Below, in pieces: positions 1-64,000 of a stretch of DNA of 64,000 nt. The stretch's first letter is position 1. Each line of letters begins with the position of its first letter. Both the position numbers and the translations under genes were made by a program. The DNA is taken from contig NZ_JAJSSH010000001.1 in assembly GCF_021403115.1 (NCBI RefSeq), positions 62,001 through 126,000 of the forward strand, given 5' to 3'. This DNA comes from Sphingobium sufflavum. Lineage in GTDB: Bacteria > Pseudomonadota > Alphaproteobacteria > Sphingomonadales > Sphingomonadaceae. The notes under the pieces were generated by a model. That model saw only the letters and a program-made list of their open reading frames with translations, was not told the DNA's origin and searched no databases.

Positions 1-1
1 G

Positions 2-334
2 GACGCCCCCTTCATCGCCATCGCCATGCAGACGAGCGGCGAAGGGCAGGCGCGGGAGATCGCCTTTTCGCTGAACACCGGCGACCTGGTGCTGCTCGAC
101 GGCGATCATGCGCTGAGCGTGCGGCACGACGAAAATGGTCCCCGTCCCTATGTCGCGGTGCGCGGCGGGCTGGAGGCGCGGATCGGGCGCAACGTCTATT
201 ATGAGCTGGCCGCCATCGCGATAGAGGAAGGTGCGGGCGCAGAAGGTGCGAACGGGGAGGTGGGCGTGTGGAGCCATGGCCGTTTCTTCCCGCTGGGCGG
301 CGCGGAGGACGGGACCGGCGATGGCGCTGCGTGA
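2..334 (+). CDS. DUF1285 family protein, C-terminal part (5' end outside window)
   Basis: The reading frame is open from base 2 and ends at 334, so only the last 110 residues are present and the start lies upstream. The visible part contains NVYYELAAIA and a C-terminal GVWSHGRFFPLG segment, typical of the small two-domain DUF1285 proteins of alphaproteobacteria. Function is unknown; the family is often encoded next to a Nudix hydrolase and the CCA-adding enzyme, as here. The stop overlaps the start of the Nudix gene by 14 bases, indicating translational coupling in one operon. Family call is from recognition of the fragment. Confidence 0.75.
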   Translation, partial: DAPFIAIAMQTSGEGQAREIAFSLNTGDLVLLDGDHALSVRHDENGPRPYVAVRGGLEARIGRNVYYELAAIAIEEGAGAEGANGEVGVWSHGRFFPLGGAEDGTGDGAA

Positions 335-944
335 CCATATCGCGCGCATTCTGGAGGAAGGCCATGCGCGCGCCCATCCCGACATCGTCCTGGGCGCCTC
401 CCATGACGAGACGCCGGAGGGCGACCATCTGCCCTCCGCCGTCCTGATCGCCATCACCGACCGACCGGAACCGGGCCTGATCCTGACCCAAAGGTCGGAG
501 CAGTTGCGCAAGCATCCGGGACAGGTCGCCTTTCCCGGCGGGCGGGTCGACCCGGAGGATGCGGACGCGATCGCCGCCGCCCTGCGCGAGGCGAAGGAGG
601 AGATCGGGCTGCCCCCCGCGCTGGTCGACGTGATCGGCACGACCGACCCGTTTCGAACCCACACCGGCTATTCCATCATCCCGGTCGTGGCGGTGATCCC
701 GCCGGACGTGGATTTCGTGCCCGAACCGCGCGAGGTCGACGCGATCTTCGAGGTGCCGTTGGCCTATGCCCTCGACCCCACCCGCCGCAGCCTGATCTTC
801 ACCGAGTTCGAGGGGCGGATGCGCGATTATCATGAGATATTGTGGAAGGACCGGCGCATCTGGGGCGTGACGGCGGGGATGCTGGTCAACCTCTCCTATC
901 GGCTCGACCTCGATTCGCTTCGCGCCAGCGGGGCGGGACGGTGA
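321..944 (+). CDS. CoA pyrophosphatase, Nudix hydrolase (NudL-like)
   Basis: Nudix hydrolase of 207 residues, expected to cleave CoA or related nucleotide derivatives into 4'-phosphopantetheine and 3',5'-ADP in the cytoplasm. The Nudix box lies at about residues 73-96 (GGRVDPED followed by REAKEEIGL), and the preceding LRKHPGQVAFPGG segment is the signature of the NudL/CoAse subgroup. The ATG at 321 is preferred to an in-frame ATG at 231, because the latter lies deep inside the upstream gene and adds sequence with no family resemblance. It overlaps the upstream DUF1285 gene by 14 bases, and its TGA overlaps the GTG start of the downstream cca gene. Exact substrate is inferred from the family. 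Confidence 0.85.
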   Translation: MALRDHIARILEEGHARAHPDIVLGASHDETPEGDHLPSAVLIAITDRPEPGLILTQRSEQLRKHPGQVAFPGGRVDPEDADAIAAALREAKEEIGLPPALVDVIGTTDPFRTHTGYSIIPVVAVIPPDVDFVPEPREVDAIFEVPLAYALDPTRRSLIFTEFEGRMRDYHEILWKDRRIWGVTAGMLVNLSYRLDLDSLRASGAGR

Positions 945-2176
945 CGGACGCTGCTGCGCCCGATCCCCTGCCCGACCATGTCCCCGCCGGGGGCTGGCGC
1001 GACGACCCCGACCTGTTGCGGCTGGCCGCGGTGCTGGGCGGCGACGGGGAAGCACGGGTAGTCGGCGGGGCGGTGCGCGACCGGCTGCTGGAGCTGGCGG
1101 TCAAGGATGTGGACATCGCCACTGCGCATCGTCCGCAAGCTGTCATCGAGCGGCTGAAGGCGGCGGGGATCAAGGCGATTCCGACCGGCATCGCCCATGG
1201 CACCGTCACCGGAATATTGCCGCGCGGGCCAGTGGAGATCACCACGCTGCGCCATGATGTGACGACCGATGGGCGGCGCGCCACCGTCGCCTTTGCCAGC
1301 GACTGGCGGGAGGATGCGGCACGGCGCGACTTTACGATGAACGCACTCTACGCCGACCCGTCGACCGGCGCGCTGCATGATTATTTCGGCGGGCGGGCGG
1401 ACCTTGCCCTCGGACGGGTGCGATTCATCGGCGATGCGGCGACCCGGATCGACGAGGATCATCTGCGTATCCTGCGCTATTTCCGGTTCCTCGCCCGATT
1501 TGGCGTGGCCGATGCCGCGACGGAGGATTATGCCGCCTGCGTCGCCAAGGCGCCAACCCTGATGGCGCTGTCGCGTGAGCGGATCGCGGACGAAATGCTC
1601 AAGCTGCTCGGCACCGCAGACCCGGTGCCCGCGCTGCGCCTGATGGTCGAGGGCGGCATCTTCACATCCATCATCCCGGAAATCACCGGCGACGGGCCGA
1701 ATCGGGTCGCGGCGCTGATCGCGCGGGAGACCGCGATGGGCGAAGCGCCCGACGGCCTGCTGCGCCTCGTCGCGCTGTTGCCGGAGGATGGAGCGGTGGC
1801 GGAACGGGTCGCCGCCCGGCTGAAACTGTCCAACAAGGCGCGGGCGCGAATCGGCGCGGCGCTGGGCGAGGCGGTGACGGGGGATGCTCGGGCGCTGGCC
1901 TATCGGCTGGGCCATCGCGGCGCGCTGGACCGGATCGCGCTGGGGCGAGCCTTTGATCCACAGGAGGCGCCGATGCTGGCGGCATGGACCGCGCCGCGCC
2001 TGCCCGTCAGCGGCGGCGACCTGATCGCGCGAGGCATGACGGCGGGGCCGCAGGTCGCGCAGGCCCTGCGGGCACTGGAAGAGGAATGGATCGCGGCGGG
2101 CTATCCGGCGCGGGAGGAAACGCTGGCGCTGGCCGATTCGCTGCCGGGCCTGACGAGGGCGGGCGACGGGAATTGA
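941..2176 (+). CDS. cca: CCA tRNA nucleotidyltransferase
   Basis: Class II CCA-adding enzyme or poly(A) polymerase-like nucleotidyltransferase of 411 residues that builds or repairs the 3' CCA end of tRNAs. The N-terminal head shows VVGGAVRDRLL and the catalytic DVDIA carboxylate pair, followed by the family motif RRDFTMNALY; the rest is the helical tRNA-binding body. The start is taken as the GTG at 941, which overlaps the TGA of the Nudix gene (GTGA). An upstream ATG at 842 would bury 100 bases in the preceding gene and adds non-homologous residues. CCA versus poly(A) specificity cannot be told from sequence alone, but this genomic slot usually encodes the CCA enzyme. Confidence 0.9.
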   Translation: MTDAAAPDPLPDHVPAGGWRDDPDLLRLAAVLGGDGEARVVGGAVRDRLLELAVKDVDIATAHRPQAVIERLKAAGIKAIPTGIAHGTVTGILPRGPVEITTLRHDVTTDGRRATVAFASDWREDAARRDFTMNALYADPSTGALHDYFGGRADLALGRVRFIGDAATRIDEDHLRILRYFRFLARFGVADAATEDYAACVAKAPTLMALSRERIADEMLKLLGTADPVPALRLMVEGGIFTSIIPEITGDGPNRVAALIARETAMGEAPDGLLRLVALLPEDGAVAERVAARLKLSNKARARIGAALGEAVTGDARALAYRLGHRGALDRIALGRAFDPQEAPMLAAWTAPRLPVSGGDLIARGMTAGPQVAQALRALEEEWIAAGYPAREETLALADSLPGLTRAGDGN

Positions 2177-2207
2177 GAGATCGGCGGCCGGAGGAGCTGA
2201 GCGCGGA

Positions 2208-3944
2208 TCAGGTCGCGGGCTTGTAGCGGTCCCGCCAGAAGGCGAAGGCGTCGTCGGCCGACATGGGACGGGCATAATGATAGCCCTGCCCCCGGTCGCA
2301 ACCCAGATCGGCCAGCGCCTGCCCGACTTCCGCCGTCTCGATACCCTCTGCCACCGTCCGCATGCCCAGCGCACCGGCAAGGCTGAGGATGGCGCGGACG
2401 ATCGCGACCTTGTCGCCATCGTCGACCATGCCGTTCACGAAGCTGCGGTCGATCTTGAGCACGTCGATGGGCAGCATCTGGAGATTGGCGAGGTTGGAGA
2501 AGCCGGTGCCGAAATCGTCCATCGCGATGGTCAGGTCCATCGCCTTGAGCGCGTTCAACAGGCGGCGCGTCTTGTCGATGTCGGTGACAAGGGCGCTTTC
2601 GGTGACTTCCACCGTGACCCGCGCGCCATCGACGCCCGACGCCAGCAATGCCTCGCGCACCGCATCGGCCACATCGTCGCGCGCGATCTGCACCGGCGAG
2701 ACGTTGACGTTGAGGGTGAGCGGCACGCGCCCCCCGAATTGCCTGTCCCAATGGGCCAGATGCTCCGCCGCCTTGCGTAGCGCCCAGCGGCCGAGCGGCA
2801 GGATCAGGCCCGACTCCTCCGCCACCGGGATGAATTTCACGGGCGAGACAAAGCCCAGCTCCGCATCGTTCCAGCGGGCCAGCGCCTCGAACCCCACGAC
2901 CTCCCCGGTCGCCAGCGAGACGAACGGCTGGAAATCGAGGTGCAGCGCATCCTGCGCCAGCGCGTCGCGCAGGCGGCTTTCGAGGTTGAACCGCTCCTGC
3001 GCTTCGATCAGCGTGCTGGGCCGGTAAACCTCGAACGCGCCGCTTTGCTTGGAGCGTTTGACGGCGGCCTGCGCGCGACGGAACAGCTCCTCGGCGTCAT
3101 CCTCGTCCCCATTGGCGAGGGCGCACCCGACAGCGGCCTCCACATTGATGAGATAGGAGGAGATGCGAATCGGGGTGGCCAGCGCGGCGCGGACGCGATT
3201 GGCGATTTGCAGCACATCGTCCATGCCGGACACGTCGGTCGAGTGGATGGCGAATTCATTGCCGCCGACGCGGCCCAGCACGTCACCCGCGCGCAGGATC
3301 GACTTGATGCGGCGCGCGACGGTGATGATGATCTCGTCGCCCGCGATGGAACCGAGCGATTCGTTGATACGGCTGAAGCGGACCAGATCGACCGTGATGA
3401 TCGCATGGCCGACCTGCGGCCGCGCGTCGCGCGTCTCGACCTCCTCCAGGAAACCGGCGCGGTTGGGCAGCGCGGTTAGCATGTCGGTCAGCAGTTCGCG
3501 GCGCAGCACCTTCTCGATCCGGCTGGCGTCCGATCGGTCGATGGCGGTAAATAGGGCCAGCGGGCCGGACCCGCCGGGCAGGACGATTCGCGCCACCGAC
3601 GCGCTATAGGTGCGGGGACCGAGCGCGCTGCCATAGTCTAGGTCGAACTGGAGCGCATCCTCCTGCCCCATGGCGACAGCATGGATGCGCGGAATCCAGC
3701 CCGCCCGCTGCGCTTCGTCCCCCGGCGAGGGTTCGGCGTTGCGGTCCAGCAGGAACTGATCGAAGCGGCAGTTGGTGGCGATGAACTCCACCGAGTCGCC
3801 GCAGGGCCGGAGGACGGCGGCGGGGTGAAGAATCGCATCGACCATCGAGCGCATGCCCGCAATGTCATGCAGATCCAGAGCGGAATCAGCATGGCGCAAC
3901 GGAGCCTTAGGGCTTTGTTTGAGGCGCGCAGCACGAGCGGTCAT
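2208..3944 (-). CDS. PAS-like/GGDEF/EAL cyclic-di-GMP signalling protein with degenerate GGDEF
   Basis: Soluble 578-residue protein with no membrane segment. Residues about 30-145 look like a PAS-type sensory region, 150-310 form a GGDEF domain and 325-575 an EAL phosphodiesterase domain. The cyclase signature reads GGNEF (227-231), so diguanylate cyclase activity is doubtful. The RAGD inhibitory-site motif (218-221), five residues upstream, is intact. The EAL domain keeps EAL at 353-355 and DDFGTG, so c-di-GMP hydrolysis is plausible, with the GGDEF half acting as a GTP or c-di-GMP sensor. It lies downstream of parC on the same strand, with its own 115-base A+T-richer leader. Confidence 0.88.
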   Translation of the reverse strand: MTARAARLKQSPKAPLRHADSALDLHDIAGMRSMVDAILHPAAVLRPCGDSVEFIATNCRFDQFLLDRNAEPSPGDEAQRAGWIPRIHAVAMGQEDALQFDLDYGSALGPRTYSASVARIVLPGGSGPLALFTAIDRSDASRIEKVLRRELLTDMLTALPNRAGFLEEVETRDARPQVGHAIITVDLVRFSRINESLGSIAGDEIIITVARRIKSILRAGDVLGRVGGNEFAIHSTDVSGMDDVLQIANRVRAALATPIRISSYLINVEAAVGCALANGDEDDAEELFRRAQAAVKRSKQSGAFEVYRPSTLIEAQERFNLESRLRDALAQDALHLDFQPFVSLATGEVVGFEALARWNDAELGFVSPVKFIPVAEESGLILPLGRWALRKAAEHLAHWDRQFGGRVPLTLNVNVSPVQIARDDVADAVREALLASGVDGARVTVEVTESALVTDIDKTRRLLNALKAMDLTIAMDDFGTGFSNLANLQMLPIDVLKIDRSFVNGMVDDGDKVAIVRAILSLAGALGMRTVAEGIETAEVGQALADLGCDRGQGYHYARPMSADDAFAFWRDRYKPAT

Positions 3945-4013
3945 GAATCATGGCATAGCCAATGGATAGTAAATGAACGCTAAATCATGCGGCAATTCGC
4001 AATGTTTTCTATG

Positions 4014-4038
4014 ATTTAAACCAGGTTAGGCTGCCTGG
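4014..4038 (-). terminator. Probable Rho-independent terminator after parC
   Basis: On the minus strand an inverted repeat CCAGG/CCTGG with an eight-base loop is followed by TTTAAAT, about 20 bases past the parC stop. The stem is short, so this is a moderate call. It would separate parC from the downstream GGDEF-EAL gene. Confidence 0.45.
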
Positions 4039-4059
4039 CGCCCGATCATTAGAGTCGGC

Positions 4060-6384
4060 TCACCCAAAACGATTGTCCCGGCGGAAACCCTGTGGCGGCA
4101 TCCGGCCGGATGCGCCCCGCGCCGCGCGCCACGGCAACAGATCGACTTCGGTCCGCGTCCGCCCCGTCTCGCCGCCCATCGCCCAGCTCAATCCGTCCGC
4201 CAGGACAAAAGTGGTCGCGTCGGACAGGCCGCCGTCGCGATACCGCTGGAGCTGAACCCCCTGCCCCCGCGCCATGACCGGCATTTCGGCCAGCGCAAAG
4301 ACCACCAGCTTGCGGTTGTTGCCGATCACGGCAACGCTGTCCGCCCCCGGTTCGATGACGCGAATCACGGCCAGCGAGGAGCCGGGGCGCAGGTTGACCA
4401 CCTGCCGCCCCTTGCGCGTTTCCGCGATCACATCGTCGATCTGCGCCACGAAACCGCGCCCGTCGCTGGACGCGAGGAGGAGGCGACCACCGGGGCGAGC
4501 GACCATCAGCGCCTTCACCTGCGTCTCGTTCGCCATGTCGATCATCAGCCGCACAGGCTCGCCAAAGCCGCGCCCGCCGGGCAACTTGTCCGCGCCCAGC
4601 GTAAAGAAGCGGCCGTCGGACGCGATGAGGAGCAGCTTGTCCGTCGTCTGGGTGTGGAAGGCAAAGGCGGGGCCGTCACCCTCCTTGAACTTCGCCGCTT
4701 CGGTGGCGGACAGGTCGACATGCCCCTTCATCGCGCGAATCCAGCCGCGTTGGGACAGGATGACGGTGATCGGTTCGCGCTCGATCATCGCCTCCAGCGG
4801 GATCTCACGAGCGGGACCGGCTTCCTCGATGGCAGTACGGCGCGCGCCGATGCCCGATTCGGGGGCGTACCGCTTGCGGATCGCACCCAGATCCTTCTTG
4901 AGCCGGGTACGCTGGCGGCCGGGATTGTCGATGAGCTTGTTCAGCTCCTCGCGCTCCTTGAGCAGTTCGTCATGCTCGCGGCGCAGCTCCATCTCCTCCA
5001 GCTTGCGCAGGGAGCGCAGGCGCATGTTGAGGATCGCTTCGGCCTGCCGGTCGGTGAGGCTGAACTCCGCCATCATCACCTGCTTCGGCTCGTCCTCGGT
5101 GCGGATGATCTCGATCACCCGGTCGAGGTTGAGGAAGGCGATGATATAGCCTTCGAGCAGTTCCAGCCGGTCGGCGATCTTTTCCAGCCGGTAGCGGGAG
5201 CGGCGCAGCAGCACCTCTATCTGGTGGCGCAGCCATTCGGTGAGAACGGTTCGCAGGCCCATCACGCGCGGGGTGCGCGTCGCGTCCAGCACGTTGAGGT
5301 TGAGCGGGAAGCGGGTTTCGAGGTCGGTCAGGCGAAACAGGCTGTCCATCAACACGTCGGGATCGACGGTGCGGCTGCGCGGTTCCAGCACCAGCCGGAT
5401 CTCCGCATCCGATTCGTCGCGCACATCGGCCAGGATCGGCAGCTTCTTGTCGGTGATGAGCGTCGCGATCTGCTCGATCAGCTTCGACTTCTGCACATGA
5501 TAGGGGATTTCGGTGACGACAAGCTGCCAGGTGCCGTTGGCGAGCTTCTCCGGCACCACCACCCATTTGCCGTCGACCTCCTTGCCCGCGAAGCGCGCGC
5601 GCAGGCGGAAGGAGCCGCGCCCGGTGGCATAGGCGTTGGCGATTACATGCGGGCCATCGACGAGGATACCGCCGGTCGGGAAGTCCGGGCCGCGCACGAC
5701 CTGCATCAGCGCCGCATCGTCCGATTCGGGTGCGTCGATCAACAGCATGGCGGCGTCGATGATCTCCGCCACATTATGCGGCGGGATGCTGGTCGCCATG
5801 CCCACCGCGATGCCGCTGGCGCCATTGGCGAGGAGATTGGGAAACAGGCCGGGGAACACCTCCGGCTCTTCCTCCTCCCCATTATAGGTGGGGCGGAAAT
5901 CGACCGTCCCCTCGTCCAGACCGGCCATCAGGTCGGCGGCGGGCTGGGTCAACCGCGCCTCGGTATAGCGCATGGCCGCGGCATTATCGCCGTCGATATT
6001 GCCGAAATTGCCCTGACCCTGGACCAGAGGCGTGCGGAGCGAGAACTCCTGCGCGAGGCGGACCATCGCGTCATAGACGGAGGTGTCGCCATGTGGATGA
6101 TATTTGCCGATGACATCGCCGACCACGCGGGCGCATTTCTTGTAGCCGGTGCCGTTGCGCGCCGGATTGGCGACGAGGATGTCGGGATTCGCCCCGCTCG
6201 GCTCCAGCTTCAGCAACCGCATCGCCCAGAGCAGGCGTCGGTGCACCGGCTTCAGCCCGTCGCGCAGATCGGGCAGCGAACGTGCCGTGATCGTCGACAG
6301 GGCGTAAACCAGATAGCGTTCGGAAAGCGCCTCATCAAAGGGATGATCCTTGATGGCGTCGAAGGGATCGCGGAAATCGGACAT
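4060..6384 (-). CDS. parC: DNA topoisomerase IV subunit A
   Basis: Breakage-reunion subunit of topoisomerase IV (774 residues), which decatenates daughter chromosomes with ParE. The N-terminus ([17 protein letters not shown]) and [17 protein letters not shown] are typical of ParC. The quinolone-determining region reads [12 protein letters not shown], with T and D at the positions of E. coli S80 and E84. The tyrosine in AMRYTEARL is the DNA-linking residue. The C-terminal third has the repeated blades of the ParC pinwheel. The ATG at 6384 (MSDF) is chosen; an in-frame ATG nine bases upstream at 6393 is possible. No parE is in the window. Confidence 0.93.
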
Positions 6385-6649
6385 GCGCGGCATCGAATAT
6401 CAGCCGCCTGCCCCGTTGAACAGGGTGTCGCGCAGGAGAGGGTGGTTCCATCGCGATAATGCGGTTCGGCGCACGCCGCTGGCGGCCCGGCGCAATGCCG
6501 GTACGCGCCCGTACCGTTCCCCTTGTATTGCCGTGCCGCCCGGAAGAACGGAAAATTAACCATGATCGGCCAGACTGTCGGCCATTGGGATGGAGCGGAT
6601 GGGGGTCCGCGCCGAACCCGTCATGGCCGTTTTGAGGGTGGGTGAACCA

Positions 6650-6853
6650 ATGCTGCAATTCGCTATCGTTATTTATGGGCTGCTCCTGAGCTTCGTTCTG
6701 TCGTCCGCATCGCGCAACAAGCGCGAGGGCCGGGCGCACGCGCGGTCGCTGGTCTATGTCGGCTATATCCTGTGCGGCCTGTCCGCCGGCGCGGCCGTGG
6801 GCCTGCCGCTGGTCGCCAGCATGGGCGTCGATCTGGTCGCGCTGACCGCCTGA
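6650..6853 (+). CDS. Small membrane protein of unknown function
   Basis: Predicted 67-residue protein with two hydrophobic segments: residues about 2-17 (LQFAIVIYGLLLSFVLSS) and 29-62. A basic loop rich in Arg and Lys lies between them, suggesting a hairpin in the inner membrane. An in-frame ATG at 6590 would give 87 residues, but the added N-terminus is poor; the ATG at 6650 is preceded by GGGTGGGTGA. It sits alone between the divergent parC and hemB. I do not recognise the family. Confidence 0.55.
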   Translation: MLQFAIVIYGLLLSFVLSSASRNKREGRAHARSLVYVGYILCGLSAGAAVGLPLVASMGVDLVALTA

Positions 6854-6926
6854 TCCGCCCGCTGAGGCATTTCGTCCAGCCACAAGCCAATTGATCCCGG
6901 ACCCCGGCGGGCTTATCTCGCCGGGC

Positions 6927-7928
6927 ATGAGCTTTACCCCTGCCGCCTATCCGGCGATCCGCCTGCGACGCACCCGCGCCTCCACCTGGAGCCGCGCGAT
7001 GCACGCCGAACACCGCCTCTCCCCCGCCGACCTGATCTGGCCGCTGTTCGTGACCGAGGGGAAGCAGGTGGAAGAACCGATCAAGTCCCTGCCCGGCGTG
7101 TCGCGCTGGTCCGTCGACCGGATCGTGGAGCGCGCGCGCGAAGGGGTGGACGCGGGCATCCCCTGCCTCGCCCTCTTCCCCAACACCCAGCCCGACCGGC
7201 GCAGTGACGATGGCGTCGAGGCGCTGAACCCCGACAATCTGATGTGCCGGGCGATTCGCGCGATCAAGGATGCGGGGCTGGACGTGGGTCTGCTGACCGA
7301 TGTGGCGCTCGATCCCTATACCGCCCATGGGCAGGACGGGCTGATCGACGAGGCCGGCTATGTCGTCAATGACGCGACCGTGGACGCGCTGGTCGGGCAG
7401 GCGCTGAACCAGGCGGCGGCGGGCGCGGACATCATCGCCCCGTCCGATATGATGGACGGCCGCATCGGTGCGATTCGCGAGGCGCTGGAGCAGGAGGGCC
7501 ATGCCAACGTGCAGATCATGGCCTATGCCGCCAAATATGCCTCCGCCTTCTATGGCCCGTTCCGCGATGCGGTGGGCAGCGGCGGCCTGCTGAAGGGCAA
7601 CAAGAAAAGCTATCAGATGGACCCGGCCAATATGGGCGAAGCGCTGCGCGAGGTCGCTCTGGACATTGCCGAGGGCGCGGACAGCGTGATGGTGAAGCCC
7701 GGCCTGCCCTATCTGGACGTGGTGGCGCGGGTGAAGGACAGCTTCAACATCCCCGTCTTCGCCTATCAGGTGTCAGGCGAATATGCGATGATCGAGGCCG
7801 CCGTCGCCGTGGGCGCGGGGGAGCGGGAGGCGCTGGTGCTGGAGACGCTGATGAGCTTCAAGCGGGCGGGCTGCACCGGCGTGCTGACCTATCATGCGCT
7901 GGATGCGGCGCGCCTGATGGCGCGGTGA
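6927..7928 (+). CDS. hemB: Delta-aminolevulinic acid dehydratase (porphobilinogen synthase)
   Basis: Condenses two 5-aminolevulinate molecules to porphobilinogen in haem synthesis (333 residues, full length). Seen: the Schiff-base lysine region SVMVKPGLPYLD, the second lysine in YAAKYASAFYGPF, and the metal-site segment DVALDPYTAHGQDG. In the last, the zinc-binding cysteines are replaced by Asp and Ala, so this is the magnesium-type, zinc-independent form. The ATG at 6927 (MSFTPAAYP) is preferred over one at 6891. Its TGA overlaps the GTG start of the next gene. Confidence 0.95.
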   Translation: MSFTPAAYPAIRLRRTRASTWSRAMHAEHRLSPADLIWPLFVTEGKQVEEPIKSLPGVSRWSVDRIVERAREGVDAGIPCLALFPNTQPDRRSDDGVEALNPDNLMCRAIRAIKDAGLDVGLLTDVALDPYTAHGQDGLIDEAGYVVNDATVDALVGQALNQAAAGADIIAPSDMMDGRIGAIREALEQEGHANVQIMAYAAKYASAFYGPFRDAVGSGGLLKGNKKSYQMDPANMGEALREVALDIAEGADSVMVKPGLPYLDVVARVKDSFNIPVFAYQVSGEYAMIEAAVAVGAGEREALVLETLMSFKRAGCTGVLTYHALDAARLMAR

Positions 7929-8470
7929 CTTTTACAACTGTTACAACCGAAAGGCTGATCCTGCGCTGGTGGCGGCCGGAGGACAAGGCGGACTGGTTTC
8001 GCCTGTCCGGCGACCCGCGCGTCATGGCCACGCTCGGCCCCGTGTTGGATCGAGCGCAGTCCGACGCGATGGTCGACCTGATGGTCGGCTATCGCCAGAC
8101 GCATCGCTTCATCTTCTGGGCCATGGAGCGGCGGGCGGATGGCCGGGTCATCGGCTTTTGCGGCCTGAAGCCCGGCGCGGAGGGCACACCCATCGAGGGG
8201 CAGGTTGAGATCGGCTGGCGGCTGGACGCCGACCTGTGGGGACAGGGCTATGCCCGCGAGGCGGCGGAGGCCAGCCTCGACTGGGGCTGGCGCACGCTGG
8301 GCGTGGACAGCATCTGGGCGATCACCGCCCGATCCAACAGCCGAAGCTGGGGCCTAATGGAAAGGCTTGGCATGGGCCGCCGGGAGGACCATGATTTCGA
8401 TCATCCGGCGGTGGCCGATGGCGACCCGCTGAAACCCCATGTCACCTATGCGATCGGACGCCCCGCATGA
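7925..8470 (+). CDS. GNAT family N-acetyltransferase (RimJ/RimL-like)
   Basis: 181-residue GNAT of the type-3 (RimJ/RimL) group. It opens TTERLILRWW, has the EIGWRLDADLWGQGYA acetyl-CoA-binding segment (about residues 94-110) and ends with a motif-B region containing ARSNSRSWGLMERLGM. Substrate unknown: it could acetylate a protein N-terminus or a small molecule. The start is GTG at 7925, overlapping the hemB stop by four bases; the stop overlaps the ATG of the following carbonic anhydrase gene. The three genes therefore form one tightly coupled operon. Confidence 0.85.
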   Translation: MTFTTVTTERLILRWWRPEDKADWFRLSGDPRVMATLGPVLDRAQSDAMVDLMVGYRQTHRFIFWAMERRADGRVIGFCGLKPGAEGTPIEGQVEIGWRLDADLWGQGYAREAAEASLDWGWRTLGVDSIWAITARSNSRSWGLMERLGMGRREDHDFDHPAVADGDPLKPHVTYAIGRPA

Positions 8471-9036
8471 CCGGACCCACCATCCTGCCCATCAACGGCA
8501 AATATCCGCGAATCCATGACAGCGCCTTCATCGCGGCGGGCGTGGTGATCGTTGGCGACGTGGAGATCGGGCCGGAGGCCAGCGTCTGGTACAATTGCGT
8601 GATCCGCGCCGACATCAACCATATCCGCATCGGCGCGCGGTCCAACATCCAGGACGGCACCGTCATCCATTGCGACAGCCCCAAGCCGGGCAATCCCGAC
8701 GGGCACCCCACGATCATTGGCGAAGACGTGCTGATCGGCCATCTCGCCATGGTGCATGGCTGCATCCTGCACCCGCGCGCCTTCGTCGGGCTGGGCGCGA
8801 TCGTGATGGACGGGTGTGAGATCGAAGCGGACGCTATGCTGGCGGCGGGAGCGATGCTCACCCCCGGCAAGCGCCTGCCCTCCGGCCAGCTCTGGCAGGG
8901 CCGCCCCGCCAAATATGCGCGCGACCTGAGCGAGGCCGACATTGCGGGCATGAAAGCGGGCGTCGCGGGCTATGTCATCAACGCGGCGATGCACAAGGCC
9001 GCCGCACAGGACGCGATCAGGGCCGCGTCAGCCTGA
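8467..9036 (+). CDS. Gamma-class carbonic anhydrase-like hexapeptide-repeat protein
   Basis: 189-residue left-handed beta-helix protein of the gamma-carbonic anhydrase/YrdA family. Imperfect hexapeptide repeats run from VVIVGDVEIG to the middle of the protein. Three histidines in the expected places (INHIRIG, GHLAMVHGC) could bind Zn or Fe. Many family members have no proven anhydrase activity, so CO2 hydration is inferred. ATGA overlap with the upstream GNAT; the 3' end overlaps the convergent downstream gene by 20 bases. Confidence 0.87.
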   Translation: MTGPTILPINGKYPRIHDSAFIAAGVVIVGDVEIGPEASVWYNCVIRADINHIRIGARSNIQDGTVIHCDSPKPGNPDGHPTIIGEDVLIGHLAMVHGCILHPRAFVGLGAIVMDGCEIEADAMLAAGAMLTPGKRLPSGQLWQGRPAKYARDLSEADIAGMKAGVAGYVINAAMHKAAAQDAIRAASA

Positions 9037-9538
9037 ACCGCAGCGAATCCAGCCGGTCGTTCTGCCGGTCGACCATAGCGAGGACGGGCGCGCGATACCC
9101 CTCCACGGCGGACACGTCGCGGCCCCCGTTGAGCTGCTCCACATAGATGCTGTCCATGCCCGCCAGCGCGCTGACGCTGTCGAATCGGCTGGCGTCGAGC
9201 GCGCTGAGCGCCTGCTGCGCGAGAATCCAGGCTTCGCTGGAGACGGACGCCGTGCCCGCCGCCGCCGCAACGGCCCGGTCCGACTGGGCCACGTCGCGGT
9301 CGAAGGCGCTGCCGCCCGCCGTCGCCTGCGTCGAGAGTCGACCCAGTTCGGCCAGCACCGCGGCATCGAGCGGCCTGGGCGCGACCACCTGTTCCGCCGC
9401 CTTCGCCAGTTCCGCATCGCGGTCCCGGCTTTCCACCGGACGGCGCGAGAGGGAGGGATAGGTGCGTTGCTGGGCGTGGGCCGATTCGACGGACCCGAAC
9501 CACAGGAGCGCAAGGAGGGCGGTGAGACGACGTAGCAT
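9017..9538 (-). CDS. Secreted protein of unknown function
   Basis: 173 residues with a clear signal peptide (MLRRLTALLALLWFGSVESA, likely cleavage AHA|QQ), so periplasmic or exported. The mature part is rich in Ala, Ser and Asp, with helical segments such as LDAAVLAELGRLSTQA and no recognisable domain. The ATG at 9538 is chosen because it gives the signal peptide; an ATG at 9664 adds 42 Arg/Pro-rich residues. Convergent with the carbonic anhydrase-like gene. Probably restricted to sphingomonads. Confidence 0.6.
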   Translation of the reverse strand: MLRRLTALLALLWFGSVESAHAQQRTYPSLSRRPVESRDRDAELAKAAEQVVAPRPLDAAVLAELGRLSTQATAGGSAFDRDVAQSDRAVAAAAGTASVSSEAWILAQQALSALDASRFDSVSALAGMDSIYVEQLNGGRDVSAVEGYRAPVLAMVDRQNDRLDSLRFRLTRP

Positions 9539-10038
9539 GATGGCCGGGATGTAGGCGGCGAGCGGAGCCGGTGCAAGATGGGCGCGTGCATGGTGAAGAG
9601 GCCGTCCCCGATTCGGCGGGTGCGGGAAGGCGCGGGTGAGCGGGCGGCGAATCGCGGCCGCCATCGCATGAGGGCGGGGCGTTGGCGTTTCCGGTCCGGT
9701 GCGGCGACAACGCCCGGCTTCCCTTGGCTATGCCCTATTTTTGGAAGGACTGGCGTCACGTCCGCCGAGATGGGCGAATCGCCGAAATGTCCCGGCCCTG
9801 CTCTTTGCTCAGAAAGGGCAGCCTTTCGACAAGTCCAAGGCATAGGGTCCAAAATAGCGGACAGGAAAGCCGCTCACCCCGGCCAGTGGCGCCGTGGGAG
9901 GGGGCAGGAATCCCACATTCGCGGCCGGCATCTCCATTGACAGTCCGCAACTCATCTACTAACGCGCCAACTTCTCGCGTGCTGACCCCGGTTTGCGGTG
10001 TCGGTCGCGTCATGCTTTTGACCAGAAGAGATAAGCCC
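9539..10038. other. 500-base intergenic region before rplU
   Basis: Non-coding stretch between the divergent secreted-protein gene and rplU. Open frames here lack family resemblance and ribosome sites. The only clear element is the promoter at 9937-9965. The interval 9665-9935 has mixed composition with short A+T-rich patches (CCCTATTTTTGG near 9730), and I see no RNA gene in it. Autoregulatory leader structure for L21 cannot be excluded. Confidence 0.6.
9937..9965 (+). promoter_or_regulatory. Predicted housekeeping sigma promoter of rplU-rpmA
   Basis: TTGACA at 9937-9942, a 17-base spacer and TAACGC at 9960-9965. A perfect -35 with a weak -10 is common in alphaproteobacteria. It lies about 75 bases upstream of the rplU ATG and is the best promoter match in this leader. 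Confidence 0.6.
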
Positions 10039-10338
10039 ATGTTCGCAGTCGTGCGCACGGGCGGCAAGCAGTATCGCGTAGCCGCCGGAGACAAGATCGT
10101 CGTTGAGAAGCTGGCCGGTGACGCCGGTGACAAGGTTACGCTGGACGACGTCCTGTTCGCAGGCGAAGGCAGCGAACTCAAGGACACCAAGGGCCTGACC
10201 GTTGCCGCCGAGATCATCGCGCAGGCAAAGGCCGACAAGGTCATCGTTTTCAAGAAGCGCCGCCGGCACAATTACCGTCGCCGCAACGGCCACCGCCAGC
10301 AGCACACGATCCTCAAGATCGTGTCCATCGGCGCCTGA
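10039..10338 (+). CDS. rplU: 50S ribosomal protein L21
   Basis: 99-residue L21, a 23S rRNA-binding protein of the large subunit. It opens [20 protein letters not shown] and has the conserved C-terminal [17 protein letters not shown] block, which is L21's basic rRNA-binding tail. The ATG at 10039 is preceded by AGAAGAGATAA. The gene is followed by rpmA after 15 bases, the usual rplU-rpmA pair. Confidence 0.97.
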
Positions 10339-10353
10339 TAGGAGCACCCAGCA

Positions 10354-10623
10354 ATGGCACATAAGAAAGCAGGCGGCTCGTCGCGCAACGGTCGCGACTC
10401 CGAGTCGAAGCGCCTTGGCGTGAAGAAGTTCGGTGGCCAGCAGGTCATCGGCGGCAACATCATCATCCGCCAGCGCGGCACGCGCGTCTATCCGGGCCGC
10501 AACGTCGGCATCGGCAAGGACCACACGCTGTTCGCCCTGACCGAAGGTCGCGTGACCTTCCATGACGGCAAGCTGGGCCGCAAGTATGTTTCCGTCGACG
10601 CCGTGGCTCTCGCAGCCGAGTAA
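10354..10623 (+). CDS. rpmA: 50S ribosomal protein L27
   Basis: 89-residue L27, located near the peptidyl-transferase centre. The N-terminal [20 protein letters not shown] is the standard flexible tail reaching the P-site tRNA, and [19 protein letters not shown] follows as expected. The Shine-Dalgarno is GATAGGAG. A strong terminator begins about 40 bases downstream, so the operon stops here rather than running into obgE as in many bacteria. Confidence 0.97.
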
Positions 10624-10933
10624 GCGCGACGATCCCGGTCCCAAGGGGACATGGGAAGCCAAGAGGGCGGGCCGCGAGGTCCGCCCTTTTTGCGTCATGG
10701 GGCGATTCGGGGGAGGCGGACGGTTCCGGGACCGGGGGGGCGGAGACAGGCGGGATGATGGCCCTGCGGCTAAACCCGGCTGGCGTGCGAAGCCCCGCTT
10801 GAGCCGGGGGCATCCCTTAATTGCGGGGAAATCCCGGCCTTCCCGGAATGACGGAAGAATGGCCCTGCATCGTCGGCCCGACAATCGCGGGCGAGGCGGC
10901 CGGGAGTAACCCGGCCACCCGCCCCTGCGCCTC
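10624..10933. other. 310-base intergenic region after rpmA with repeats
   Basis: Holds the rpmA terminator, then G-rich low-complexity sequence (about 10700-10745), then hairpins of CCCGG/CCGGG type around 10775-10860. The segment at 10831-10853 (CCCGG, short spacer, CCCGGAATGACGG) resembles the repeats at 24097-24172. No gene seen. Confidence 0.6.
10661..10691 (+). terminator. Rho-independent terminator of rplU-rpmA
   Basis: Stem AGGGCGG (10664-10670) and CCGCCCT (10681-10687) with a ten-base loop, followed by a run of five T. The preceding AAGA can extend the stem against the T run. Classic intrinsic terminator, 40 bases past the rpmA stop. Confidence 0.85.
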
Positions 10934-11587
10934 TCAATAGCCGCGGGTGGAGGTCCAGTCCTCCGTCTCCATCGGCTTGTAGGTCGCGCCCGGCACCTTG
11001 CCCGATGCATGCTTCAGGTCGAAGCCGATGGGGTCGGCATGTTCGATGCCCACTTCGAAGGAGGACAGCGCCCAGCTCGTCATCACATAATGGCCGATGG
11101 TGAAGGTCAGGTCCATCAACTGCTGGCGGTTGTAATGGCGCGAGAGGGTGGCCCAGGTCGCATCGCTGATCTTGCCCAGGTCGATCAGTTCATCGACGGA
11201 ATCGAGCACGGCCTTGTCCTGCTCCGCCCAGCCGAAGACGATCGGCTCCTCCTGACAGGCCGCAATCTCCTCCAGCGTGATGCCGCAGTTGATCGCATAG
11301 CCGACATGGTTGTGCCACTCATAGGCCGACTTCACCCGCCATGCGACGCGCAGCACGATCAGCTCCAGCTGGCGCAGGGCCAGCGAGTTGTTCATAAGGA
11401 AGTGTTTGCCCCATTCGTTATAGACCTTACCCAGCGGCGGGTGCTGCGCCATCACGTTGATGACATTGGTCTTCGATCCTTCTTCCCAGGCGTTCGGCTC
11501 GCCCCAGAAGGCGCAGACTTCCCGTGCGGGATCGGTAAGCTCCTCACGCGGCAGCGGGGGGACGCGGGGGCTGGTCTGCTCAGACAT
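10934..11587 (-). CDS. Carboxymuconolactone decarboxylase/AhpD-like family protein, copy 1
   Basis: 217-residue protein of the CMD (AhpD-like) fold. It contains the YEWHNHVGYAINCG segment and a conserved FTIGHYVMTSWAL helix. The redox Cys-x-x-Cys of true AhpD is absent, so a peroxidase role is unlikely; proteins of this type are annotated as decarboxylase-like and their reaction is usually unknown. It is the second of two tandem paralogues of identical length (217). The shared start is LTDPAREV.FWGEP and the shared C-terminus has a DPIGFDL-like block. The ATG at 11587 follows TTGGAGAAGAT. An unknown small-molecule reaction is the safest reading. Confidence 0.75.
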   Translation of the reverse strand: MSEQTSPRVPPLPREELTDPAREVCAFWGEPNAWEEGSKTNVINVMAQHPPLGKVYNEWGKHFLMNNSLALRQLELIVLRVAWRVKSAYEWHNHVGYAINCGITLEEIAACQEEPIVFGWAEQDKAVLDSVDELIDLGKISDATWATLSRHYNRQQLMDLTFTIGHYVMTSWALSSFEVGIEHADPIGFDLKHASGKVPGATYKPMETEDWTSTRGY

Positions 11588-11663
11588 ATCTTCTCCAATG
11601 AAAGGCTATGCACCCCGTTATCGCGAGCGCGGGCATCAAGGCAAGCCGCCCCTGCGATCTGGT

Positions 11664-11702
11664 CCCCCGTTCAGACCCCCTGTTCAGGCCCCCTGTTCCG
11701 GT
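11664..11702. repeat. Three direct 13-base units between the CMD-like genes
   Basis: GTTC occurs at 11669, 11682 and 11695, each followed or preceded by a C-rich spacer (consensus CCCTGTTCAGGCC), giving an exact 13-base period. An inverted GAACAG follows at 11708-11713, pairing with CTGTTC at 11693-11698. The repeats lie about 80-120 bases upstream of the start of copy 1, so they could be operator sites or the terminator of copy 2. Confidence 0.55.
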
Positions 11703-11732
11703 CAAGCGAACAGGCCCTGCGTTCTGGCCCGA

Positions 11733-12386
11733 TCAGCCTTCCGCCCAATCGTCCGTCTCGCCGGGCCGGAACCGCACGCCCGGCGTCTGGCCCGACGCCG
11801 TGCGGAGATCGAAGCCGATCCGGTCGACACCCTCCTCCAGCGGGATGCCGAAGGCGGCGATGGACCAGCTCAGCATCACATAATGGCCGATGGTGAAGAC
11901 CATATCCATCAGCTGCTCCTTCGAGAAGCTGCGCGACAGGGTGGCCCATGTCGCGTCCGAAATCCGCGAATCCCGCACCAGTTCGTCGACCGCGCGCAGC
12001 ACCGCCCGATCCTCCTCCCGGTCGTCCCACACGGCGGCGTCCGGCCCCTCCCCGATCCCGGCGACCTCGGCCAGCGTAAGCCCCGCCTTGAGCGCGTAGC
12101 CGACATGGTAATGCCATTCATATTCGGCCTTCAGATGCCAGCTGGTCCGCAGCACGATCAGTTCGCGCGCGCGCACCGGCACCGTCGAATCGAGCAGCAG
12201 ATGCTTGCCAAAGATGTTGAACGCCCGGCCCAGCGGCGGGTGGTTGGCCATCACCATCTGGATATTGGTGCGCGATCCATTCTCCCACGACCCCGGCTCG
12301 CCCCAGAAGGAAAAGACCTCCCGCGCCGGGTCGGTCCACTGGTCGCGGGGCAGGTTGGGGATGCGGGGCGGAGTCGTATCGGGCAT
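11733..12386 (-). CDS. Carboxymuconolactone decarboxylase/AhpD-like family protein, copy 2
   Basis: 217-residue paralogue of the downstream copy, with the same layout. N-terminal DPAREVFSFWGEPGSWE is followed by ANHPPLGRAFNIFGKHLL, YEWHYHVGYALKAG and FTIGHYVMLSWSIAAFG. No CxxC pair. The ATG at 12386 (MPDTTPPR) is preferred to one at 12527, which would add a Pro/Gly-rich tail not shared by the paralogue. Tandem duplication followed by divergence is the simplest reading. The dienelactone hydrolase gene lies divergently 190 bases away, suggesting a shared catabolic or detoxification role; this is inference. Confidence 0.75.
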   Translation of the reverse strand: MPDTTPPRIPNLPRDQWTDPAREVFSFWGEPGSWENGSRTNIQMVMANHPPLGRAFNIFGKHLLLDSTVPVRARELIVLRTSWHLKAEYEWHYHVGYALKAGLTLAEVAGIGEGPDAAVWDDREEDRAVLRAVDELVRDSRISDATWATLSRSFSKEQLMDMVFTIGHYVMLSWSIAAFGIPLEEGVDRIGFDLRTASGQTPGVRFRPGETDDWAEG

Positions 12387-12574
12387 GGCCTCTCCGGCGG
12401 GGCGGCCGGTGCCTGGATGGCCAGCCTTGTCCTCTACCGTCAGGGGTAACGAGCGGGCCGGAGCCGAGTCAAGCGATCCGCCCGGAACGGTCGGCAGCCT
12501 TCCCGCCAATCCTTGCAATCCTATCATATTGCCATAGGTTCGCGATGCGGCACGGGGCCATGGGAGCTTTGAGG

Positions 12575-13477
12575 ATGACGAACGATCTTTTGCCAGACGA
12601 TAGCGGACCAGAGGACGACAATTGGATCGCGACCGGCCTCAATCGCCGTGCGGTGATCCGCGGCGGGGCCTATGCCGCCGGTTTCGCCCTCGCCTGCCAG
12701 CCGATTTCCGCCGCGACGATCCAGACGTCCGGCGACGGGCTGGTGCAAGAGACGACGACGTTCAAGGCGCCCGACGGCGTCTCCCTGCCGCTGTTCGTCG
12801 CCCGGCCCAAGGGCGGCAAGCCCGCCCCCGTCATCGTGGTGGTGCATGAGATCTTCGGCGTGCATGAATGGGTGAAGGACATCTGCCGCCGCTTGGCCAA
12901 GGCGGGCTATTACGCGGTCGCGCCGGACCTGTTCGCGCGCGCGGGCGACGCCACCAAGGTCGCCGACATGAAGCAACTGAGCGCCACCATCGTCTCCCCC
13001 ACCCCCGATGCACAGGTGCTGGCCGACATCGACGCCCTCTATGCCTGGGCCGGGGCGCATGGCGGCGATGCGCGGCGGCGCGGCATCACCGGCTTTTGCT
13101 GGGGCGGGCGAATCGTGTGGCTCTATGCCGCCCATTCGGCCCACCTGGATGCGGGCGTGGCCTTCTATGGCAGGCTGAACAGCCAGCCGACCGCGCTCCA
13201 GCCGCAGTCGGCGCTGGGCACGGCGGCGGCGCTCCATGCCCCGGTGCTGGGCCAATATGGCGGCAAGGATCGCGGTATCCCCCTGACCGATGTCGAGGCG
13301 ATGCGCGCGAAACTGACCGAAACCGGCAAATCGCCCCCGTCCGCCATCACCGTCTATCCGGAGGCGGAGCATGGCTTCATGGCGGATTACCGGCCCAGCT
13401 ATCATGAGCAGGCCGCCGCTGCAGCCTGGACCGCATCGCTGGCGTGGTTCGGCACATATCTGAAACACACCGGCTGA
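12575..13477 (+). CDS. Dienelactone hydrolase family protein with Tat-type leader
   Basis: Alpha/beta hydrolase of 300 residues in the dienelactone hydrolase family, hydrolysing lactones or esters. Catalytic triad visible: Cys175 in GFCWGG, Asp232 in GGKDRGIP and His266 in EAEHGF, plus Glu92 in VVHEIFG. The N-terminus carries an LNRRAVIRGGAYAAGFALA twin-arginine signal (about residues 22-40), so export of the folded enzyme to the periplasm is predicted. The ATG at 12575 is preceded by GGGAG; a start at 12545 is also possible. Related Tat-exported dienelactone hydrolases are common in proteobacteria, usually with unknown substrate. Confidence 0.87.
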   Translation: MTNDLLPDDSGPEDDNWIATGLNRRAVIRGGAYAAGFALACQPISAATIQTSGDGLVQETTTFKAPDGVSLPLFVARPKGGKPAPVIVVVHEIFGVHEWVKDICRRLAKAGYYAVAPDLFARAGDATKVADMKQLSATIVSPTPDAQVLADIDALYAWAGAHGGDARRRGITGFCWGGRIVWLYAAHSAHLDAGVAFYGRLNSQPTALQPQSALGTAAALHAPVLGQYGGKDRGIPLTDVEAMRAKLTETGKSPPSAITVYPEAEHGFMADYRPSYHEQAAAAAWTASLAWFGTYLKHTG

Positions 13478-13674
13478 CCCGGCCCCGCCGCAGATTTGCG
13501 GCGGACCGTTTTGCCAACAGCGATTCCGCGGGATCGAAAGGCGATCTTTGCCGTTGAGCGGGTGGGAGTGCGGCACGGCATTTCCGCCCGCGCTGTCGCA
13601 TACCTGTCACCTTTGGAGACTAAAGGCCGCGCGACGGGGACGAGCAACGCCAGAGCAAAAAAGGAAAACCGCAG

Positions 13675-14256
13675 ATGTTCGCCCGCACCGAGAGACTGAT
13701 ATTGCGCCCCAGTTGGCCGGAGGACGCGGAGCCGCTGGCCAAGGCGCTGAGCGATCCCGCCATCGCCCGCACCCTGTTGGACGCGCCCACCGCGATCGAC
13801 CCCAGCGGCACCCGTGAGTGGATCGGCGAACCGCGCGATCCCCGCCTGCCCGATTTCCTCGCCTTCATGCGCACGCGCGGCGCGCCCCGGCTGGTCGGCG
13901 GCGCGGGTATTTCGCGGCGTGAGGACGGCAAGCTGGAGCTACGCTACTGGATCGAGCGGTCCCATTGGGGGCTGGGCTATGCCACGGAGGCGACCCGCGC
14001 GGTGATGCGGATCGCGCGCGCCACCGGCCTGATGGGCGTCCGGGCGGGCCATCTGCTGGACAACCCCGCCTCCGCCCGCGTGCTGCGCAAGATCGGGTTC
14101 AGCCCGACCGGCCGCATCGAACCGCGCCTCAACCCCGCGCTGGCCAGCGACGTGGCGGTGGTCGAGTTCGAATATGACGGCCGGACGCAGGATTCCCGCG
14201 ACACGGACGAACCGGCGCGCGAAATCTACAGCGACAAGCTGTTCGCCTGGGCCTGA
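13675..14256 (+). CDS. GNAT family N-acetyltransferase
   Basis: 193-residue RimJ/RimL-type GNAT. It begins MFARTERLILRPSWPEDAE, has an acetyl-CoA-binding stretch ELRYWIERSHWGLGYATEA (about residues 87-105) and DNPASARVLRKIGF in motif B. The substrate cannot be deduced. It is 148 bases upstream of obgE, on the same strand, a position where a GNAT gene is often seen in sphingomonads (recalled, not checked). The ATG follows AAAAAAGGAAAACCGCAG. Confidence 0.85.
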   Translation: MFARTERLILRPSWPEDAEPLAKALSDPAIARTLLDAPTAIDPSGTREWIGEPRDPRLPDFLAFMRTRGAPRLVGGAGISRREDGKLELRYWIERSHWGLGYATEATRAVMRIARATGLMGVRAGHLLDNPASARVLRKIGFSPTGRIEPRLNPALASDVAVVEFEYDGRTQDSRDTDEPAREIYSDKLFAWA

Positions 14257-14404
14257 AAACACGCCTGAAAAGATGGCGGCGGGGCGGCGACAGGCGCTGT
14301 CCCGGCCGGAATCCGGCTAGATAACCGGCTGATTCGCACCCTGTCCCGCTTTCCACGCGGTTGGGTGGTGGCACCTTGGCCCGAATCCCTCTATGGCGCG
14401 GGCC

Positions 14405-15481
14405 ATGCATTTTCTCGATCAAGCCAAGATTTTCATTCGCTCCGGCGCGGGCGGCCCCGGAGGCGTCAGCTTCCGGCGTGAAAAATTCATCCAATATGGC
14501 GGCCCCGACGGCGGTGACGGCGGCAAGGGCGGCGATATTATCTTTGAGGCCGTCGCGGGCCTGAACACCCTCATCGACTTTCGCTACACCCAGCATTTCA
14601 AGGCGCAGCGCGGTATTCCCGGCATGGGCAAGAACCGCACGGGTGCGGGCGGCAACGACAAGATCATCAAGGTGCCGGTGGGCACGCAGATCATCACCGA
14701 CCCGGACGAGGAAGGCTATTCCGAGTTGCTGGCCGACTTCACCGAGCCGGGCCAGCGCATCGTCCTGTTGAAGGGTGGCGATGGCGGTCGCGGCAACCTG
14801 AGCTACAAGACCAGCACCAACCGCGCGCCACGCCAGCATGGCACGGGCTGGCCGGGTGAGGAGAAATGGGTGTGGCTGCGGCTGAAGCTGCTGGCCGATG
14901 TCGGCCTGGTCGGCCTGCCCAATGCCGGCAAGTCCACCTTCATCAACCAGGTGACGAACACCAAGGCGAAGGTCGGGGCCTATGCCTTCACCACCACCAA
15001 GCCGCAGCTGGGCGTGGTCAGCCACAAGCAGAATGAATTCGTGCTGGCCGACATCCCCGGCCTGATCGCCGGCGCATCCGAAGGGGTCGGCATCGGCGAC
15101 CGCTTCCTGGGCCATATCGAACGGTGCCGGGTGCTGCTGCACCTGATCGACGCGACGGTGGACGACCCGATCGAGGCCTGGGAAGTCGTGATGGGCGAAC
15201 TGGAAGCCTATGGCGAGGGGCTGGACGAAAAGCCGCAGATCGTGGCGCTGAACAAGGGCGACCTGCTCGGCCCCGAACTGATGGAAGATATTGCCGAACA
15301 GTTGCAGGAGGCCGGTGTGGAGGAGATATTCATCATCTCCGGCGCGACCGGCGAGGGTGTGGAAGACTTGCTGGATGCGCTGGTCGAGCGCGTCGGGCAG
15401 CCCGGCTATCGGTCCGACGAGGGCGACGACGAAGATGGCGAGGGCGAAGCGGAGGAGGCAAAGCCATGGTCGCCAATCTGA
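14405..15481 (+). CDS. obgE: GTPase Obg
   Basis: 358-residue Obg/CgtA GTPase, essential for 50S maturation and stress signalling. The glycine-rich Obg fold is at residues 1-158 (MHFLDQAKIFIRSGAGGPGG). The G domain has G1 GLPNAGKST, G3 DIPGLIAGASEG and G4 ALNKGD. The C-terminus ends in an acidic DEGDDEDGEGEAEE tail. The ATG at 14405 gives the canonical MHFLDQ start; an upstream ATG at 14393 adds four residues. Confidence 0.96.
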   Translation: MHFLDQAKIFIRSGAGGPGGVSFRREKFIQYGGPDGGDGGKGGDIIFEAVAGLNTLIDFRYTQHFKAQRGIPGMGKNRTGAGGNDKIIKVPVGTQIITDPDEEGYSELLADFTEPGQRIVLLKGGDGGRGNLSYKTSTNRAPRQHGTGWPGEEKWVWLRLKLLADVGLVGLPNAGKSTFINQVTNTKAKVGAYAFTTTKPQLGVVSHKQNEFVLADIPGLIAGASEGVGIGDRFLGHIERCRVLLHLIDATVDDPIEAWEVVMGELEAYGEGLDEKPQIVALNKGDLLGPELMEDIAEQLQEAGVEEIFIISGATGEGVEDLLDALVERVGQPGYRSDEGDDEDGEGEAEEAKPWSPI

Positions 15482-15644
15482 CACGCTATAGCGCGTGCAA
15501 GGTTCACCCTGACACGCCAGACAGGCCGGTGCGCGAACGCAGGGCGGCGCAGGCCGCCCCCTCCGCCGGGCAGGGTAGCAGCGGGGCGCAGCGGACCGAT
15601 CCGACCGGCGACGAGCCGGTGCGCCTGTTCGCATGGGTCAGTGC

Positions 15645-16775
15645 ATGAGTGAATCGCTTACGGGGTTCCGCGCCAATGTCTGTGGCCGGATCATCGTCAA
15701 GGTCGGTTCCTCCCTGCTGGTCAGCAAGGATGGCGAGGTCCGCCGCGACTGGCTGAAGACGCTGGTCGCGGAGATTGCCGCGCGCCACCGGGCGGGCCAG
15801 CGCCTCATCATCGTGTCGTCCGGCTCCATCGCGCTGGGCGCGCGGCGGCTGGGGCTGGCCAAGGGCGGGCGCGCCACGCTGGAAGATGCGCAGGCCGCCG
15901 CCGCCGTCGGGCAGATCGCCCTGTCGGGCATCTGGGCCGAGCTGTTGCAGGCGGAAGGGGTCGCCGCCGCGCAGATTCTCGTCACGCTGGACGATCTGGA
16001 GCATCGCCGCCGCTATCTCAACGCCTCCGCCACCCTCGAACGGCTGCTGGGGCTGGGCGTGATCCCGGTGGTGAACGAGAATGACAGCGTCGCGACGGAG
16101 GAAATCCGGTTCGGCGACAATGACCGGCTGGCCGCGCGCATCGGGCAGGCGGCGCAGGCGGATGCGGTGGTGCTGCTGTCCGACATCGACGGCCTGTACA
16201 CCGCCAACCCGCATGTCGACCCGGCGGCGGAACTGATCCCCATGGTCGAGCGGATCAACGCGCGCATCACCAGCATGGCGACGGCGGAATCGGCGTCCGG
16301 CATGGGATCGGGCGGCATGGCGTCCAAGGTGGAGGCGGCGCGCATCGCGACCGGCGCGGGCATGCACCTGTCGATCATCTCCGGCCGGGTCGACGCGCCG
16401 CTGACCCGTTGGGTCCAGTCGGGGCGCGGCACCATATTCCGCGCCGACAAGCGCAAGACGGCACGCAAGACATGGCTGGCGGGGCGACTGACCGTGCGCG
16501 GCACGCTGGTCGTGGACGAAGGCGCGGTGGCGGCGCTGGCGCGGGGACGCAGCCTTCTGCCCGCCGGGGTAAAGGGCAGCAGCGGCGACTATCGACGCGG
16601 CGACGTGGTCAATATCGCGGCCCCCGACGGCGCGGTGATCGCGCGCGGCCTGACTGAATTTGACGCGGATGACGCGGCGCGCATCATCGGCCACCGGAGC
16701 GAGGACATAGCCGCCATATTGGGCGAGGTGCAACGGTCCGTGCTGGTCCATCGCGACCATATGGTGGTGCTGTGA
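15645..16775 (+). CDS. proB: Glutamate 5-kinase
   Basis: Phosphorylates glutamate to gamma-glutamyl phosphate, the first step of proline synthesis (376 residues). Amino-acid kinase domain: IIVKVGSSLLV, VSSGSIALGARRLG, VVNENDSVATEE and SGMGSGGMASKVEAAR. The C-terminal 90 residues form the PUA domain (GTLVVDEGAVAALARGRSLL to the end). The ATG at 15645 is favoured over the one at 15633. It follows obgE by 163 bases containing two G+C hairpins; proA is not in the window. Confidence 0.95.
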   Translation: MSESLTGFRANVCGRIIVKVGSSLLVSKDGEVRRDWLKTLVAEIAARHRAGQRLIIVSSGSIALGARRLGLAKGGRATLEDAQAAAAVGQIALSGIWAELLQAEGVAAAQILVTLDDLEHRRRYLNASATLERLLGLGVIPVVNENDSVATEEIRFGDNDRLAARIGQAAQADAVVLLSDIDGLYTANPHVDPAAELIPMVERINARITSMATAESASGMGSGGMASKVEAARIATGAGMHLSIISGRVDAPLTRWVQSGRGTIFRADKRKTARKTWLAGRLTVRGTLVVDEGAVAALARGRSLLPAGVKGSSGDYRRGDVVNIAAPDGAVIARGLTEFDADDAARIIGHRSEDIAAILGEVQRSVLVHRDHMVVL

Positions 16776-16779
16776 CGCC

Positions 16780-17712
16780 ATGGACGGGGCACGCCGCATG
16801 ATCGTGGCGCTGACCGGCGCGACCGGCTTCCTGGGCGGGGCGGTACTGGAGCGGCTGATCGCGGACGGCCATGGCGTGCGCGCGCTGACCCGGCGACCGC
16901 AGCCGGAGCGGCCGGGCGTGGCGTGGATCGCGGGCGATCTGGCGGACGAACCGGCGCTGGCCAGCCTCGTGGCGGGAACGGACGCCGTCATCCATGTCGC
17001 GGGCGCGGTCAATGTGCCGGGCCGTGCCGCCTTCTTCGCCGCCAATGCGGAGGGCACGCGGGTGCTGGTCGAGCAGGCGCAGGCGGCGGGCGTGACGCGC
17101 TTCGTCCTCGTCTCCTCGCTTTCCGCGCGCGAACCGCAGCTCTCCGACTATGGCTGGTCCAAGCGGGAAGGGGAGCGGATGGTGGAGGCCGGCACCCTCG
17201 ACTGGACGATCGTGCGTCCGCCCGCCATCTATGGTCCCGGCGACCGGGAGATGCTGGAGATGTTCCAGATGGCGGCGCGTGGCCTCGTCATGCTGCCCCC
17301 CACTGGCCGGTTGTCGGTGATCCATGCCGACGATCTGGCCGGGCTGCTGGTGCTGCTGGCCGGGGATCGGTCCGGCCTGTCGACCGGGGCGACCTATGAG
17401 GTCGATGACGGCGCGCCGGGCGGGTTCAGCCATGTCGATTTCGCCCATGCGCTGGGCCGGGCGGTCGGACGGCGGGCCTTTGCCCTGTCGCTGCCCCGCC
17501 TCGCGCTGATGCTGGGCGCGCGCGTCGATGGCCTGTTGCGCGGCAAGGGGGCCAAGCTGACCGCCGACCGAGTCCGCTATTTCTGCCATCCCGACTGGGT
17601 CGCCGCGCCGGACCGGCGGGTACCGGAAAGCCTGTGGCGCGCCGGGATCGCCGTGGAACAGGGCCTGACCGCCACCGCCGCCGCCTATAGGGCGAAGGGC
17701 TGGCTGAAATAG
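16780..17712 (+). CDS. NAD(P)-dependent SDR, candidate ceramide/3-ketosphinganine reductase (CerR-like)
   Basis: 310-residue extended SDR. Dinucleotide motif TGATGFLG at residues 12-19, catalytic Ser about 112-113 and YGWSK (Tyr124, Lys128). In Caulobacter the genes for Spt, its ACP and an SDR of this type (CerR) form one cluster needed for ceramide synthesis. This gene stands immediately upstream of acp-spt on the same strand, so reduction of the 3-keto group of the sphingoid base or ceramide is the likely reaction. That role is inferred from context, since epimerase-like SDRs are diverse. An ATG at 16798 is an alternative start. It begins five bases after the proB stop. Confidence 0.72.
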   Translation: MDGARRMIVALTGATGFLGGAVLERLIADGHGVRALTRRPQPERPGVAWIAGDLADEPALASLVAGTDAVIHVAGAVNVPGRAAFFAANAEGTRVLVEQAQAAGVTRFVLVSSLSAREPQLSDYGWSKREGERMVEAGTLDWTIVRPPAIYGPGDREMLEMFQMAARGLVMLPPTGRLSVIHADDLAGLLVLLAGDRSGLSTGATYEVDDGAPGGFSHVDFAHALGRAVGRRAFALSLPRLALMLGARVDGLLRGKGAKLTADRVRYFCHPDWVAAPDRRVPESLWRAGIAVEQGLTATAAAYRAKGWLK

Positions 17713-17837
17713 GCTTCTGTCGCGACGGGTCTTCAAACGCCGCCCGTTCCAGACTATTGCCCGATTGACGCCGCAATCGCCTGCCATGGCGAAACCGGGG
17801 CAAGGATCGCCCTCCCATAAGAAAGAGATTCCGTCGC

Positions 17838-18086
17838 ATGACCGACCGCCAGAGCATTTTCGACAGCGTGACCGCCCAGATCGCGCCGTTCAACAAGAAG
17901 GGTGCGACGCTGAGCGACAGCACCACCTTTGCCGGCGACCTCGAATGGGACAGCCTGACCGTCATGGATTTCGTCGCGGCGATCGAGGATGAATTCGACA
18001 TCATCATCACCATGAACATGCAGGCGGAGATCGAGACGGTCGGCCAGTTGGTCGATGCCGTCGCCAAGCTCCAGGCGGAAGGCTGA
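17838..18086 (+). CDS. Acyl carrier protein of the sphingolipid cluster
   Basis: 82-residue acyl carrier protein. The phosphopantetheine site is Ser39 in LEWDSLTVMDF, differing from the DSLD of the fatty-acid AcpP, which marks a specialised ACP. Placed seven bases upstream of spt, it is expected to present the acyl chain to serine palmitoyltransferase, as shown for the equivalent ACP in Caulobacter. A good Shine-Dalgarno (AAGAAAGAGA) precedes the ATG. Transcription may start in the 125-base gap after the SDR gene. Confidence 0.87.
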   Translation: MTDRQSIFDSVTAQIAPFNKKGATLSDSTTFAGDLEWDSLTVMDFVAAIEDEFDIIITMNMQAEIETVGQLVDAVAKLQAEG

Positions 18087-18093
18087 CCGGCCC

Positions 18094-19356
18094 ATGAGCG
18101 ACGCCATCGAAACCGCCGCCGATGCCCACACCCCCGCGGAGACGCCGGGCGCACGCGACCTCTTCTCCAAGTTCGACGCGCTCATCAACGAGCGTGAGGC
18201 GATATTGGCGGCGGGCGTGCGCGATCCGTTCGGCATCGTGATGGACGAGGTGAAGTCCCCCACCCTCGCGGTCATCAAGGGCAAGGACACGATCCTGCTC
18301 GGCACCTATAATTACATGGGCATGACCTTCGACCCGGACGTGGTGGCGGCGGGCAAGAAGGCGCTGGACGATTTCGGCGCGGGCACGACCGGCAGCCGCT
18401 GCCTCAACGGCACCTATCAGGGCCATATGGAGGTCGAGGACGCGCTGAAGGATTTCTATGGCACGTCGGGCGCCATGGTCTTCTCCACCGGGTACCAGGC
18501 CAATCTGGGCATGATCTCCACGTTGGCGGGCAAGGGCGACTATGTCATCCTCGACGCGGACAGCCATGCCTCCATCTATGATGGCTGTTTCCTGGGCGAT
18601 GCAGAAATCGTGCGATTCCGCCACAACAGCGTCGAGGATCTGGACAAGCGCCTCGGCCGCCTGCCCAAGGATGCGCAGAAGCTGGTGGTGCTGGAAGGCG
18701 TCTATTCCATGCTGGGCGATGTCGCGCCCCTGCCCGCCATGGTCGCGGCGGTGCGCAAGCATCCCAATTGCATGATCCTGGTGGACGAGGCGCATGGCAT
18801 GGGCTTTTTCGGCCCCAACGGTCGGGGCGTCTATGAGGAGCAGGGCGTCGAGGGCGATGTCGACTTCATCGTCGGCACCTTCTCCAAGAGCGTCGGCACG
18901 GTCGGCGGCTTCTGCGTCTCCAACCATCCGAAGTTCGAAGTGCTGCGCCTCGTCTGCCGTCCCTATGTCTTCACCGCATCGCTGCCGCCCAGCGTGGTGG
19001 CGACCGCCGCTACCTCCATCCGCAAGCTGATGGGCGCGGGCGAGAAGCGGGCGCGGCTGTGGCGCAACAGCAAGACCCTGCATGGCGGCTTGCGCGAACT
19101 GGGCTTCACGCTGGGCACGGAAACGCCGCAGTCGGCGATCATCGCCGTCATCCTGACCGACCAGACGCAGGCCATCGGCATGTGGCAGGCGCTGCTGGAA
19201 CTGGGCCTGTACGTCAACATGGCGCGTCCCCCTGCGACTCCGGCGGGAACTTTCCTGCTGCGCTGCTCATTGTGCGCGGAACATTCGGAAGAGCAGGTCG
19301 GCCAGATTTTGGGCATTTTCGCTGCGGCAGGCCGTGCCGTCGGCGTGATTGTGTAA
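18094..19356 (+). CDS. spt: Serine palmitoyltransferase
   Basis: PLP-dependent alpha-oxoamine synthase condensing L-serine with a long-chain acyl thioester to 3-ketodihydrosphingosine, the committed step of sphingolipid synthesis. Length 420, identical to the Sphingomonas paucimobilis enzyme. Key residues are in the same positions: His159 (stacks on PLP), Asp231 and His234 in LVDEAHGMGF, Lys265 in GTFSKSVG, Arg378 in NMARPP and Arg390. Cytoplasmic and homodimeric by analogy, with no membrane anchor. Start at 18094 (MSDAIE) rather than the in-frame ATG at 18055 inside the ACP gene. Confidence 0.95.
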   Translation: MSDAIETAADAHTPAETPGARDLFSKFDALINEREAILAAGVRDPFGIVMDEVKSPTLAVIKGKDTILLGTYNYMGMTFDPDVVAAGKKALDDFGAGTTGSRCLNGTYQGHMEVEDALKDFYGTSGAMVFSTGYQANLGMISTLAGKGDYVILDADSHASIYDGCFLGDAEIVRFRHNSVEDLDKRLGRLPKDAQKLVVLEGVYSMLGDVAPLPAMVAAVRKHPNCMILVDEAHGMGFFGPNGRGVYEEQGVEGDVDFIVGTFSKSVGTVGGFCVSNHPKFEVLRLVCRPYVFTASLPPSVVATAATSIRKLMGAGEKRARLWRNSKTLHGGLRELGFTLGTETPQSAIIAVILTDQTQAIGMWQALLELGLYVNMARPPATPAGTFLLRCSLCAEHSEEQVGQILGIFAAAGRAVGVIV

Positions 19357-19428
19357 ATTCGGGACGATTTGCAGCGTCATTTGGAAACCGATCTTTCCCC
19401 GGCATGGGCATTGGGTTAATACCGGCGC

Positions 19429-21507
19429 ATGCTGGGGTTAACCCAAAGCCAAGAAAAAGGGTCGGACGACACCATCGACGATCTGCCGCAATGGCGCCGG
19501 GTGATTCCGGTGGCGCTCGGCCTGTGCCTGGCATTTGCCCTCGCGCTGCTGTTCGTGCTGGCCAATCGCGCCGCCGACGACCGGGAGGATGCGCTGGGCA
19601 ACCAGCGGCGCAGCTATGAAGTCATCGCCATCGCCCGCAACCTGGAAGGCACGGTGGCGCGCGCCGAATCCCTGCTCGCGCGCTATGTCGTCAGCGTCGA
19701 CGCCAAGGACGGGCAACGGTATAGCGACCAGTGGCGGCTGGCGGGAACGCTGATCGAAAATCTGCGTCGTTCGTCCCGCGACGACCCGGACAAGCTGCGC
19801 TACATCGGCCTGCTGCGCGACAGCTATGCCGCGCGCGGCAAGACTCTGAACGATATTGCGCTGCGCACCACCTATGACCAGCGGCTCGGTGCGCTGGGCC
19901 GGCTGTACGAGGCGAACCGGACGCGCGACGCCGACCGCATCCAGCGCATCCTGACCGTCATCATCGGCCATGAGATGAAGCGGCTGAACGAACGCAGCAC
20001 GCTGCTCGACCGGTCGACGATGCGCGCGGACCGGCTGGCGGGCAGCTATGGGCTGGTCGGTGTCGTACTGCTGGTCGCGGCGCTGGTCGCGCTGTGGGTC
20101 GCCAACAGCGCCTTTACCGAGCGGCGCTATGCCCGGCGGCTGGCCGATTCGGAGGCGCGACGGGTCGATCATCTCGAACTGGCGGTGCAGAATCGCACGC
20201 GCGAACTGGAGGTGGCGAACGGCCGCCTGCGCACGGAGATGGAGGAACGCGCCCAGGCCGAGGAAAGCCTGCGCCAGTTGCACAAGATGGAAGCGGTGGG
20301 CCAGCTCACCGGCGGCATCGCGCATGATTTCAACAATATGCTGGCGGTGGTGATCGGCGGGCTGGAACTGGCGCGACGGCGGATCAGCGGCCGGGGCGAC
20401 ACCGGCGGCGCGACGACCAATGTGGGGACGAGCGGCGTGGGGACGGGCGGCAAGAGCGAGCATGGCCGCGACACCGACGACGCCGTGCGCCATATCGACA
20501 ATGCCATGGAAGGCGCGAACCGCGCCGCATCGCTGACCCGGCGGCTGCTCGCCTTTGCGCGCGCCGAACCGCTGCTGCCCGCAGAGGTGGACGCCAACCA
20601 GATGATCCAGGGCATGTCCGAACTGATCGACCGGACCATCGGCGACCAGATCCACATCGTCATGGAGCCGGGGGCCGAGGACTGGCGGTTGTGGGCCGAC
20701 CGGCACCAGCTGGAGAATGCGCTGCTCAACCTGTGCGTCAACGCGCGCGATGCGATGGACGGCAAGGGCACCATCACCCTGTCGAGCGGGCAGGTGACCT
20801 TGCGACCCGGCGAAATCAACGACTGCCCCGGCGGCGATTATGTGCGCCTGTCGGTGCGCGACACCGGCCATGGCATGACGCCGGACGTCCTCTCCCGCGT
20901 GTTCGAACCCTTTTTCACCACCAAGCCGGTGGGCAAGGGCACCGGACTGGGACTGAGCCAGGTGTTCGGCTATATCGGCAGTTGCGGCGGCGAAATCCGC
21001 ATCCTGTCGAAGCCGGAACAGGGGACGGAGGTGCAGATCTTCCTGCCCCGCAGCCAGCGCAGCGGCGAACGGGAAGCCTCCCGTCTGCTGACCGAGGCCG
21101 CGATGGCCCCCGCCGCGCCGCGCCGGTCGGTGTTCGTGGTGGAGGACGACCCGCGCGTGCTGGCCGCCACGGTCGCCGCGCTGGAGGAACTGGGTCATCA
21201 CAGCGTCAGTTGCGACCATCCCGCGCAGGCCGCCGACCTGCTGGCCCAATATCCCGGCACCGACATCATCCTGACCGACGTGCAGATGCCGGAAATGACC
21301 GGGCCGGAGATGATCGCCCAGATGCGGGCCCGGGGCATCGCGCTGCCCGTCCTGTTCGTCACTGGCTTTGCGGGCGACGATGCGGAGGCCGGGCTGCTGG
21401 ACAATGAGCATGTGCTGCGCAAGCCCTTCACCCTCGCCCAGCTGGACCGCAAGATCGCCGAGGCATCCAGCGCGCCCGCGAGGGGCCATAAGGAAGCGGC
21501 CGCCTGA
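19429..21507 (+). CDS. Orphan hybrid sensor histidine kinase with CHASE3-like sensor
   Basis: 692-residue inner-membrane kinase. TM1 is about residues 25-46 and TM2 207-226; the periplasmic loop between them (about 160 residues, helical) resembles CHASE3. A coiled coil (250-285) leads to the kinase: H-box with His299 in GGIAHDFNNML, N-box in LENALLNLCVNARDAM, DTGHGM and GTGLGLS. A C-terminal receiver has its phospho-acceptor Asp617 in TDVQMPEMTG. A Gly/Thr-rich stretch at 321-346 interrupts the dimerisation helices. No response regulator is adjacent. Its position between spt and lptF suggests envelope or sphingolipid control, which is inference. Confidence 0.85.
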   Translation: MLGLTQSQEKGSDDTIDDLPQWRRVIPVALGLCLAFALALLFVLANRAADDREDALGNQRRSYEVIAIARNLEGTVARAESLLARYVVSVDAKDGQRYSDQWRLAGTLIENLRRSSRDDPDKLRYIGLLRDSYAARGKTLNDIALRTTYDQRLGALGRLYEANRTRDADRIQRILTVIIGHEMKRLNERSTLLDRSTMRADRLAGSYGLVGVVLLVAALVALWVANSAFTERRYARRLADSEARRVDHLELAVQNRTRELEVANGRLRTEMEERAQAEESLRQLHKMEAVGQLTGGIAHDFNNMLAVVIGGLELARRRISGRGDTGGATTNVGTSGVGTGGKSEHGRDTDDAVRHIDNAMEGANRAASLTRRLLAFARAEPLLPAEVDANQMIQGMSELIDRTIGDQIHIVMEPGAEDWRLWADRHQLENALLNLCVNARDAMDGKGTITLSSGQVTLRPGEINDCPGGDYVRLSVRDTGHGMTPDVLSRVFEPFFTTKPVGKGTGLGLSQVFGYIGSCGGEIRILSKPEQGTEVQIFLPRSQRSGEREASRLLTEAAMAPAAPRRSVFVVEDDPRVLAATVAALEELGHHSVSCDHPAQAADLLAQYPGTDIILTDVQMPEMTGPEMIAQMRARGIALPVLFVTGFAGDDAEAGLLDNEHVLRKPFTLAQLDRKIAEASSAPARGHKEAAA

Positions 21508-21732
21508 CCCGTGCCTCCGCCGCCCCGTGTGGTGACGGTTGTCGGGAATGGACCGGATGGATGATGCGATGGGCGGAGGCTCGCGAATCCTTGATCCTTG
21601 CGTGTCGGCGCATTTTCCGCATGACCTTGCCCCAGTCGGGCGCTAGACCCCGGCCATGACGCGCGTTGGCGACCATCGGACAAGCGGGGCGAGCAGCCCG
21701 GCAATGGAGCGACGCCGGACGGGAGGCCCCTG

Positions 21733-22932
21733 TTGACCGCCATCGACCGCTATATGCTGCGCCTGATCGCGGTGCCCCTGTTCGGCAGCCTGCTGATCTC
21801 CGCCATGCTGCTGGTGCTGGACCGCATGCGCCGCTTGTTCGACTTTGTCGCAACGGAGGGCGGGCCGGTCAGCGCGGTGTGGCGGATGCTGGCCAACCTG
21901 CTGCCCGAATATCTGGGTCTGGGCATCCCCATCGGCCTGATGCTGGGCGTGCTGCTGGCGTTTCGCAAGATCGCCTTGTCGTCGGAACTGGACGTGTTTC
22001 GCGCCGTCGGCCTCAGCTATGGCCGCTTGCTGCGCGTGCCCTATATGTACACCATCCTGCTGGCGGTGCTGAACCTGGGCATCGTCGGCTTCCTCCAGCC
22101 CTATAGCCGCTACGCCTATGAGGGGCTGCGCTTCGAACTGCGCACCGGCGCGCTGGGTGCGTCGATCAAGGTCGGCGAGTTCACCCGGCTGGGCGAGGGC
22201 ATGACCATCCGCATCGAGAATAGCGCGGAGGAGGGCCGGCGCCTGTCGGGCATCTTCGCCCGTGTCGCGACGCAGGATGGCAAATCGCTGGCGGTGACCG
22301 CGTCGCGCGGGCAGTTTCTGGCGACGGACGATCCCGACACCATCATCCTGCGCCTGTCGGACGGCCTGCTGATCCAGAACGCGCCCGGCTATCGCTCGCC
22401 GCGCACGCTCAGCTTCTCCAGCCACGACCTGCCGATCGAACTGCCCAAGATCGACAATTTCCGCACCCGCGGCGACGGCGACCAGGAACTGACCCTGCCC
22501 GAACTGTTTCGCGAAGGCATGCGGGCCGGGGCGAGCCAGGAGGACCGCAACCTGGCCTGGTCCAATTTCCATTATCGCATCGTGGAAGTGGCGATGATGT
22601 TCCTGCTGCCGCTGGCGGCCATCGCCTTTGCCATACCGCCCAAGCGCTCCACATCCGCGCTGGGCGTGTTCCTGTCCATCGTGATGATCGTGACCTATCA
22701 CAAGATCAACCAATATGGGCAGTCGGTCGGCGCGCTGGGCATCGTCAACCCGATCCTGGCGCTGTGGGGACCGTTCCTGATCTTCGGCGGCCTGATCCTG
22801 TGGATGTACCATATCACCGCCCATGTGCCCGGCGGCCAGCCGATCGGCGCGCTGGAACGGCAATTCTCCAAGCTGCTCGGTGTCTTCCTGCGCCTGTTCC
22901 GGGGCAGGCGGCGCGCGGTTGGGACGGAATAG
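21733..22932 (+). CDS. lptF: LPS export permease LptF (probable sphingolipid transporter here)
   Basis: 399-residue inner-membrane permease of the YjgP/YjgQ family. There are three N-terminal and three C-terminal membrane helices around a periplasmic beta-jellyroll (about residues 125-270). Family features: LDRMRRLFDFV near TM1, GLGIPIGLMLGVLLAFRKIA, and the C-terminal FHYRIVEVAMMFLLPLAAIAFA. LptF and LptG with ATPase LptB extract lipid from the inner membrane and feed the Lpt bridge. Start is TTG at 21733 with GGGAGG upstream; an ATG at 21754 is an alternative. Followed by lptG after 12 bases. Confidence 0.9.
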   Translation: MTAIDRYMLRLIAVPLFGSLLISAMLLVLDRMRRLFDFVATEGGPVSAVWRMLANLLPEYLGLGIPIGLMLGVLLAFRKIALSSELDVFRAVGLSYGRLLRVPYMYTILLAVLNLGIVGFLQPYSRYAYEGLRFELRTGALGASIKVGEFTRLGEGMTIRIENSAEEGRRLSGIFARVATQDGKSLAVTASRGQFLATDDPDTIILRLSDGLLIQNAPGYRSPRTLSFSSHDLPIELPKIDNFRTRGDGDQELTLPELFREGMRAGASQEDRNLAWSNFHYRIVEVAMMFLLPLAAIAFAIPPKRSTSALGVFLSIVMIVTYHKINQYGQSVGALGIVNPILALWGPFLIFGGLILWMYHITAHVPGGQPIGALERQFSKLLGVFLRLFRGRRRAVGTE

Positions 22933-22944
22933 GGGCTTTCGGTC

Positions 22945-24039
22945 ATGCAGTTCAGCTTCTTTCCCTCGCGCGGCCTTGCCATCTACATGGGCAAGACATT
23001 CCTGACCCGCTGCGTCGCCATGCTGGCCATGCTGGTGCTGGTGCTCCAGATCCTCGACCTGCTGAGCGAGGCGGGGCATGTGCTGGCCCATCCCGGCAAT
23101 GGCGAGGCGGAGCTGTGGCGCTATGTCTCGCTGCGCGTGCCGCAGATCATCCAGACCTTCCTGCCCTTTGCGGTGTTGCTGGGCACGCTCATCACCCTGA
23201 CCGCGCTGAACGCCAACAGCGAGGTGATCTCGATGAAGGCGGCGGGCCTGTCCGCGCACCAGATACTGGCGCCGCTGGTGCTGGTGTCGGCGGCCATCGC
23301 GGTCATCAGCTTCACCTTCAACGAGCGGATCGTGGTCCGTTCCGTCGCCGCGCTGGAGGCATGGGAGGCGGCGGGTTTCGGCACGGTGCCGCCGGACAGC
23401 GGGGTGAAATCCAACGTCTGGGTCCGGGACGGCGACGACCTGTTCCACGCCGATTTCATCGCGGGCCGGGGCAATGCGGTCACGCTGCGCAACATCACCA
23501 TCTATGACCGGGCGGGCGGCAATCTGGTCGCGACGATGCAGGCGCCGCGCGGGCGGCGGGACGGCAATGCCTGGCGGCTGGAGGATGCGCGGCGGTTCGA
23601 CGTGGCGCGCGGCAAGGTGGAGCGACTGGGCAGCGTGCTGGTCGCGCCCGACATCCGCCCCGACCAGTTCACCCTGGCCAGCGTCGAGCCAGAAAGCCTG
23701 TCCTATTGGGAACTCGGCCCCGCCATCGCCGAGTTGAAGGCCGCTGGTCGCCCCACCGCCGCGCTGGAGGCCGCGCAATGGCACAAGATCGCCGGGCCTT
23801 TGTCGGCGGTGCTGATGCCGCTGCTGGGCGCGGTGGCGGCGTTCGGCGTCGCCCGGTCGGGCAAGCTGTTCGTACGCGCGGTAATCGGCATGGCATTGGG
23901 CTTCGGATTTTTCGTCGCGGATAATTTCGCGCTGGCGATGGGCGATCTGGGGGCCTACCCGCCGTTCCTGGCCGCGTGGGCGCCGTTCCTGCTGTTCCTG
24001 CTGGTCGGTGAGACGGTGCTGGTGCAGACCGAGGAATAG
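22945..24039 (+). CDS. lptG: LPS export permease LptG (probable sphingolipid transporter here)
   Basis: 364-residue partner of LptF with the same fold. TM1 region IYMGKTFLTRCVAMLAMLVL, then DLLSEAGHV and LPQIIQTFLPFAVLLGTLITL-like helices, a periplasmic domain at about 100-260 and closing helices GPLSAVLMPLLGAVAAFGV onwards. Known function in LPS bacteria: half of the LptB2FG transporter. Here it is encoded with sphingolipid genes in an organism group that lacks LPS, so its cargo is probably glycosphingolipid (inference). It is co-transcribed with lptF. Confidence 0.9.
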   Translation: MQFSFFPSRGLAIYMGKTFLTRCVAMLAMLVLVLQILDLLSEAGHVLAHPGNGEAELWRYVSLRVPQIIQTFLPFAVLLGTLITLTALNANSEVISMKAAGLSAHQILAPLVLVSAAIAVISFTFNERIVVRSVAALEAWEAAGFGTVPPDSGVKSNVWVRDGDDLFHADFIAGRGNAVTLRNITIYDRAGGNLVATMQAPRGRRDGNAWRLEDARRFDVARGKVERLGSVLVAPDIRPDQFTLASVEPESLSYWELGPAIAELKAAGRPTAALEAAQWHKIAGPLSAVLMPLLGAVAAFGVARSGKLFVRAVIGMALGFGFFVADNFALAMGDLGAYPPFLAAWAPFLLFLLVGETVLVQTEE

Positions 24040-24096
24040 GCGGAGTCTGCCGACACAGGAGCCGCCTTTACCGGGATGGCGATAGAGAGACCCACA

Positions 24097-24172
24097 ACCC
24101 GGACCTGATCCGGGTGATTCCTTCAAACAATTGAACAGCACAATCCCGCACCCGATCCGGGATGACGGAGAA
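24097..24172. repeat. Pair of CCCGG-type palindromic repeats after lptG
   Basis: ACCCGGA (24097-24103) pairs with TCCGGGT (24109-24115) across a five-base loop. A second, similar unit with CCGATCCGGGATGACGG follows near 24150-24172. Both resemble the unit at 10831-10853. They lie between the convergent lptG and desaturase genes and may act as a bidirectional terminator or REP-like repeat. Confidence 0.55.
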
Positions 24173-24185
24173 TCGTCCCGCCCGA

Positions 24186-25307
24186 TCAGGCCGACGGCTG
24201 CTCCGCCACCTGTGCCGCGGGGCGAACGCCCATCGTGCTGCGCGCCAGTCGCGCCACCAGCGGGAAGAGGCCACCATGGTTCGCCGGGTGATAGGAGGAT
24301 TCCGGTCCCAGAGTCGTCGACAGGCGGCGGTGCGCGGCGGGGAGGGCGTGATAGGGGACGCTGGGCAGCAGGTGGTGCAACGCATGATAGCGCAGGCCGA
24401 CCGGCGCCCACAGTTCGGGCAGCAGGCCGGGCGGCGGCACGTTGACCGAGTCCAGATATTGCTCCGTCACGCTGATCGCATCGCCGTCATTCTCCCACAG
24501 ATGCGCGACGAGAGTGCGCACCTGGTTCAGCACCATCACGCCCGACTGCACAGCCAGGATGATGAGGAAAGCGCGCAGCGGCAGGATGCCGGTCGCGACC
24601 ATGGCCAGCAGGGCGATGGCGAAAAGGCTGCACGCGGCCTCCTGCGCCAGCCAGATGCGACGAAACGCCCCCTCCGGCGCGCGACGGCGATAGGCGGGGT
24701 TGATCGACATGGCGGAGAAGGAGGCGATATTCTTTGCCCGAACCGCCGGAATGACGAGGCCGAGCGGCGTCAGCACCGCGAACCGGAACAGCACGCCGAT
24801 GGGCGCCAGCGCGGAGATGAGCACGAACAGCGGCAACGTCCACGGCTTCATCAACGCTAGCGGCAGATATTCCGGGTCTTGTGCCGTGCCATAGCGGGTG
24901 CGGGCGTGATGCTGCGTATGGACATTCTCATACAGGAAGGACGGCACCAGCATCGGCACGCCGACCAGCGCGTTCCAGCCGAAGCGGAAGCCGGGCAGGT
25001 CGCTATGCTTGATATGGGTCAGTTCATGGATGAAGCTGCCCGCGCGATACAGCGCCAGCACCGCCACAAGGGCGCAGGCCAGCGCCGCCCATGGCGCGGC
25101 GATCAGGATCGCGCCTGCCAGCGCCGCATAGCCCAGCACCGCCGAACCGACCATGTCGGCCCAGTAGATGGCGGGATCGGGACGACCAAGGTCGCGCGTC
25201 AGTTCCACCGCGGCGCGCAGCATGGCGTCGTCGTCGCGCTTGGCCGCCCGCCGTGGCGGGTTGGCGGCGGTCTGGATTGGTTCGGATATGCCCATGATGT
25301 CAGCCAT
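24186..25307 (-). CDS. Membrane fatty acid desaturase
   Basis: 373-residue integral-membrane di-iron desaturase or hydroxylase. Three histidine boxes are seen: HELTH (94-98, followed by IKH), HTQHH (130-134) and HALHH (308-312). Hydrophobic segments lie at about 52-88, 112-126, 158-185 and 225-262. Substrate unknown. Because it is encoded between lptG and the putative ceramide N-acyltransferase, desaturation or hydroxylation of sphingoid bases or amide-linked acyl chains is a reasonable guess; ordinary acyl-lipid desaturation is the alternative. ATG at 25307, with a second candidate at 25295. Confidence 0.83.
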   Translation of the reverse strand: MADIMGISEPIQTAANPPRRAAKRDDDAMLRAAVELTRDLGRPDPAIYWADMVGSAVLGYAALAGAILIAAPWAALACALVAVLALYRAGSFIHELTHIKHSDLPGFRFGWNALVGVPMLVPSFLYENVHTQHHARTRYGTAQDPEYLPLALMKPWTLPLFVLISALAPIGVLFRFAVLTPLGLVIPAVRAKNIASFSAMSINPAYRRRAPEGAFRRIWLAQEAACSLFAIALLAMVATGILPLRAFLIILAVQSGVMVLNQVRTLVAHLWENDGDAISVTEQYLDSVNVPPPGLLPELWAPVGLRYHALHHLLPSVPYHALPAAHRRLSTTLGPESSYHPANHGGLFPLVARLARSTMGVRPAAQVAEQPSA

Positions 25308-25403
25308 ACCCCCAGATAGTGGCCATATCGTGGCGTTGCCACCCCCGGATGACCACAGCTTGACAGGCGGCCTCTGATTCTGGTCCGCTATGTCTCGCCC
25401 GCC

Positions 25404-25676
25404 CTATTTCTCGCCGAGCGCCGCGTCGATCATGAAGCGCCAGGTGTTGGCCGCGTCGCTTTCCAGCGCGATGCCCGCCTCCGCCGGATTGACGTGCCGG
25501 ATGATTTCGGCCCCGGCCTCCTTCATCCGCTGGTCGGGGTCGCGCAGGGACGCGATCATCGCCCGCGCCGCATCCCGGTATATTTTCCGCAGCGGTTCGC
25601 AGTCGGGATCGGTCCACTCCCATTCGGGTTGGGCGGATGCATGCATGGCCTGTGCGGCGCGTTCGATCGGGGTCAT
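25404..25676 (-). CDS. Small conserved-looking protein of unknown function
   Basis: 90-residue cytoplasmic protein starting MTPIERAAQAMHASAQPEW. It is acidic and helical, with IYRDAARAMIASLRDPDQRM and a C-terminal FMIDAALGEK. No signal peptide, membrane segment or known catalytic motif. The ATG at 25676 is chosen over 25880, which adds 68 Arg/Ser-rich residues overlapping the divergent promoter region. It lies upstream of the desaturase, same strand. I do not recognise a function. Confidence 0.6.
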   Translation of the reverse strand: MTPIERAAQAMHASAQPEWEWTDPDCEPLRKIYRDAARAMIASLRDPDQRMKEAGAEIIRHVNPAEAGIALESDAANTWRFMIDAALGEK

Positions 25677-25852
25677 GCCCCCGCATACCGTCCCCGGCCG
25701 GGGGATTACAGCGCAAAGAGCGGGCGCGGCGTCATCGAGCGCCCCGCCGCGGTTTGAGAAGGCCCGCCGGAGACGGTCCACTGGAGACACCCCGCTTGAG
25801 ATGCCCCCGCTTGACAAGGGCGCGCGCCGCCGCGCACTGAACCCGCGCAGCT

Positions 25853-27034
25853 GTGAAAGAGAAAGTCGGACCCTTGGCACATCAGGACATCATCGTCTCC
25901 CCGGTCGAGGGCAAGGCCGACCTGGAGCGTTTCATCGATTTCGCCTGGGAAGCCTATAAGGGCGATCCCAACTGGGTGCCCCCGCTCAAGATGGACGTGC
26001 GCGGCATATTGATGAAGGAGAAGAACCCCTTCTTCGAACATGCCGACGTGCAATATTTCCTGGCCCGCACGGGGGGCAGGATCACCGGCCGGATCAGCGC
26101 CCATATCGACCGGCTGGCGACGTCCATGCCGGCGGAGCAAGGCTTCGGGCCGGGCACGGGAAACTGGGGCCTGTTCGACGCGACCGACCCGGTCAGCGCC
26201 GCCGCCCTGATCGCCGCCGCCGAGGACTGGCTGCGCGCGCGCGGCGTCACCCGCGCCATCGGCCCCATGTCGCTGTCCATCTGGGAGGAGCCGGGCCTGC
26301 TCATCTCCGGCTTCGACCATCCGCCTACCTATATGATGGGCCATCATCGCCCCGAATATCGCGGCTGGATCGAGGCGGCGGGCTATCGCCCGGTCAAGCA
26401 GCTCAACACCTATGACCTCGACATCACCAAACCGTTCCCCAAGCTGATCGAACGGGTCATCGAATCCGGCTTCAAGAATCCGCGCATCCGCATCCGCGAC
26501 GTGGACAAGAGCAAGTTCGACGCGGAAGCGGCGATCATCCTGGCGATCCTGAACGACGCCTGGGGCCGCAACTGGGGCTTCGTGCCGATCACCGACCGGG
26601 AAGTCGCCCATTTCGGCAAGCAGTTGAAGCCCATCGTCTATGAAGACCTCATCCGCATCGCCGAACTGGACGGCGAGCCGGTCGCCTTCATGATGACGCT
26701 GCCCGACCTGAACGAGAAGATCGTGTCGTTCAACGGCAACCTCTTCCCGTTCAACATCGCCAAGCTGATGTGGTGGCTGCGCAAGCCCAAGGTGAAGACG
26801 ATGCGCGTACCCCTGATGGGCGTGCTGCAACGGTTGCAGAGCAGCCGCATGGCCAGCCAGCTCGCCTTCATGCTGATCGAGACGATCCGGCGGACATCGG
26901 TGGCGAAATATGGCGCGACGCGCAGCGAGATCGGTTGGATTCTCGACGATAATCAGGGGATGAACGCCATCGCCAACGCCATCGATAGCCAGGTCAACAA
27001 AAGCTATCTGATCTACGACCGGGTGATCGGCTGA
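25853..27034 (+). CDS. YghO-type N-acyltransferase, candidate bacterial ceramide synthase
   Basis: 393-residue protein of the acyl-CoA N-acyltransferase superfamily. The N-terminal signature is YKGDPNWVPPL, EKNPFFEHADVQYFLAR and TGRISAHID; GPMSLSIWEEPGLLI and GWIEAAGYRPVKQL follow. The C-terminal half repeats a GNAT-like fold ending SYLIYDRVIG. Bacterial ceramide synthase of Caulobacter belongs to this superfamily and is encoded near spt; this gene is 6.5 kb downstream of spt in a lipid neighbourhood. N-acylation of the sphingoid base is therefore proposed (inference). The start is GTG at 25853; a TTG at 25874 (MAHQD) is possible and better placed after AAAGAGAAAG. Confidence 0.65.
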   Translation: MKEKVGPLAHQDIIVSPVEGKADLERFIDFAWEAYKGDPNWVPPLKMDVRGILMKEKNPFFEHADVQYFLARTGGRITGRISAHIDRLATSMPAEQGFGPGTGNWGLFDATDPVSAAALIAAAEDWLRARGVTRAIGPMSLSIWEEPGLLISGFDHPPTYMMGHHRPEYRGWIEAAGYRPVKQLNTYDLDITKPFPKLIERVIESGFKNPRIRIRDVDKSKFDAEAAIILAILNDAWGRNWGFVPITDREVAHFGKQLKPIVYEDLIRIAELDGEPVAFMMTLPDLNEKIVSFNGNLFPFNIAKLMWWLRKPKVKTMRVPLMGVLQRLQSSRMASQLAFMLIETIRRTSVAKYGATRSEIGWILDDNQGMNAIANAIDSQVNKSYLIYDRVIG

Positions 27035-27045
27035 TCCATGGGCCG

Positions 27046-27843
27046 GTGGCGGTGGTGAAGTCGGACCCGGCGGACGGCGGCGGGCGCAAGCAGCAGATCG
27101 CCGATGCCTTTGGCCGGGCGGCGCGCAGCTATGACGATGCCGCCGCGCCACAACGACAGGCCGCAGCGCTGGTCGCCGACCTTGCCGCGCAGCAGCGTTT
27201 GCCGGAACGGCCCCGCATATTGGAGGTCGGCTGCGGCACCGGCATATTGACCCGCCATATCCGCGCCCATTGGCCCGACGCGGACCTTGTCGCCAGCGAC
27301 CTGTCCCCGGACATGGTGGGGCAGGCGGCGAGGGGCGCGATGATCGCGGGCACCTTCCTGTCGATGGACGGGGAAGTGCCGCCGTTCGACGGGCCATGGT
27401 TCGACCTGATCCTGTCCAGCCTGGCCTTTCAATGGTTCAGCGACCTGCCCACCGCCATCGAACGGCTGGCGGGACTGTTACGGCCGGGGGGCAGCCTGTT
27501 CTTCTCCACCATGGGCGCGGACAGCTTTGCGGAGTGGCGCGCGGCGCACGCGGCGGTCGGGGAAAGCGCCGGCACGCCCGACTATCCCGACCTTGCGGCC
27601 CTGCGGTCCATGCTGGCCACCTTTCCCGACGCTTTTGCCTTTGACGAACATTGGGACCATGATTTCGGAGGCGCCAAGGGCTTTCTAGCGCATCTCAAAG
27701 GGATCGGCGCGACCGTGCCGACCGGCGATCATGCGGTGCTGACGCCCGCCCGGCTCCGATCCGTGATGACAGCGTTCAATACGACGGGAGGAACCGTGAC
27801 CTATCATATCCTGTTCGGCCGCGTAACGCGGATCGCCGCCTGA
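27046..27843 (+). CDS. SAM-dependent methyltransferase, BioC-like
   Basis: 265-residue class I methyltransferase resembling malonyl-ACP O-methyltransferase BioC. Start region AFGRAARSYDDAAAPQR (typical of BioC), SAM motif I LEVGCGTGILT, DLSPDMV and FDLILSSLAFQWF. Expected reaction: methylation of malonyl-ACP to begin pimelate formation for biotin. No other biotin genes are nearby, and BioC-like proteins have other uses, so the assignment is open. Begins with GTG at 27046, 11 bases after the acyltransferase stop, so they are probably co-transcribed. The stop overlaps the next ATG. Confidence 0.72.
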   Translation: MAVVKSDPADGGGRKQQIADAFGRAARSYDDAAAPQRQAAALVADLAAQQRLPERPRILEVGCGTGILTRHIRAHWPDADLVASDLSPDMVGQAARGAMIAGTFLSMDGEVPPFDGPWFDLILSSLAFQWFSDLPTAIERLAGLLRPGGSLFFSTMGADSFAEWRAAHAAVGESAGTPDYPDLAALRSMLATFPDAFAFDEHWDHDFGGAKGFLAHLKGIGATVPTGDHAVLTPARLRSVMTAFNTTGGTVTYHILFGRVTRIAA

Positions 27844-28391
27844 TGGCCGCCCCGCACCCGATCCGGCCCGCGACCGCAGCCGATGTGCCTGCGCTTGCCG
27901 CCTTGAAGCGCGCCACCTTTTACGAAACCTTCGTGGAGGGATTCGCCATCCCCTATCCGCCCGCCGACCGGGCACGGTTCGAGGCGGACACCTATGGCGA
28001 GGCAACCGTCGCCGCCGAGATCGCGGACCCCGCCCACGCGACATGGGTGGTGGAGGGACCGGACGGTGCGCTGGTCGCCTATGCCCATGTGGGACCGTGC
28101 AAGCTGCCCCATGGGGATGTGCGCACGGGGGAACTGGAACTCTACCAGCTCTATATGCTGCAAGGGCAGCAGGGTGGCGGTCTGGGCCGGGCGTTGATGG
28201 AGCGGGCGCTGGGCTGGATGGAGGGGCGGTCCTCCAGGGACAGCGGAAGCGGGCGAATCTGGCTGGGCGTCTGGTCGGGCAATCTGCGGGCGCAGCGATT
28301 CTATGACCGCTTCGGCTTCAGGCAGGTGGGCGACTATCACTTCGCGGTGGGAGATCATCGCGACCAGGAGTTCATCCTGCGGCGGGATTAA
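27843..28391 (+). CDS. GNAT family N-acetyltransferase
   Basis: 182-residue GNAT. It opens IRPATAADVPALAALKRATF and has the substrate and cofactor region LYQLYMLQGQQGGGLGRALM (acetyl-CoA pyrophosphate loop QQGGGLG). It ends WSGNLRAQRFYDRFGFRQVG. This form is common among small-molecule acetyltransferases; substrate unknown. Its ATG overlaps the TGA of the BioC-like gene by one base, indicating co-translation and placing it at the end of the acyltransferase operon. Confidence 0.85.
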   Translation: MAAPHPIRPATAADVPALAALKRATFYETFVEGFAIPYPPADRARFEADTYGEATVAAEIADPAHATWVVEGPDGALVAYAHVGPCKLPHGDVRTGELELYQLYMLQGQQGGGLGRALMERALGWMEGRSSRDSGSGRIWLGVWSGNLRAQRFYDRFGFRQVGDYHFAVGDHRDQEFILRRD

Positions 28392-28426
28392 GCTATGCTA
28401 TCCCGTATAGTGTGCAGGAAATCGGC

Positions 28427-28849
28427 ATGATCGTTCGCAAGGCCCTGATCTATGCCCTGTCCCGGCAGGGGCTGCTCGTCTTTGACGAGCCTGACTTTCC
28501 CGACATCCCGATCCAGATACCGGGCGGGACGGTCGATCCCGGCGAAACGGTGGACGCCGCCGCCCGGCGCGAATTTTTCGAGGAGACGGGCCTCGACCAT
28601 GCGGACGGATTTCACTTCCTCGGCACCGCGGCGCATGACCGGGAGCGGGATGGCAAGATCGCCGTCATAGAGCGGCATTTCTTTCGCACACAACGGCCCG
28701 ACGACCTGCCGCCGCGATGGGACCATGTGGAGAATTTCCCGTCACACGGCGGGCCGCCCATCCGTATGCACTTATTCTGGCTGGGACTGGCCGAGGCGCG
28801 GGCGCGTCTCGCCCCCGGCCTCGATGCCTGTCTCGACCGTCTCGGCTGA
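28427..28849 (+). CDS. Nudix hydrolase
   Basis: 140-residue Nudix protein. A complete Nudix box GGTVDPGETVDAAARREF continues FEETGL. Likely hydrolyses a nucleoside diphosphate derivative; substrate unknown. The ATG at 28427 (MIVRKALIYAL) is preferred to a GTG at 28412. Short, single-domain and monocistronic between the GNAT gene and the convergent purL, whose 3' end is two bases away. Confidence 0.85.
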   Translation: MIVRKALIYALSRQGLLVFDEPDFPDIPIQIPGGTVDPGETVDAAARREFFEETGLDHADGFHFLGTAAHDRERDGKIAVIERHFFRTQRPDDLPPRWDHVENFPSHGGPPIRMHLFWLGLAEARARLAPGLDACLDRLG

Positions 28850-28851
28850 AC

Positions 28852-31104
28852 TCAGACCTCGCCGTCCATCAGCGCGGGGAAGAAGCCCTCATGCGCGGCA
28901 CGCAGGTCGTCGATGGCGACCGCATGGTCGCTTTCCTTCAGTTCGAAGATGATGCGGCTGGCGATGGTGCGGCCGAGCCGTTCGATCACCACGCCCTGCT
29001 CCTCCGCCTTGGCCAGAACCTCGACCAGCGCGGCATCGCGGACGGTGACGACATAAAGGCCCTGATCCTCCGCGAAGAGGCCCTCCGCCACGGTGCCCGG
29101 CAGGGGCGCGTCGATGATCGCGCCGATACCGCTGGCCAGCGCCATTTCCGCGACGGCCACGGCGATGCCGCCGTCCGACACGTCATGCACGGCGGTCAGC
29201 GCGCCGCAGCGGATCGCGCCACGGATGAAGTCGCCGGTGCGCTTCTCGATCTCCAGGTCGACGCGCGGCGGCGGGCCGGCCTCCTTGCCCTCAATCCCGT
29301 GCAGTTCGCGCAGCCAGAGCGACTGGCCAAGGTCGCCGCGACGTTCGCCGACCAGCAGGACGATGTCGCCCGTGCCCTTGAAACCGATGGTGGTCATACG
29401 GTCGATGTCGGGCAGGATGCCGACGCCGCCGATGGCGGGCGTAGGCAGGATGGCGCTGCCGCTGCCGGTCGCCTTGGACTCATTGTACAGCGACACATTG
29501 CCGGACACGATGGGATAGTCGAGCGCGATGCAGGCCTGCGCCATGCCGTCCAGCGCGCCGACGAACTGGCCCATGATCTCCGGCCGCTGCGGGTTGGCAA
29601 AGTTGAGGCAGTTGGTGATGGCCAGCGGCAGGCCGCCGACGGCGGTGATATTGCGCCATGTCTCCACGACCGCCTGCTTGCCGCCCTCGACCGGGTCGGC
29701 ATAAACATAGCGGGGCGTGCAATCGGTGCTGATCGCCAGCGCCTTTTGCGTGCCATGAACGCGCACGACCGCAGCGTCGCCACCGGGGCGCTGCGCGGTG
29801 TCGCCGCCGACCATATGGTCATATTGCTCCCAGATCCAGCGGCGCGAGGCGATGTCCGGCGTGCCCATCAGGCGGAGCAGGTCGTCGGCGGGATTGGCGC
29901 TGACCGGCACGTTCGACAGCGCCGCATTGGCGGGCGTCGGCACATACGGACGGTCATATTCCGGCGCGTCGTCGGCAAGCGGGCCGAGCGGAATGTCGCA
30001 CACCACCTCGCCCTTGTGGACCAGCACCATGCGGCCCGTGCCGTCGGCGGCGGCTTCGGTGACTTCACCGATGACCGCGAAATCCAGTTCCCACTTTTTG
30101 AAGATGGCTTCCGCGAAATCCTCTCGGCCCGGTTTCAGGACCATCAACATGCGCTCCTGCGATTCGGAGAGCATCATCTCATAGGCGGTCATGCCCTCCT
30201 CGCGCTGGGGCACCTTGTCCATGTCCAGCCGGATGCCGACGCCGCCCTTGGACGCCATTTCGACGCTGGAGCTGGTCAGGCCCGCTGCGCCCATGTCCTG
30301 AATCGCGACGATGGCGTCGGAGGACATGAGTTCGAGGCACGCCTCGATCAGCAGCTTTTCGGTGAAGGGATCGCCGACCTGCACTGTGGGGCGCTTGGCC
30401 TCCGCATCCTCGCCAAAGTCCGCCGAGGCCATGGTTGCGCCATGGATGCCGTCGCGGCCGGTCTTCGATCCGACATAAACGATGGAGTTGCCGACGCCGC
30501 TAGCCGCCGAATAGAAGATCTTGTCCGTGTCCGCGACGCCCACGGTCATGGCGTTGACCAGAATATTGCCATCATAGGCGGGGTGGAAATTCACCTCTCC
30601 GCCCACGGTGGGCACGCCGACGCAATTGCCATAGCCGCCGATGCCATGGACGACGCCGCTGATGAGGTGGCGCATCTTTGGATGATCGGGACGGCCGAAA
30701 CGCAGCGCGTTCATGTTGGCGATGGGACGTGCGCCCATGGTGAACACGTCGCGCAGGATACCGCCCACGCCCGTCGCCGCGCCCTGATAGGGTTCGATAT
30801 AGCTGGGGTGGTTGTGGCTCTCCATCTTGAAGATCGCCGCCTGCCCGTCACCAATGTCGATGACGCCGGCATTCTCGCCGGGTCCGCAGATGACCCATGG
30901 GGCCTTGGTCGGCAACTTCTTCAAATGGACGCGGCTGCTCTTGTAGCTGCAATGCTCCGACCACATCACCGAGAAGATGCCCAGCTCCGTCAGGTTCGGC
31001 TCGCGCCCGATGGCGGCGAGGATGCGGGCATATTCCTCCTCGTTCAGGCCGTGGTCGGCTACGATCTGAGGAGTGATGGCGGATGCGGTGCTGGCGTCGG
31101 TCAT
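28852..31104 (-). CDS. purL: Phosphoribosylformylglycinamidine synthase subunit II
   Basis: 750-residue small-type PurL, the ATP-dependent synthetase that converts FGAR plus ammonia to FGAM in purine synthesis with PurQ and PurS. It shows [49 protein letters not shown], the FGAM-synthase signature [11 protein letters not shown] and HDVSDGG. Full length. purS and purQ are not in the window. The last two bases nearly abut the convergent Nudix gene. ATG at 31104. Confidence 0.96.
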
Positions 31105-31205
31105 GCGCGCGCTTTATCGCCATGGGGGGGAAGGCACAAGCGGGCGTGAGGGGCGGCGTGAAGGCTCGTCCAGGGACAGGACGGGAGCCAGTCCTGCGCG
31201 GCCAA

Positions 31206-31240
31206 GAAAAAGGCCGGTCCCCTGAAGGAACCGGCCGGGG
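31206..31240 (-). terminator. Rho-independent terminator of the 31264-31653 lipoprotein gene
   Basis: On the minus strand GGCCGGT (31236-31230) pairs with ACCGGCC (31218-31212), followed by TTTTTC (31211-31206). It sits 24 bases past the stop of the lipoprotein gene. Strong intrinsic terminator. Confidence 0.85.
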
Positions 31241-31263
31241 TTACGCAAAAGGGGCGGGACGGA

Positions 31264-31653
31264 TCAGGCCTTGCACGACTCGGCGGACTTGCCGGGCAGC
31301 GTGACTGTGATCGGGGAGACGGTACCCTCGACCTTATAGCCTTCACCCTCATAGGCCTTGCCCTTCTCGGCGGCGGTCAGGTGGACGGGAGCCTTTGCGC
31401 CGTCGGGCGTGACGTTCGCGGTCAGGTCGTCGTCGAAGAATTCGACCTTGACCAGGCCGCTGCTCTTGCAACGATAGGTCTTGCTGGACTTGAGCGAGGG
31501 CGGCAGCGCGGCGACCGGCGCATTGGCCAGTTCCTCGGCCATCGGGTCGGCAGAGGCGCCATTGCCCCCGTGAACCGTGTTGTCGGACTGGCTGCAGGCG
31601 CCGAGCATGGCGAGGGCAGCGAGCGAAAAGGATACGATAAGGGTGTTTTTCAT
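31264..31653 (-). CDS. Putative lipoprotein of unknown function
   Basis: 129 residues with a lipoprotein signal: MKNTLIVSFSLAALAMLGAC, lipobox LGAC with Cys20. The mature part starts SQSDNTVHGGN and contains YRCKSSGLVKVEFFDDDL and a second pair of cysteines (YRC ... ESCKA at the C-terminus) that may form a disulfide. This looks like a small periplasmic beta-sheet domain anchored in the membrane; some such proteins inhibit lysozyme (MliC-like, with YxC and a C-terminal Cys), which is a possibility only. The ATG at 31653 gives the signal peptide. Single gene with its own terminator. Confidence 0.75.
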   Translation of the reverse strand: MKNTLIVSFSLAALAMLGACSQSDNTVHGGNGASADPMAEELANAPVAALPPSLKSSKTYRCKSSGLVKVEFFDDDLTANVTPDGAKAPVHLTAAEKGKAYEGEGYKVEGTVSPITVTLPGKSAESCKA

Positions 31654-31842
31654 AGCGTCGCCCTTATTTTGAGGACACCCGCCCGCGTCAATTGCAATTT
31701 TCGATATTATCCGGTGAACGGAAGAGAACGGGAGAGTGTGCCGTCGCATTTGCGACCGCCCGCCAACCGAAAATCGGTGTTTGGCCCCGCCCGGCCCGGC
31801 ATAATCCTTGACCGCGCCGCGCCCTGCCGCCAATGCAGGGCC

Positions 31843-32103
31843 ATGTCCGCACCCGTCGATCCTTCCGCCCCGGAATCATCTGGCCTGTCGTTCGAGGAGG
31901 CGCTCGCCCGGCTGGAGTCGATCGTCCAGCAACTGGAACGGGGCGACGTGCCGCTGGAAAAATCCATCGACCTGTACGCCGAGGGCGACCGGTTGCGCGC
32001 CCAGTGCCAGAAAAGGCTGGAGGCGGCGCAGGCCCGAATCGAGCAGATCGTCACCGGCCCCGGCGGCGACGCCATCGGCACCAGAGGCTTTGAGTCGCAT
32101 TGA
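31843..32103 (+). CDS. xseB: Exodeoxyribonuclease VII small subunit
   Basis: 86-residue XseB, which with XseA degrades single-stranded DNA. Signature LSFEEALARLESIVQQLERG and DVPLEKSIDLYAEGDRLRAQ. Start ATG at 31843. The stop overlaps the TTG start of ispA, as in the common xseB-ispA arrangement. xseA is elsewhere. Confidence 0.93.
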   Translation: MSAPVDPSAPESSGLSFEEALARLESIVQQLERGDVPLEKSIDLYAEGDRLRAQCQKRLEAAQARIEQIVTGPGGDAIGTRGFESH

Positions 32104-33014
32104 CCGACACGCTGGCCGCAGGCGACCCGCTCTCCCTGGAATCGGCGATGCGGACCATGGCCGACGCCATCGACCGCCATTTCGACACGCTGTTGCAGGT
32201 GCCCGACGATGTCCGCGCGCGCCTGTATCAGGCGATGCGGCATAGCGCGATCGGCGGCGGCAAGCGGATGCGCCCGTTGCTGGTCAAGGCCAGCGCCGAC
32301 CTGTTCGGCGTCGCGGAGCTGTCCGCCATCCGGGTCGGCCTGGCGATCGAGTGCATCCATGTCTATTCGCTGGTCCATGACGACCTGCCCGCGATGGACG
32401 ATGACTCCATGCGCCGCGGCAAGCCCAGCGCGCATGTCGCCTTCGACGAAGCGACGGCGATCCTGTCCGGCGACTGCCTGCACGACCTGGCCTTTTCCGT
32501 GCTGGTCGAGGAAACGACGCACAGCGACCCGTTCGTGCGCTGCGAACTGGTCAAGGCGCTGGCGCAGGCGAGCGGCCCGGCGGGCATGGCGGGCGGGCAG
32601 ATGATGGACCTGATCGCGGAAACGCAGGCGTTCGACCTCCCCACCATGACGCGGATGCAGCAGCTCAAGACCGGCGCGCTGATCGGCCTGTGCGTGGAAG
32701 CGGGCGCGATATTGGGCCGCATCCCCTATGAGGGCCGCACCCATCTGCATGGCTATGCCCGCGATGTCGGGCTGGCGTTCCAGATCGCCGACGACCTGCT
32801 CGACATCGAAGGCGACCCGGAGCGGGCGGGCAAGACATTGGGCAAGGATGCCGTGGCGGGCAAGGCGACCTTCGTCTCGCTGATGGGCGTGGAGCGCGCC
32901 CGCGATCAGGCGGCGGCGCTGATCGACCAGGCAAAGGCGCATCTGCGCGGCTATGGCCGGGAAGCCGACCTGTTGCGGGCCATCGCCGATTTCGCGATAG
33001 CCCGCGATCGTTGA
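32100..33014 (+). CDS. ispA: Polyprenyl (farnesyl/geranylgeranyl) diphosphate synthase
   Basis: 304-residue short-chain trans-prenyltransferase making farnesyl diphosphate from IPP and DMAPP. First aspartate-rich motif DDLPAMDDD with RRG; second motif IADDLLDIEGD; GGGKRMRPLL at the IPP site. The start is TTG at 32100 overlapping the xseB stop by four bases; an ATG at 32148 is an alternative. Chain length cannot be settled exactly, but the short-chain type following xseB is usually IspA. Confidence 0.9.
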   Translation: MTDTLAAGDPLSLESAMRTMADAIDRHFDTLLQVPDDVRARLYQAMRHSAIGGGKRMRPLLVKASADLFGVAELSAIRVGLAIECIHVYSLVHDDLPAMDDDSMRRGKPSAHVAFDEATAILSGDCLHDLAFSVLVEETTHSDPFVRCELVKALAQASGPAGMAGGQMMDLIAETQAFDLPTMTRMQQLKTGALIGLCVEAGAILGRIPYEGRTHLHGYARDVGLAFQIADDLLDIEGDPERAGKTLGKDAVAGKATFVSLMGVERARDQAAALIDQAKAHLRGYGREADLLRAIADFAIARDR

Positions 33015-33031
33015 GGGGGGAGGACGAGCAG

Positions 33032-33544
33032 ATGGCAGGACAGGTGAGGATCGGTGTCTATCCCGGCACTTTCGACCCGATAACATTGGGCCATATGGAC
33101 ATCATCCGGCGCGGGGCCAAGCTGGTCGACAAGCTGGTGATCGGCGTCACCACCAATCCCAGCAAATCACCGCTGTTCACCGTCGAGGAACGGCTGGCCA
33201 TGGTCCAGCGCGAGTGCGAGGGACTGGACGCCGACATAGAGGTGGTGGCGTTCGGATCGCTGCTGATGCATTTCGCGGAGCAGCAGGGCGCGGGCATCAT
33301 CCTGCGCGGGCTGCGCGCCGTCGCGGATTTCGAATATGAATATCAGATGGCGGGCATGAACCAATATCTGAACGACCGGATCGAGACGGTCTTCCTGATG
33401 GCGGACGTGTCGCTGCAACCCATTGCCTCGCGACTGGTCAAGGAAATCGCGATGTTCGACGGCGACATCGCCAAGTTCGTGACTCCCACGGTACGGGTTG
33501 ACGTGCTGGAGCGGATCGCGGAGCAACGACAGGCGGCTGGCTGA
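33032..33544 (+). CDS. coaD: Phosphopantetheine adenylyltransferase
   Basis: 170-residue CoaD, adding AMP to 4'-phosphopantetheine in CoA synthesis. Seen: GVYPGTFDPITLGHMDII (the nucleotidyltransferase H-x-G-H-like region), GVTTNPSKSPLF and RGLRAVADFEYEYQMA. Start ATG at 33032 with GGGGGGAGGA 10 bases upstream; an in-frame ATG at 33011 overlaps ispA and is less likely. CoaE, the last CoA enzyme, is at 61.8 kb. Confidence 0.95.
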   Translation: MAGQVRIGVYPGTFDPITLGHMDIIRRGAKLVDKLVIGVTTNPSKSPLFTVEERLAMVQRECEGLDADIEVVAFGSLLMHFAEQQGAGIILRGLRAVADFEYEYQMAGMNQYLNDRIETVFLMADVSLQPIASRLVKEIAMFDGDIAKFVTPTVRVDVLERIAEQRQAAG

Positions 33545-33587
33545 CCCGTCAGCGCGGGTTAAGGCGCGGACGGCTAGCACAGCGGAC

Positions 33588-34379
<792 letters not shown>

Positions 34380-34459
34380 GCATCGCCGGTCTGGTATCCG
34401 TTCGGGCTGTCTGAACGGGTTCCACGCCGGACTCGCCCTGCCCAGCGGAATCCCCTGTC

Positions 34460-35488
34460 ATGCGCGTAGACGCCTTCGACTTCATCCTGCCGCCCGAACG
34501 GATCGCGCTGCGTCCCGCGCGTCCGCGCGATTCCGCGCGGATGCTGGTGGTGGGGCCGGACGGCATGGCCGACCGGGGCGTGGGCGACCTGCCGTCCCTG
34601 CTCCAGCCGGGCGATTGCCTGGTGTTCAACGATACCCGCGTCATCCCGGCGCAACTGGAAGGAAAGCGCGGCGAGGCGAGCATCGGCGCGACACTGCACC
34701 GCCGCCTCGGCCCGCGCAGCTGGGCGGCCTTCGTCCGCAACGCCAAGCGGGTGCGGGCAGGCGACACGCTAGAGTTCGACAATGGCGTCACCGCCATCGC
34801 GCAGGGACGGGACGAGGATGGCGCGGTCATCATCGACTTTCCGGGCGAAGAACCGGTCGAACTGCTGCTGGAACGGGCCGGGCGTATGCCGCTGCCCCCC
34901 TATATCGCGGGCAAGCGGCCCACCGACGCGCAGGACCAGCAGGATTACCAGACCATGTTCGCGGCGGAACCGGGCGCCGTGGCAGCCCCCACCGCCGCGC
35001 TGCACTTCACGCCCGCGCTGATGGCGGCGCTGGCCGAACGGGGCGTGGGGCATGAAACGGTGACGCTGCATGTCGGCGCGGGCACTTTCCTGCCGGTCAA
35101 GGCGGACGATACCGACGAGCATAAGATGCACGCCGAATGGGGCCGAATCGACACCGACACCGCCGCGCGGCTGAACGCCGTGCGGGAGCGGGGCGGGCGG
35201 CTGATCGCGATCGGCACCACCAGCCTGCGCCTGCTGGAAAGCGCGGCGGACGTGGATGGCCGGATCGCCGCCTTCAGCGACGAAACCCGCATCTTCATCA
35301 CGCCCGGCTATCGCTTTCGCGGCGTGGACGGGCTGATGACCAATTTCCACCTGCCCAAATCGACATTGTTCATGCTGGTCAGCGCGCTGATGGGGCTGGA
35401 GACGATGCAGGTCGCCTATGCCCATGCCATCGCAAACAATTACCGATTTTACAGCTATGGCGACGCGAGCCTGTTGATTCCGTCATAA
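34460..35488 (+). CDS. queA: tRNA preQ1(34) S-adenosylmethionine ribosyltransferase-isomerase
   Basis: 342-residue QueA, which transfers the ribosyl part of SAM to preQ1 in tRNA to make epoxyqueuosine. Conserved: [54 protein letters not shown], and [16 protein letters not shown] near the C-terminus. Start ATG at 34460. Full length. Tgt, which acts one step earlier, is 2 kb downstream. Confidence 0.96.
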
Positions 35489-35599
35489 GCTTAGCGGAAT
35501 AGTAACTTTGTCAGGCCTAGCTTTTGCGGGCCGCATAACCCAGAAAATTGTTCGGACGAGGAACTGAAGGGGAGACCTCATCTCCAGGAAGCTTCGCGC

Positions 35600-36616
35600 A
35601 TGCATGACGATATTTTGAAGCTGGCGTTGGACCTGTCCCGAACCACGGGGGAAAAAATCGGTTCCATCGACAAGATCATGGTCAAGACCCAGATCCTGTC
35701 CATGAACGCCCGGCTGGAAGCGGCGCGCGCCGGCACCGCCGGCAAGAGCTTTGCCATCGTCGCGCAGGAAATGGGCAATGTGACCGACGAGGTCAGCGCC
35801 CTGTCCGCCGACCTGCATGCCGCCATATCCGACAATGCCACCCGTATCGAAGCAGCAGGACGCCAGATGATGCTGGATTTCCGGGGCAAGCGTTTTGCGG
35901 ACATGTCCCGCAACGCGGTCGAGATCATCGACCGCAACCTGTATGAACGTTCCTGCGACGTGCGCTGGTGGGCGACGGACAGCGCGGTGGTCAATGCGGT
36001 GCAGACGCCGTCACCGGACGCGCTGGAGCATGCATCCGGTCGCCTGGGCACCATCCTGCGCTCCTACACCGTCTACCTCGACCTGTGGATCGCGGACCGG
36101 CGGGGTGTGGTGGTCGCCAATGGCCGGCCGGACCGCTATCGCGGCGTGGTGGGACAGAATGTCTCCAACACGGAATGGTTTCGCAAGGGCATGGCAACGG
36201 TAAGCGGCGACGATTTCATCGTGTGCGACATCGACCGCAGCAACGCGCTGGGCGGGGCGCAGGTCGCCACCTATGCCACCGCGATTCGCGCCGACGGGCA
36301 AGAGCGGGGTGCGCCGCTGGGCGTGCTGGGCATCTTCTTCGACTGGGAACCGCAGGCGACGGACATCGTGCGCGGCGTCTCGCTGAGCGAAGCGGAGGCG
36401 AGGAACACGCGGGTCATGCTGCTGAACGCCAACCACCGGGTCATCGCCTCCTCCACCGCTTTTTCCGAGGGGGAAATCTACCCGCTCATGCCGACCGAGC
36501 CGTGCGGCTATTACCAGCGCGGCAAGAAGCTCGTCTCCTATGCGCTGACGCCGGGGTATGAGACGTACAAGGGGCTGGGCTGGTACGGGTGTATCGAGAG
36601 CAAGCTGAGCGATTGA
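35600..36616 (+). CDS. Soluble MCP-like protein with reversed domain order (signalling fragment, then sensor)
   Basis: 338 residues. Residues about 1-75 match the hairpin tip of a methyl-accepting chemotaxis protein (KTQILSMNARLEAARAGTAGKSFAIVAQEMGNV), normally at the C-terminus. Residues about 130-330 resemble a Cache/PAS ligand-binding domain (YLDLWIADRRGVVVANGRPD, GVVGQNVSNTEWFRKG, LGVLGIFFDWEP). There is no signal peptide or membrane segment, so both parts are cytoplasmic. It may still dock to CheA/CheW arrays; no che genes are nearby. The ATG at 35600 is in a good coding context. A real but little-studied architecture. Confidence 0.8.
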   Translation: MHDDILKLALDLSRTTGEKIGSIDKIMVKTQILSMNARLEAARAGTAGKSFAIVAQEMGNVTDEVSALSADLHAAISDNATRIEAAGRQMMLDFRGKRFADMSRNAVEIIDRNLYERSCDVRWWATDSAVVNAVQTPSPDALEHASGRLGTILRSYTVYLDLWIADRRGVVVANGRPDRYRGVVGQNVSNTEWFRKGMATVSGDDFIVCDIDRSNALGGAQVATYATAIRADGQERGAPLGVLGIFFDWEPQATDIVRGVSLSEAEARNTRVMLLNANHRVIASSTAFSEGEIYPLMPTEPCGYYQRGKKLVSYALTPGYETYKGLGWYGCIESKLSD

Positions 36617-36674
36617 AGGGGAGGGGGTGCGCCCTTCAACTCTTTGTTAACCATCTTCGCATTATCGTGACGGC

Positions 36675-36851
36675 ATGAAGATCGCCGTTCCCGACGAGCG
36701 TCTGACGCTCACCATCGAACTGGCCGACGGCTCCGTGCTGCCGGTCACGCTGCAATCCGACTCGATCGGTTTCATCGGCCATTATGCGCGCCTGCCCGCC
36801 TTCGGCCAGCGCGACACGATGCTGAAATTCCACCTGTTGCCTGCGCGCTAA
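36675..36851 (+). CDS. Small hypothetical protein (58 residues)
   Basis: Short frame starting MKIAVPDERLTLTIELADGS and ending FHLLPAR, with strong G/C in third positions typical of coding DNA here. It is an all-beta-looking peptide with no signal or membrane segment. No family recognised. It follows the MCP-like gene on the same strand with a 58-base gap. It could be a tiny accessory protein, or a chance frame. Confidence 0.45.
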   Translation: MKIAVPDERLTLTIELADGSVLPVTLQSDSIGFIGHYARLPAFGQRDTMLKFHLLPAR

Positions 36852-36860
36852 AGTGTTTCC

Positions 36861-36952
36861 AAGCAGGTGGAATCACCTGCTGACTCGGGAAACGCGCCAA
36901 ACCAAAAACTGAGAGCAGCCGGTCCGATGCAATCGGATCGGAAACTGCTCTA
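36861..36952. repeat. Composite palindromic intergenic element
   Basis: First hairpin AGCAGGTG (36862-36869) with CACCTGCT (36874-36881). Second, nested hairpin AGAGCAG (36912-36918) with CTGCTCT (36945-36951), and inside it TCCGAT/ATCGGA (36923-36937). The GAGCAG and TCCGAT-core style matches palindromic repeats scattered between genes in alphaproteobacterial genomes. Located between convergent genes. Confidence 0.6.
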
Positions 36953-36980
36953 AACCGCGCGCCAGCCTGACGGCCCGCGA

Positions 36981-38587
<1,607 letters not shown>

Positions 38588-38611
38588 GGTCGCGGGCGAA
38601 CGCTAACCCCA

Positions 38612-38653
38612 GAAGAGCGGGAGCGGCCCGACAGGACCACTCCTCTGTTTTAG
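38612..38653 (+). terminator. Probable terminator of tgt
   Basis: Imperfect stem around AGAG/GGAGCGG and CCACTCC/TCT with a GACAGGA loop, followed by GTTTTAG. It lies 25 bases past the tgt stop, ahead of the convergent proline-rich lipoprotein gene. Confidence 0.45.
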
Positions 38654-38676
38654 CGAGACAATGGTCAGCGCGGGGG

Positions 38677-38907
38677 TCAGCGCGGGCGATCCGGGCGGCC
38701 ATTGCCCCAGCCATCCCCATTTCCCGGACGGTCGGGGCGACCATCACCGGGGCGGCCGGGGCGATCCGGGCGGCCAGGCCGGTCTGGTCTGTCAGGGCGG
38801 TCATAGCCGGGGCGTCCGGGCCGACCGGGGCGATCATCATAGCAGGCGGACAGCGCCGATCCCACGATCAGCAAGGTGGACAGGCCCATGGCCCATTTGC
38901 GGTTCAT
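38677..38907 (-). CDS. Proline-rich repeat lipoprotein
   Basis: 76 residues. Signal MGLSTLLIVGSALSAC gives a lipobox (LSAC), then a low-complexity tail of RPG and RPD triplets (RPGRPGYDRPDRPDRPGR) to the C-terminus, with Gly and Asp. It would be anchored in the envelope with an extended, disordered polycationic/anionic tail. Function unknown. The nucleotide repeats make it prone to length change. ATG at 38907. Confidence 0.65.
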   Translation of the reverse strand: MNRKWAMGLSTLLIVGSALSACYDDRPGRPGRPGYDRPDRPDRPGRPDRPGRPGDGRPDRPGNGDGWGNGRPDRPR

Positions 38908-39000
38908 CGATAACCCCTTACCATGCGTTAGGCAGGCCTAACGCCGCCGGAACCGGAATGGATGCAAGGCCCTGAAAATAAAGCCGCAAGGGGCCGCGGA

Positions 39001-39852
39001 TCAGCCCTTGCGGCACACCGCCGAATGGGCGGCCATATCCTCCTCCGCCACCGGCATCCCGCACGGCTTGCACAGGACATGATGACCGGGCGCAAGGCCA
39101 TGGGTGACGGCGACCCGCTGGTCGAAGACGAAGCAATCGCCGTTCCATCGGCTCTCCGCCTCCTCCACCTGTTCCAGATAGGCAAGGATGCCGCCCTTAA
39201 GGTGGTGGACGTTGCCAAACCCCAGCGAGCGGGCGAGCGCGGTGCTTTTTTCGCAGCGGATGCCGCCGGTGCAGAACATGGCGAGGGGCCGCTCGCGCCG
39301 CTCCGCCTCGCTCAGGCTATCGGCGAAATCCTTCAGCCATGTGGGAAATTCGGTGAAGCCCTGCGTGTCGGGGTCGATGGCGCCCTCAAAGGTGCCGATG
39401 CCATATTCATAGCGATTGCGGGTATCGACCAGCAGGGTGGCGGGGTCCGCGATCAGAGCGTTCCAGTCGGCGGGATCGACATAGGCCCCGCCCGCACCGA
39501 CGATGTCGAGGTCGGGCACGCCCATGGTCACGATCTCCCGCTTGTGACGGACGCGCAGCCAGCCGAAGGGCATGGCAGGGGCGTCAGCGAACTTGATTTC
39601 CGCCTGCGCGTCGCCGGCCAGCACCTCCAGCCGCTCGACCAGCGCGGCGATGGCCTCGGCCGGCCCGGCGACGGTGCCGTTATACCCCTCGTCCGCGAGG
39701 ATGATCGTGCCCTTGATCCCGCCCGCCTGGCATTGCGCCAGCAATTCGTCGCGCAGCGCCGCAGGGTCGGCCAGCCGCACGAAGCAATAGAAGGCGACGA
39801 TACGAACTTCGGCGGCGGCGGTGGGGTCGAACGTGTCGGGGCTGTGCGTCAT
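39001..39852 (-). CDS. trhO: tRNA uridine(34) hydroxylase, rhodanese family
   Basis: 283-residue TrhO (YceA) that hydroxylates tRNA U34 using O2 towards cmo5U. N-terminal ferredoxin-like domain with FYCFVRL, then GTIILADEGYNGTVAG, then a rhodanese domain with DTRNRYEYGIGTFEGA and the active Cys in MFCTGGIRCEKS. C-terminal extra Cys/His cluster KPCGMPVAEEDMAAHSAVC. The ATG at 39852 (MTHSPDTF) is chosen; longer in-frame starts overlap the divergent pdeM. Confidence 0.93.
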   Translation of the reverse strand: MTHSPDTFDPTAAAEVRIVAFYCFVRLADPAALRDELLAQCQAGGIKGTIILADEGYNGTVAGPAEAIAALVERLEVLAGDAQAEIKFADAPAMPFGWLRVRHKREIVTMGVPDLDIVGAGGAYVDPADWNALIADPATLLVDTRNRYEYGIGTFEGAIDPDTQGFTEFPTWLKDFADSLSEAERRERPLAMFCTGGIRCEKSTALARSLGFGNVHHLKGGILAYLEQVEEAESRWNGDCFVFDQRVAVTHGLAPGHHVLCKPCGMPVAEEDMAAHSAVCRKG

Positions 39853-39931
39853 GCCCCGCCCTTTATCGTTCCGGCGCATCGGGTGAAAGGGGCGGGTTGA
39901 AAGCGAGGGGGAGCGGGACCATAAGGAGAAC

Positions 39932-40591
39932 ATGGCACGGTTGAGCTTTGGCGGGCAGGATTTCATGGCCCTGGGCGAGGGCGCGCTGTTCTGGCCGGGG
40001 CGGCGTGCGCTCGTGCTGGCTGACCTGCATCTGGAAAAGGCGAGCTGGTATGCGCGCGGCGGGCAGATGCTGCCGCCCTATGACAGTCTGGCGACGCTCG
40101 ACCGGCTGGACATGCTGGTCGCCCGCCACGATGCGCGGGAGGTGTGGACGCTGGGCGACAGTTTCCATGACGAGGCCGGGCCGGGCCGCCTGCCGCCTGA
40201 GGTCGCCGCGCGGCTGTGTGCGCTGGTGGCGCGGGTCGACTGGACATGGATCACCGGCAATCATGACGAGGATAGCGCCGGGTCGCTGGGCGGCGCGGTG
40301 CTGGAGGAAGCGGCGGTGGACGGCATAATGTTGCGCCATCAGGCCGACCCCCATGATGACCGACCGGAACTGTCGGGACATTTTCATCCGAAATGGCGGA
40401 TTGGCGCACGCGGGCGGTCCGTGTCGCGCCGCTGTTTCGTGCAGGGAGAAAGCCGGATCATCCTGCCTGCCTTTGGCGCGCTGGCGGGCGGGCTGATCGC
40501 CCATGCCCCCGTGATCCGGGCGTTGGCGGGACCGGTGGCCTGTGCGCTGGTGCCGGTTCGCGACCGGCTGTTGCGCTTTCCGATCGGCTGA
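39932..40591 (+). CDS. pdeM: Ligase-associated DNA damage response endonuclease PdeM
   Basis: 219-residue metallophosphatase. Metal-ligand motifs ALVLADLHLEK (D-x-H), VWTLGDSFHD (G-D-x-x-H/D), WITGNHDED (GNHD) and LSGHFHPKW (GHxH). This is the PdeM subgroup, normally linked to an ATP-dependent DNA ligase, an Lhr-type helicase and a nuclease in a DNA repair set. The other members are not in this window. ATG at 39932 following AAGGAGAAC. Divergent from trhO with an 80-base gap. Confidence 0.87.
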   Translation: MARLSFGGQDFMALGEGALFWPGRRALVLADLHLEKASWYARGGQMLPPYDSLATLDRLDMLVARHDAREVWTLGDSFHDEAGPGRLPPEVAARLCALVARVDWTWITGNHDEDSAGSLGGAVLEEAAVDGIMLRHQADPHDDRPELSGHFHPKWRIGARGRSVSRRCFVQGESRIILPAFGALAGGLIAHAPVIRALAGPVACALVPVRDRLLRFPIG

Positions 40592-40721
40592 ACGGGGCGG
40601 CGGCGATCCGGTGCAAAAGACGGTGGCATAAAATATTGCCGCGATTGCCATCCCCGGACCGTCGCGGGTATGGGAGCGGCCAAGGGATCGCACGCTGACC
40701 GGACAGGCAGCAACAGGGGAC

Positions 40722-43592
40722 ATGATGATGGAGAGGGGCGTTCACCGCACCCGGACCAGCCTGATGGCGCTCGCCATGACGATAGCCACACCGGGCGTCG
40801 TCCATGCCGCGCCATCGGGGCAGAGCGCGGCGGCCAGCCCCGAACAGGCCAAATCCGAACAGGGGAGCACCCAGCAGGCAGGCGGTGGTCAGGCGGACAT
40901 CGTCGTCACCGCGACCCGGCGCGCCCGACCATTGTCGCAGGTGCCCGTCGCAGTCTCCGTCATCGACGCAGAGGCGCTGCGCAACAGCGGGGCCAGCGAC
41001 ATCCGCCAGTTGAACCAGTTGTCGCCGTCGCTGTTGGTCTCCTCCACCGGATCGGAGGCCAATGCCGTCGCGCGGATTCGCGGCATCGGCACGGTGGGGG
41101 ACAATCCGGGGCTGGAAAGTTCCGTCGCGCTGTTCATCGACGGCGTCTATCGCCCCCGCACCGGCGCGGGCCTGACCGAACTGGGCGCGGTGGAGCGGAT
41201 CGAGCTGCTGCGCGGTCCGCAGGGCACCCTGTTCGGTCGCAATGCGTCCGCCGGGCTGATCGCCATCGTCACCCGCGCGCCGGAGCTCACCTTCGACGCG
41301 AGCGGGGAGGCGGGCTATGGCAATTACAACCAGTGGCGGTTGGCGGGTCGTGTCACCGGGCCGCTGACCGATCGGATCGCGGTGAGCATCGAGACCGTCC
41401 ATGTCCGGCGCGACGGCCTCATGCGGATGGTGGGGCCGGGCGGCGTCGACCTCGGCGACACCAATGACCGCAACCGCCAGCTGGTGCGCGGGCAGATGCT
41501 GATCCGGCCAGACGACCGATTCTCGCTGCGCCTGATCGCGGACTATACCCAGCGTGACGAGCATTGCTGCGCCGCCGCCTATCGCGACACGGGGGAGGAG
41601 ACGGGCGCGAACCTCTCCACCGCCACGCCCAGCGCCACCAACCGCATCGTCACCTTGCTGAGCAAGGTCGGCGGCGAATTCCCCAATGGCGCCAGCCCCT
41701 ATGCGCAGGCCCCCTTCGAACGGCGGGCGAGCGTGACGCCGGGCCGCCCCTATGTCTCGCGCGTGCGCGACTGGGGCCTGTCGGCGGAGGCGAACTATAG
41801 CGCGGACGAGCGGCTGAAGCTGACCAGCATCACCGGGTGGCGATCCTATAAATCGGCCGATTATGGCGATTATGACTATAGCAGCGCCGACATCCTCTAT
41901 CGCGATCCCGGCACCTATCGACGCTTCACCAACCTGAGCCAGGAGTTTCGCGCACAGGGCAAGGTGCTGGGCGGCGCGCTCGATTGGCTGGTCGGCGGCT
42001 ATTACGCGCACGAGGAGCTGGTGCTGCGCGACAATATCCGCTTTGGCGCTGACTATGGCCGGTTCGCGGCCTGCCGCCTGCTGGGCGGAACCGGAACCAC
42101 GCCGTCCGCCCTTCTGGGGCTGGCGCCCAATTGCGTGACGCCGGTGGGGCTGGCCGGGCTGGGTACGCAACTGGTCAATGGCGGCTTTCCGGCGGGGCTG
42201 GTGCCGGTGCTGTCGGGTGGCCTCACCACGCTGGCCGGCATCGGCAGCGGTGGCGGCACCGCAGGCGACACGGACAGCCGCTACCGACAGAAAAGTGACA
42301 GTTTCGCGCTGTTCACCCACAATATCATCCGGCTGTCGCCGCGCCTCGACCTGACGCTGGGCCTGCGCCACACCTGGGAAAGCAAGCGGCTGAACGCCAC
42401 GCTGGCCAATGACAATGCCGCCTGCCTGACGCTTCAGCGGCGCGGGTCGGGCGCGGCCGACGATCTGGTCGACATCGCCACGCTGGCCGATGCCAACGGG
42501 CGGGCGCTGTTCGGCAATGCCGCGGCATTGGCGGGCGGGATATTGACGCTGGGTTGTCTGGGCAATGCCAGCCCGGCGATCGACGCGCTGGCGCTACAGG
42601 ACAGGATGCACAGCGGTGAGTTTTCGGGAACGGCGGCCTTGTCCTGGCGACCCACCGACCGGCTGATGGTCTATGCCAGCTTTGCGCGCGGCTATAAGGC
42701 GGGCGGCTATAATCTCGATAGGTTCGAACTGGGTAACCGGGGCGTGGGCGCGGCGGTGTCTCCGGTCAGCTTCTTCACCCCGCGCAGCAATAGCGACGCC
42801 GCGTCGTTGGGCTTCAGCCCTGAAACCGCCAACGCCTATGAGCTGGGCGTGAAGCTCAACCACCGCCGGTTCAGCGCCAATATCGCCGCCTTCCGGCAGG
42901 AATTCAGCGAGTTTCAGCTAAACAGTTTCAACGGCACCAGCTTCATCGTGCAGAATATCAGTGGCTGTGGCGGTACGCCCACCGCGACCGCCCCCTGCCC
43001 AAAGCGCAAACCGGGGCTGGTATCGCAGGGGGTGGAGGCGGAGCTTTCCGTCACGCCGACGCCGACCCTGCTGCTGACCGGCGGCGTCACCTACACCGAT
43101 GCGCGCTATGCCGAGCGGCTGGCGGGGTCGCCAGACGGATCGGTGCCGCTCGACCCGGCGCTGTTCCTGCTACCCGGCGGGCGGATGAGCAATGCGCCAC
43201 GCCTGGTCACCACCGCCAGCATCGGCTGGACACCGCCCATCGGCACAGCCGGCCTGTCTGCCTTGCTTTACGTCGATGGACGGCGGACCAGTTCGTACAA
43301 CACCGGGTCGGACCTGTACCCGGAGAAGATGCAGGATGGCTATCTGCTGATGAACGCGCGGCTGGGCCTGCGCGGCCGGGACCAGCGGTGGGCGGTCGAA
43401 TTCTGGTGCCAGAACCTGCTCGACACCGACTATCGGCAACTGGACTTCAACAGCCCGTTGCAAGGATCGGGACCGAACAACCAGACGGCGGCGCAACTGG
43501 GCCGGGGCGGTACGGTGATGACCAACCAGCTTTATTCCGCTTATCTGGGCGAACCGCGAACCTATGGCCTCACCCTGCGCTGGACGATGTAG
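40722..43592 (+). CDS. TonB-dependent receptor
   Basis: 956-residue outer-membrane receptor. N-terminal signal peptide (LMALAMTIATPGVVHA|AP), TonB box region QADIVVTATRRARP, plug domain with VRIRGIGTVGDN-like segments, GPQGTLFGRNAS and the 22-strand barrel. It ends YLGEPRTYGLTLRWTM. Ligand unknown; sphingomonad genomes carry many such receptors for carbohydrates, aromatics and siderophores. No binding protein or transporter is adjacent. Three consecutive ATGs at 40722, 40725 and 40728 follow AGGGGA. The 3' end faces the yggS-like gene with six bases between. Confidence 0.92.
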   Translation: MMMERGVHRTRTSLMALAMTIATPGVVHAAPSGQSAAASPEQAKSEQGSTQQAGGGQADIVVTATRRARPLSQVPVAVSVIDAEALRNSGASDIRQLNQLSPSLLVSSTGSEANAVARIRGIGTVGDNPGLESSVALFIDGVYRPRTGAGLTELGAVERIELLRGPQGTLFGRNASAGLIAIVTRAPELTFDASGEAGYGNYNQWRLAGRVTGPLTDRIAVSIETVHVRRDGLMRMVGPGGVDLGDTNDRNRQLVRGQMLIRPDDRFSLRLIADYTQRDEHCCAAAYRDTGEETGANLSTATPSATNRIVTLLSKVGGEFPNGASPYAQAPFERRASVTPGRPYVSRVRDWGLSAEANYSADERLKLTSITGWRSYKSADYGDYDYSSADILYRDPGTYRRFTNLSQEFRAQGKVLGGALDWLVGGYYAHEELVLRDNIRFGADYGRFAACRLLGGTGTTPSALLGLAPNCVTPVGLAGLGTQLVNGGFPAGLVPVLSGGLTTLAGIGSGGGTAGDTDSRYRQKSDSFALFTHNIIRLSPRLDLTLGLRHTWESKRLNATLANDNAACLTLQRRGSGAADDLVDIATLADANGRALFGNAAALAGGILTLGCLGNASPAIDALALQDRMHSGEFSGTAALSWRPTDRLMVYASFARGYKAGGYNLDRFELGNRGVGAAVSPVSFFTPRSNSDAASLGFSPETANAYELGVKLNHRRFSANIAAFRQEFSEFQLNSFNGTSFIVQNISGCGGTPTATAPCPKRKPGLVSQGVEAELSVTPTPTLLLTGGVTYTDARYAERLAGSPDGSVPLDPALFLLPGGRMSNAPRLVTTASIGWTPPIGTAGLSALLYVDGRRTSSYNTGSDLYPEKMQDGYLLMNARLGLRGRDQRWAVEFWCQNLLDTDYRQLDFNSPLQGSGPNNQTAAQLGRGGTVMTNQLYSAYLGEPRTYGLTLRWTM

Positions 43593-43598
43593 GGCGGA

Positions 43599-44276
43599 TC
43601 AGCCGCGCGCGCCGAACAGAGCGGTGCCGACCCGCACATGCGTCGCGCCGAGCATGACCGCCGTCTCATAATCCTGCGACATGCCCATGCTGAGCCGGGG
43701 CAGACCATGGTCGCGCGCCAGCTTGCCGAGCAGCGCAAAATAAGGCGCGGCCTCCACATCGGCGGGAGGCACGCACATCAGGCCGACCAGCGGCAGTGCG
43801 GCGGCGCGCGCCTCCGCCAGCAGGGCAGGCAGGTCGGTGACGGGACATCCGCCCTTTTGCGCCTCATTGCCGATATTGACCTGCACGAAACAATCGGGCC
43901 GTCGTCCGCTGCGGTCCATCGCTTTCGCCAGCGCGCCGACCAGCGAGGGCCGGTCGACCGTGTGCAGGACGTCGAAGAGGGCAACCGCCTCCTCCGCCTT
44001 GTTCGATTGCAGTTGGCCGACCATGTGGAGAGAAAGGCCGGGATGCGCCTCCTGCAGGGCGGGCCATTTGCCCTCCGCCTCCTGCACCCGATTCTCGCCG
44101 AACGCCCTTTGCCCGGCGGCGATCAGGGGCGTGATCGCATCGGCGAGCTGCGTCTTTGAAATGGCGATCAGGGTCACGTCGGCAGGCTGGCGACCCGCGA
44201 CAAGGGCGGTGCGGTCGAGCGTGTCGCGGACGAGGGTGAGGCGCTCACGCGCCGCGTCGATGGTGGAGACTGTCAT
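43599..44276 (-). CDS. PLP homeostasis protein, YggS/PROSC family
   Basis: 225-residue PLP-binding barrel protein that stores PLP and limits free aldehyde. The PLP lysine is in IAISKTQ. Conserved FGENRVQEAEGKWPAL, HMVGQLQSNKAEEAV and MGMSQDYETAVMLGATHVRVG. No catalytic activity is expected. The ATG at 44276 (MTVSTIDAARE) is chosen over 44312. Divergent from the ThiE/TenI-like gene, 21 bases apart. Confidence 0.92.
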   Translation of the reverse strand: MTVSTIDAARERLTLVRDTLDRTALVAGRQPADVTLIAISKTQLADAITPLIAAGQRAFGENRVQEAEGKWPALQEAHPGLSLHMVGQLQSNKAEEAVALFDVLHTVDRPSLVGALAKAMDRSGRRPDCFVQVNIGNEAQKGGCPVTDLPALLAEARAAALPLVGLMCVPPADVEAAPYFALLGKLARDHGLPRLSMGMSQDYETAVMLGATHVRVGTALFGARG

Positions 44277-44297
44277 GCGCGCTGCTATAGGCAGGTG

Positions 44298-44864
44298 ATG
44301 CGACGTCGCCAACGATCATTGCGTGCCCTTGTCACCTCCCTGCCGATCCTCTGGCTGATGACCGACGAGCGGGTGGTGGAGGACCGACTGCTGCGCGCAG
44401 TCAGACGGCTGCCGAGGGGGAGCGGGGTCGTCTTTCGCCATTATGGGCTGAACGAACCGGAGCGGCGAGCCTTGTTCGAGCGCGTGCGTGCGGTGGCGGT
44501 GCGGCGCGGCCTGATGCTGTTGCTGGCGGGGGATGAGGCGCTGGCGCTAGCCTGGGGTGCCGATGGCAGCCATGGTCGAAGCGAGGGGCGAGCGGGACGG
44601 CTGTTTCGCAGCGCGCCGGTGCATGGCCGGGCGGAATTGCGGGTGGCGCAGCGGCAGGGAGCGGATATGATCTTCCTCTCCCCCCTGTTCGCAACACGCT
44701 CCCATCCGGGGAGCAAGGTGTTGGGCGTGGCGCGATTCAGCGCGCTGGCGCGGCAGGCGAAGGTTCCGGTGATGGCGCTGGGCGGTGTGGCGCGGCGGCA
44801 TGGCGCGCTGATCCGGGCGTTGGGCGCGGCGGGCTATGGCGCGATCGATTCGCTGTCGCGATGA
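44298..44864 (+). CDS. Thiamine phosphate synthase/TenI-like protein with degenerate active site
   Basis: 188-residue TIM-barrel protein. C-terminal half matches TMP synthase/TenI (ADMIFLSPLFATRSHPGSKVLG, VPVMALGGVARRH). The expected phosphate/pyrimidine motif ADGxHLGQ is altered to ADGSHGRSEG, and the N-terminus is unusual. It may be a non-catalytic TenI-like protein or handle another substrate. Start ATG at 44298 (GTG at 44295 also in frame). The ATG of the next gene overlaps its stop. Confidence 0.72.
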   Translation: MRRRQRSLRALVTSLPILWLMTDERVVEDRLLRAVRRLPRGSGVVFRHYGLNEPERRALFERVRAVAVRRGLMLLLAGDEALALAWGADGSHGRSEGRAGRLFRSAPVHGRAELRVAQRQGADMIFLSPLFATRSHPGSKVLGVARFSALARQAKVPVMALGGVARRHGALIRALGAAGYGAIDSLSR

Positions 44865-45382
44865 TGCGGGAATCGGAAAGGATGCAGAAGATGGGTCAGG
44901 ATGGCTGGCGTGCGATGACGGGCGCGGATGTGGCGACGGTCGCGCAAATTTCCGACACGGTGCATGGCCGCTATACGGAGCGGGCGGATGTCTATGCCGA
45001 ACGGCTGCACCTCTACCCTGCCGGCTGCTTCCTGTTCGAACGGGACGGGGTGGCGGCGGGCTATCTGATCGCCCACCCCTGGCGACGGGACGGGAGTATC
45101 GCCTTGAATGCGACGCTGGGCGCGATCCCGGCGGATGCGGATTGCCTCTATCTGCACGATCTGGCGCTGCTGTCCTCTGCACGGGGGACGGGCGCGGGAC
45201 GACGGGCGACGGAACGGGTTGTCGAACACGCGCGGGAGGCGGGCTTCGACGAGATCCGGCTGGTGGCGGTCAATGGCGCGGAAAGCTTTTGGAAGGCACA
45301 GTCTTTTGTCGCAGCGTCAGGAGATGCCGGCGACAGCTATGGCTCTGAGGCAGTGTATATGCGGCGAAGGGTGGAGAACTGA
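44861..45382 (+). CDS. GNAT family N-acetyltransferase
   Basis: 173-residue GNAT with core ADCLYLHDLALLSSARGTGA, where the glycine-rich SARGTGAG-type loop (about residues 106-112) binds acetyl-CoA. Motif B contains VNGAESFWKAQSF. Substrate unknown. Overlaps the ThiE/TenI-like gene by four bases (ATGA), so the two are translationally coupled. An in-frame ATG at 44864 is equally possible. Confidence 0.82.
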   Translation: MMRESERMQKMGQDGWRAMTGADVATVAQISDTVHGRYTERADVYAERLHLYPAGCFLFERDGVAAGYLIAHPWRRDGSIALNATLGAIPADADCLYLHDLALLSSARGTGAGRRATERVVEHAREAGFDEIRLVAVNGAESFWKAQSFVAASGDAGDSYGSEAVYMRRRVEN

Positions 45383-45702
45383 CGCGGAACCGGTCATGAT
45401 CCACGTGGAACATTTCTCTGCCGATCCGATGCCGGGATCGTGCGGGTTTCAGGCGGGGCAAACCCTCCCCGCTTGGTTATGATTGTGGCGATTTCGGCTG
45501 TAGCGCACAGGCTTCAAACAAGATTGAAGTGTTGCCTGGAGGCTCATCCGTTTCTGGGAAGGGGCATTGTCAGGATGCTGGGCGTCTCATCCCCCACTTC
45601 GCCGCAGAGGATGAAAGGCGAATAAGGAACAAACCCCTTCATCCGCCCGATCATGTCGAAAATCCCCAGAATGACGCGGCGTCGCCCCGTCAAACTATCC
45701 AA
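45383..45702. other. 320-base intergenic region between convergent genes
   Basis: Separates the GNAT gene from the exported unknown protein. Contains a GCGGGG/CCCCGC hairpin at 45453-45472 followed by TTGGTT, a plausible terminator for the GNAT gene, and a CTTCAA/TTGAAG repeat near 45513-45530. The 61-codon frame at 45440-45625 lacks coding bias and is not called. Confidence 0.55.
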
Positions 45703-46428
45703 TCAGAATTTGAAGGTCGTGCCCAGATAGACGGCCTGGCTGTCCTGCGCCTCATCGGTCAGGGTGCCGAGGCGGTTCTGGCGGCCGCGATACCGCACGC
45801 CGGCCGTCACATCGAGGTTGCGGGTCAGCTTGTAGCTGCTGCCCAGATCGACGGCATAACCCTTCTCACCCGCCAGCGTCAGGGGTGCCGCGCCGGTCGC
45901 GGTCAGGCTTTCCAGCTCGATGTTGGTGGAGAGACGCTTGCGCTCCTCCAGCTTGAAACCGTGCGGCGGCGTCAGCGCCGATGCGGCGACCAGCGGCACG
46001 GCATCGCCGCGCAGGCCGGAAATCTCGGTCGCGAAGCGGCTGAGGCCACGCGCGCTGCCGAGGTTATAGGCGACAGGGCCAAGACCGATGGTGCTGGGCG
46101 TGGAGGACCGCGCGCCATTGATGACGCTGAGGTCAGGCGCGCGCACGACAACGGTGATGGAACGGCGACCGCTCATCGAACCGACGCTGGGCGTGAAGCG
46201 GAAGCCCTGACTGCGGGCCGTGGTGACGGCGGCGGCATAGCGACGGGCAAGCCGTGCGTCGGAGGTGACGGGCGTGAAGGAGCCGATGCTGCCCAGCGCA
46301 TCCAGCGACACGGTGGCGGAGCGTCCGGTCAGAACCGACTCGACCCGGCCGACTGCGGGCGACAGCGCAAGCGAACAGCCCGCGAAAATCGCGGCCCCCG
46401 CTGCAAATCGACCCCAATTGCCGTGCAC
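45703..46428 (-). CDS. Exported protein of unknown function, possible beta-barrel
   Basis: 241 residues with an N-terminal hydrophobic signal (WGRFAAGAAIFAGCSLALSPAVG). The C-terminus has alternating hydrophobic residues (LDVTAGVRYRGRQNRL, SQAVYLGTTFKF) ending in Phe, as in outer-membrane beta-barrel proteins. No known domain. Ser/Thr/Arg-rich middle. The ATG at 46428 is preceded by AAGGGGGACTGAC on the minus strand. It may be sphingomonad-specific; I cannot name the family. Confidence 0.65.
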   Translation of the reverse strand: MHGNWGRFAAGAAIFAGCSLALSPAVGRVESVLTGRSATVSLDALGSIGSFTPVTSDARLARRYAAAVTTARSQGFRFTPSVGSMSGRRSITVVVRAPDLSVINGARSSTPSTIGLGPVAYNLGSARGLSRFATEISGLRGDAVPLVAASALTPPHGFKLEERKRLSTNIELESLTATGAAPLTLAGEKGYAVDLGSSYKLTRNLDVTAGVRYRGRQNRLGTLTDEAQDSQAVYLGTTFKF

Positions 46429-46672
46429 TGTCAGTCCCCCTTACGATAATGAGTCGCATGATTGCGTCTATTTCAAACACTCAATAGCACCGCAGGTGAC
46501 TGACTCGCCAGAGCCGCCCATTGTTTTTATGGGATTGTTGCCCAAAACCCACACATTGCGGGCGTCCATCGAACCGCCATGCCACCCTTACGCCGGCGGT
46601 ACTGCATCGTCCGGCGCACCGACCTGCGGATAGGCTTGTGCCGCTGGCGGGCTTCCCTATACAAGCGGCACA

Positions 46673-47164
46673 ATGTCTATCCCATCAGGATCGCCGCCGA
46701 CCATGCAAGCCCCCATTTTCTGCACCCTGAAGTCCTCCGGCAAGACCCTGGCCATATTGGGCGTGGCGACCGCCATGCTGAGCCTGGCGGCGTGCGGGGG
46801 CAAGAAGGAACGGCCCAAGGCCGATCTGGCCGCGTCCAACGTCACCACCATCGGCGTGAACGCCTATCTGTGGCGCGCGACGCTGGATACGCTGGGCTTT
46901 GCCCCGCTGCTCCAGACGGACAGCAGCGGCGGCGTGATCGTGACCGACTGGTATGTCAATCCAAACGCACCGGCGGAACGGATCAAGCTGACCGTGTCGA
47001 TCCTCGACAAGGATCTGCGCGCCGATGCGCTGAAGGTCGCGGCCAGCCGCCAAACCTTGCAAGGCGGCCAGTGGATCGAGGCACCAGTGCAGGCCGCCAC
47101 GACGCAGAAGATCGAGGAAATCATCCTCACCCGCGCCCGCGACCTGCGTCAGCGCGCTCTCTAA
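46673..47164 (+). CDS. DUF3576 family lipoprotein
   Basis: 163 residues. Signal segment with lipobox LSLAAC, then the DUF3576 core YLWRATLDTLGFAPLLQTDS, GGVIVTDWYVNPNAPAERI and ILDKDLRADALKV. The family is alphaproteobacterial, of unknown function, and commonly encoded just upstream of leuS, as here. An ATG at 46703 is an alternative start that would still keep the signal peptide. Gap to leuS 60 bases. Confidence 0.88.
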   Translation: MSIPSGSPPTMQAPIFCTLKSSGKTLAILGVATAMLSLAACGGKKERPKADLAASNVTTIGVNAYLWRATLDTLGFAPLLQTDSSGGVIVTDWYVNPNAPAERIKLTVSILDKDLRADALKVAASRQTLQGGQWIEAPVQAATTQKIEEIILTRARDLRQRAL

Positions 47165-47224
47165 CATCAGCATAGACCATCGCCCGGATCGGGGCGCCCG
47201 GAACAGACGACAGGTGGAGTGACG

Positions 47225-49771
47225 ATGACGGACAGGCGGTTCAACCCGGCAGCGGTGGACGCCCGGTGGCAGCGGCGTTGGGACGAGGCGCAAAGTTTCC
47301 GCGCCGACGGCAACAGCGACAAGCCGCGCGCCTATGTGCTGGAGATGTTCCCTTATCCGTCCGGGCGCATCCACATCGGCCATGTTCGCAATTATTCGAT
47401 GGGCGACGTACTGGCCCGCTACAAGCGGATGACCGGCCATGACGTGCTCCACCCGATGGGCTGGGACGCCTTCGGCATGCCCGCCGAAAATGCTGCGATG
47501 GAGAAGAAAGTCCATCCCGGATCGTGGACGCGCGAGAATATCGCCTCCATGCGCGCGCAGTTGAAGAAGCTGGGCTTCGCGCTGGACTGGAGCCGCGAAC
47601 TGGCGACCTGTGAGCCGGACTATTACGGCCATGAACAGGCGCTCTTCCTCGACCTGCTCGACGGCGGGCTGGTCTATCGCAAGGAAAGCGCGGTCAACTG
47701 GGATCCTGTCGACATGACCGTGCTGGCCAATGAGCAGGTGATCGACGGCAAGGGCTGGCGGTCCGGCGCGACGGTCGAGAAGAAGAAGCTCAGCCAGTGG
47801 TTCCTGAAGATCACCGACTTTGCGGACGAACTGCTCGACGGCCTCGGCACGCTGGACCAGTGGCCGGAGAAGGTTCGCCTGATGCAGGAGAACTGGATCG
47901 GCAAGAGCGTGGGCATGCAGTTCGCCTTCACGCTGGATACGCCGGTCGGCGACATTGCGGATTTCGAGGTGTTCACCACCCGGCCGGACACGCTGTTCGG
48001 CGCCAGCTTCGTGGGCATTGCGGCGGATCATCCGCTGGCGCTGAAACTGGCCGAGACGGATGCGGCGCTGGCGGCGTTCGCGGATGAGTGCCGCCAGACC
48101 GGCACCGCCGCCGCCGAAGTGGAGACGCAGGAAAAGCGCGGCTATGACACCGGCCTGACCGTCGCGCACCCGCTAGACCCGACATGGAAACTGCCGGTGT
48201 TCGTCGCCAATTTCGTGCTGATGGACTATGGCACCGGCGCGATCTTCGCCTGTCCGGCGCATGACCAGCGCGACCTCGACTTTGCGCGCAAATATGCGCT
48301 GCCTGTGACGCGCGTCGTGGCGCCGGAGGGTGAGGCGGACACGCCGATCCAGAACGAGGCCTATAGCGGGCCGGGCAAGCTGGTGAACTCGCGCTTCCTC
48401 GACGGGCTGGAGATTGACGCGGCCAAGGCCGCCATCATCGCCCGCGCCGAGGCGGAAGGATGGGGCAAGGGCCAGACGGTGTGGCGCCTGCGCGACTGGG
48501 GCGTCAGCCGCCAGCGATACTGGGGCACGCCTATCCCGATCATCCATTGCGACGCCTGCGGCCCCGTCGGCGTGCCGCGCGATCAACTGCCCGTCGTGCT
48601 GCCGGAAGACGAGCATGTGACGTTCGACGTGCCGGGCAATCCGCTGGATCGCCACCCGACATGGAAGCATGTGAACTGCCCATCGTGCAACGCCCCGGCG
48701 CGGCGCGAGACGGATACACTTGACACCTTCGTGGATTCGAGCTGGTATTTCATCCGCTTCGCCAGCCAGCCCAAGGACCAGCCGTTCGATCGGGCGGAGG
48801 CCGAGAAATGGTTGCCCGTCGGCCAGTATATCGGCGGCGTGGAACATGCGATCCTGCATCTCCTCTACGCGCGATTCTGGACGCGGGCATTGGCGCGGAT
48901 CGGCAAGATCGGCGTGACCGAACCCTTCACCGGCCTGTTCACCCAGGGTATGGTGACCCACGAAACCTATGAGCGGCCACAGGGCGAGGGCTTGCCTAAC
49001 CTCTATTTCAGCCCGGCGGAAATCGACCGGACAGCGGACGGCGCGACCCTGTTGACCGATGGCGCGCCCGTAACCGTGGGCCGGGTCATCAAAATGTCCA
49101 AGTCGAAGAAGAATGTCGTCGACCCGGACGAGATCATCGAACGCTATGGCGCGGACGCGGTGCGCTGGTTCATGCTGTCCGACAGCCCGCCGGAGCGCGA
49201 TCTGCCCTGGACCGACAGCGGCATCGAGGGATCCTGGCGCTTCATCGGTCGCCTGTGGCGGCTGTTCGGCGAGGCGAACAATGGCGGTGACGGCGGCGAG
49301 GACAAGAGCCTGACGCGCAAACTGCATCAGACGGTCGCAGGCGTGGCGAAGGACATCGAGGGACTGGGCTTCAACAAAGCGGTCGCCAAGATCTACGAAC
49401 TGACCAACGCGGTGGAGAAGGCCAAGCCCTCCGCCGCCCGGACCGAGGCGATCCGCGGGCTGGCGCTGCTGGTCGCGCCAATGACGCCGCATCTGGCCGA
49501 AGAGGCGTGGAGCGAGTTTGGTGAAACCGGCATGATCGCGGAGGCCGCATGGCCCACCGTGGACGAGGCGCTACTCGTCGATGACGAAGTGACGGTGGCA
49601 GTGCAGGTGCAGGGCAAGCTGCGCGACACCATCGTCGTGGCGCGTGGCACGGACAAGGCGACGCTGGAGGCGCTGGCGCTGGCGGCGCCCAATGTCGCCC
49701 GCACGCTGGAAGGCGTGACGCCCAAGAAGGTGATCGTGGTGCCTGACCGCCTCGTCAACGTGGTGGTCTGA
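47225..49771 (+). CDS. leuS: Leucyl-tRNA synthetase
   Basis: 848-residue class I synthetase charging tRNA-Leu. HIGH motif in [13 protein letters not shown], the editing domain insertion in the middle (about 230-410), [13 protein letters not shown] near residue 625 and the C-terminal anticodon/ZN region. Start ATG at 47225 with GGTGGAG upstream; GTG at 47219 is in frame. It heads the operon leuS-lptE-holA found widely in proteobacteria. Confidence 0.97.
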
Positions 49772-49773
49772 CC

Positions 49774-50277
49774 ATGGGCGCCCGACTCCTCCTCGCCATC
49801 GGCCTGATCGCCTCGCTCGGCGGATGCGGGCTGAAACCGCTGTATCAGGGCGGCGCTTCCGGCGTGGCGGCGCAGCGGCTGGCGGGTGTGGAAATCGCCC
49901 CCATCCCCGGCAAGGCGGGCTGGCTGGTGCGCAACGCACTGGCCGAACGGCTGGACGCGACCGCCGGGGGCGCGCCGAAATATCGGCTGACCGTCGAACT
50001 GGACGACCGGATCGAGGGGCTGGGCGTGCGTGCCAACGATAATATGACGCGCGAGCGGCGGACGGTGCGCGCGCGCTTCCAGTTGCGGGAGATCGCCGCC
50101 GATCCGAAGGCCGCGCCGCTGCTGGACGAGACCACCAGCTCCAACGTCGGGCTGGACGTGACCAGCAGCGAATATGCGACGGTCGCGGCGGAGGATACCG
50201 CGCTGGAACGGCTGGCCGGCATCATCGCCGACCGCATCATCGGGCGCGTCGCCATCGACGCCACGCGGGGCCAGTGA
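49774..50277 (+). CDS. lptE: Outer-membrane assembly lipoprotein LptE
   Basis: 167-residue lipoprotein: LLLAIGLIASLGGC with lipobox LGGC, then GLKPLYQGG and a small alpha/beta domain (VEIAPIPGKAGWLVRNALAERL). In LPS bacteria it plugs the LptD barrel. Here it should assist LptD-like export of the organism's outer-membrane glycolipid. Two bases after leuS; the holA start overlaps its stop. Confidence 0.88.
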   Translation: MGARLLLAIGLIASLGGCGLKPLYQGGASGVAAQRLAGVEIAPIPGKAGWLVRNALAERLDATAGGAPKYRLTVELDDRIEGLGVRANDNMTRERRTVRARFQLREIAADPKAAPLLDETTSSNVGLDVTSSEYATVAAEDTALERLAGIIADRIIGRVAIDATRGQ

Positions 50278-51296
50278 ACGCAGACAAGTCGGCGATCCAG
50301 CGCGCGCTGGACGCGCCATCGGACAGCGTGCGGCTCTTCCTCCTCCATGGTCCCGACGATTCGGGCAGCGAGGCGCTGGCTGCGCGGCTGGGCAAGGCAA
50401 TGGGACCGGCGGCGGACCGCACCGACTTTACCGGCGACCAGTTGGGCAAAGACCCCGCCGCCCTCTCCGATGCCGCCGCGTCGATCAGCCTGTTCGGCGA
50501 CAAAAGCTGGGTGCGCGTCTCCTCCGTGGGCGAGGAATCGCTGGCGGCGGTCGAGGCGCTACTGGAGGCGCCGGGCGCGGGCAATCCGGTGGTGATGATC
50601 GCGGGCGCACTGCGCAAGACATCCAAGCTGCTGACCCGTTGCCTGGGCGACAAGGCGGTGCTGTGCTTCGCCAGCTATCCCCCCAGCGAGCGGGACGCGG
50701 CGGAGATCGCCATCACCATCGCGCGGGAGCGGGGCCTGCGCATCGACCAGGCGCTGGCCCGGCGCATCGTGGAGCTGACCGGCGGCGACCGGGCGTTGAT
50801 GGCAGGCGAGATCGAAAAGCTGGCCCTTTATCATGATGCCGAACCGGACCGCCCGGCGGAGGCGACGCAGGAGGCGCTGAGCGCGCTGTCATCCGAGGTG
50901 GCGGATCAGGACGCCCCCGCGCTGGCCAGCATGGCGATGGCGGGCGATGTGAAGGGGCTGGTGCATGAGATGGCCCGGTTCCGCTCGCTGGGCGGGTCGC
51001 TGTCGGGCGTCCTGCGTATCGCGCTGGGCAAGGCGATGAACGTGGCGGAGGTGCGCGCCGCCATCGACGCGGGCACGCCGCAAAATGCCGCGCTGCGCGT
51101 CAATGGACGGCCTTTGTTCAAGCGGGAGGCGGACGAAATGATCCGGCTGCTGCGCTGCTGGCCGGGCGAGACGATCGGCCGGGGCGTGGTGCGGCTGGCC
51201 GCCGCCGAACGGGTCAGCCGGGGCGGGGCGGTCAGCGAGACGGTGATCGCGCAGGAACTGCTGACCGTTGCACGGCAGGCCGCGCGGGGACGATAG
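50274..51296 (+). CDS. holA: DNA polymerase III subunit delta
   Basis: 340-residue HolA, the clamp-loader subunit that opens the beta ring. N-terminal RLFLLHGPDDSGSEALAARL, FTGDQLGKDPAAL, WVRVSSVGEES and later LTGGDRALMAGEIEKLALY match the family. Start GTG at 50274, overlapping the lptE stop (GTGA). Full length. Confidence 0.93.
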   Translation: MNADKSAIQRALDAPSDSVRLFLLHGPDDSGSEALAARLGKAMGPAADRTDFTGDQLGKDPAALSDAAASISLFGDKSWVRVSSVGEESLAAVEALLEAPGAGNPVVMIAGALRKTSKLLTRCLGDKAVLCFASYPPSERDAAEIAITIARERGLRIDQALARRIVELTGGDRALMAGEIEKLALYHDAEPDRPAEATQEALSALSSEVADQDAPALASMAMAGDVKGLVHEMARFRSLGGSLSGVLRIALGKAMNVAEVRAAIDAGTPQNAALRVNGRPLFKREADEMIRLLRCWPGETIGRGVVRLAAAERVSRGGAVSETVIAQELLTVARQAARGR

Positions 51297-51407
51297 CGGG
51301 TCCGGCGACCTGTTCGGCGGCGGGCGTGCAAAAGCTTGCCGAACCCAGTGAAACTTGTTCAACGATGGGACGTTCCCCCTCTCAGACGAAATGTGAGGGA
51401 GGCGTTT

Positions 51408-51659
51408 ATGCTGACTGACAATCGCATCGGATTTTCGTGGCGCAGGACGGGCTATGCCATTTCCTACCAGCGCGGCGAAACCAACCACTGCCCCGGTTGC
51501 GGGCGGCATAACTGGATCGTGGGGCGGCTGATGGCCGAATGTGCCTTTTGCGGCACCGCGTTGATGCTGATGCACGTCCATGGCTATGGCGCGACGCAGC
51601 GGATCTGCCAGCATGGCCCGGTCGAGGATATACCGGCCGACATGCGGGCGGTTGCCTGA
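51408..51659 (+). CDS. Small zinc-ribbon protein
   Basis: 83 residues with two Cys pairs, CPGCG and CAFCG, 16 residues apart, forming a zinc ribbon. The N-terminus contains SWRRTGYAISYQRGE. Likely a nucleic-acid or protein-binding domain of unknown role, found in sphingomonads. The ATG at 51408 follows GTGAGGGAGGCG, a strong ribosome site; a longer frame from 51336 is less likely. Confidence 0.7.
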   Translation: MLTDNRIGFSWRRTGYAISYQRGETNHCPGCGRHNWIVGRLMAECAFCGTALMLMHVHGYGATQRICQHGPVEDIPADMRAVA

Positions 51660-51691
51660 ACCGGAGCAGGTGACGATATCATGACAGGGGG

Positions 51692-51713
51692 ATGGGCGGG
51701 GGAGCCTGCCCAT
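51692..51713 (+). terminator. Possible terminator hairpin after the zinc-ribbon gene
   Basis: ATGGGC (51692-51697) pairs with GCCCAT (51708-51713) across a ten-base loop, 33 bases past the stop; only a short T content follows, so the call is weak. Confidence 0.35.
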
Positions 51714-51816
51714 TCGCTCTTGCACGCTCCCATTGCTCCCGCTGATGCTGCTGCCCATTGCCGCCATCACGCAGCAGCCCATTGCAGCGATCCGTCAGCG
51801 AGGCCATATTCATCCC

Positions 51817-52215
51817 ATGAGCGACACATCCAAGAGCGACGCCGACTGGCGCGAAACCCTGACCCCCGCGCAATATCATGTCCTGCGCGAGGCCGGGACG
51901 GAGCCTGCCTTCACCGGCGAGTATAACGCCAACAAGGCGGCGGGCCTGTACCATTGCGCGGGTTGCGGCGCGCCGCTGTTCACCTCCGACACCAAATATG
52001 ACAGCGGGTCGGGCTGGCCCAGCTTCTACGCGCCGGTGGAGGATGAGGCGGTGACCGAAATCCGCGACCAGAGCCATGGCATGGTGCGGACCGAAGTGCG
52101 CTGCGCCCGGTGCGAGGGGCATCTGGGCCATGTCTTTCCCGATGGCCCCAATCCCACAGGCCTGCGCTATTGCATGAACAGCGCTGCGCTGGATTTCGAA
52201 CCAAAGGAGGATTGA
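51817..52215 (+). CDS. msrB: Peptide-methionine (R)-S-oxide reductase
   Basis: 132-residue MsrB repairing methionine-R-sulfoxide. Two zinc pairs CAGCG and CARCEG, the [11 protein letters not shown] motif and catalytic Cys in RYCMNSAAL. Start ATG at 51817 (MSDTSKS), with no signal peptide, so cytosolic. An in-frame ATG at 51733 would add a Pro/Ile-rich leader that is not family-like. Confidence 0.95.
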
Positions 52216-52302
52216 GGCGGACGGGCGGGCGCTGTCCCCCGGCTAACCGTCCGAATTATCACGTCATGGCCTAGCGTCCGCAATTCAGGCCCTGTAAAGC
52301 CG

Positions 52303-52343
52303 CCCCTGCGCAAAGCCATGCCGCGCTTTGGCGCATGTCGGGG
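52303..52343. repeat. Extended hairpin upstream of the PBP gene
   Basis: CCCC (52303-52306) pairs with GGGG (52340-52343), TGCGC (52307-52311) with GCGCA (52331-52335), and AAAGC (52312-52316) with GCTTT (52325-52329). The stem ends 37 bases before the PBP TTG start. It could terminate msrB transcription or structure the leader. Confidence 0.55.
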
Positions 52344-52379
52344 CGATAAGCGCCTGCTGGACGGAAAGGGTCTTACCGC

Positions 52380-54401
52380 TTGAACCGGGTTCGTAAGGGA
52401 GCGGTACTGCTGCTCAAGGTCGGTCTGGGCGTGGCCGCCGCCGGGCTGATCGCCCTCGTCGTCGCGGTGATCGTGGCGATGCAGTCTCTCCCCAGCTTTG
52501 AATCGCTCAAAAGCTCGCCCAATGGCCAGATGATCCGCGTCCATGCGACGGATGGCACGGTGCTGCTGTCGCTCGGCCCCAGCTATGGCCGCTGGGTCGC
52601 CTATGACCAGATTCCACAGGTGATGGTCGATGCGATGGTCTCGACCGAGGACAAGCGTTATTATTACCATCCCGGCGTCGACCCGGTCGGCATGGTGCGC
52701 GCCGCTTGGCTGGTGGTCGCCAACCGGGGCAGCGGCCGCCGCTGGCAGGGCGCTTCCACCATCACGCAGCAGACCGCGCGTAACATTTTCCTGAACAATA
52801 ATTATTCGTTCGGGCGCAAGCTGCGTGAGATGATCCTGGCGCTGTCGCTGGAACGCAAATTCACCAAGCGGCAGATCCTCGAACTCTATCTGAACAAGGT
52901 GTATTTTGGCGGCGGCGCCTATGGCATCGACGCGGCGAGCCGGAAATTCTTCGGCCATCCGGCGACCACCCTGAATCTGGGCGAGGCGGCGATTGTGGCG
53001 GGTCTGGTCAAGGCGCCGTCCAGCTATTCCCCCACCGCCGACGCGGAAGCGGCCGTGGGCCGGGGCGGCGTCGTGCTGGACCTGATGCGGGAAAATGGAG
53101 TCATCTCCAGCGCGGAGCGGGCGAGCGCCAACCTGTCCGAGGTCCGCATGACGCCGGACAAGCCGCAGGACAGCGTGCGCTATTTCACCGACTGGGTGAT
53201 GCCGCAGCTCGACACGCTGATCGAGGAGCGGGAGCAGCCGCTCGACGTCTACACCACCATCGACCTCAAGATGCAGCGGGCGGCGACGGCGGCCCTGCGC
53301 GACAATGCGGCGGGCGGCTTGCAGGGCGCTCTGGTCGCGCTGGACCGCGACGGCGCGGTGCGGGCGATGGTCGGCGGGCTGGACTATATCAGTTCCAACT
53401 ATAATCGCGCGACCACGGCGGAACGACAGCCGGGATCGGCGTTCAAGCTGTTCGTCTATCTCGCGGCGCTGGAGGCCAGCTATACCCCCGACACCGCCGT
53501 CAACGACGGGCCGGTGACGATAAACGGCTGGTCTCCACGCAACAGCAACGGCCGCTTTTCAGGCGACATCGACGTGCGGACCGCCTTTGCCTATTCGATC
53601 AACACGGTCGCGGCCAAGCTGGGTATGCAGGTCGGCTTTCCGACCATCGCCGACATGGCGCGCCGCTTTGGCGTCACCACGCCGATCAACACCCATCCGT
53701 CCATGGTGCTGGGGTCGTCGGAGGCGCGTCTGATCGACATGACCCGCGCCTTTGCCAGCGTCGCGCGCAAGGGGATTGCGGTCACGCCCTATGGCATCAC
53801 CCGCATCACCACAGCGGACGGGGAGGAACTCTACGCCCATCAGGACGATACCAGCCGTGTGCTGGTCGCGCCTTGGGTCGCGGCGGGCATGACCGACCTG
53901 CTCCAGACCGCGGTGAACACCGGCACCGGCAAAAATGCCCAGATCGGTCGCCCCGTCGCGGGCAAGACCGGCACGACCAGCGCCAACAAGGATGGCTGGT
54001 TCCTCGGCTTTTCCAGCGGCATCACCACCGGCGTGTGGATGGGGCGCGACGACAGCAAGGCGGTCGGCGGCCTTCAGGGTGGCCGCGCGCCGGCACGCGC
54101 CTTTGCCGAGTTCATGAAGGTGGCCGTCGCGGACCGCCCGGTTGAGAATTTCGAGACAGACCTGACCCTGCCCGAATGGCAACTGGAGCCGGATGACGAA
54201 GCCTATGGCAAGCCCGATGCCGACATGCAGGTGGACGCCGACGGCAATCCCGTCGCCACCACCGACACCGATCCCGAACCGGGTGAGGAGGGCGACTATC
54301 CCGGCGGGCGCAGCGGTGCAGGGGGCGGGACCGATGCAGAGCCGGAAACCACCCAGAAGATCGACCAGAAATGGATCGATTCCGTGCTGGGCCGACGGTA
54401 G
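52380..54401 (+). CDS. Class A penicillin-binding protein (PBP1A/1C type)
   Basis: 673-residue bifunctional peptidoglycan synthase. TM anchor at about 12-34; glycosyltransferase 51 domain with catalytic Glu90 in STEDKRYYYHPGVD and GASTITQQTARN. Transpeptidase: S353-x-x-K356 in QPGSAFKLF, SIN (406-408) and KTG (529-531). A disordered acidic tail (about 605-660) precedes the end. Start TTG at 52380. Shorter than PBP1A of E. coli, as usual for this group; which paralogue it is cannot be told. Confidence 0.92.
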   Translation: MNRVRKGAVLLLKVGLGVAAAGLIALVVAVIVAMQSLPSFESLKSSPNGQMIRVHATDGTVLLSLGPSYGRWVAYDQIPQVMVDAMVSTEDKRYYYHPGVDPVGMVRAAWLVVANRGSGRRWQGASTITQQTARNIFLNNNYSFGRKLREMILALSLERKFTKRQILELYLNKVYFGGGAYGIDAASRKFFGHPATTLNLGEAAIVAGLVKAPSSYSPTADAEAAVGRGGVVLDLMRENGVISSAERASANLSEVRMTPDKPQDSVRYFTDWVMPQLDTLIEEREQPLDVYTTIDLKMQRAATAALRDNAAGGLQGALVALDRDGAVRAMVGGLDYISSNYNRATTAERQPGSAFKLFVYLAALEASYTPDTAVNDGPVTINGWSPRNSNGRFSGDIDVRTAFAYSINTVAAKLGMQVGFPTIADMARRFGVTTPINTHPSMVLGSSEARLIDMTRAFASVARKGIAVTPYGITRITTADGEELYAHQDDTSRVLVAPWVAAGMTDLLQTAVNTGTGKNAQIGRPVAGKTGTTSANKDGWFLGFSSGITTGVWMGRDDSKAVGGLQGGRAPARAFAEFMKVAVADRPVENFETDLTLPEWQLEPDDEAYGKPDADMQVDADGNPVATTDTDPEPGEEGDYPGGRSGAGGGTDAEPETTQKIDQKWIDSVLGRR

Positions 54402-54431
54402 GATCAGGAGAGCCGGTTCAGGGCAGGCGGT

Positions 54432-54752
54432 TCAGGACGGGGTGGCGAGCTTCATGAGGACAAGGCCCCCCAGGATCAGCAGCGCCGCCGCGATGCGGAG
54501 CGCATTGGCCTGCTCGCCCAGCATCAGCACGCCAACCAGGAAAGCGCCGAGCGCGCCGATGCCGGTCCAGATCATATAGGCGGTGCCGAGCGGCAGGCTG
54601 CGCATCGCCGTCGCCAGCAGGCCGAAGCTGGCCACCATGGCGACAAGGGTCACGAGCGAAGGGGCAAGGCGGGTGAAGCCCTCCGACTGCTTCATCGCGG
54701 CGGCCCACACCACCTCCAGCACGCCGGCAATCGTCAACAGCAACCAGGCCAT
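54432..54752 (-). CDS. SMR family transporter (Gdx/SugE- or EmrE-type)
   Basis: 106 residues and four membrane helices, the standard SMR size. The functional Glu lies in TM1 (LLLTIAGVLEVVWAAAMK) and TM3-4 contain GTAYMIWTGIGALGAFLVG, which fits the guanidinium-exporting (Gdx/SugE) branch better than EmrE. Functions as an antiparallel dimer exporting cations against protons. The ATG at 54752 has AGGGAGAG upstream; an earlier ATG at 54767 is possible. See the hairpin at 54775-54788. Confidence 0.82.
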   Translation of the reverse strand: MAWLLLTIAGVLEVVWAAAMKQSEGFTRLAPSLVTLVAMVASFGLLATAMRSLPLGTAYMIWTGIGALGAFLVGVLMLGEQANALRIAAALLILGGLVLMKLATPS

Positions 54753-54774
54753 ATGGCTCTCCCTCATGAAAGAG

Positions 54775-54788
54775 CCGGGCCGTCCCGG
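54775..54788 (-). promoter_or_regulatory. Possible guanidine-II-like riboswitch hairpin (single)
   Basis: On the minus strand the leader reads CCGGG ACGG CCCGG, a perfect five-pair stem closing an ACGG tetraloop. It contains the GGACGRCC core of the guanidine-II (mini-ykkC) riboswitch. Real examples have two such hairpins. Only one is clear here; an upstream GAGG/CCTC hairpin with an ACG in the loop (54809-54822) is at best a degenerate partner. It lies 22 bases before the SMR gene. Confidence 0.35.
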
Positions 54789-54899
54789 ACTTATAACCCC
54801 GACTGACGGGGCGAGGACGTGGCCTCAAGAAGAAATATAGGGCAAGGTTCGGGAGATTTCCAACATATCGGCGTACCCGTCACCGCCTACCCGGCCTCC

Positions 54900-55613
54900 T
54901 TACACCCCAACCCGGTGCAGCGCCGCGCCATGCGCCTTGAGCCAGGCGCGCGCCGCCGCCGTGTCGCTGGGGCAGATGCTGCGGTGAAAGGCGTGGAAGG
55001 CGGGGCTGTGGTCGAGATGGCGCAGGTGCGCGACCTCATGCGCGACGGTGGAGATGCGGACCTCCGGCGGGGCGAGGATGAGGCGCCAGCTATAGCGGAT
55101 CGCACCGCTGGCCGTGCAACTGCCCCAACGGCTGGCGGGATCACCGATTCCCACCGACACCACCGACAGGCCATGGCGGGCGGTCAGGGCCAGCGTCTCC
55201 GCCGTCAGCACCTCCTTCGCGCGCAGGCGCAACCAGCGCAGAACGCGCTCCCCCAGATGGTCGGCAGGACCGCCGACCAGCAGTTCGTCCCCCTCCTGCC
55301 GGATGCGACGCGGCCAGTCGGCCTGCCAGCGGATCGTGGTTGGCCGCCCCTCCAGCAGGAATTGCCCGCCATCGCACAGGGTCGCGCCCTGTTGCTCCAT
55401 CCGGCCAAGCTGTTCGGCGATCCACGCGCCCTGCTCGCGCGCCCAGGCCAGCGCCTTTCGTTCAGAGCCACGCGCAGGCATAGTCAGCCGCGCCGCACCC
55501 GTGCGGTCAAGGCGCAGCTTGTATCCGCGCGCTTTCTCATGACGGCGAACCAGGATCGGCACCACTCGGCCGTCCACATCGATGGTCGCGGGATCGCTGC
55601 CCTTAAAGAACAC
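54900..55613 (-). CDS. M48/YgjP-type zinc metallopeptidase
   Basis: 237-residue protein of the YgjP-like (DUF45) family. C-terminal HEVAHLRHLDHSPAFH contains the HExxH zinc site and a downstream His. The upstream ASRWGSCTASGAIRYSWRL is a family block. Soluble, no signal peptide. Substrate unknown. The GTG at 55613 is preferred: it sits just inside the 3' end of the upstream YcgN gene and gives the family length. Earlier in-frame ATGs add 40 Arg-rich residues. Confidence 0.8.
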   Translation of the reverse strand: MFFKGSDPATIDVDGRVVPILVRRHEKARGYKLRLDRTGAARLTMPARGSERKALAWAREQGAWIAEQLGRMEQQGATLCDGGQFLLEGRPTTIRWQADWPRRIRQEGDELLVGGPADHLGERVLRWLRLRAKEVLTAETLALTARHGLSVVSVGIGDPASRWGSCTASGAIRYSWRLILAPPEVRISTVAHEVAHLRHLDHSPAFHAFHRSICPSDTAAARAWLKAHGAALHRVGV

Positions 55614-56037
55614 GGTCGATGATATGGTTTTCAAGGTCGCCCGCGACGACCTCCGACACGGTCCAACCGCGCACCGAATGGCCCTGCCAGTGCACCGCCT
55701 CCCGGTCGCCGCAAACCAGATAATGCCAGTCACGCAGCGGCTCCCCTTCCGCGCGCAGGCGATAGGCGCAGCTTTCCGGCAACCAGCTGATATGGCCGAT
55801 ATTGGCGCGGGTCAGGCGCAGGCAATCGGGCACCATCGCCCGGCGATTGCGATAATCGGAACATTGCGCCGTGGCGCGGTCCAGCAGGCGGCAGGCGACA
55901 TTGGTGGGGTAGATGTCGCCGGTGTCGGCATCCTCGACCTTGTGTAGGCAGCATTTGCCGCAGCCGTCGCACAAAGCCTCCCACTGGGCGCGGTCCAGCG
56001 TCGCCAGCGGCTGCTCCCAGAAATTCACTTGACCCAT
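55603..56037 (-). CDS. YcgN family cysteine-cluster protein
   Basis: 144-residue UPF0260/YcgN protein. Cysteine cluster CDGCGKCCLHK (residues about 23-33), a further Cys in NVACRLL and QCSDYRNR, DCLRLT and SCAYRL. This may bind a metal or iron-sulfur cluster; function unknown. ATG at 56037 overlaps the 3' end of the SCO gene, and its own stop overlaps the metallopeptidase start. The three genes are one operon. Confidence 0.88.
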   Translation of the reverse strand: MGQVNFWEQPLATLDRAQWEALCDGCGKCCLHKVEDADTGDIYPTNVACRLLDRATAQCSDYRNRRAMVPDCLRLTRANIGHISWLPESCAYRLRAEGEPLRDWHYLVCGDREAVHWQGHSVRGWTVSEVVAGDLENHIIDRVL

Positions 56038-56669
56038 TGATTCAGGAAGGCGGCAACCGCATCGGGCGATCCCTCGTCCGCGTCGGTGCCCGGCTCGTCC
56101 ACCGGCACCAGTGCGATGGGGTCACCGTCGGGACCAAAGAAATAGGGGGTGCGGGTATGGCTGACCAGATAGTCCTTCGCCTTCGCGTCGCCCTCTATGC
56201 CGGAGACGACGGCAAAGCTCTTCTTTACCGCCTCGATCTGCTCCGCCGTGCCGGTCAGGCCGATCAGGCGGGGATGGAAGGCCGCGACCCATGGCTTGAT
56301 GAGGGCGGGCGTGTCCCGACCCGGATCGACGCTGATGAAGACAGGCTGCACCTTTGCCGAGCGCGCTCCGTCCTGCTTCTCGAACCGGCGCAGGCCACCG
56401 ATGATCTTTTGCAGGTCGACCGGGCACACGTCCGGGCAATAGGTGTAGCCGAAATAGACGAGGCGATATTTGCCCTTGTAATCGCTCCAGTGGGCGGGCT
56501 TGCCGTCCTGGTCGGTCAGGGTGAAATCGCCGCCGATGCGGGCGCCCGCCAGCGGTCCTTCCCCGGCGTTGGCCGCATTGTCGGCCCCCGCGCCCGGCCC
56601 GCAGGCGGACAGGGTGGGCAGCGAAAGGGTGAGCGCGATGCTGAGCACCGCCTGGCAGGCTTTGTTCAT
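56025..56669 (-). CDS. SCO family copper-binding lipoprotein
   Basis: 214-residue SCO1/SenC protein that loads copper into cytochrome oxidase CuA or acts in redox defence. Lipobox LSAC in the signal segment, thioredoxin fold with copper ligands CPDVCP and the distant His in YLVSHTRTPYFF. Membrane-anchored in the periplasm. ATG at 56669 (MNKACQ); 56684 is an alternative. No cytochrome oxidase gene is near. Confidence 0.9.
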   Translation of the reverse strand: MNKACQAVLSIALTLSLPTLSACGPGAGADNAANAGEGPLAGARIGGDFTLTDQDGKPAHWSDYKGKYRLVYFGYTYCPDVCPVDLQKIIGGLRRFEKQDGARSAKVQPVFISVDPGRDTPALIKPWVAAFHPRLIGLTGTAEQIEAVKKSFAVVSGIEGDAKAKDYLVSHTRTPYFFGPDGDPIALVPVDEPGTDADEGSPDAVAAFLNQWVK

Positions 56670-56758
56670 GGCACGGCCAGCCATGCACTGCTAAGGCGAT
56701 TTTGGCAATTGCGGGCACGGGGCGCGCCGCGATAGGACGCGACGGAAAGACGCAGAAC

Positions 56759-57409
56759 ATGGGGCATGTCATGACGCAGAACGGGGTATCCGGCAGCAAG
56801 GGCAAGAATAAGGCGGTCGCAATCGCGCTCGCCTGCGCGCTGGCGCTGGGCCTGCCGGGCGCGGGGTCGGCGCAGATGATGTCCGACAGCTATAAATTCC
56901 TGGAGGCTATCCGCAAATCCGATGGCGACAAGGTGACGAGCTTTGTCGAGGCGCCGGGCACGACATTGGTCAACACGCGCGACCGCACGACGGGCGAGAC
57001 CGCGCTACTCATCACCGTGGCGCGCCGCGACCTCACCTATATGCGCTATCTGCTGGGCCATGGCGCCCGGCCGGACCTGGCCGCCAATGATGGCCGAACC
57101 CCGTTGATGCTGGCCGTCGAAAAGCGGTTCCCGGAAGGGGTGGAGGTGTTGCTGGCCAACGCCGCCAATGTGAATCAGGCCAACAGCCGGGGAGAGACAG
57201 CGGTCATCCGCGCCGTGCAGATGCAGGATGTCAGCATGGTCCGCCTGCTGGTCGCCAATGGCGCGGACCCCAAGAAGCGCGACAGCATGACCGGCATGTC
57301 CGCCCGCGACTATGCCGAGCGGGACGCCCGCATCCCCGGCATGATCGAGGCGCTGGACGCCGCCAAGCCGGTCGTCCCTGCAAAAGCGGTGCAGGGACCG
57401 AGTTTCTGA
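56759..57409 (+). CDS. Exported ankyrin-repeat protein
   Basis: 216 residues: signal peptide (KAVAIALACALALGLPGAGSAQ), then about four ankyrin repeats (GETALLITVARRDLTYMRYL; DGRTPLMLAVEKRFPEGVEV; GETAVIRAVQMQDVSMVRLL). Predicted periplasmic protein-interaction module. Starts ATG 56759 or 56771. Divergent from the SCO gene. Partner unknown. Confidence 0.85.
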   Translation: MGHVMTQNGVSGSKGKNKAVAIALACALALGLPGAGSAQMMSDSYKFLEAIRKSDGDKVTSFVEAPGTTLVNTRDRTTGETALLITVARRDLTYMRYLLGHGARPDLAANDGRTPLMLAVEKRFPEGVEVLLANAANVNQANSRGETAVIRAVQMQDVSMVRLLVANGADPKKRDSMTGMSARDYAERDARIPGMIEALDAAKPVVPAKAVQGPSF

Positions 57410-57511
57410 CAACATAGTTGGGGGATTAGAGGGTTTCGCCTCTCTGCCCCGACTCCGTTCACTCCGGTTCAAGCGAGGTCGGTGACGGCTTGAATCTCGA
57501 AGGACTTCCCT

Positions 57512-57539
57512 GTCCTTCGACAGGCTCAGGACGAACGGG
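57512..57539. repeat. Intergenic palindromic repeat
   Basis: GTCCTTCGACAGGCTCAGG followed by ACGAACGGG, in which GTCCT pairs with AGGAC. The same element is familiar from intergenic regions of sphingomonads and other proteobacteria. Located between the convergent ankyrin and mmcB genes. Confidence 0.65.
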
Positions 57540-57546
57540 AGTCTGT

Positions 57547-58083
57547 CTATCCACTCCCTAACACCCCAACACTGAACCCTGGATCGACCATCCCGCTGAC
57601 CCGGCGTGCGGAGCGGCGAGCGAAGCGCAGGGTTTCCGCCTTGCGCCGGGCGGCGGCGAGCGGTTCGGTGGGGGCTGGGCGGATGATCTCCGCATCATAG
57701 GCGTCAGCGACGATCAGGCCGGTCCGCTCCGGCCAGAGCGCGGGCAGATCGAGCAGGTGCAGGTCGAATCCCGCCGGTACCCCCCAATAATAGCGGTCGC
57801 AATAGTCGAAATAATCCTGCCACTTGCCGTCACCGAGCAGGTCGGCACGGCTGCATTTGATCTCGACCGCGATCAACTGACCGCGCGCGTCGATCGCCAT
57901 GATGTCGAGGCGGCGACCGTTGGGCAGCGGCACTTCGGTCATGCCGAAAATATCATGGCGGGCAAAGAGGCGCAGGATTCCCCGCGCGACACTGGCCGCC
58001 CGCGCCCGGCCTTCGGGCGTGGCATCGTCGCAGGAAGGCGGGGCCGCGCAGGTGGAATCACTTTCGGGTGCAGAGCGGATCAT
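57547..58083 (-). CDS. mmcB: MmcB family DNA repair protein
   Basis: 178-residue MmcB, a damage-inducible protein linked to translesion synthesis in Caulobacter. The PD-(D/E)xK-like core is visible: LDIMAIDARGQLIAVEIKCS, then DYFDYCDRYYWGV. The ATG at 58083 (MIRSAPE) is chosen over 58101. Single gene on the minus strand. Confidence 0.87.
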   Translation of the reverse strand: MIRSAPESDSTCAAPPSCDDATPEGRARAASVARGILRLFARHDIFGMTEVPLPNGRRLDIMAIDARGQLIAVEIKCSRADLLGDGKWQDYFDYCDRYYWGVPAGFDLHLLDLPALWPERTGLIVADAYDAEIIRPAPTEPLAAARRKAETLRFARRSARRVSGMVDPGFSVGVLGSG

Positions 58084-58150
58084 GCACCCGAAATAGAACA
58101 TTATAAGAACAAATGAAAGGGGTCAGCGACCGCCGGGCCGCTGCCGCCGA

Positions 58151-58831
58151 TCACCGATAGAAGATATGATTGTCGATCTGAGCCAGACGCTGGCGTGCCC
58201 AACCCGGCGAAACGCGGCGAGCGTGGAAGAAGAGCGCGCCTTCGGCCGCGCTTTTCCAGCTATCGGCCATGGCGACGCGCGCGATGGCGACCGAATCATG
58301 CCAGAGCGTGCCGAGGCTGGAGACAGCCGGGATGCGGCCACCACGCACGAAGCTGAACTGGCCGGGCTGCGTCACGACGCCGCACAGGCTGCGCGGGAAC
58401 CGACCGGACTCCGAACGGTTGATGACGACACGGGCAACGGCGAGCTTGCCGGACAGGCTCTCGCTCCGCGCTTCGTAAAAGATGGCGGACGCAAGACACT
58501 GCATCTCGGAATCGAGGTTGCCGACATTGTCGTCATGACGGTCGACGAGAACCGCAAGGCTGGTCGCGGGCGCTTCAGGCTCGGCGGGTGCAGCGTTGGG
58601 CTGGGGAAGGGGGGTGCCGATCGACAAGGCCGAATCGGTTGTGACGGCCACCGCGTCGAGGCGGGGCGTCTGCGACAGGTTCGGCGTACCGGGCACCATG
58701 TCGGAAAGGGTCAGAGTGGTTCCACCGACAACCGGAACAGGACCGGCGGCGTAGGAAACGGAGGCGACCGTGAGGGTGGTCGCGCCAACAAACAGGGCTG
58801 CCGATACGGCGGCCGGAAGAGTAAAACGCAT
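58151..58831 (-). CDS. Cell wall hydrolase (SleB-type)
   Basis: 226-residue exported protein: signal peptide in AAVSAALFVGATTLTVASVSYA, then a low-complexity linker, then the Hydrolase_2/SleB domain (CLASAIFYEARSESLSGKLA, VVINRSESGRFP, GQFSFV and the end HARRVSPGWARQRLAQIDNH). Catalytic Glu in FYEARSE. Expected to cleave peptidoglycan glycan. ATG at 58831. Confidence 0.9.
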   Translation of the reverse strand: MRFTLPAAVSAALFVGATTLTVASVSYAAGPVPVVGGTTLTLSDMVPGTPNLSQTPRLDAVAVTTDSALSIGTPLPQPNAAPAEPEAPATSLAVLVDRHDDNVGNLDSEMQCLASAIFYEARSESLSGKLAVARVVINRSESGRFPRSLCGVVTQPGQFSFVRGGRIPAVSSLGTLWHDSVAIARVAMADSWKSAAEGALFFHARRVSPGWARQRLAQIDNHIFYR

Positions 58832-58995
58832 TATTTTTCAAACATGTGCGGTTGGTCGATCGTGCCGCGCGTCGCTCTATGCGATCTTCTATACGGTCGA
58901 ACGCCCCCCGTCTGCGTGTTGGCCCCCAGCCCCTATGGCATGGTCTGCTACGTGCGCGTCGGTTGGCCGCCCATGGCCTCTGCGCACTTAATGTG

Positions 58996-59337
58996 TCAAC
59001 CCATCGCTATCGTTTCAGCGGCGAACCGTTCTGCATCCACGATGTCGAGTTCGACGATCCACAGGTCCGGATCGCTGCTGCGCCGCCGATTGAGATAGGC
59101 GGAGAGAGTGGGCGGGTCGCTGTCCACCGGCGGTCCGCACCGGACCAGCGACGCCCTGCCGTCAAGGTCGGTCATCCGCTCGAAAAAGCCCGAAAATCGC
59201 CCTCTTTCAAGGGTTTGGACCAGGATCATGCCGCCCATATCCTCGCCGCTGGCCAGGACAGAGGCAAAGCCACCCGCCTGATTGACGCGACGGATCAGGG
59301 CACTGACGAGCGTTTTGGCAGGCAGTCGGCCGGTCAT
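58996..59337 (-). CDS. DUF1491 family protein
   Basis: 113 residues matching DUF1491, a small alphaproteobacterial family of unknown function. Opens LPAKTLVSALIRRVNQAGGF, has GGMILVQTLE and ends with a DLWIVELDIVDAERF block. Cytoplasmic. Gap of 164 bases to the cell wall hydrolase. Starts 21 bases before the end of the upstream thioesterase gene. Confidence 0.85.
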   Translation of the reverse strand: MTGRLPAKTLVSALIRRVNQAGGFASVLASGEDMGGMILVQTLERGRFSGFFERMTDLDGRASLVRCGPPVDSDPPTLSAYLNRRRSSDPDLWIVELDIVDAERFAAETIAMG

Positions 59338-59358
59338 GATGTCATGGCACGAAAAATG

Positions 59359-59850
59359 TCATCGCTCCGAATAGCCGGGCAGGCTCGCGAGCGGGAAGCG
59401 GGAGCGCATGAAGGTGCCGGTGCCCCGCGCCACTTCCTCTCCCTCCGCGTCCAGCAGTCGCGATTCGGCGACGAACACGCGCCGCCGCCCGTTGAGCCAG
59501 CGCCCCTCCGCCCGGATCGGTCCCGCGCCCATCGGTCGGGTCAGCAGCATGTTGAAGGCGGTGGTGAGCAGAAAGCGGTCGTTGACCAGGCTGTTGGCGG
59601 CGTAGAAAGCCGCATCGTCCAGCATCTTGAAATAGAGCGTACCATGCGCGGCGCCCGCCGCATGGAAATGCGCATCACCCGCATCGAAACTGATGGTCGA
59701 GAGGCCCGCTTCGGTGATGCTCAGCGTCGAGGGGAAGAGGAGATTGATCGGGGCGGAGGCATAAAGCCGTTCCAACGCCCGGAAATGCGCCGTCTCACCG
59801 CTTTCCGATCCCGCCCTTGCGGCGTCAGGCGGCGTCACGGGCCTCGCCAC
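59359..59850 (-). CDS. PaaI-type hotdog thioesterase
   Basis: 163-residue hotdog-fold protein. HFHAAGAAHGTLYFKMLDDA has the family's G-x-x-H-G-like core and catalytic acid, and EARGTGTFM-type strand ends it. Likely hydrolyses an acyl-CoA; substrate unknown. ATG at 59850 overlaps the 3' end of ptsN by 26 bases. Confidence 0.82.
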   Translation of the reverse strand: MARPVTPPDAARAGSESGETAHFRALERLYASAPINLLFPSTLSITEAGLSTISFDAGDAHFHAAGAAHGTLYFKMLDDAAFYAANSLVNDRFLLTTAFNMLLTRPMGAGPIRAEGRWLNGRRRVFVAESRLLDAEGEEVARGTGTFMRSRFPLASLPGYSER

Positions 59851-60292
59851 CGGTCAGGATGACGTGCAGGGCATCGCTCGATTTCGCACCGCGCAGGCGC
59901 TTCACCTGCGCCTCGTTGCGGAGGAAACGGGAGACGCGGGCCAGCATCTTGAGATGTTCCGCCCCACTGTCCGCCGGGGACAGCAGCATGAAAACGACAT
60001 CGACGGGCATATCGTCCACCGCGTCGAACGGCACGGGCTCCGGCAACAACAGGACCGCACCGCGCACCTGGTCGATCACGTCCAGCTTGGCATGGGGAAT
60101 GGCGATACCGCCGCCGAAGCCGGTGGAACCCAACCGCTCCCGCTCCGTCAATCGTTCGACGACCTCATCGGCCGAGACACCATAGGCGCTGGCCGCAATC
60201 TCGCTGAGCAACTGGAAAATCTGTTTCTTATTGCTGGCGGTGACGTCGGCTCTTACCGCCTGCGCTACCACCAGATCGCTGAAGTCGTTCAT
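59825..60292 (-). CDS. ptsN: PTS IIA-like nitrogen-regulatory protein
   Basis: 155-residue PtsN (EIIA-Ntr), phosphorylated by NPr in the regulatory PTS and affecting potassium, carbon and nitrogen control. Phospho-acceptor His67 in GGGIAIPHAKL. Start ATG at 60292 (MNDFSDL); an ATG at 60295 is also possible. Downstream of hpf by 162 bases. Confidence 0.93.
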   Translation of the reverse strand: MNDFSDLVVAQAVRADVTASNKKQIFQLLSEIAASAYGVSADEVVERLTERERLGSTGFGGGIAIPHAKLDVIDQVRGAVLLLPEPVPFDAVDDMPVDVVFMLLSPADSGAEHLKMLARVSRFLRNEAQVKRLRGAKSSDALHVILTGGEARDAA

Positions 60293-60454
60293 CATCCACT
60301 CGTCTCTGGCGCAGGCGGGCAAAAGCAGCCGGGCGCCGGTCGCGGTCGCGCGCTATCGGGAAAATGCGAATGCGCGCCCATAAGGCGGAAGCGCGGGCGG
60401 GTCAACCAGGTTCCCCGCCGCGCGCTCCCCGCTTCATGGCTTGAACGGCCCGGT

Positions 60455-61042
60455 TCAGCCGCGCGGTTCGACCCAGCCGATCGTCCCATCGCGACGACGA
60501 TAGACCATATTATAGGTGTCCGTGCCGCTGTTCAGAAAGAGCAGGGCGTTCGTGTTGCGCAGATCCAGCATCATCACGGCGTCGGATACGCTGGCTTCGG
60601 GGATGTCAGTGCGGGTCTCCGCCACGATGACGGGTGCATCGGGAACCTCTTCCTCCACTTCCTCTGCCGGGCGAAAGACGGTGTAGGCCGCATTGTCGGG
60701 CACAAAGCTCTGCACCCGCTCCGCCTCTGCGGCGAGGCTGTGCTGATGGCGATCCTTCAGGCGCTGCTTGTAGCGGCGCAGCTGCGTGTCGATGCGGTCG
60801 GCGGCCTGTTCGAACGCGAAATGCGCGTCCTGCGCCTCACCCGCGCCCTTCAGCACGATGCCGCTGTTCACATGGCTGACGATGTCGCAGTGAAATGCGC
60901 CATGGGGCGCTTGTCCGAAGGTGACATGGGCCGAAATGGCCCGCGAGAAATATTTTTCCGCCATGGTCGAGAGCCGATCCGTCACATGCGTCTGAAGTGC
61001 GCCGCCTGTGTCGACCTGATGGCCGGAAACTCGAATATCCAT
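60455..61042 (-). CDS. hpf: Ribosome hibernation promoting factor, long form
   Basis: 195-residue long HPF that dimerises ribosomes in stationary phase. N-terminal S30AE domain (IRVSGHQVDTGGALQTHV, AADRIDTQLRRYKQRLKD) and a C-terminal dimerisation domain (SVSDAVMMLDLRNTNALLFL to the end). Start ATG at 61042. Adjacent to ptsN as in many proteobacteria, but rpoN is not in front of it. Confidence 0.94.
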   Translation of the reverse strand: MDIRVSGHQVDTGGALQTHVTDRLSTMAEKYFSRAISAHVTFGQAPHGAFHCDIVSHVNSGIVLKGAGEAQDAHFAFEQAADRIDTQLRRYKQRLKDRHQHSLAAEAERVQSFVPDNAAYTVFRPAEEVEEEVPDAPVIVAETRTDIPEASVSDAVMMLDLRNTNALLFLNSGTDTYNMVYRRRDGTIGWVEPRG

Positions 61043-61068
61043 GCTCGTTCTCCCTTCTACTGGGGGTG

Positions 61069-61773
61069 CTAGCCTCCGGCCGGTTCGATCTGGCCCGAAA
61101 GCCAGAGCGGATCGGAGAGGGTCGCGATAAAGGCCTGATGTCGGGTGATTTCCTCCGCACTGGGGGTAAACACACGGACAGGCCGTGCGATCCGGTCAAG
61201 GATGGGGCCGGTCGCAACCGACGTTTCCATCATGGCCGTTTCGACCAGGGTAAGCCCGATCTGCCGCCCGCCGGTCAGCTCCACATAAAGCTGGGCGAGA
61301 AGTTCGGCGTCGAGCAACGCGCCATGCTTGACCCGGTGGCTACGGTCGATGCCGTAACGGGAGCAGAGCGCATCAAGGCTGTGTTTCGCACCAGGGTGCA
61401 GGTTGCGCGCGATCGCGACAGTATCGACCATGCGATCCAGCGATATTTCCGCGCGGTTGCACAGGCGCAGTTCAGCGTTGAGGAATCCGAAGTCGAAGCG
61501 GGCGTTATGCGCGACCAGCGCACTATCGCCCAGAAACGCCAGCATCTCCTCAACGCCATGGGCAAAGAGGGGTTTGTCGGACAGGAATTTTTCCGACAGG
61601 CCGTGGACCCGCTCCGCCTCCATCGGCATGGATCGCTGCGGGTTGAAATAGGCGTGGTAGGTGCGGCCGGTGGCCACGCGATTAACCATTTCGATGCAGC
61701 CGATTTCGACAAGGCGATCACCCTTGAGAGGATCGAGGCCGGTTGTCTCCGTATCGAATATAATTTCGCGCAT
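61069..61773 (-). CDS. dnaQ: DNA polymerase III epsilon subunit (3'-5' proofreading exonuclease)
   Basis: 234-residue DnaQ. Exo I IIFDTETTGLDP, Exo II AHNARFDFGFLN and Exo III VKHGALLDAELLAQLY, with the DEDDh catalytic residues all present. The C-terminal region binds DnaE. Start ATG at 61773. It precedes hpf and follows coaE on the minus strand. Confidence 0.95.
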   Translation of the reverse strand: MREIIFDTETTGLDPLKGDRLVEIGCIEMVNRVATGRTYHAYFNPQRSMPMEAERVHGLSEKFLSDKPLFAHGVEEMLAFLGDSALVAHNARFDFGFLNAELRLCNRAEISLDRMVDTVAIARNLHPGAKHSLDALCSRYGIDRSHRVKHGALLDAELLAQLYVELTGGRQIGLTLVETAMMETSVATGPILDRIARPVRVFTPSAEEITRHQAFIATLSDPLWLSGQIEPAGG

Positions 61774-61809
61774 CGTTCCAAATGACTCGTTAGTCGGCCA
61801 CTATCGGAC

Positions 61810-62394
61810 TCAGCGGCGGCGAAGGCAAGTGACCAGCCGCCGAACATCCGCAAAAGTGCGCGTTTTGGTACGAGCCGTTTCGATTATATGGTCGGCACGG
61901 CGACGCTTGATCCTGTCGGGCACCTGCCGGGCTAGAATCTGGCGGAATTTCTGTTCGGTCATGCCCTTGCGGCGCAGCACCCGGCGGCGCTGGACGAAGA
62001 GGGGCGCGCTGACCACGATGACCGCCGCCATGCCCTTTGCCCCGCCCTTTTCATACAGCAGCGGAATATCCAGCACCACGATAGGGCGTGACCGGTTGAA
62101 GCGTAGGAACCGGCTGCGCATCCGGGCCACGGCGGGGTGGACGATCCGTTCCAGCGCGCGCAGTTCCACCCTGTCACCCAGAACGAGCGCACCCAGCCTG
62201 GCCCGGTCTACGCCGCCCGGACCCGTGGTGCCGGGGAAACGCGCTTCGATGGCGGGGAGAAGCGCGCCGCCCCGGCCCTGCAAGATATGGACGGCGGCAT
62301 CGGCGTCGAACACGGGAACGTGCAACCGGCGCAGCATCGCCGCGACCGCCGACTTGCCCATGCCGATGGAACCGGTGAGGCCGATGATCTTCAT
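61810..62394 (-). CDS. coaE: Dephospho-CoA kinase
   Basis: 194-residue CoaE, the last CoA-synthesis enzyme. P-loop GLTGSIGMGKSAVAAML, DADAAVH, then VVLDIPLLYEKG (Walker-B-like). ATG at 62394, six bases after the aroE stop. Full length. Confidence 0.95.
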   Translation of the reverse strand: MKIIGLTGSIGMGKSAVAAMLRRLHVPVFDADAAVHILQGRGGALLPAIEARFPGTTGPGGVDRARLGALVLGDRVELRALERIVHPAVARMRSRFLRFNRSRPIVVLDIPLLYEKGGAKGMAAVIVVSAPLFVQRRRVLRRKGMTEQKFRQILARQVPDRIKRRRADHIIETARTKTRTFADVRRLVTCLRRR

Positions 62395-62400
62395 GACGGC

Positions 62401-63234
62401 TCAGTCCAAGGGCTGAGTGAGCAGGGTCCGCAACTCCGCATCGTCATCGTCGCGTGGGGGCGACGCATCGAAGAAAATCTCGAACGCCAGCGCGGCCTGC
62501 CCGATCAGCATGGCCAGTCCGTCGATGGTCGCAAGATTGCGCGCACGGGCCGCGCGGAGCAGTCCGGTCTCCAGCGGCGCATAGACGATGTCATAGACAG
62601 TCGCATCCTCAGCCAGCGGCGACAGGTCGAGGTCGAGCGGCGGCTGGCCGGTCATGCCGAGCGGGCTGCTGTTGATAAGCAGCCGGGTTGCGGGAAGAGG
62701 GTCGGTGAATCCGATGACTCGGCCTTCCATGCCAACATGGTCGAGCAGGGCCTGCCCCTTCGCCCGGTCCCGCGCCACGACCGTCAGGCTCTTCATCCCC
62801 TTGGCTGCCAGAGCATAGCCAATAGCGAGGGCCGCGCCGCCCGCACCGATCAGGACGGCCTCCTTGCCCTTCCATTTCAACCGTTCCAGCGGCGACAAGA
62901 ATCCGCCCGCGTCCGTGTTCGTGCCGATCAGCGGCCCGCCCGTCTCGCAGGCGATAGTGTTCATCGCGCCGATCTGGCCCCGGATGTTGGAGGGGTCTTC
63001 CACATAGTCCATCACCGCCACCTTGTGCGGGATGGTGACGTTGCACCCCAGCCAGTCGTCATCCGCGCGGCGCGACAGGAAATAGGCGGCCAGACCGTCG
63101 CGCGTCACATGCGTCTTACGATATTCCGCTTCTATGCCGAGCGTGCGCAACCAATGATTATGAATCACCGGCGACTTGGAATGGTTGATGGGATCGCCGA
63201 TCACTTCGGCATAGGGAAGGCCTGTGCTTGTCAT
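62401..63234 (-). CDS. aroE: Shikimate 5-dehydrogenase
   Basis: 277-residue AroE of the shikimate pathway. NHSKSPVIHNHWLRTLG holds the catalytic Lys; NVTIPHK, NTDAGGFL and GAGGAALAIGYAL (NADP binding) are intact. Start ATG at 63234 overlaps the maf stop by four bases (ATGA), so it is translationally coupled. Confidence 0.96.
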   Translation of the reverse strand: MTSTGLPYAEVIGDPINHSKSPVIHNHWLRTLGIEAEYRKTHVTRDGLAAYFLSRRADDDWLGCNVTIPHKVAVMDYVEDPSNIRGQIGAMNTIACETGGPLIGTNTDAGGFLSPLERLKWKGKEAVLIGAGGAALAIGYALAAKGMKSLTVVARDRAKGQALLDHVGMEGRVIGFTDPLPATRLLINSSPLGMTGQPPLDLDLSPLAEDATVYDIVYAPLETGLLRAARARNLATIDGLAMLIGQAALAFEIFFDASPPRDDDDAELRTLLTQPLD

Positions 63235-63833
63235 GCCGCCAGAACGCCTCTCGTCCGCAGAAAGTCAAGCAGGGGAAGCAGCGGCAGGCCCTGCACCGCG
63301 AACAGGCTGCCCGTCACCTTGGCGAAAAGTTGCGCGCCCGGACCCTCGATCCGGTAACAGCCGACGCACCAGCGACACTCCTCCCAATCGGCGTCGAGAT
63401 AGGCGTCGACAAAGGCCGGGGACAGCGTCCGCACATCCATCGCCACGCTTTCGACATGGCGCCAGATCGGCGCTCCATCCAGCGCGATCACGGCGGCGGC
63501 ATGGAGATGGTGGCGGCGACCGCTCATGGCGAGCAGCAGGTCGCGGGCTTCCGCCTTGCTTTCGCATTTGTTGACCAGACTCCCATCGTCCAGCGCCAGC
63601 GTCTGGTCGCACCCCAGCACCAGCGCGCCCGGATGACGACCGGACGGTCGGATTGCTTTTAACTCGGACAGGGCATCGGCCAGGTCGCGGGGCTTCACCC
63701 CCTCACCGATCAACGCATCCTTGGCCATCTCCTCATCGACGCCCGCCGATATGGCTTCGAATGGCACGCCCGCATCAGTCAGCATCCGGCGGCGGCTGGC
63801 ACTTTGCGATGCCAGCAACAGGGGAGATGTCAT
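63231..63833 (-). CDS. Maf-like nucleotide pyrophosphatase
   Basis: 200-residue Maf/YceF-type protein. N-terminal [20 protein letters not shown], the catalytic Asp in [11 protein letters not shown] and [14 protein letters not shown] near the C-terminus. Hydrolyses non-canonical or methylated NTPs by family analogy. ATG at 63833 overlaps the ppsR stop. Confidence 0.9.
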
Positions 63834-64000
63834 AGCGAGCCGTCCTCCGACAGGCCGGGGGCCGTGCCCGATCCGCCGACATGCTCCTGATACAGGCTGA
63901 TGATGGCGGCGGCGGTTTCCTCGATCGAACGGCGGGTCACATCCACCATCGGCCAGCCATTGTCGGCAAACATGCGGCGCGCGTCGGCTACTTCCTGCTG
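63830..64000 (-). CDS. ppsR: PEP synthase/PPDK regulatory protein, C-terminal part (start outside window)
   Basis: The last 56 residues are present: [20 protein letters not shown] then [15 protein letters not shown]. This is the characteristic C-terminus of the DUF299 bifunctional serine/threonine kinase-pyrophosphorylase that regulates PEP synthase or PPDK. The 5' end lies beyond base 64000. The stop overlaps the maf start. The neighbourhood ppsR-maf-aroE-coaE-dnaQ is conserved in alphaproteobacteria. Confidence 0.85.

Follow-up and report, generated by a model that had tools for sequence, protein, structure and literature searches.

The window analysed here is a stretch of 64,000 nucleotides from Sphingobium sufflavum which, between positions 16,780 and 27,034, carries genes for sphingolipid synthesis together with an lptF-lptG pair (Table 1). 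The genes that a preliminary description had listed for this span are real, and its account of them was confirmed in part: they share one strand except for the desaturase, which is encoded by the minus strand and is therefore not co-directional with the cluster.

Table 1. Genes of the sphingolipid and LptFG cluster in the window
Feature	Position	Strand	Basis
Presumed oxidised-ceramide reductase, a CerR-like SDR of the NAD-dependent epimerase/dehydratase family	16780..17712	+	Pfam PF01370/PF13460
Acyl carrier protein, ACP (AcpR-like)	17838..18086	+	Pfam PF00550
Serine palmitoyltransferase Spt	18055..19356	+	NF047603 777.5 bits, cut-off 670
Hybrid histidine kinase, CHASE3-HisKA-HATPase-receiver (REC)	19429..21507	+	Pfam
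LptF, sphingolipid-type clade	21733..22932	+	PF03739 198 bits; trees
LptG, sphingolipid-type clade	22945..24039	+	PF03739 256 bits; TIGR04408 304 bits
Fatty acid desaturase/hydroxylase family protein	24186..25307	-	PF00487 90.7 bits
CerS-like N-acyltransferase (tandem GNAT), putative	25853..27034	+	AlphaFold2 model, PDB matches

The Spt score reaches the curated cut-off for Rhodobacterial Spt; the true start of the gene probably lies slightly downstream of that in the table, because the open reading frame overlaps that of ACP. Both permeases score above the PF03739 cut-off of 27.9 bits. LptF falls marginally below the NCBIfam LptF cut-off (229.7 vs 230), and the best Foldseek matches of the AlphaFold model of LptG are LptG chains. 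The last open reading frame reached no Pfam or NCBIfam cut-off. Its product was modelled as a tandem GNAT (pLDDT 94.1, pTM 0.90), the top PDB matches of this model are tandem GNATs, and it shares 41% identity with E. coli YghO, which is described in PMC9386255 as an acyltransferase among the genes required for dihydroceramide. On this basis, we regard it as a putative CerS-like N-acyltransferase. The desaturase is possibly a ceramide acyl hydroxylase.

The SDR is 35% identical to the SDR of the E. coli BL21 cluster, and the window contains, counting the putative CerS, the same three enzyme families as the bacterial ceramide pathway Spt-bCerS-CerR described in Caulobacter (PMC11087976). Spt with its ACP, CerS and CerR would make ceramide, oxidised first and then reduced; the desaturase may hydroxylate the acyl chain, and the histidine kinase may regulate the gene set. 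CerR starts 4 bases past ProB and looks like a part of an ObgE-ProB-CerR run, not of an Spt operon. Because CerR follows ObgE-ProB and the desaturase is antisense, a single transcript is unlikely. A scan for promoters and terminators was uninformative in this respect, with four promoter-like sites (1.7 in shuffles) and one terminator-like site (4.8 in shuffles).

Conservation of the gene order

Gene order was compared in 147 genomes of the order Sphingomonadales, which includes the window's family, Sphingomonadaceae. Among the matches listed, Spt lies at most 12 kb upstream of LptFG and on the same strand in 57/57 genomes of the other families, counting genomes that have both genes on one contig; in five more genomes outside the window's family, Spt and LptFG are on different contigs. 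Within the family, the two are linked in 29 of 60 genomes, 27 of them on the same strand, and are distant or on different contigs in 31, again among the matches listed; the adjacency of Spt and LptFG is therefore not required. For 19 genomes, of which 15 lie outside the family and 4 inside it, the matches listed give no place for LptFG; 13 of these fall beyond the rows listed, and the other six are truly matchless (G009, G022, G033, G037, G042 and G045). Four genomes (G014, G095, G113 and G115) are absent from both the Spt and the LptFG listings, and two (G040 and G111) have LptFG and no Spt.

At the level of single loci, ACP is immediately upstream of Spt in 40/40 and CerS is downstream of LptFG in 38/40; in the other families of the order, the SDR precedes ACP and Spt in 19 of 20. 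Of the 20 loci of the window's family, 12 have a hybrid histidine kinase next to Spt and one more has a short partial match, against 0/20 loci of the other families. The desaturase is antisense between LptG and CerS in 13/20 loci of the window's family, and in one locus (L166) a PF04116 hydroxylase occupies its position. The neighbourhood is also kept in Kordiimonadales and Emcibacter records.

A make-and-ship neighbourhood of this kind is common across the order. The preliminary description had suggested that these genes form one make-and-ship module. With respect to the neighbourhood this proposal finds support, since the arrangement is not confined to this genome; adjacency, on the other hand, turned out to be dispensable, and one transcript improbable. 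If the neighbourhood were a historical arrangement that is functionally meaningless, the separation of these genes in roughly one half of the window's family would be easily understood, as would the scattered genes of S. wittichii and Z. mobilis reported in PMC11324152. However, its maintenance in all 57 genomes of the other families (among the matches listed), as well as in Kordiimonadales and Emcibacter, and the presence of a separately recruited LptFG next to spt in E. coli, make this explanation hardly credible.

Lipid A genes and Lpt machinery

Sphingomonads coat their cells with sphingolipids in place of the usual lipopolysaccharide (LPS). Neither LpxC nor LpxB was matched in any of the 147 genomes of the order (0/147 each), the window's own included, and the E. 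coli and Caulobacter controls were positive for both, which agrees with the preliminary expectation that this genome would lack lipid A genes. The same 147 genomes have retained LptFG (138), LptD (141) and Spt (141); six Spt-positive genomes have no LptFG match, namely five of one family (f2) and G045. These searches point out lineages without LpxC and LpxB, whose outer membrane would depend on the pump.

The genome of the window has one LptFG pair and, elsewhere, the run lptC-lptA-ABC ATPase-rpoN as well as lptD. The ABC ATPase was assigned as lptB by its position, and lptC corresponds to the one PF06835 match (26.9 bits, cut-off 21). The copy number of LptC was uninformative: of 45 genomes, 37 have a single match, 2 have two, and 6 have no match.

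Two types of LptFG

A tree of 158 distinct LptFG pairs separates 28 LPS-type from 130 sphingolipid-type pairs, and the window pair is sphingolipid-type (UFBoot/SH-aLRT 100/99); 41 of the 215 input loci, the window counted, had no complete pair. This split is masked by the common annotation 'LPS export permease'. Placement of the window's order inside the LPS-type clade was rejected (p-AU 0.00023) in a test whose groups were named after earlier trees had been viewed and whose E. coli row is a long branch. Among the LpxC-positive, Spt-positive genomes, 13 have both of their pairs placed, and in all 13 each clade receives one of the two (of the 16 LpxC-positive genomes, G167 had only one pair placed and G335 none). 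Furthermore, 8/8 Spt-linked pairs of LpxC-positive genomes fall on the window's side of the tree, which covers the 19 LpxC-negative genomes with a pair except G363 and G430. The sphingolipid-type clade was seen in Spt-positive genomes only, and 13/13 placed pairs of Spt-negative genomes are LPS-type, 15 Spt-negative genomes lying outside the LpxC search. Six sphingolipid-type loci of LpxC-positive genomes have no Spt nearby within the stretches examined, and four of them contain a CerS match (L182, L184, L244 and L246).

Conceivably, the cargo of the pair is a different outer-membrane lipid, or a lipid-linked glycan, that occurs by coincidence in the same lineages, and the proximity of the pair to Spt reflects no more than shared regulation or history. 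The cargo of LptFG is unreadable from sequence, the pair is away from Spt in the 31 family genomes mentioned above (among the matches listed), and in some loci PF01066 genes and a flippase-like gene (PF01943) stand in between. Nevertheless, the restriction of the clade to Spt-positive genomes, the LPS-type placement of every placed pair from Spt-negative ones, and the CerS matches in four of the six loci without a nearby Spt argue against a different cargo, which we consider unlikely.

Outside the order, two LptFG pairs are present in 15 of the 16 genomes that have both LpxC and Spt, the exception (G209) having the LPS-type pair only, and at most one pair is present in 21/21 genomes that have Spt and lack LpxC. 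Two genomes (G200 and G378) have Spt and no match for LptFG, LptD or LpxC. Where a genome has both pairs, just one LptD is seen. The usual site of the LPS-type pair is next to pepA, in the order lptF-lptG-lptD; this site between pepA and lptD was empty of LptFG in 25/25 loci examined in the order, and LptFG was absent beside LptD in 19/19 LpxC-negative loci outside it. On an LptD tree, independent losses of LPS were too rare among the branches with good support to allow testing; a phylogenetically controlled comparison of pairs there had no power, with just two independent pairs on such branches, and one of its rows (L255) was labelled LPS-bearing without an LpxC search of its genome.

Residues contacting lipid A

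Counted over distinct pairs, the LptG position of E. coli K40 is basic in 25/27 LPS-type and in 1/130 sphingolipid-type pairs, and the window LptG has G44 where LPS-type alphaproteobacterial LptG has an arginine. The K41 position is basic in 59 of the 99 pairs of the order. In E. coli, reversal of LptG K34 and R136 is lethal; LPS-type LptG of alphaproteobacteria likewise lacks a basic residue at these positions. Sphingolipid-type LptF has a [DE][KR] motif in TM1, which D30-R31 of the window protein fits. An apparently fixed difference between the groups, an arginine at LptF R305, was discarded, as a better alignment with E. coli (R292) shows arginine in both clades, and so was the correspondence of K34, K40 and K41 obtained by HMMER pairwise alignment, which disagrees with the multiple alignments used instead.

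E. coli LptG K40 contacts the 4'-phosphate of lipid A (PMC6744409). Growth of E. coli is reported to be unaffected by K40E/K41E (PMC5548808), so that loss of K40 is no proof of a changed cargo. This tolerance, together with a fold and machinery that are the same as those of the LPS exporter, would suit an ordinary, promiscuous LPS exporter that was left after LPS loss and moves sphingolipid by default, without being specialised. Such a leftover is very unlikely, given that the window's order was rejected from the LPS-type clade, that the site of the LPS-type pair is empty, and that two pairs persist in 15 of the 16 genomes that have LpxC as well as Spt.

Discussion

The view that this LptFG pair serves sphingolipid and not LPS, already put forward in the preliminary description, is supported by the comparison of genomes: by the lack of LpxC and LpxB matches in the order, by a separate clade that follows Spt, by copy numbers that amount to one LptFG pair for each outer-membrane lipid, and by the empty lptD site. 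We consider it quite probable, judging from sequence, that the sphingolipid-type LptFG took the place of the LPS exporter and carries sphingolipid via the retained Lpt machinery. Because the pump lies on a separate branch and the site of the LPS pump is empty, the window pair is probably the route of sphingolipid to the surface. An ancestor endowed with both lipids and both LptFG pairs would have lost the LPS-type lptFG as well as lipid A synthesis, and kept the sphingolipid-type pair. This pair may work with LptB, LptC, LptA and LptD encoded elsewhere in the genome, extracting finished sphingolipid, its presumed cargo, from the inner membrane and handing it to the outer membrane across the Lpt bridge. 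The result thus names a likely pump and offers a test of its cargo at the level of clades and of residues.

On a broader scale, we lean towards a model in which Lpt would not be an LPS machine: the bridge would be lipid-neutral, and the LptFG pair would determine what it carries. Two ancient cargo-specific types in alphaproteobacteria could share one LptD; LPS loss would delete the LPS-type pair only, pepA then adjoining lptD, and sphingolipid would take the whole bridge. E. coli would likewise have recruited a copy of its own, which lost the same contact residues. Natural experiments make the question directly testable: genomes that have both pairs or a single one, and an E. coli laboratory strain that carries an additional pair.

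With the LptB2FGC exporters of E. coli, Shigella and Klebsiella, as far as the sources on them describe these, the window pair has in common the permease family, the LptG fold, the adjacency of lptF and lptG, and Lpt partners in the genome. It differs from that LPS exporter in belonging to the other clade, in residing in a genome with no LpxC or LpxB match, in an LptG whose K40 position is not basic, and in the [DE][KR] motif in TM1 of LptF.

In E. coli BL21(DE3), a second lptG-lptF pair lies beside spt and runs convergent to it; the spt cluster of this strain is given in PMC9386255 as aasR-epi-acpR-spt, and yghO. As in the window, Spt, ACP, SDR and a CerS homologue occur together with an LptFG pair, which in this strain is an additional one. 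The second pair groups with E. coli's own LptFG and was therefore recruited separately, and its contact residues are changed (K34N, K40D, K41D and R136S).

The Caulobacter crescentus sphingolipid cluster CC_1168-CC_1152 includes LptC2, LptF2 and LptG2 (PMC11324152) and has the same relative order as the window, cerR-acp-spt ... lptF-lptG ... cerS; this comparison is based on the published gene order and on genomes of the same layout, not on the CC_1155/CC_1156 sequences. A sphingolipid role of the pair is not new for Caulobacter: PMC11324152 already proposed it for LptF2G2, noting that transport lay outside its investigation, and our literature search found no transport test of such a role. 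In the parts that deal with it, PMC11324152 and PMC11087976 call the route of bacterial sphingolipids to the outer membrane unknown, and the latter states that no flippase or transporter had been identified. The Caulobacter LptF2G2 proteins are described as second versions beside the LPS ones, whereas the window's genome has the sphingolipid-type pair alone and no match for LpxC or LpxB. Unlike the published Caulobacter cluster, that of the window has a histidine kinase and an antisense desaturase inside it, and a second LptC comparable to LptC2 was not found in its genome among PF06835 matches. According to PMC11324152, Caulobacter CC_1156 (lptF2) has a cofitness of 0.60 with the sphingolipid gene CC_1159, which is the only fitness link seen for such a pair.

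Phylogeny and copy number of the LptFG pairs

Judged from its sequence, the pump encoded in the window belongs to the LptF/LptG family but lies outside the LPS-type clade, and it most probably works like an LPS exporter, with sphingolipid as its cargo. In a tree of concatenated LptF and LptG (174 pairs, 158 of them distinct), a single branch with a support of 0.999 divides the permease pairs (LptFG) into two sides. The side that we named LPS-type, whose Spt- genomes were outside the LpxC search, holds 13/13 placed pairs of Spt- genomes, 8/8 second pairs distant from Spt, E. coli K-12's own pair, and six of the 12 pairs from LpxC+ genomes without Spt close by; the other six are on the sphingolipid-type side. 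The latter also holds the window's pair, all placed pairs of the order, 17/17 placed pairs of LpxC- genomes and 8/8 Spt-linked pairs, and all 13 LpxC+Spt+ genomes with two placed pairs have one of each type. When 41 rows were analysed carefully with IQ-TREE, the split between the clades had a support of 100/99, and a tree joining the window's order to the LPS-type clade was rejected (p-AU 0.00023).

A survey of 289 genomes of the class, with a threshold of E <= 1e-110, found Spt in 42, of which 37 are outside the order (16 LpxC+ and 21 LpxC-). Four or five LptFG matches, corresponding to two pairs, are present in 15 of the 16 LpxC+Spt+ genomes, the remaining one (G209) having two matches, while all 21 LpxC-Spt+ genomes have either two (19 genomes) or none (G200 and G378). 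Exactly two matches were found in 14 of the 15 Spt- genomes, and the last one, G163, has four, two of which are weak. Fifteen of the 16 LpxC+Spt+ genomes have one LptD copy (G335 has two contig-end fragments), and therefore the two LptFG pairs appear to share one LptD.

Some genomes depart from these patterns. G209 (locus L203) is LpxC+ and Spt+, yet has an LPS-type pair alone. G200 and G378, both of family f62, contain Spt and gave no match to LptFG, LptD or LpxC, so that either another route to the surface is used or genes were missed; in G299, of the same family, LptFG and LptD are present and LpxC is unmatched.

Gene content and gene order

The genome containing the window has a size of 4.43 Mb and an estimated completeness of 99.97%. 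Among the named loci, a set that may omit the genome's own records, the nearest relatives of its Spt are a Novosphingobium sp. Chol11 record and Sphingobium species (89-91% identity), which points to a Sphingobium-like sphingomonad. The genes run on the plus strand as ObgE, ProB, CerR-like SDR, ACP, Spt, hybrid histidine kinase, LptF and LptG, with a CerS-like protein beyond a desaturase of the opposite strand. The preliminary description, which regarded the sphingolipid-synthesis genes and LptFG as one make-and-ship module with LptFG as the probable sphingolipid exporter, holds in substance; its strand for the desaturase does not, as this gene is antisense between LptG and the CerS-like gene. 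The CerS-like ORF scores below every Pfam and NCBIfam cut-off. Its AlphaFold model (pLDDT 94.1, from a 33-sequence alignment) structurally matches tandem-GNAT acyltransferases, and it shares 41% identity with E. coli YghO, an acyltransferase required for dihydroceramide according to a listing in PMC9386255.

Coordinates of features discussed in the text
Feature	Coordinates	Strand	Remarks
Hybrid histidine kinase with CHASE3 and C-terminal receiver	19429-21507	+	NCBIfam scores CckA-like, far under cut-off
Second lptG-lptF and spt segment	NC_012971.2:2990834-2997066 (L301:25835-32067)		E. coli BL21(DE3)
PF04116 hydroxylase	L166:14576-15358		Between LptG and CerS

The order was represented by 147 genomes, taking in Kordiimonadales and Sphingomonadaceae, the latter being taken as the window's family; Spt is present in 141 of them and LptFG in 138. 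The proposed gene order extends well beyond this genome. Counting only genomes that have both genes and, for this figure, have them on one contig, Spt is located at most 12 kb upstream of LptFG on the same strand in 57/57 genomes outside the window's family. Within the family the two are linked in 29 of 60 genomes, 27 times on the same strand; they are far apart on one contig in 19 and on different contigs in 12. We compared 40 loci picked for being linked, 20 from the window's family and 20 from other families. The order ACP-Spt-LptF-LptG-CerS is kept in 19/20 loci of other families, the remaining piece stopping at a contig end, and, ignoring the strand of the Spt block, in 19/20 of the window's family. 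Among 80 named Spt loci, 62 of which have at least 9.5 kb of sequence downstream of Spt, the fetched piece contains LptF and LptG in 45, downstream of Spt and on the same strand in 43.

In annotated loci of other families, the Spt-LptF or LptG-CerS intervals contain DAGK-like, CDP-alcohol transferase-like, fatty acid hydroxylase or flippase-like genes, as would be expected for steps of lipid tailoring. The hydroxylase of locus L166 occupies the place where the window's family has a PF00487 desaturase; the two may catalyse the same step without being homologous. The histidine kinase was added at the level of the family, being found beside Spt in 12/20 linked loci of the window's family and 0/20 of other families; it is possible that it regulates the lipid gene set.

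Two further observations concern LptFG itself. Five fragmented order genomes of family f2 (G009, G022, G033, G037 and G042; 66-95% complete) have Spt and LptD and no match to LptFG, reflecting either incompleteness or real loss. In eight genomes (G276, G166, G251, G370, G408, G314, G008 and G027) the LptF and LptG matches share an open frame about 750-825 aa long, which suggests read-through or a fused LptF-LptG.

Lipid A enzymes and the pepA-lptD site

The premise that these bacteria lack LPS agrees with our searches for two lipid A enzymes. LpxC (PF03331) matched 0/147 genomes of the order, including the window's own, and LpxB (PF02684) likewise 0/147, with E. coli and Caulobacter controls positive in both cases; at E <= 0.001 the LpxB search also matches B. 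subtilis and L. lactis, and is therefore lax rather than strict. LptD was found in 141/147 of the genomes, and the window's own genome retains lptD and lptC-lptA-ABC ATPase-rpoN. Thus, the bridge persists in bacteria in which these two enzymes are unmatched.

In alphaproteobacteria that have LPS-type pairs, lptF-lptG is often located between pepA and lptD, which are then spaced by 2.4 to 2.7 kb (L175, L180, L203, L243, L245 and L255) or more widely (L177 and L247); in L174, L179, L181 and L183 pepA adjoins lptF-lptG on pieces without lptD. In the window's genome 96 bases separate pepA and lptD, with no gene between them, and the gap is below 400 bases without an LptFG domain in 25/25 order loci examined, the window's included. 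Outside the order, LptFG is beside LptD in 0/19 LpxC-Spt+ loci; pepA is adjacent to LptD at 57-516 bases in 12 of these, and seven pieces are without pepA. On the simplest reading, the LPS-type pair has been lost and its role has passed to the sphingolipid-type one.

Contact residues and previous work

The position of LptG K40 (E. coli numbering throughout), described in a section of PMC6744409 as binding the lipid A 4'-phosphate, is Arg in 25/27 LPS-type alphaproteobacterial pairs and basic in 1/130 distinct sphingolipid-type pairs. The LptF Q29-K30 positions are [DE][KR] in 130/130 sphingolipid-type pairs, the K30 position being basic in 2/27 LPS-type pairs. These differences call for caution, as clade-specific residues of this kind could come from descent alone. 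Neither K34 nor R136 corresponds to a basic residue in the LPS-type pairs of alphaproteobacteria, 59/99 order pairs have a basic residue at the K41 position, and a passage of PMC5548808 reports that K40E/K41E leaves the growth of E. coli unaffected.

For Caulobacter, a section of PMC11324152 names LptC2, LptF2 and LptG2 in the cluster and suggests that they move phosphosphingolipids, transport not being investigated there; the same source calls the sphingomonad genes scattered. According to PMC11087976, neither a flippase nor a transporter had been identified. In open-licence literature, judged mostly by titles and the starts of abstracts, we recognised no other paper on the division into two clades, on the empty site or on the LptFG of sphingomonads.

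A second LptFG pair in E. coli

E. coli BL21(DE3) (NC_012971) contains the genes fatty acyl-AMP ligase-SDR-ACP-spt and, after spt and convergent to it, a second lptG-lptF. This second pair clusters with the LptFG native to E. coli (support 1.0), outside the alphaproteobacterial sphingolipid-type clade, and was therefore recruited separately; hence, outside alphaproteobacteria, the clade of a pair does not have to match its cargo. In the LptG of the second pair, the K-12 residues K34, D37, K40, K41, R133 and R136 correspond to N, N, D, D, Q and S, so that the contact residues K34, K40, K41 and R136 are all replaced. PMC9386255 deals with the BL21 genes aasR, acpR, spt, epi and yghO, and the words "lptF" and "transport" are absent from its text. 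The 6.2 kb segment with spt and the second pair is at least 80% covered in 4,014 of 5,426 complete E. coli genomes.
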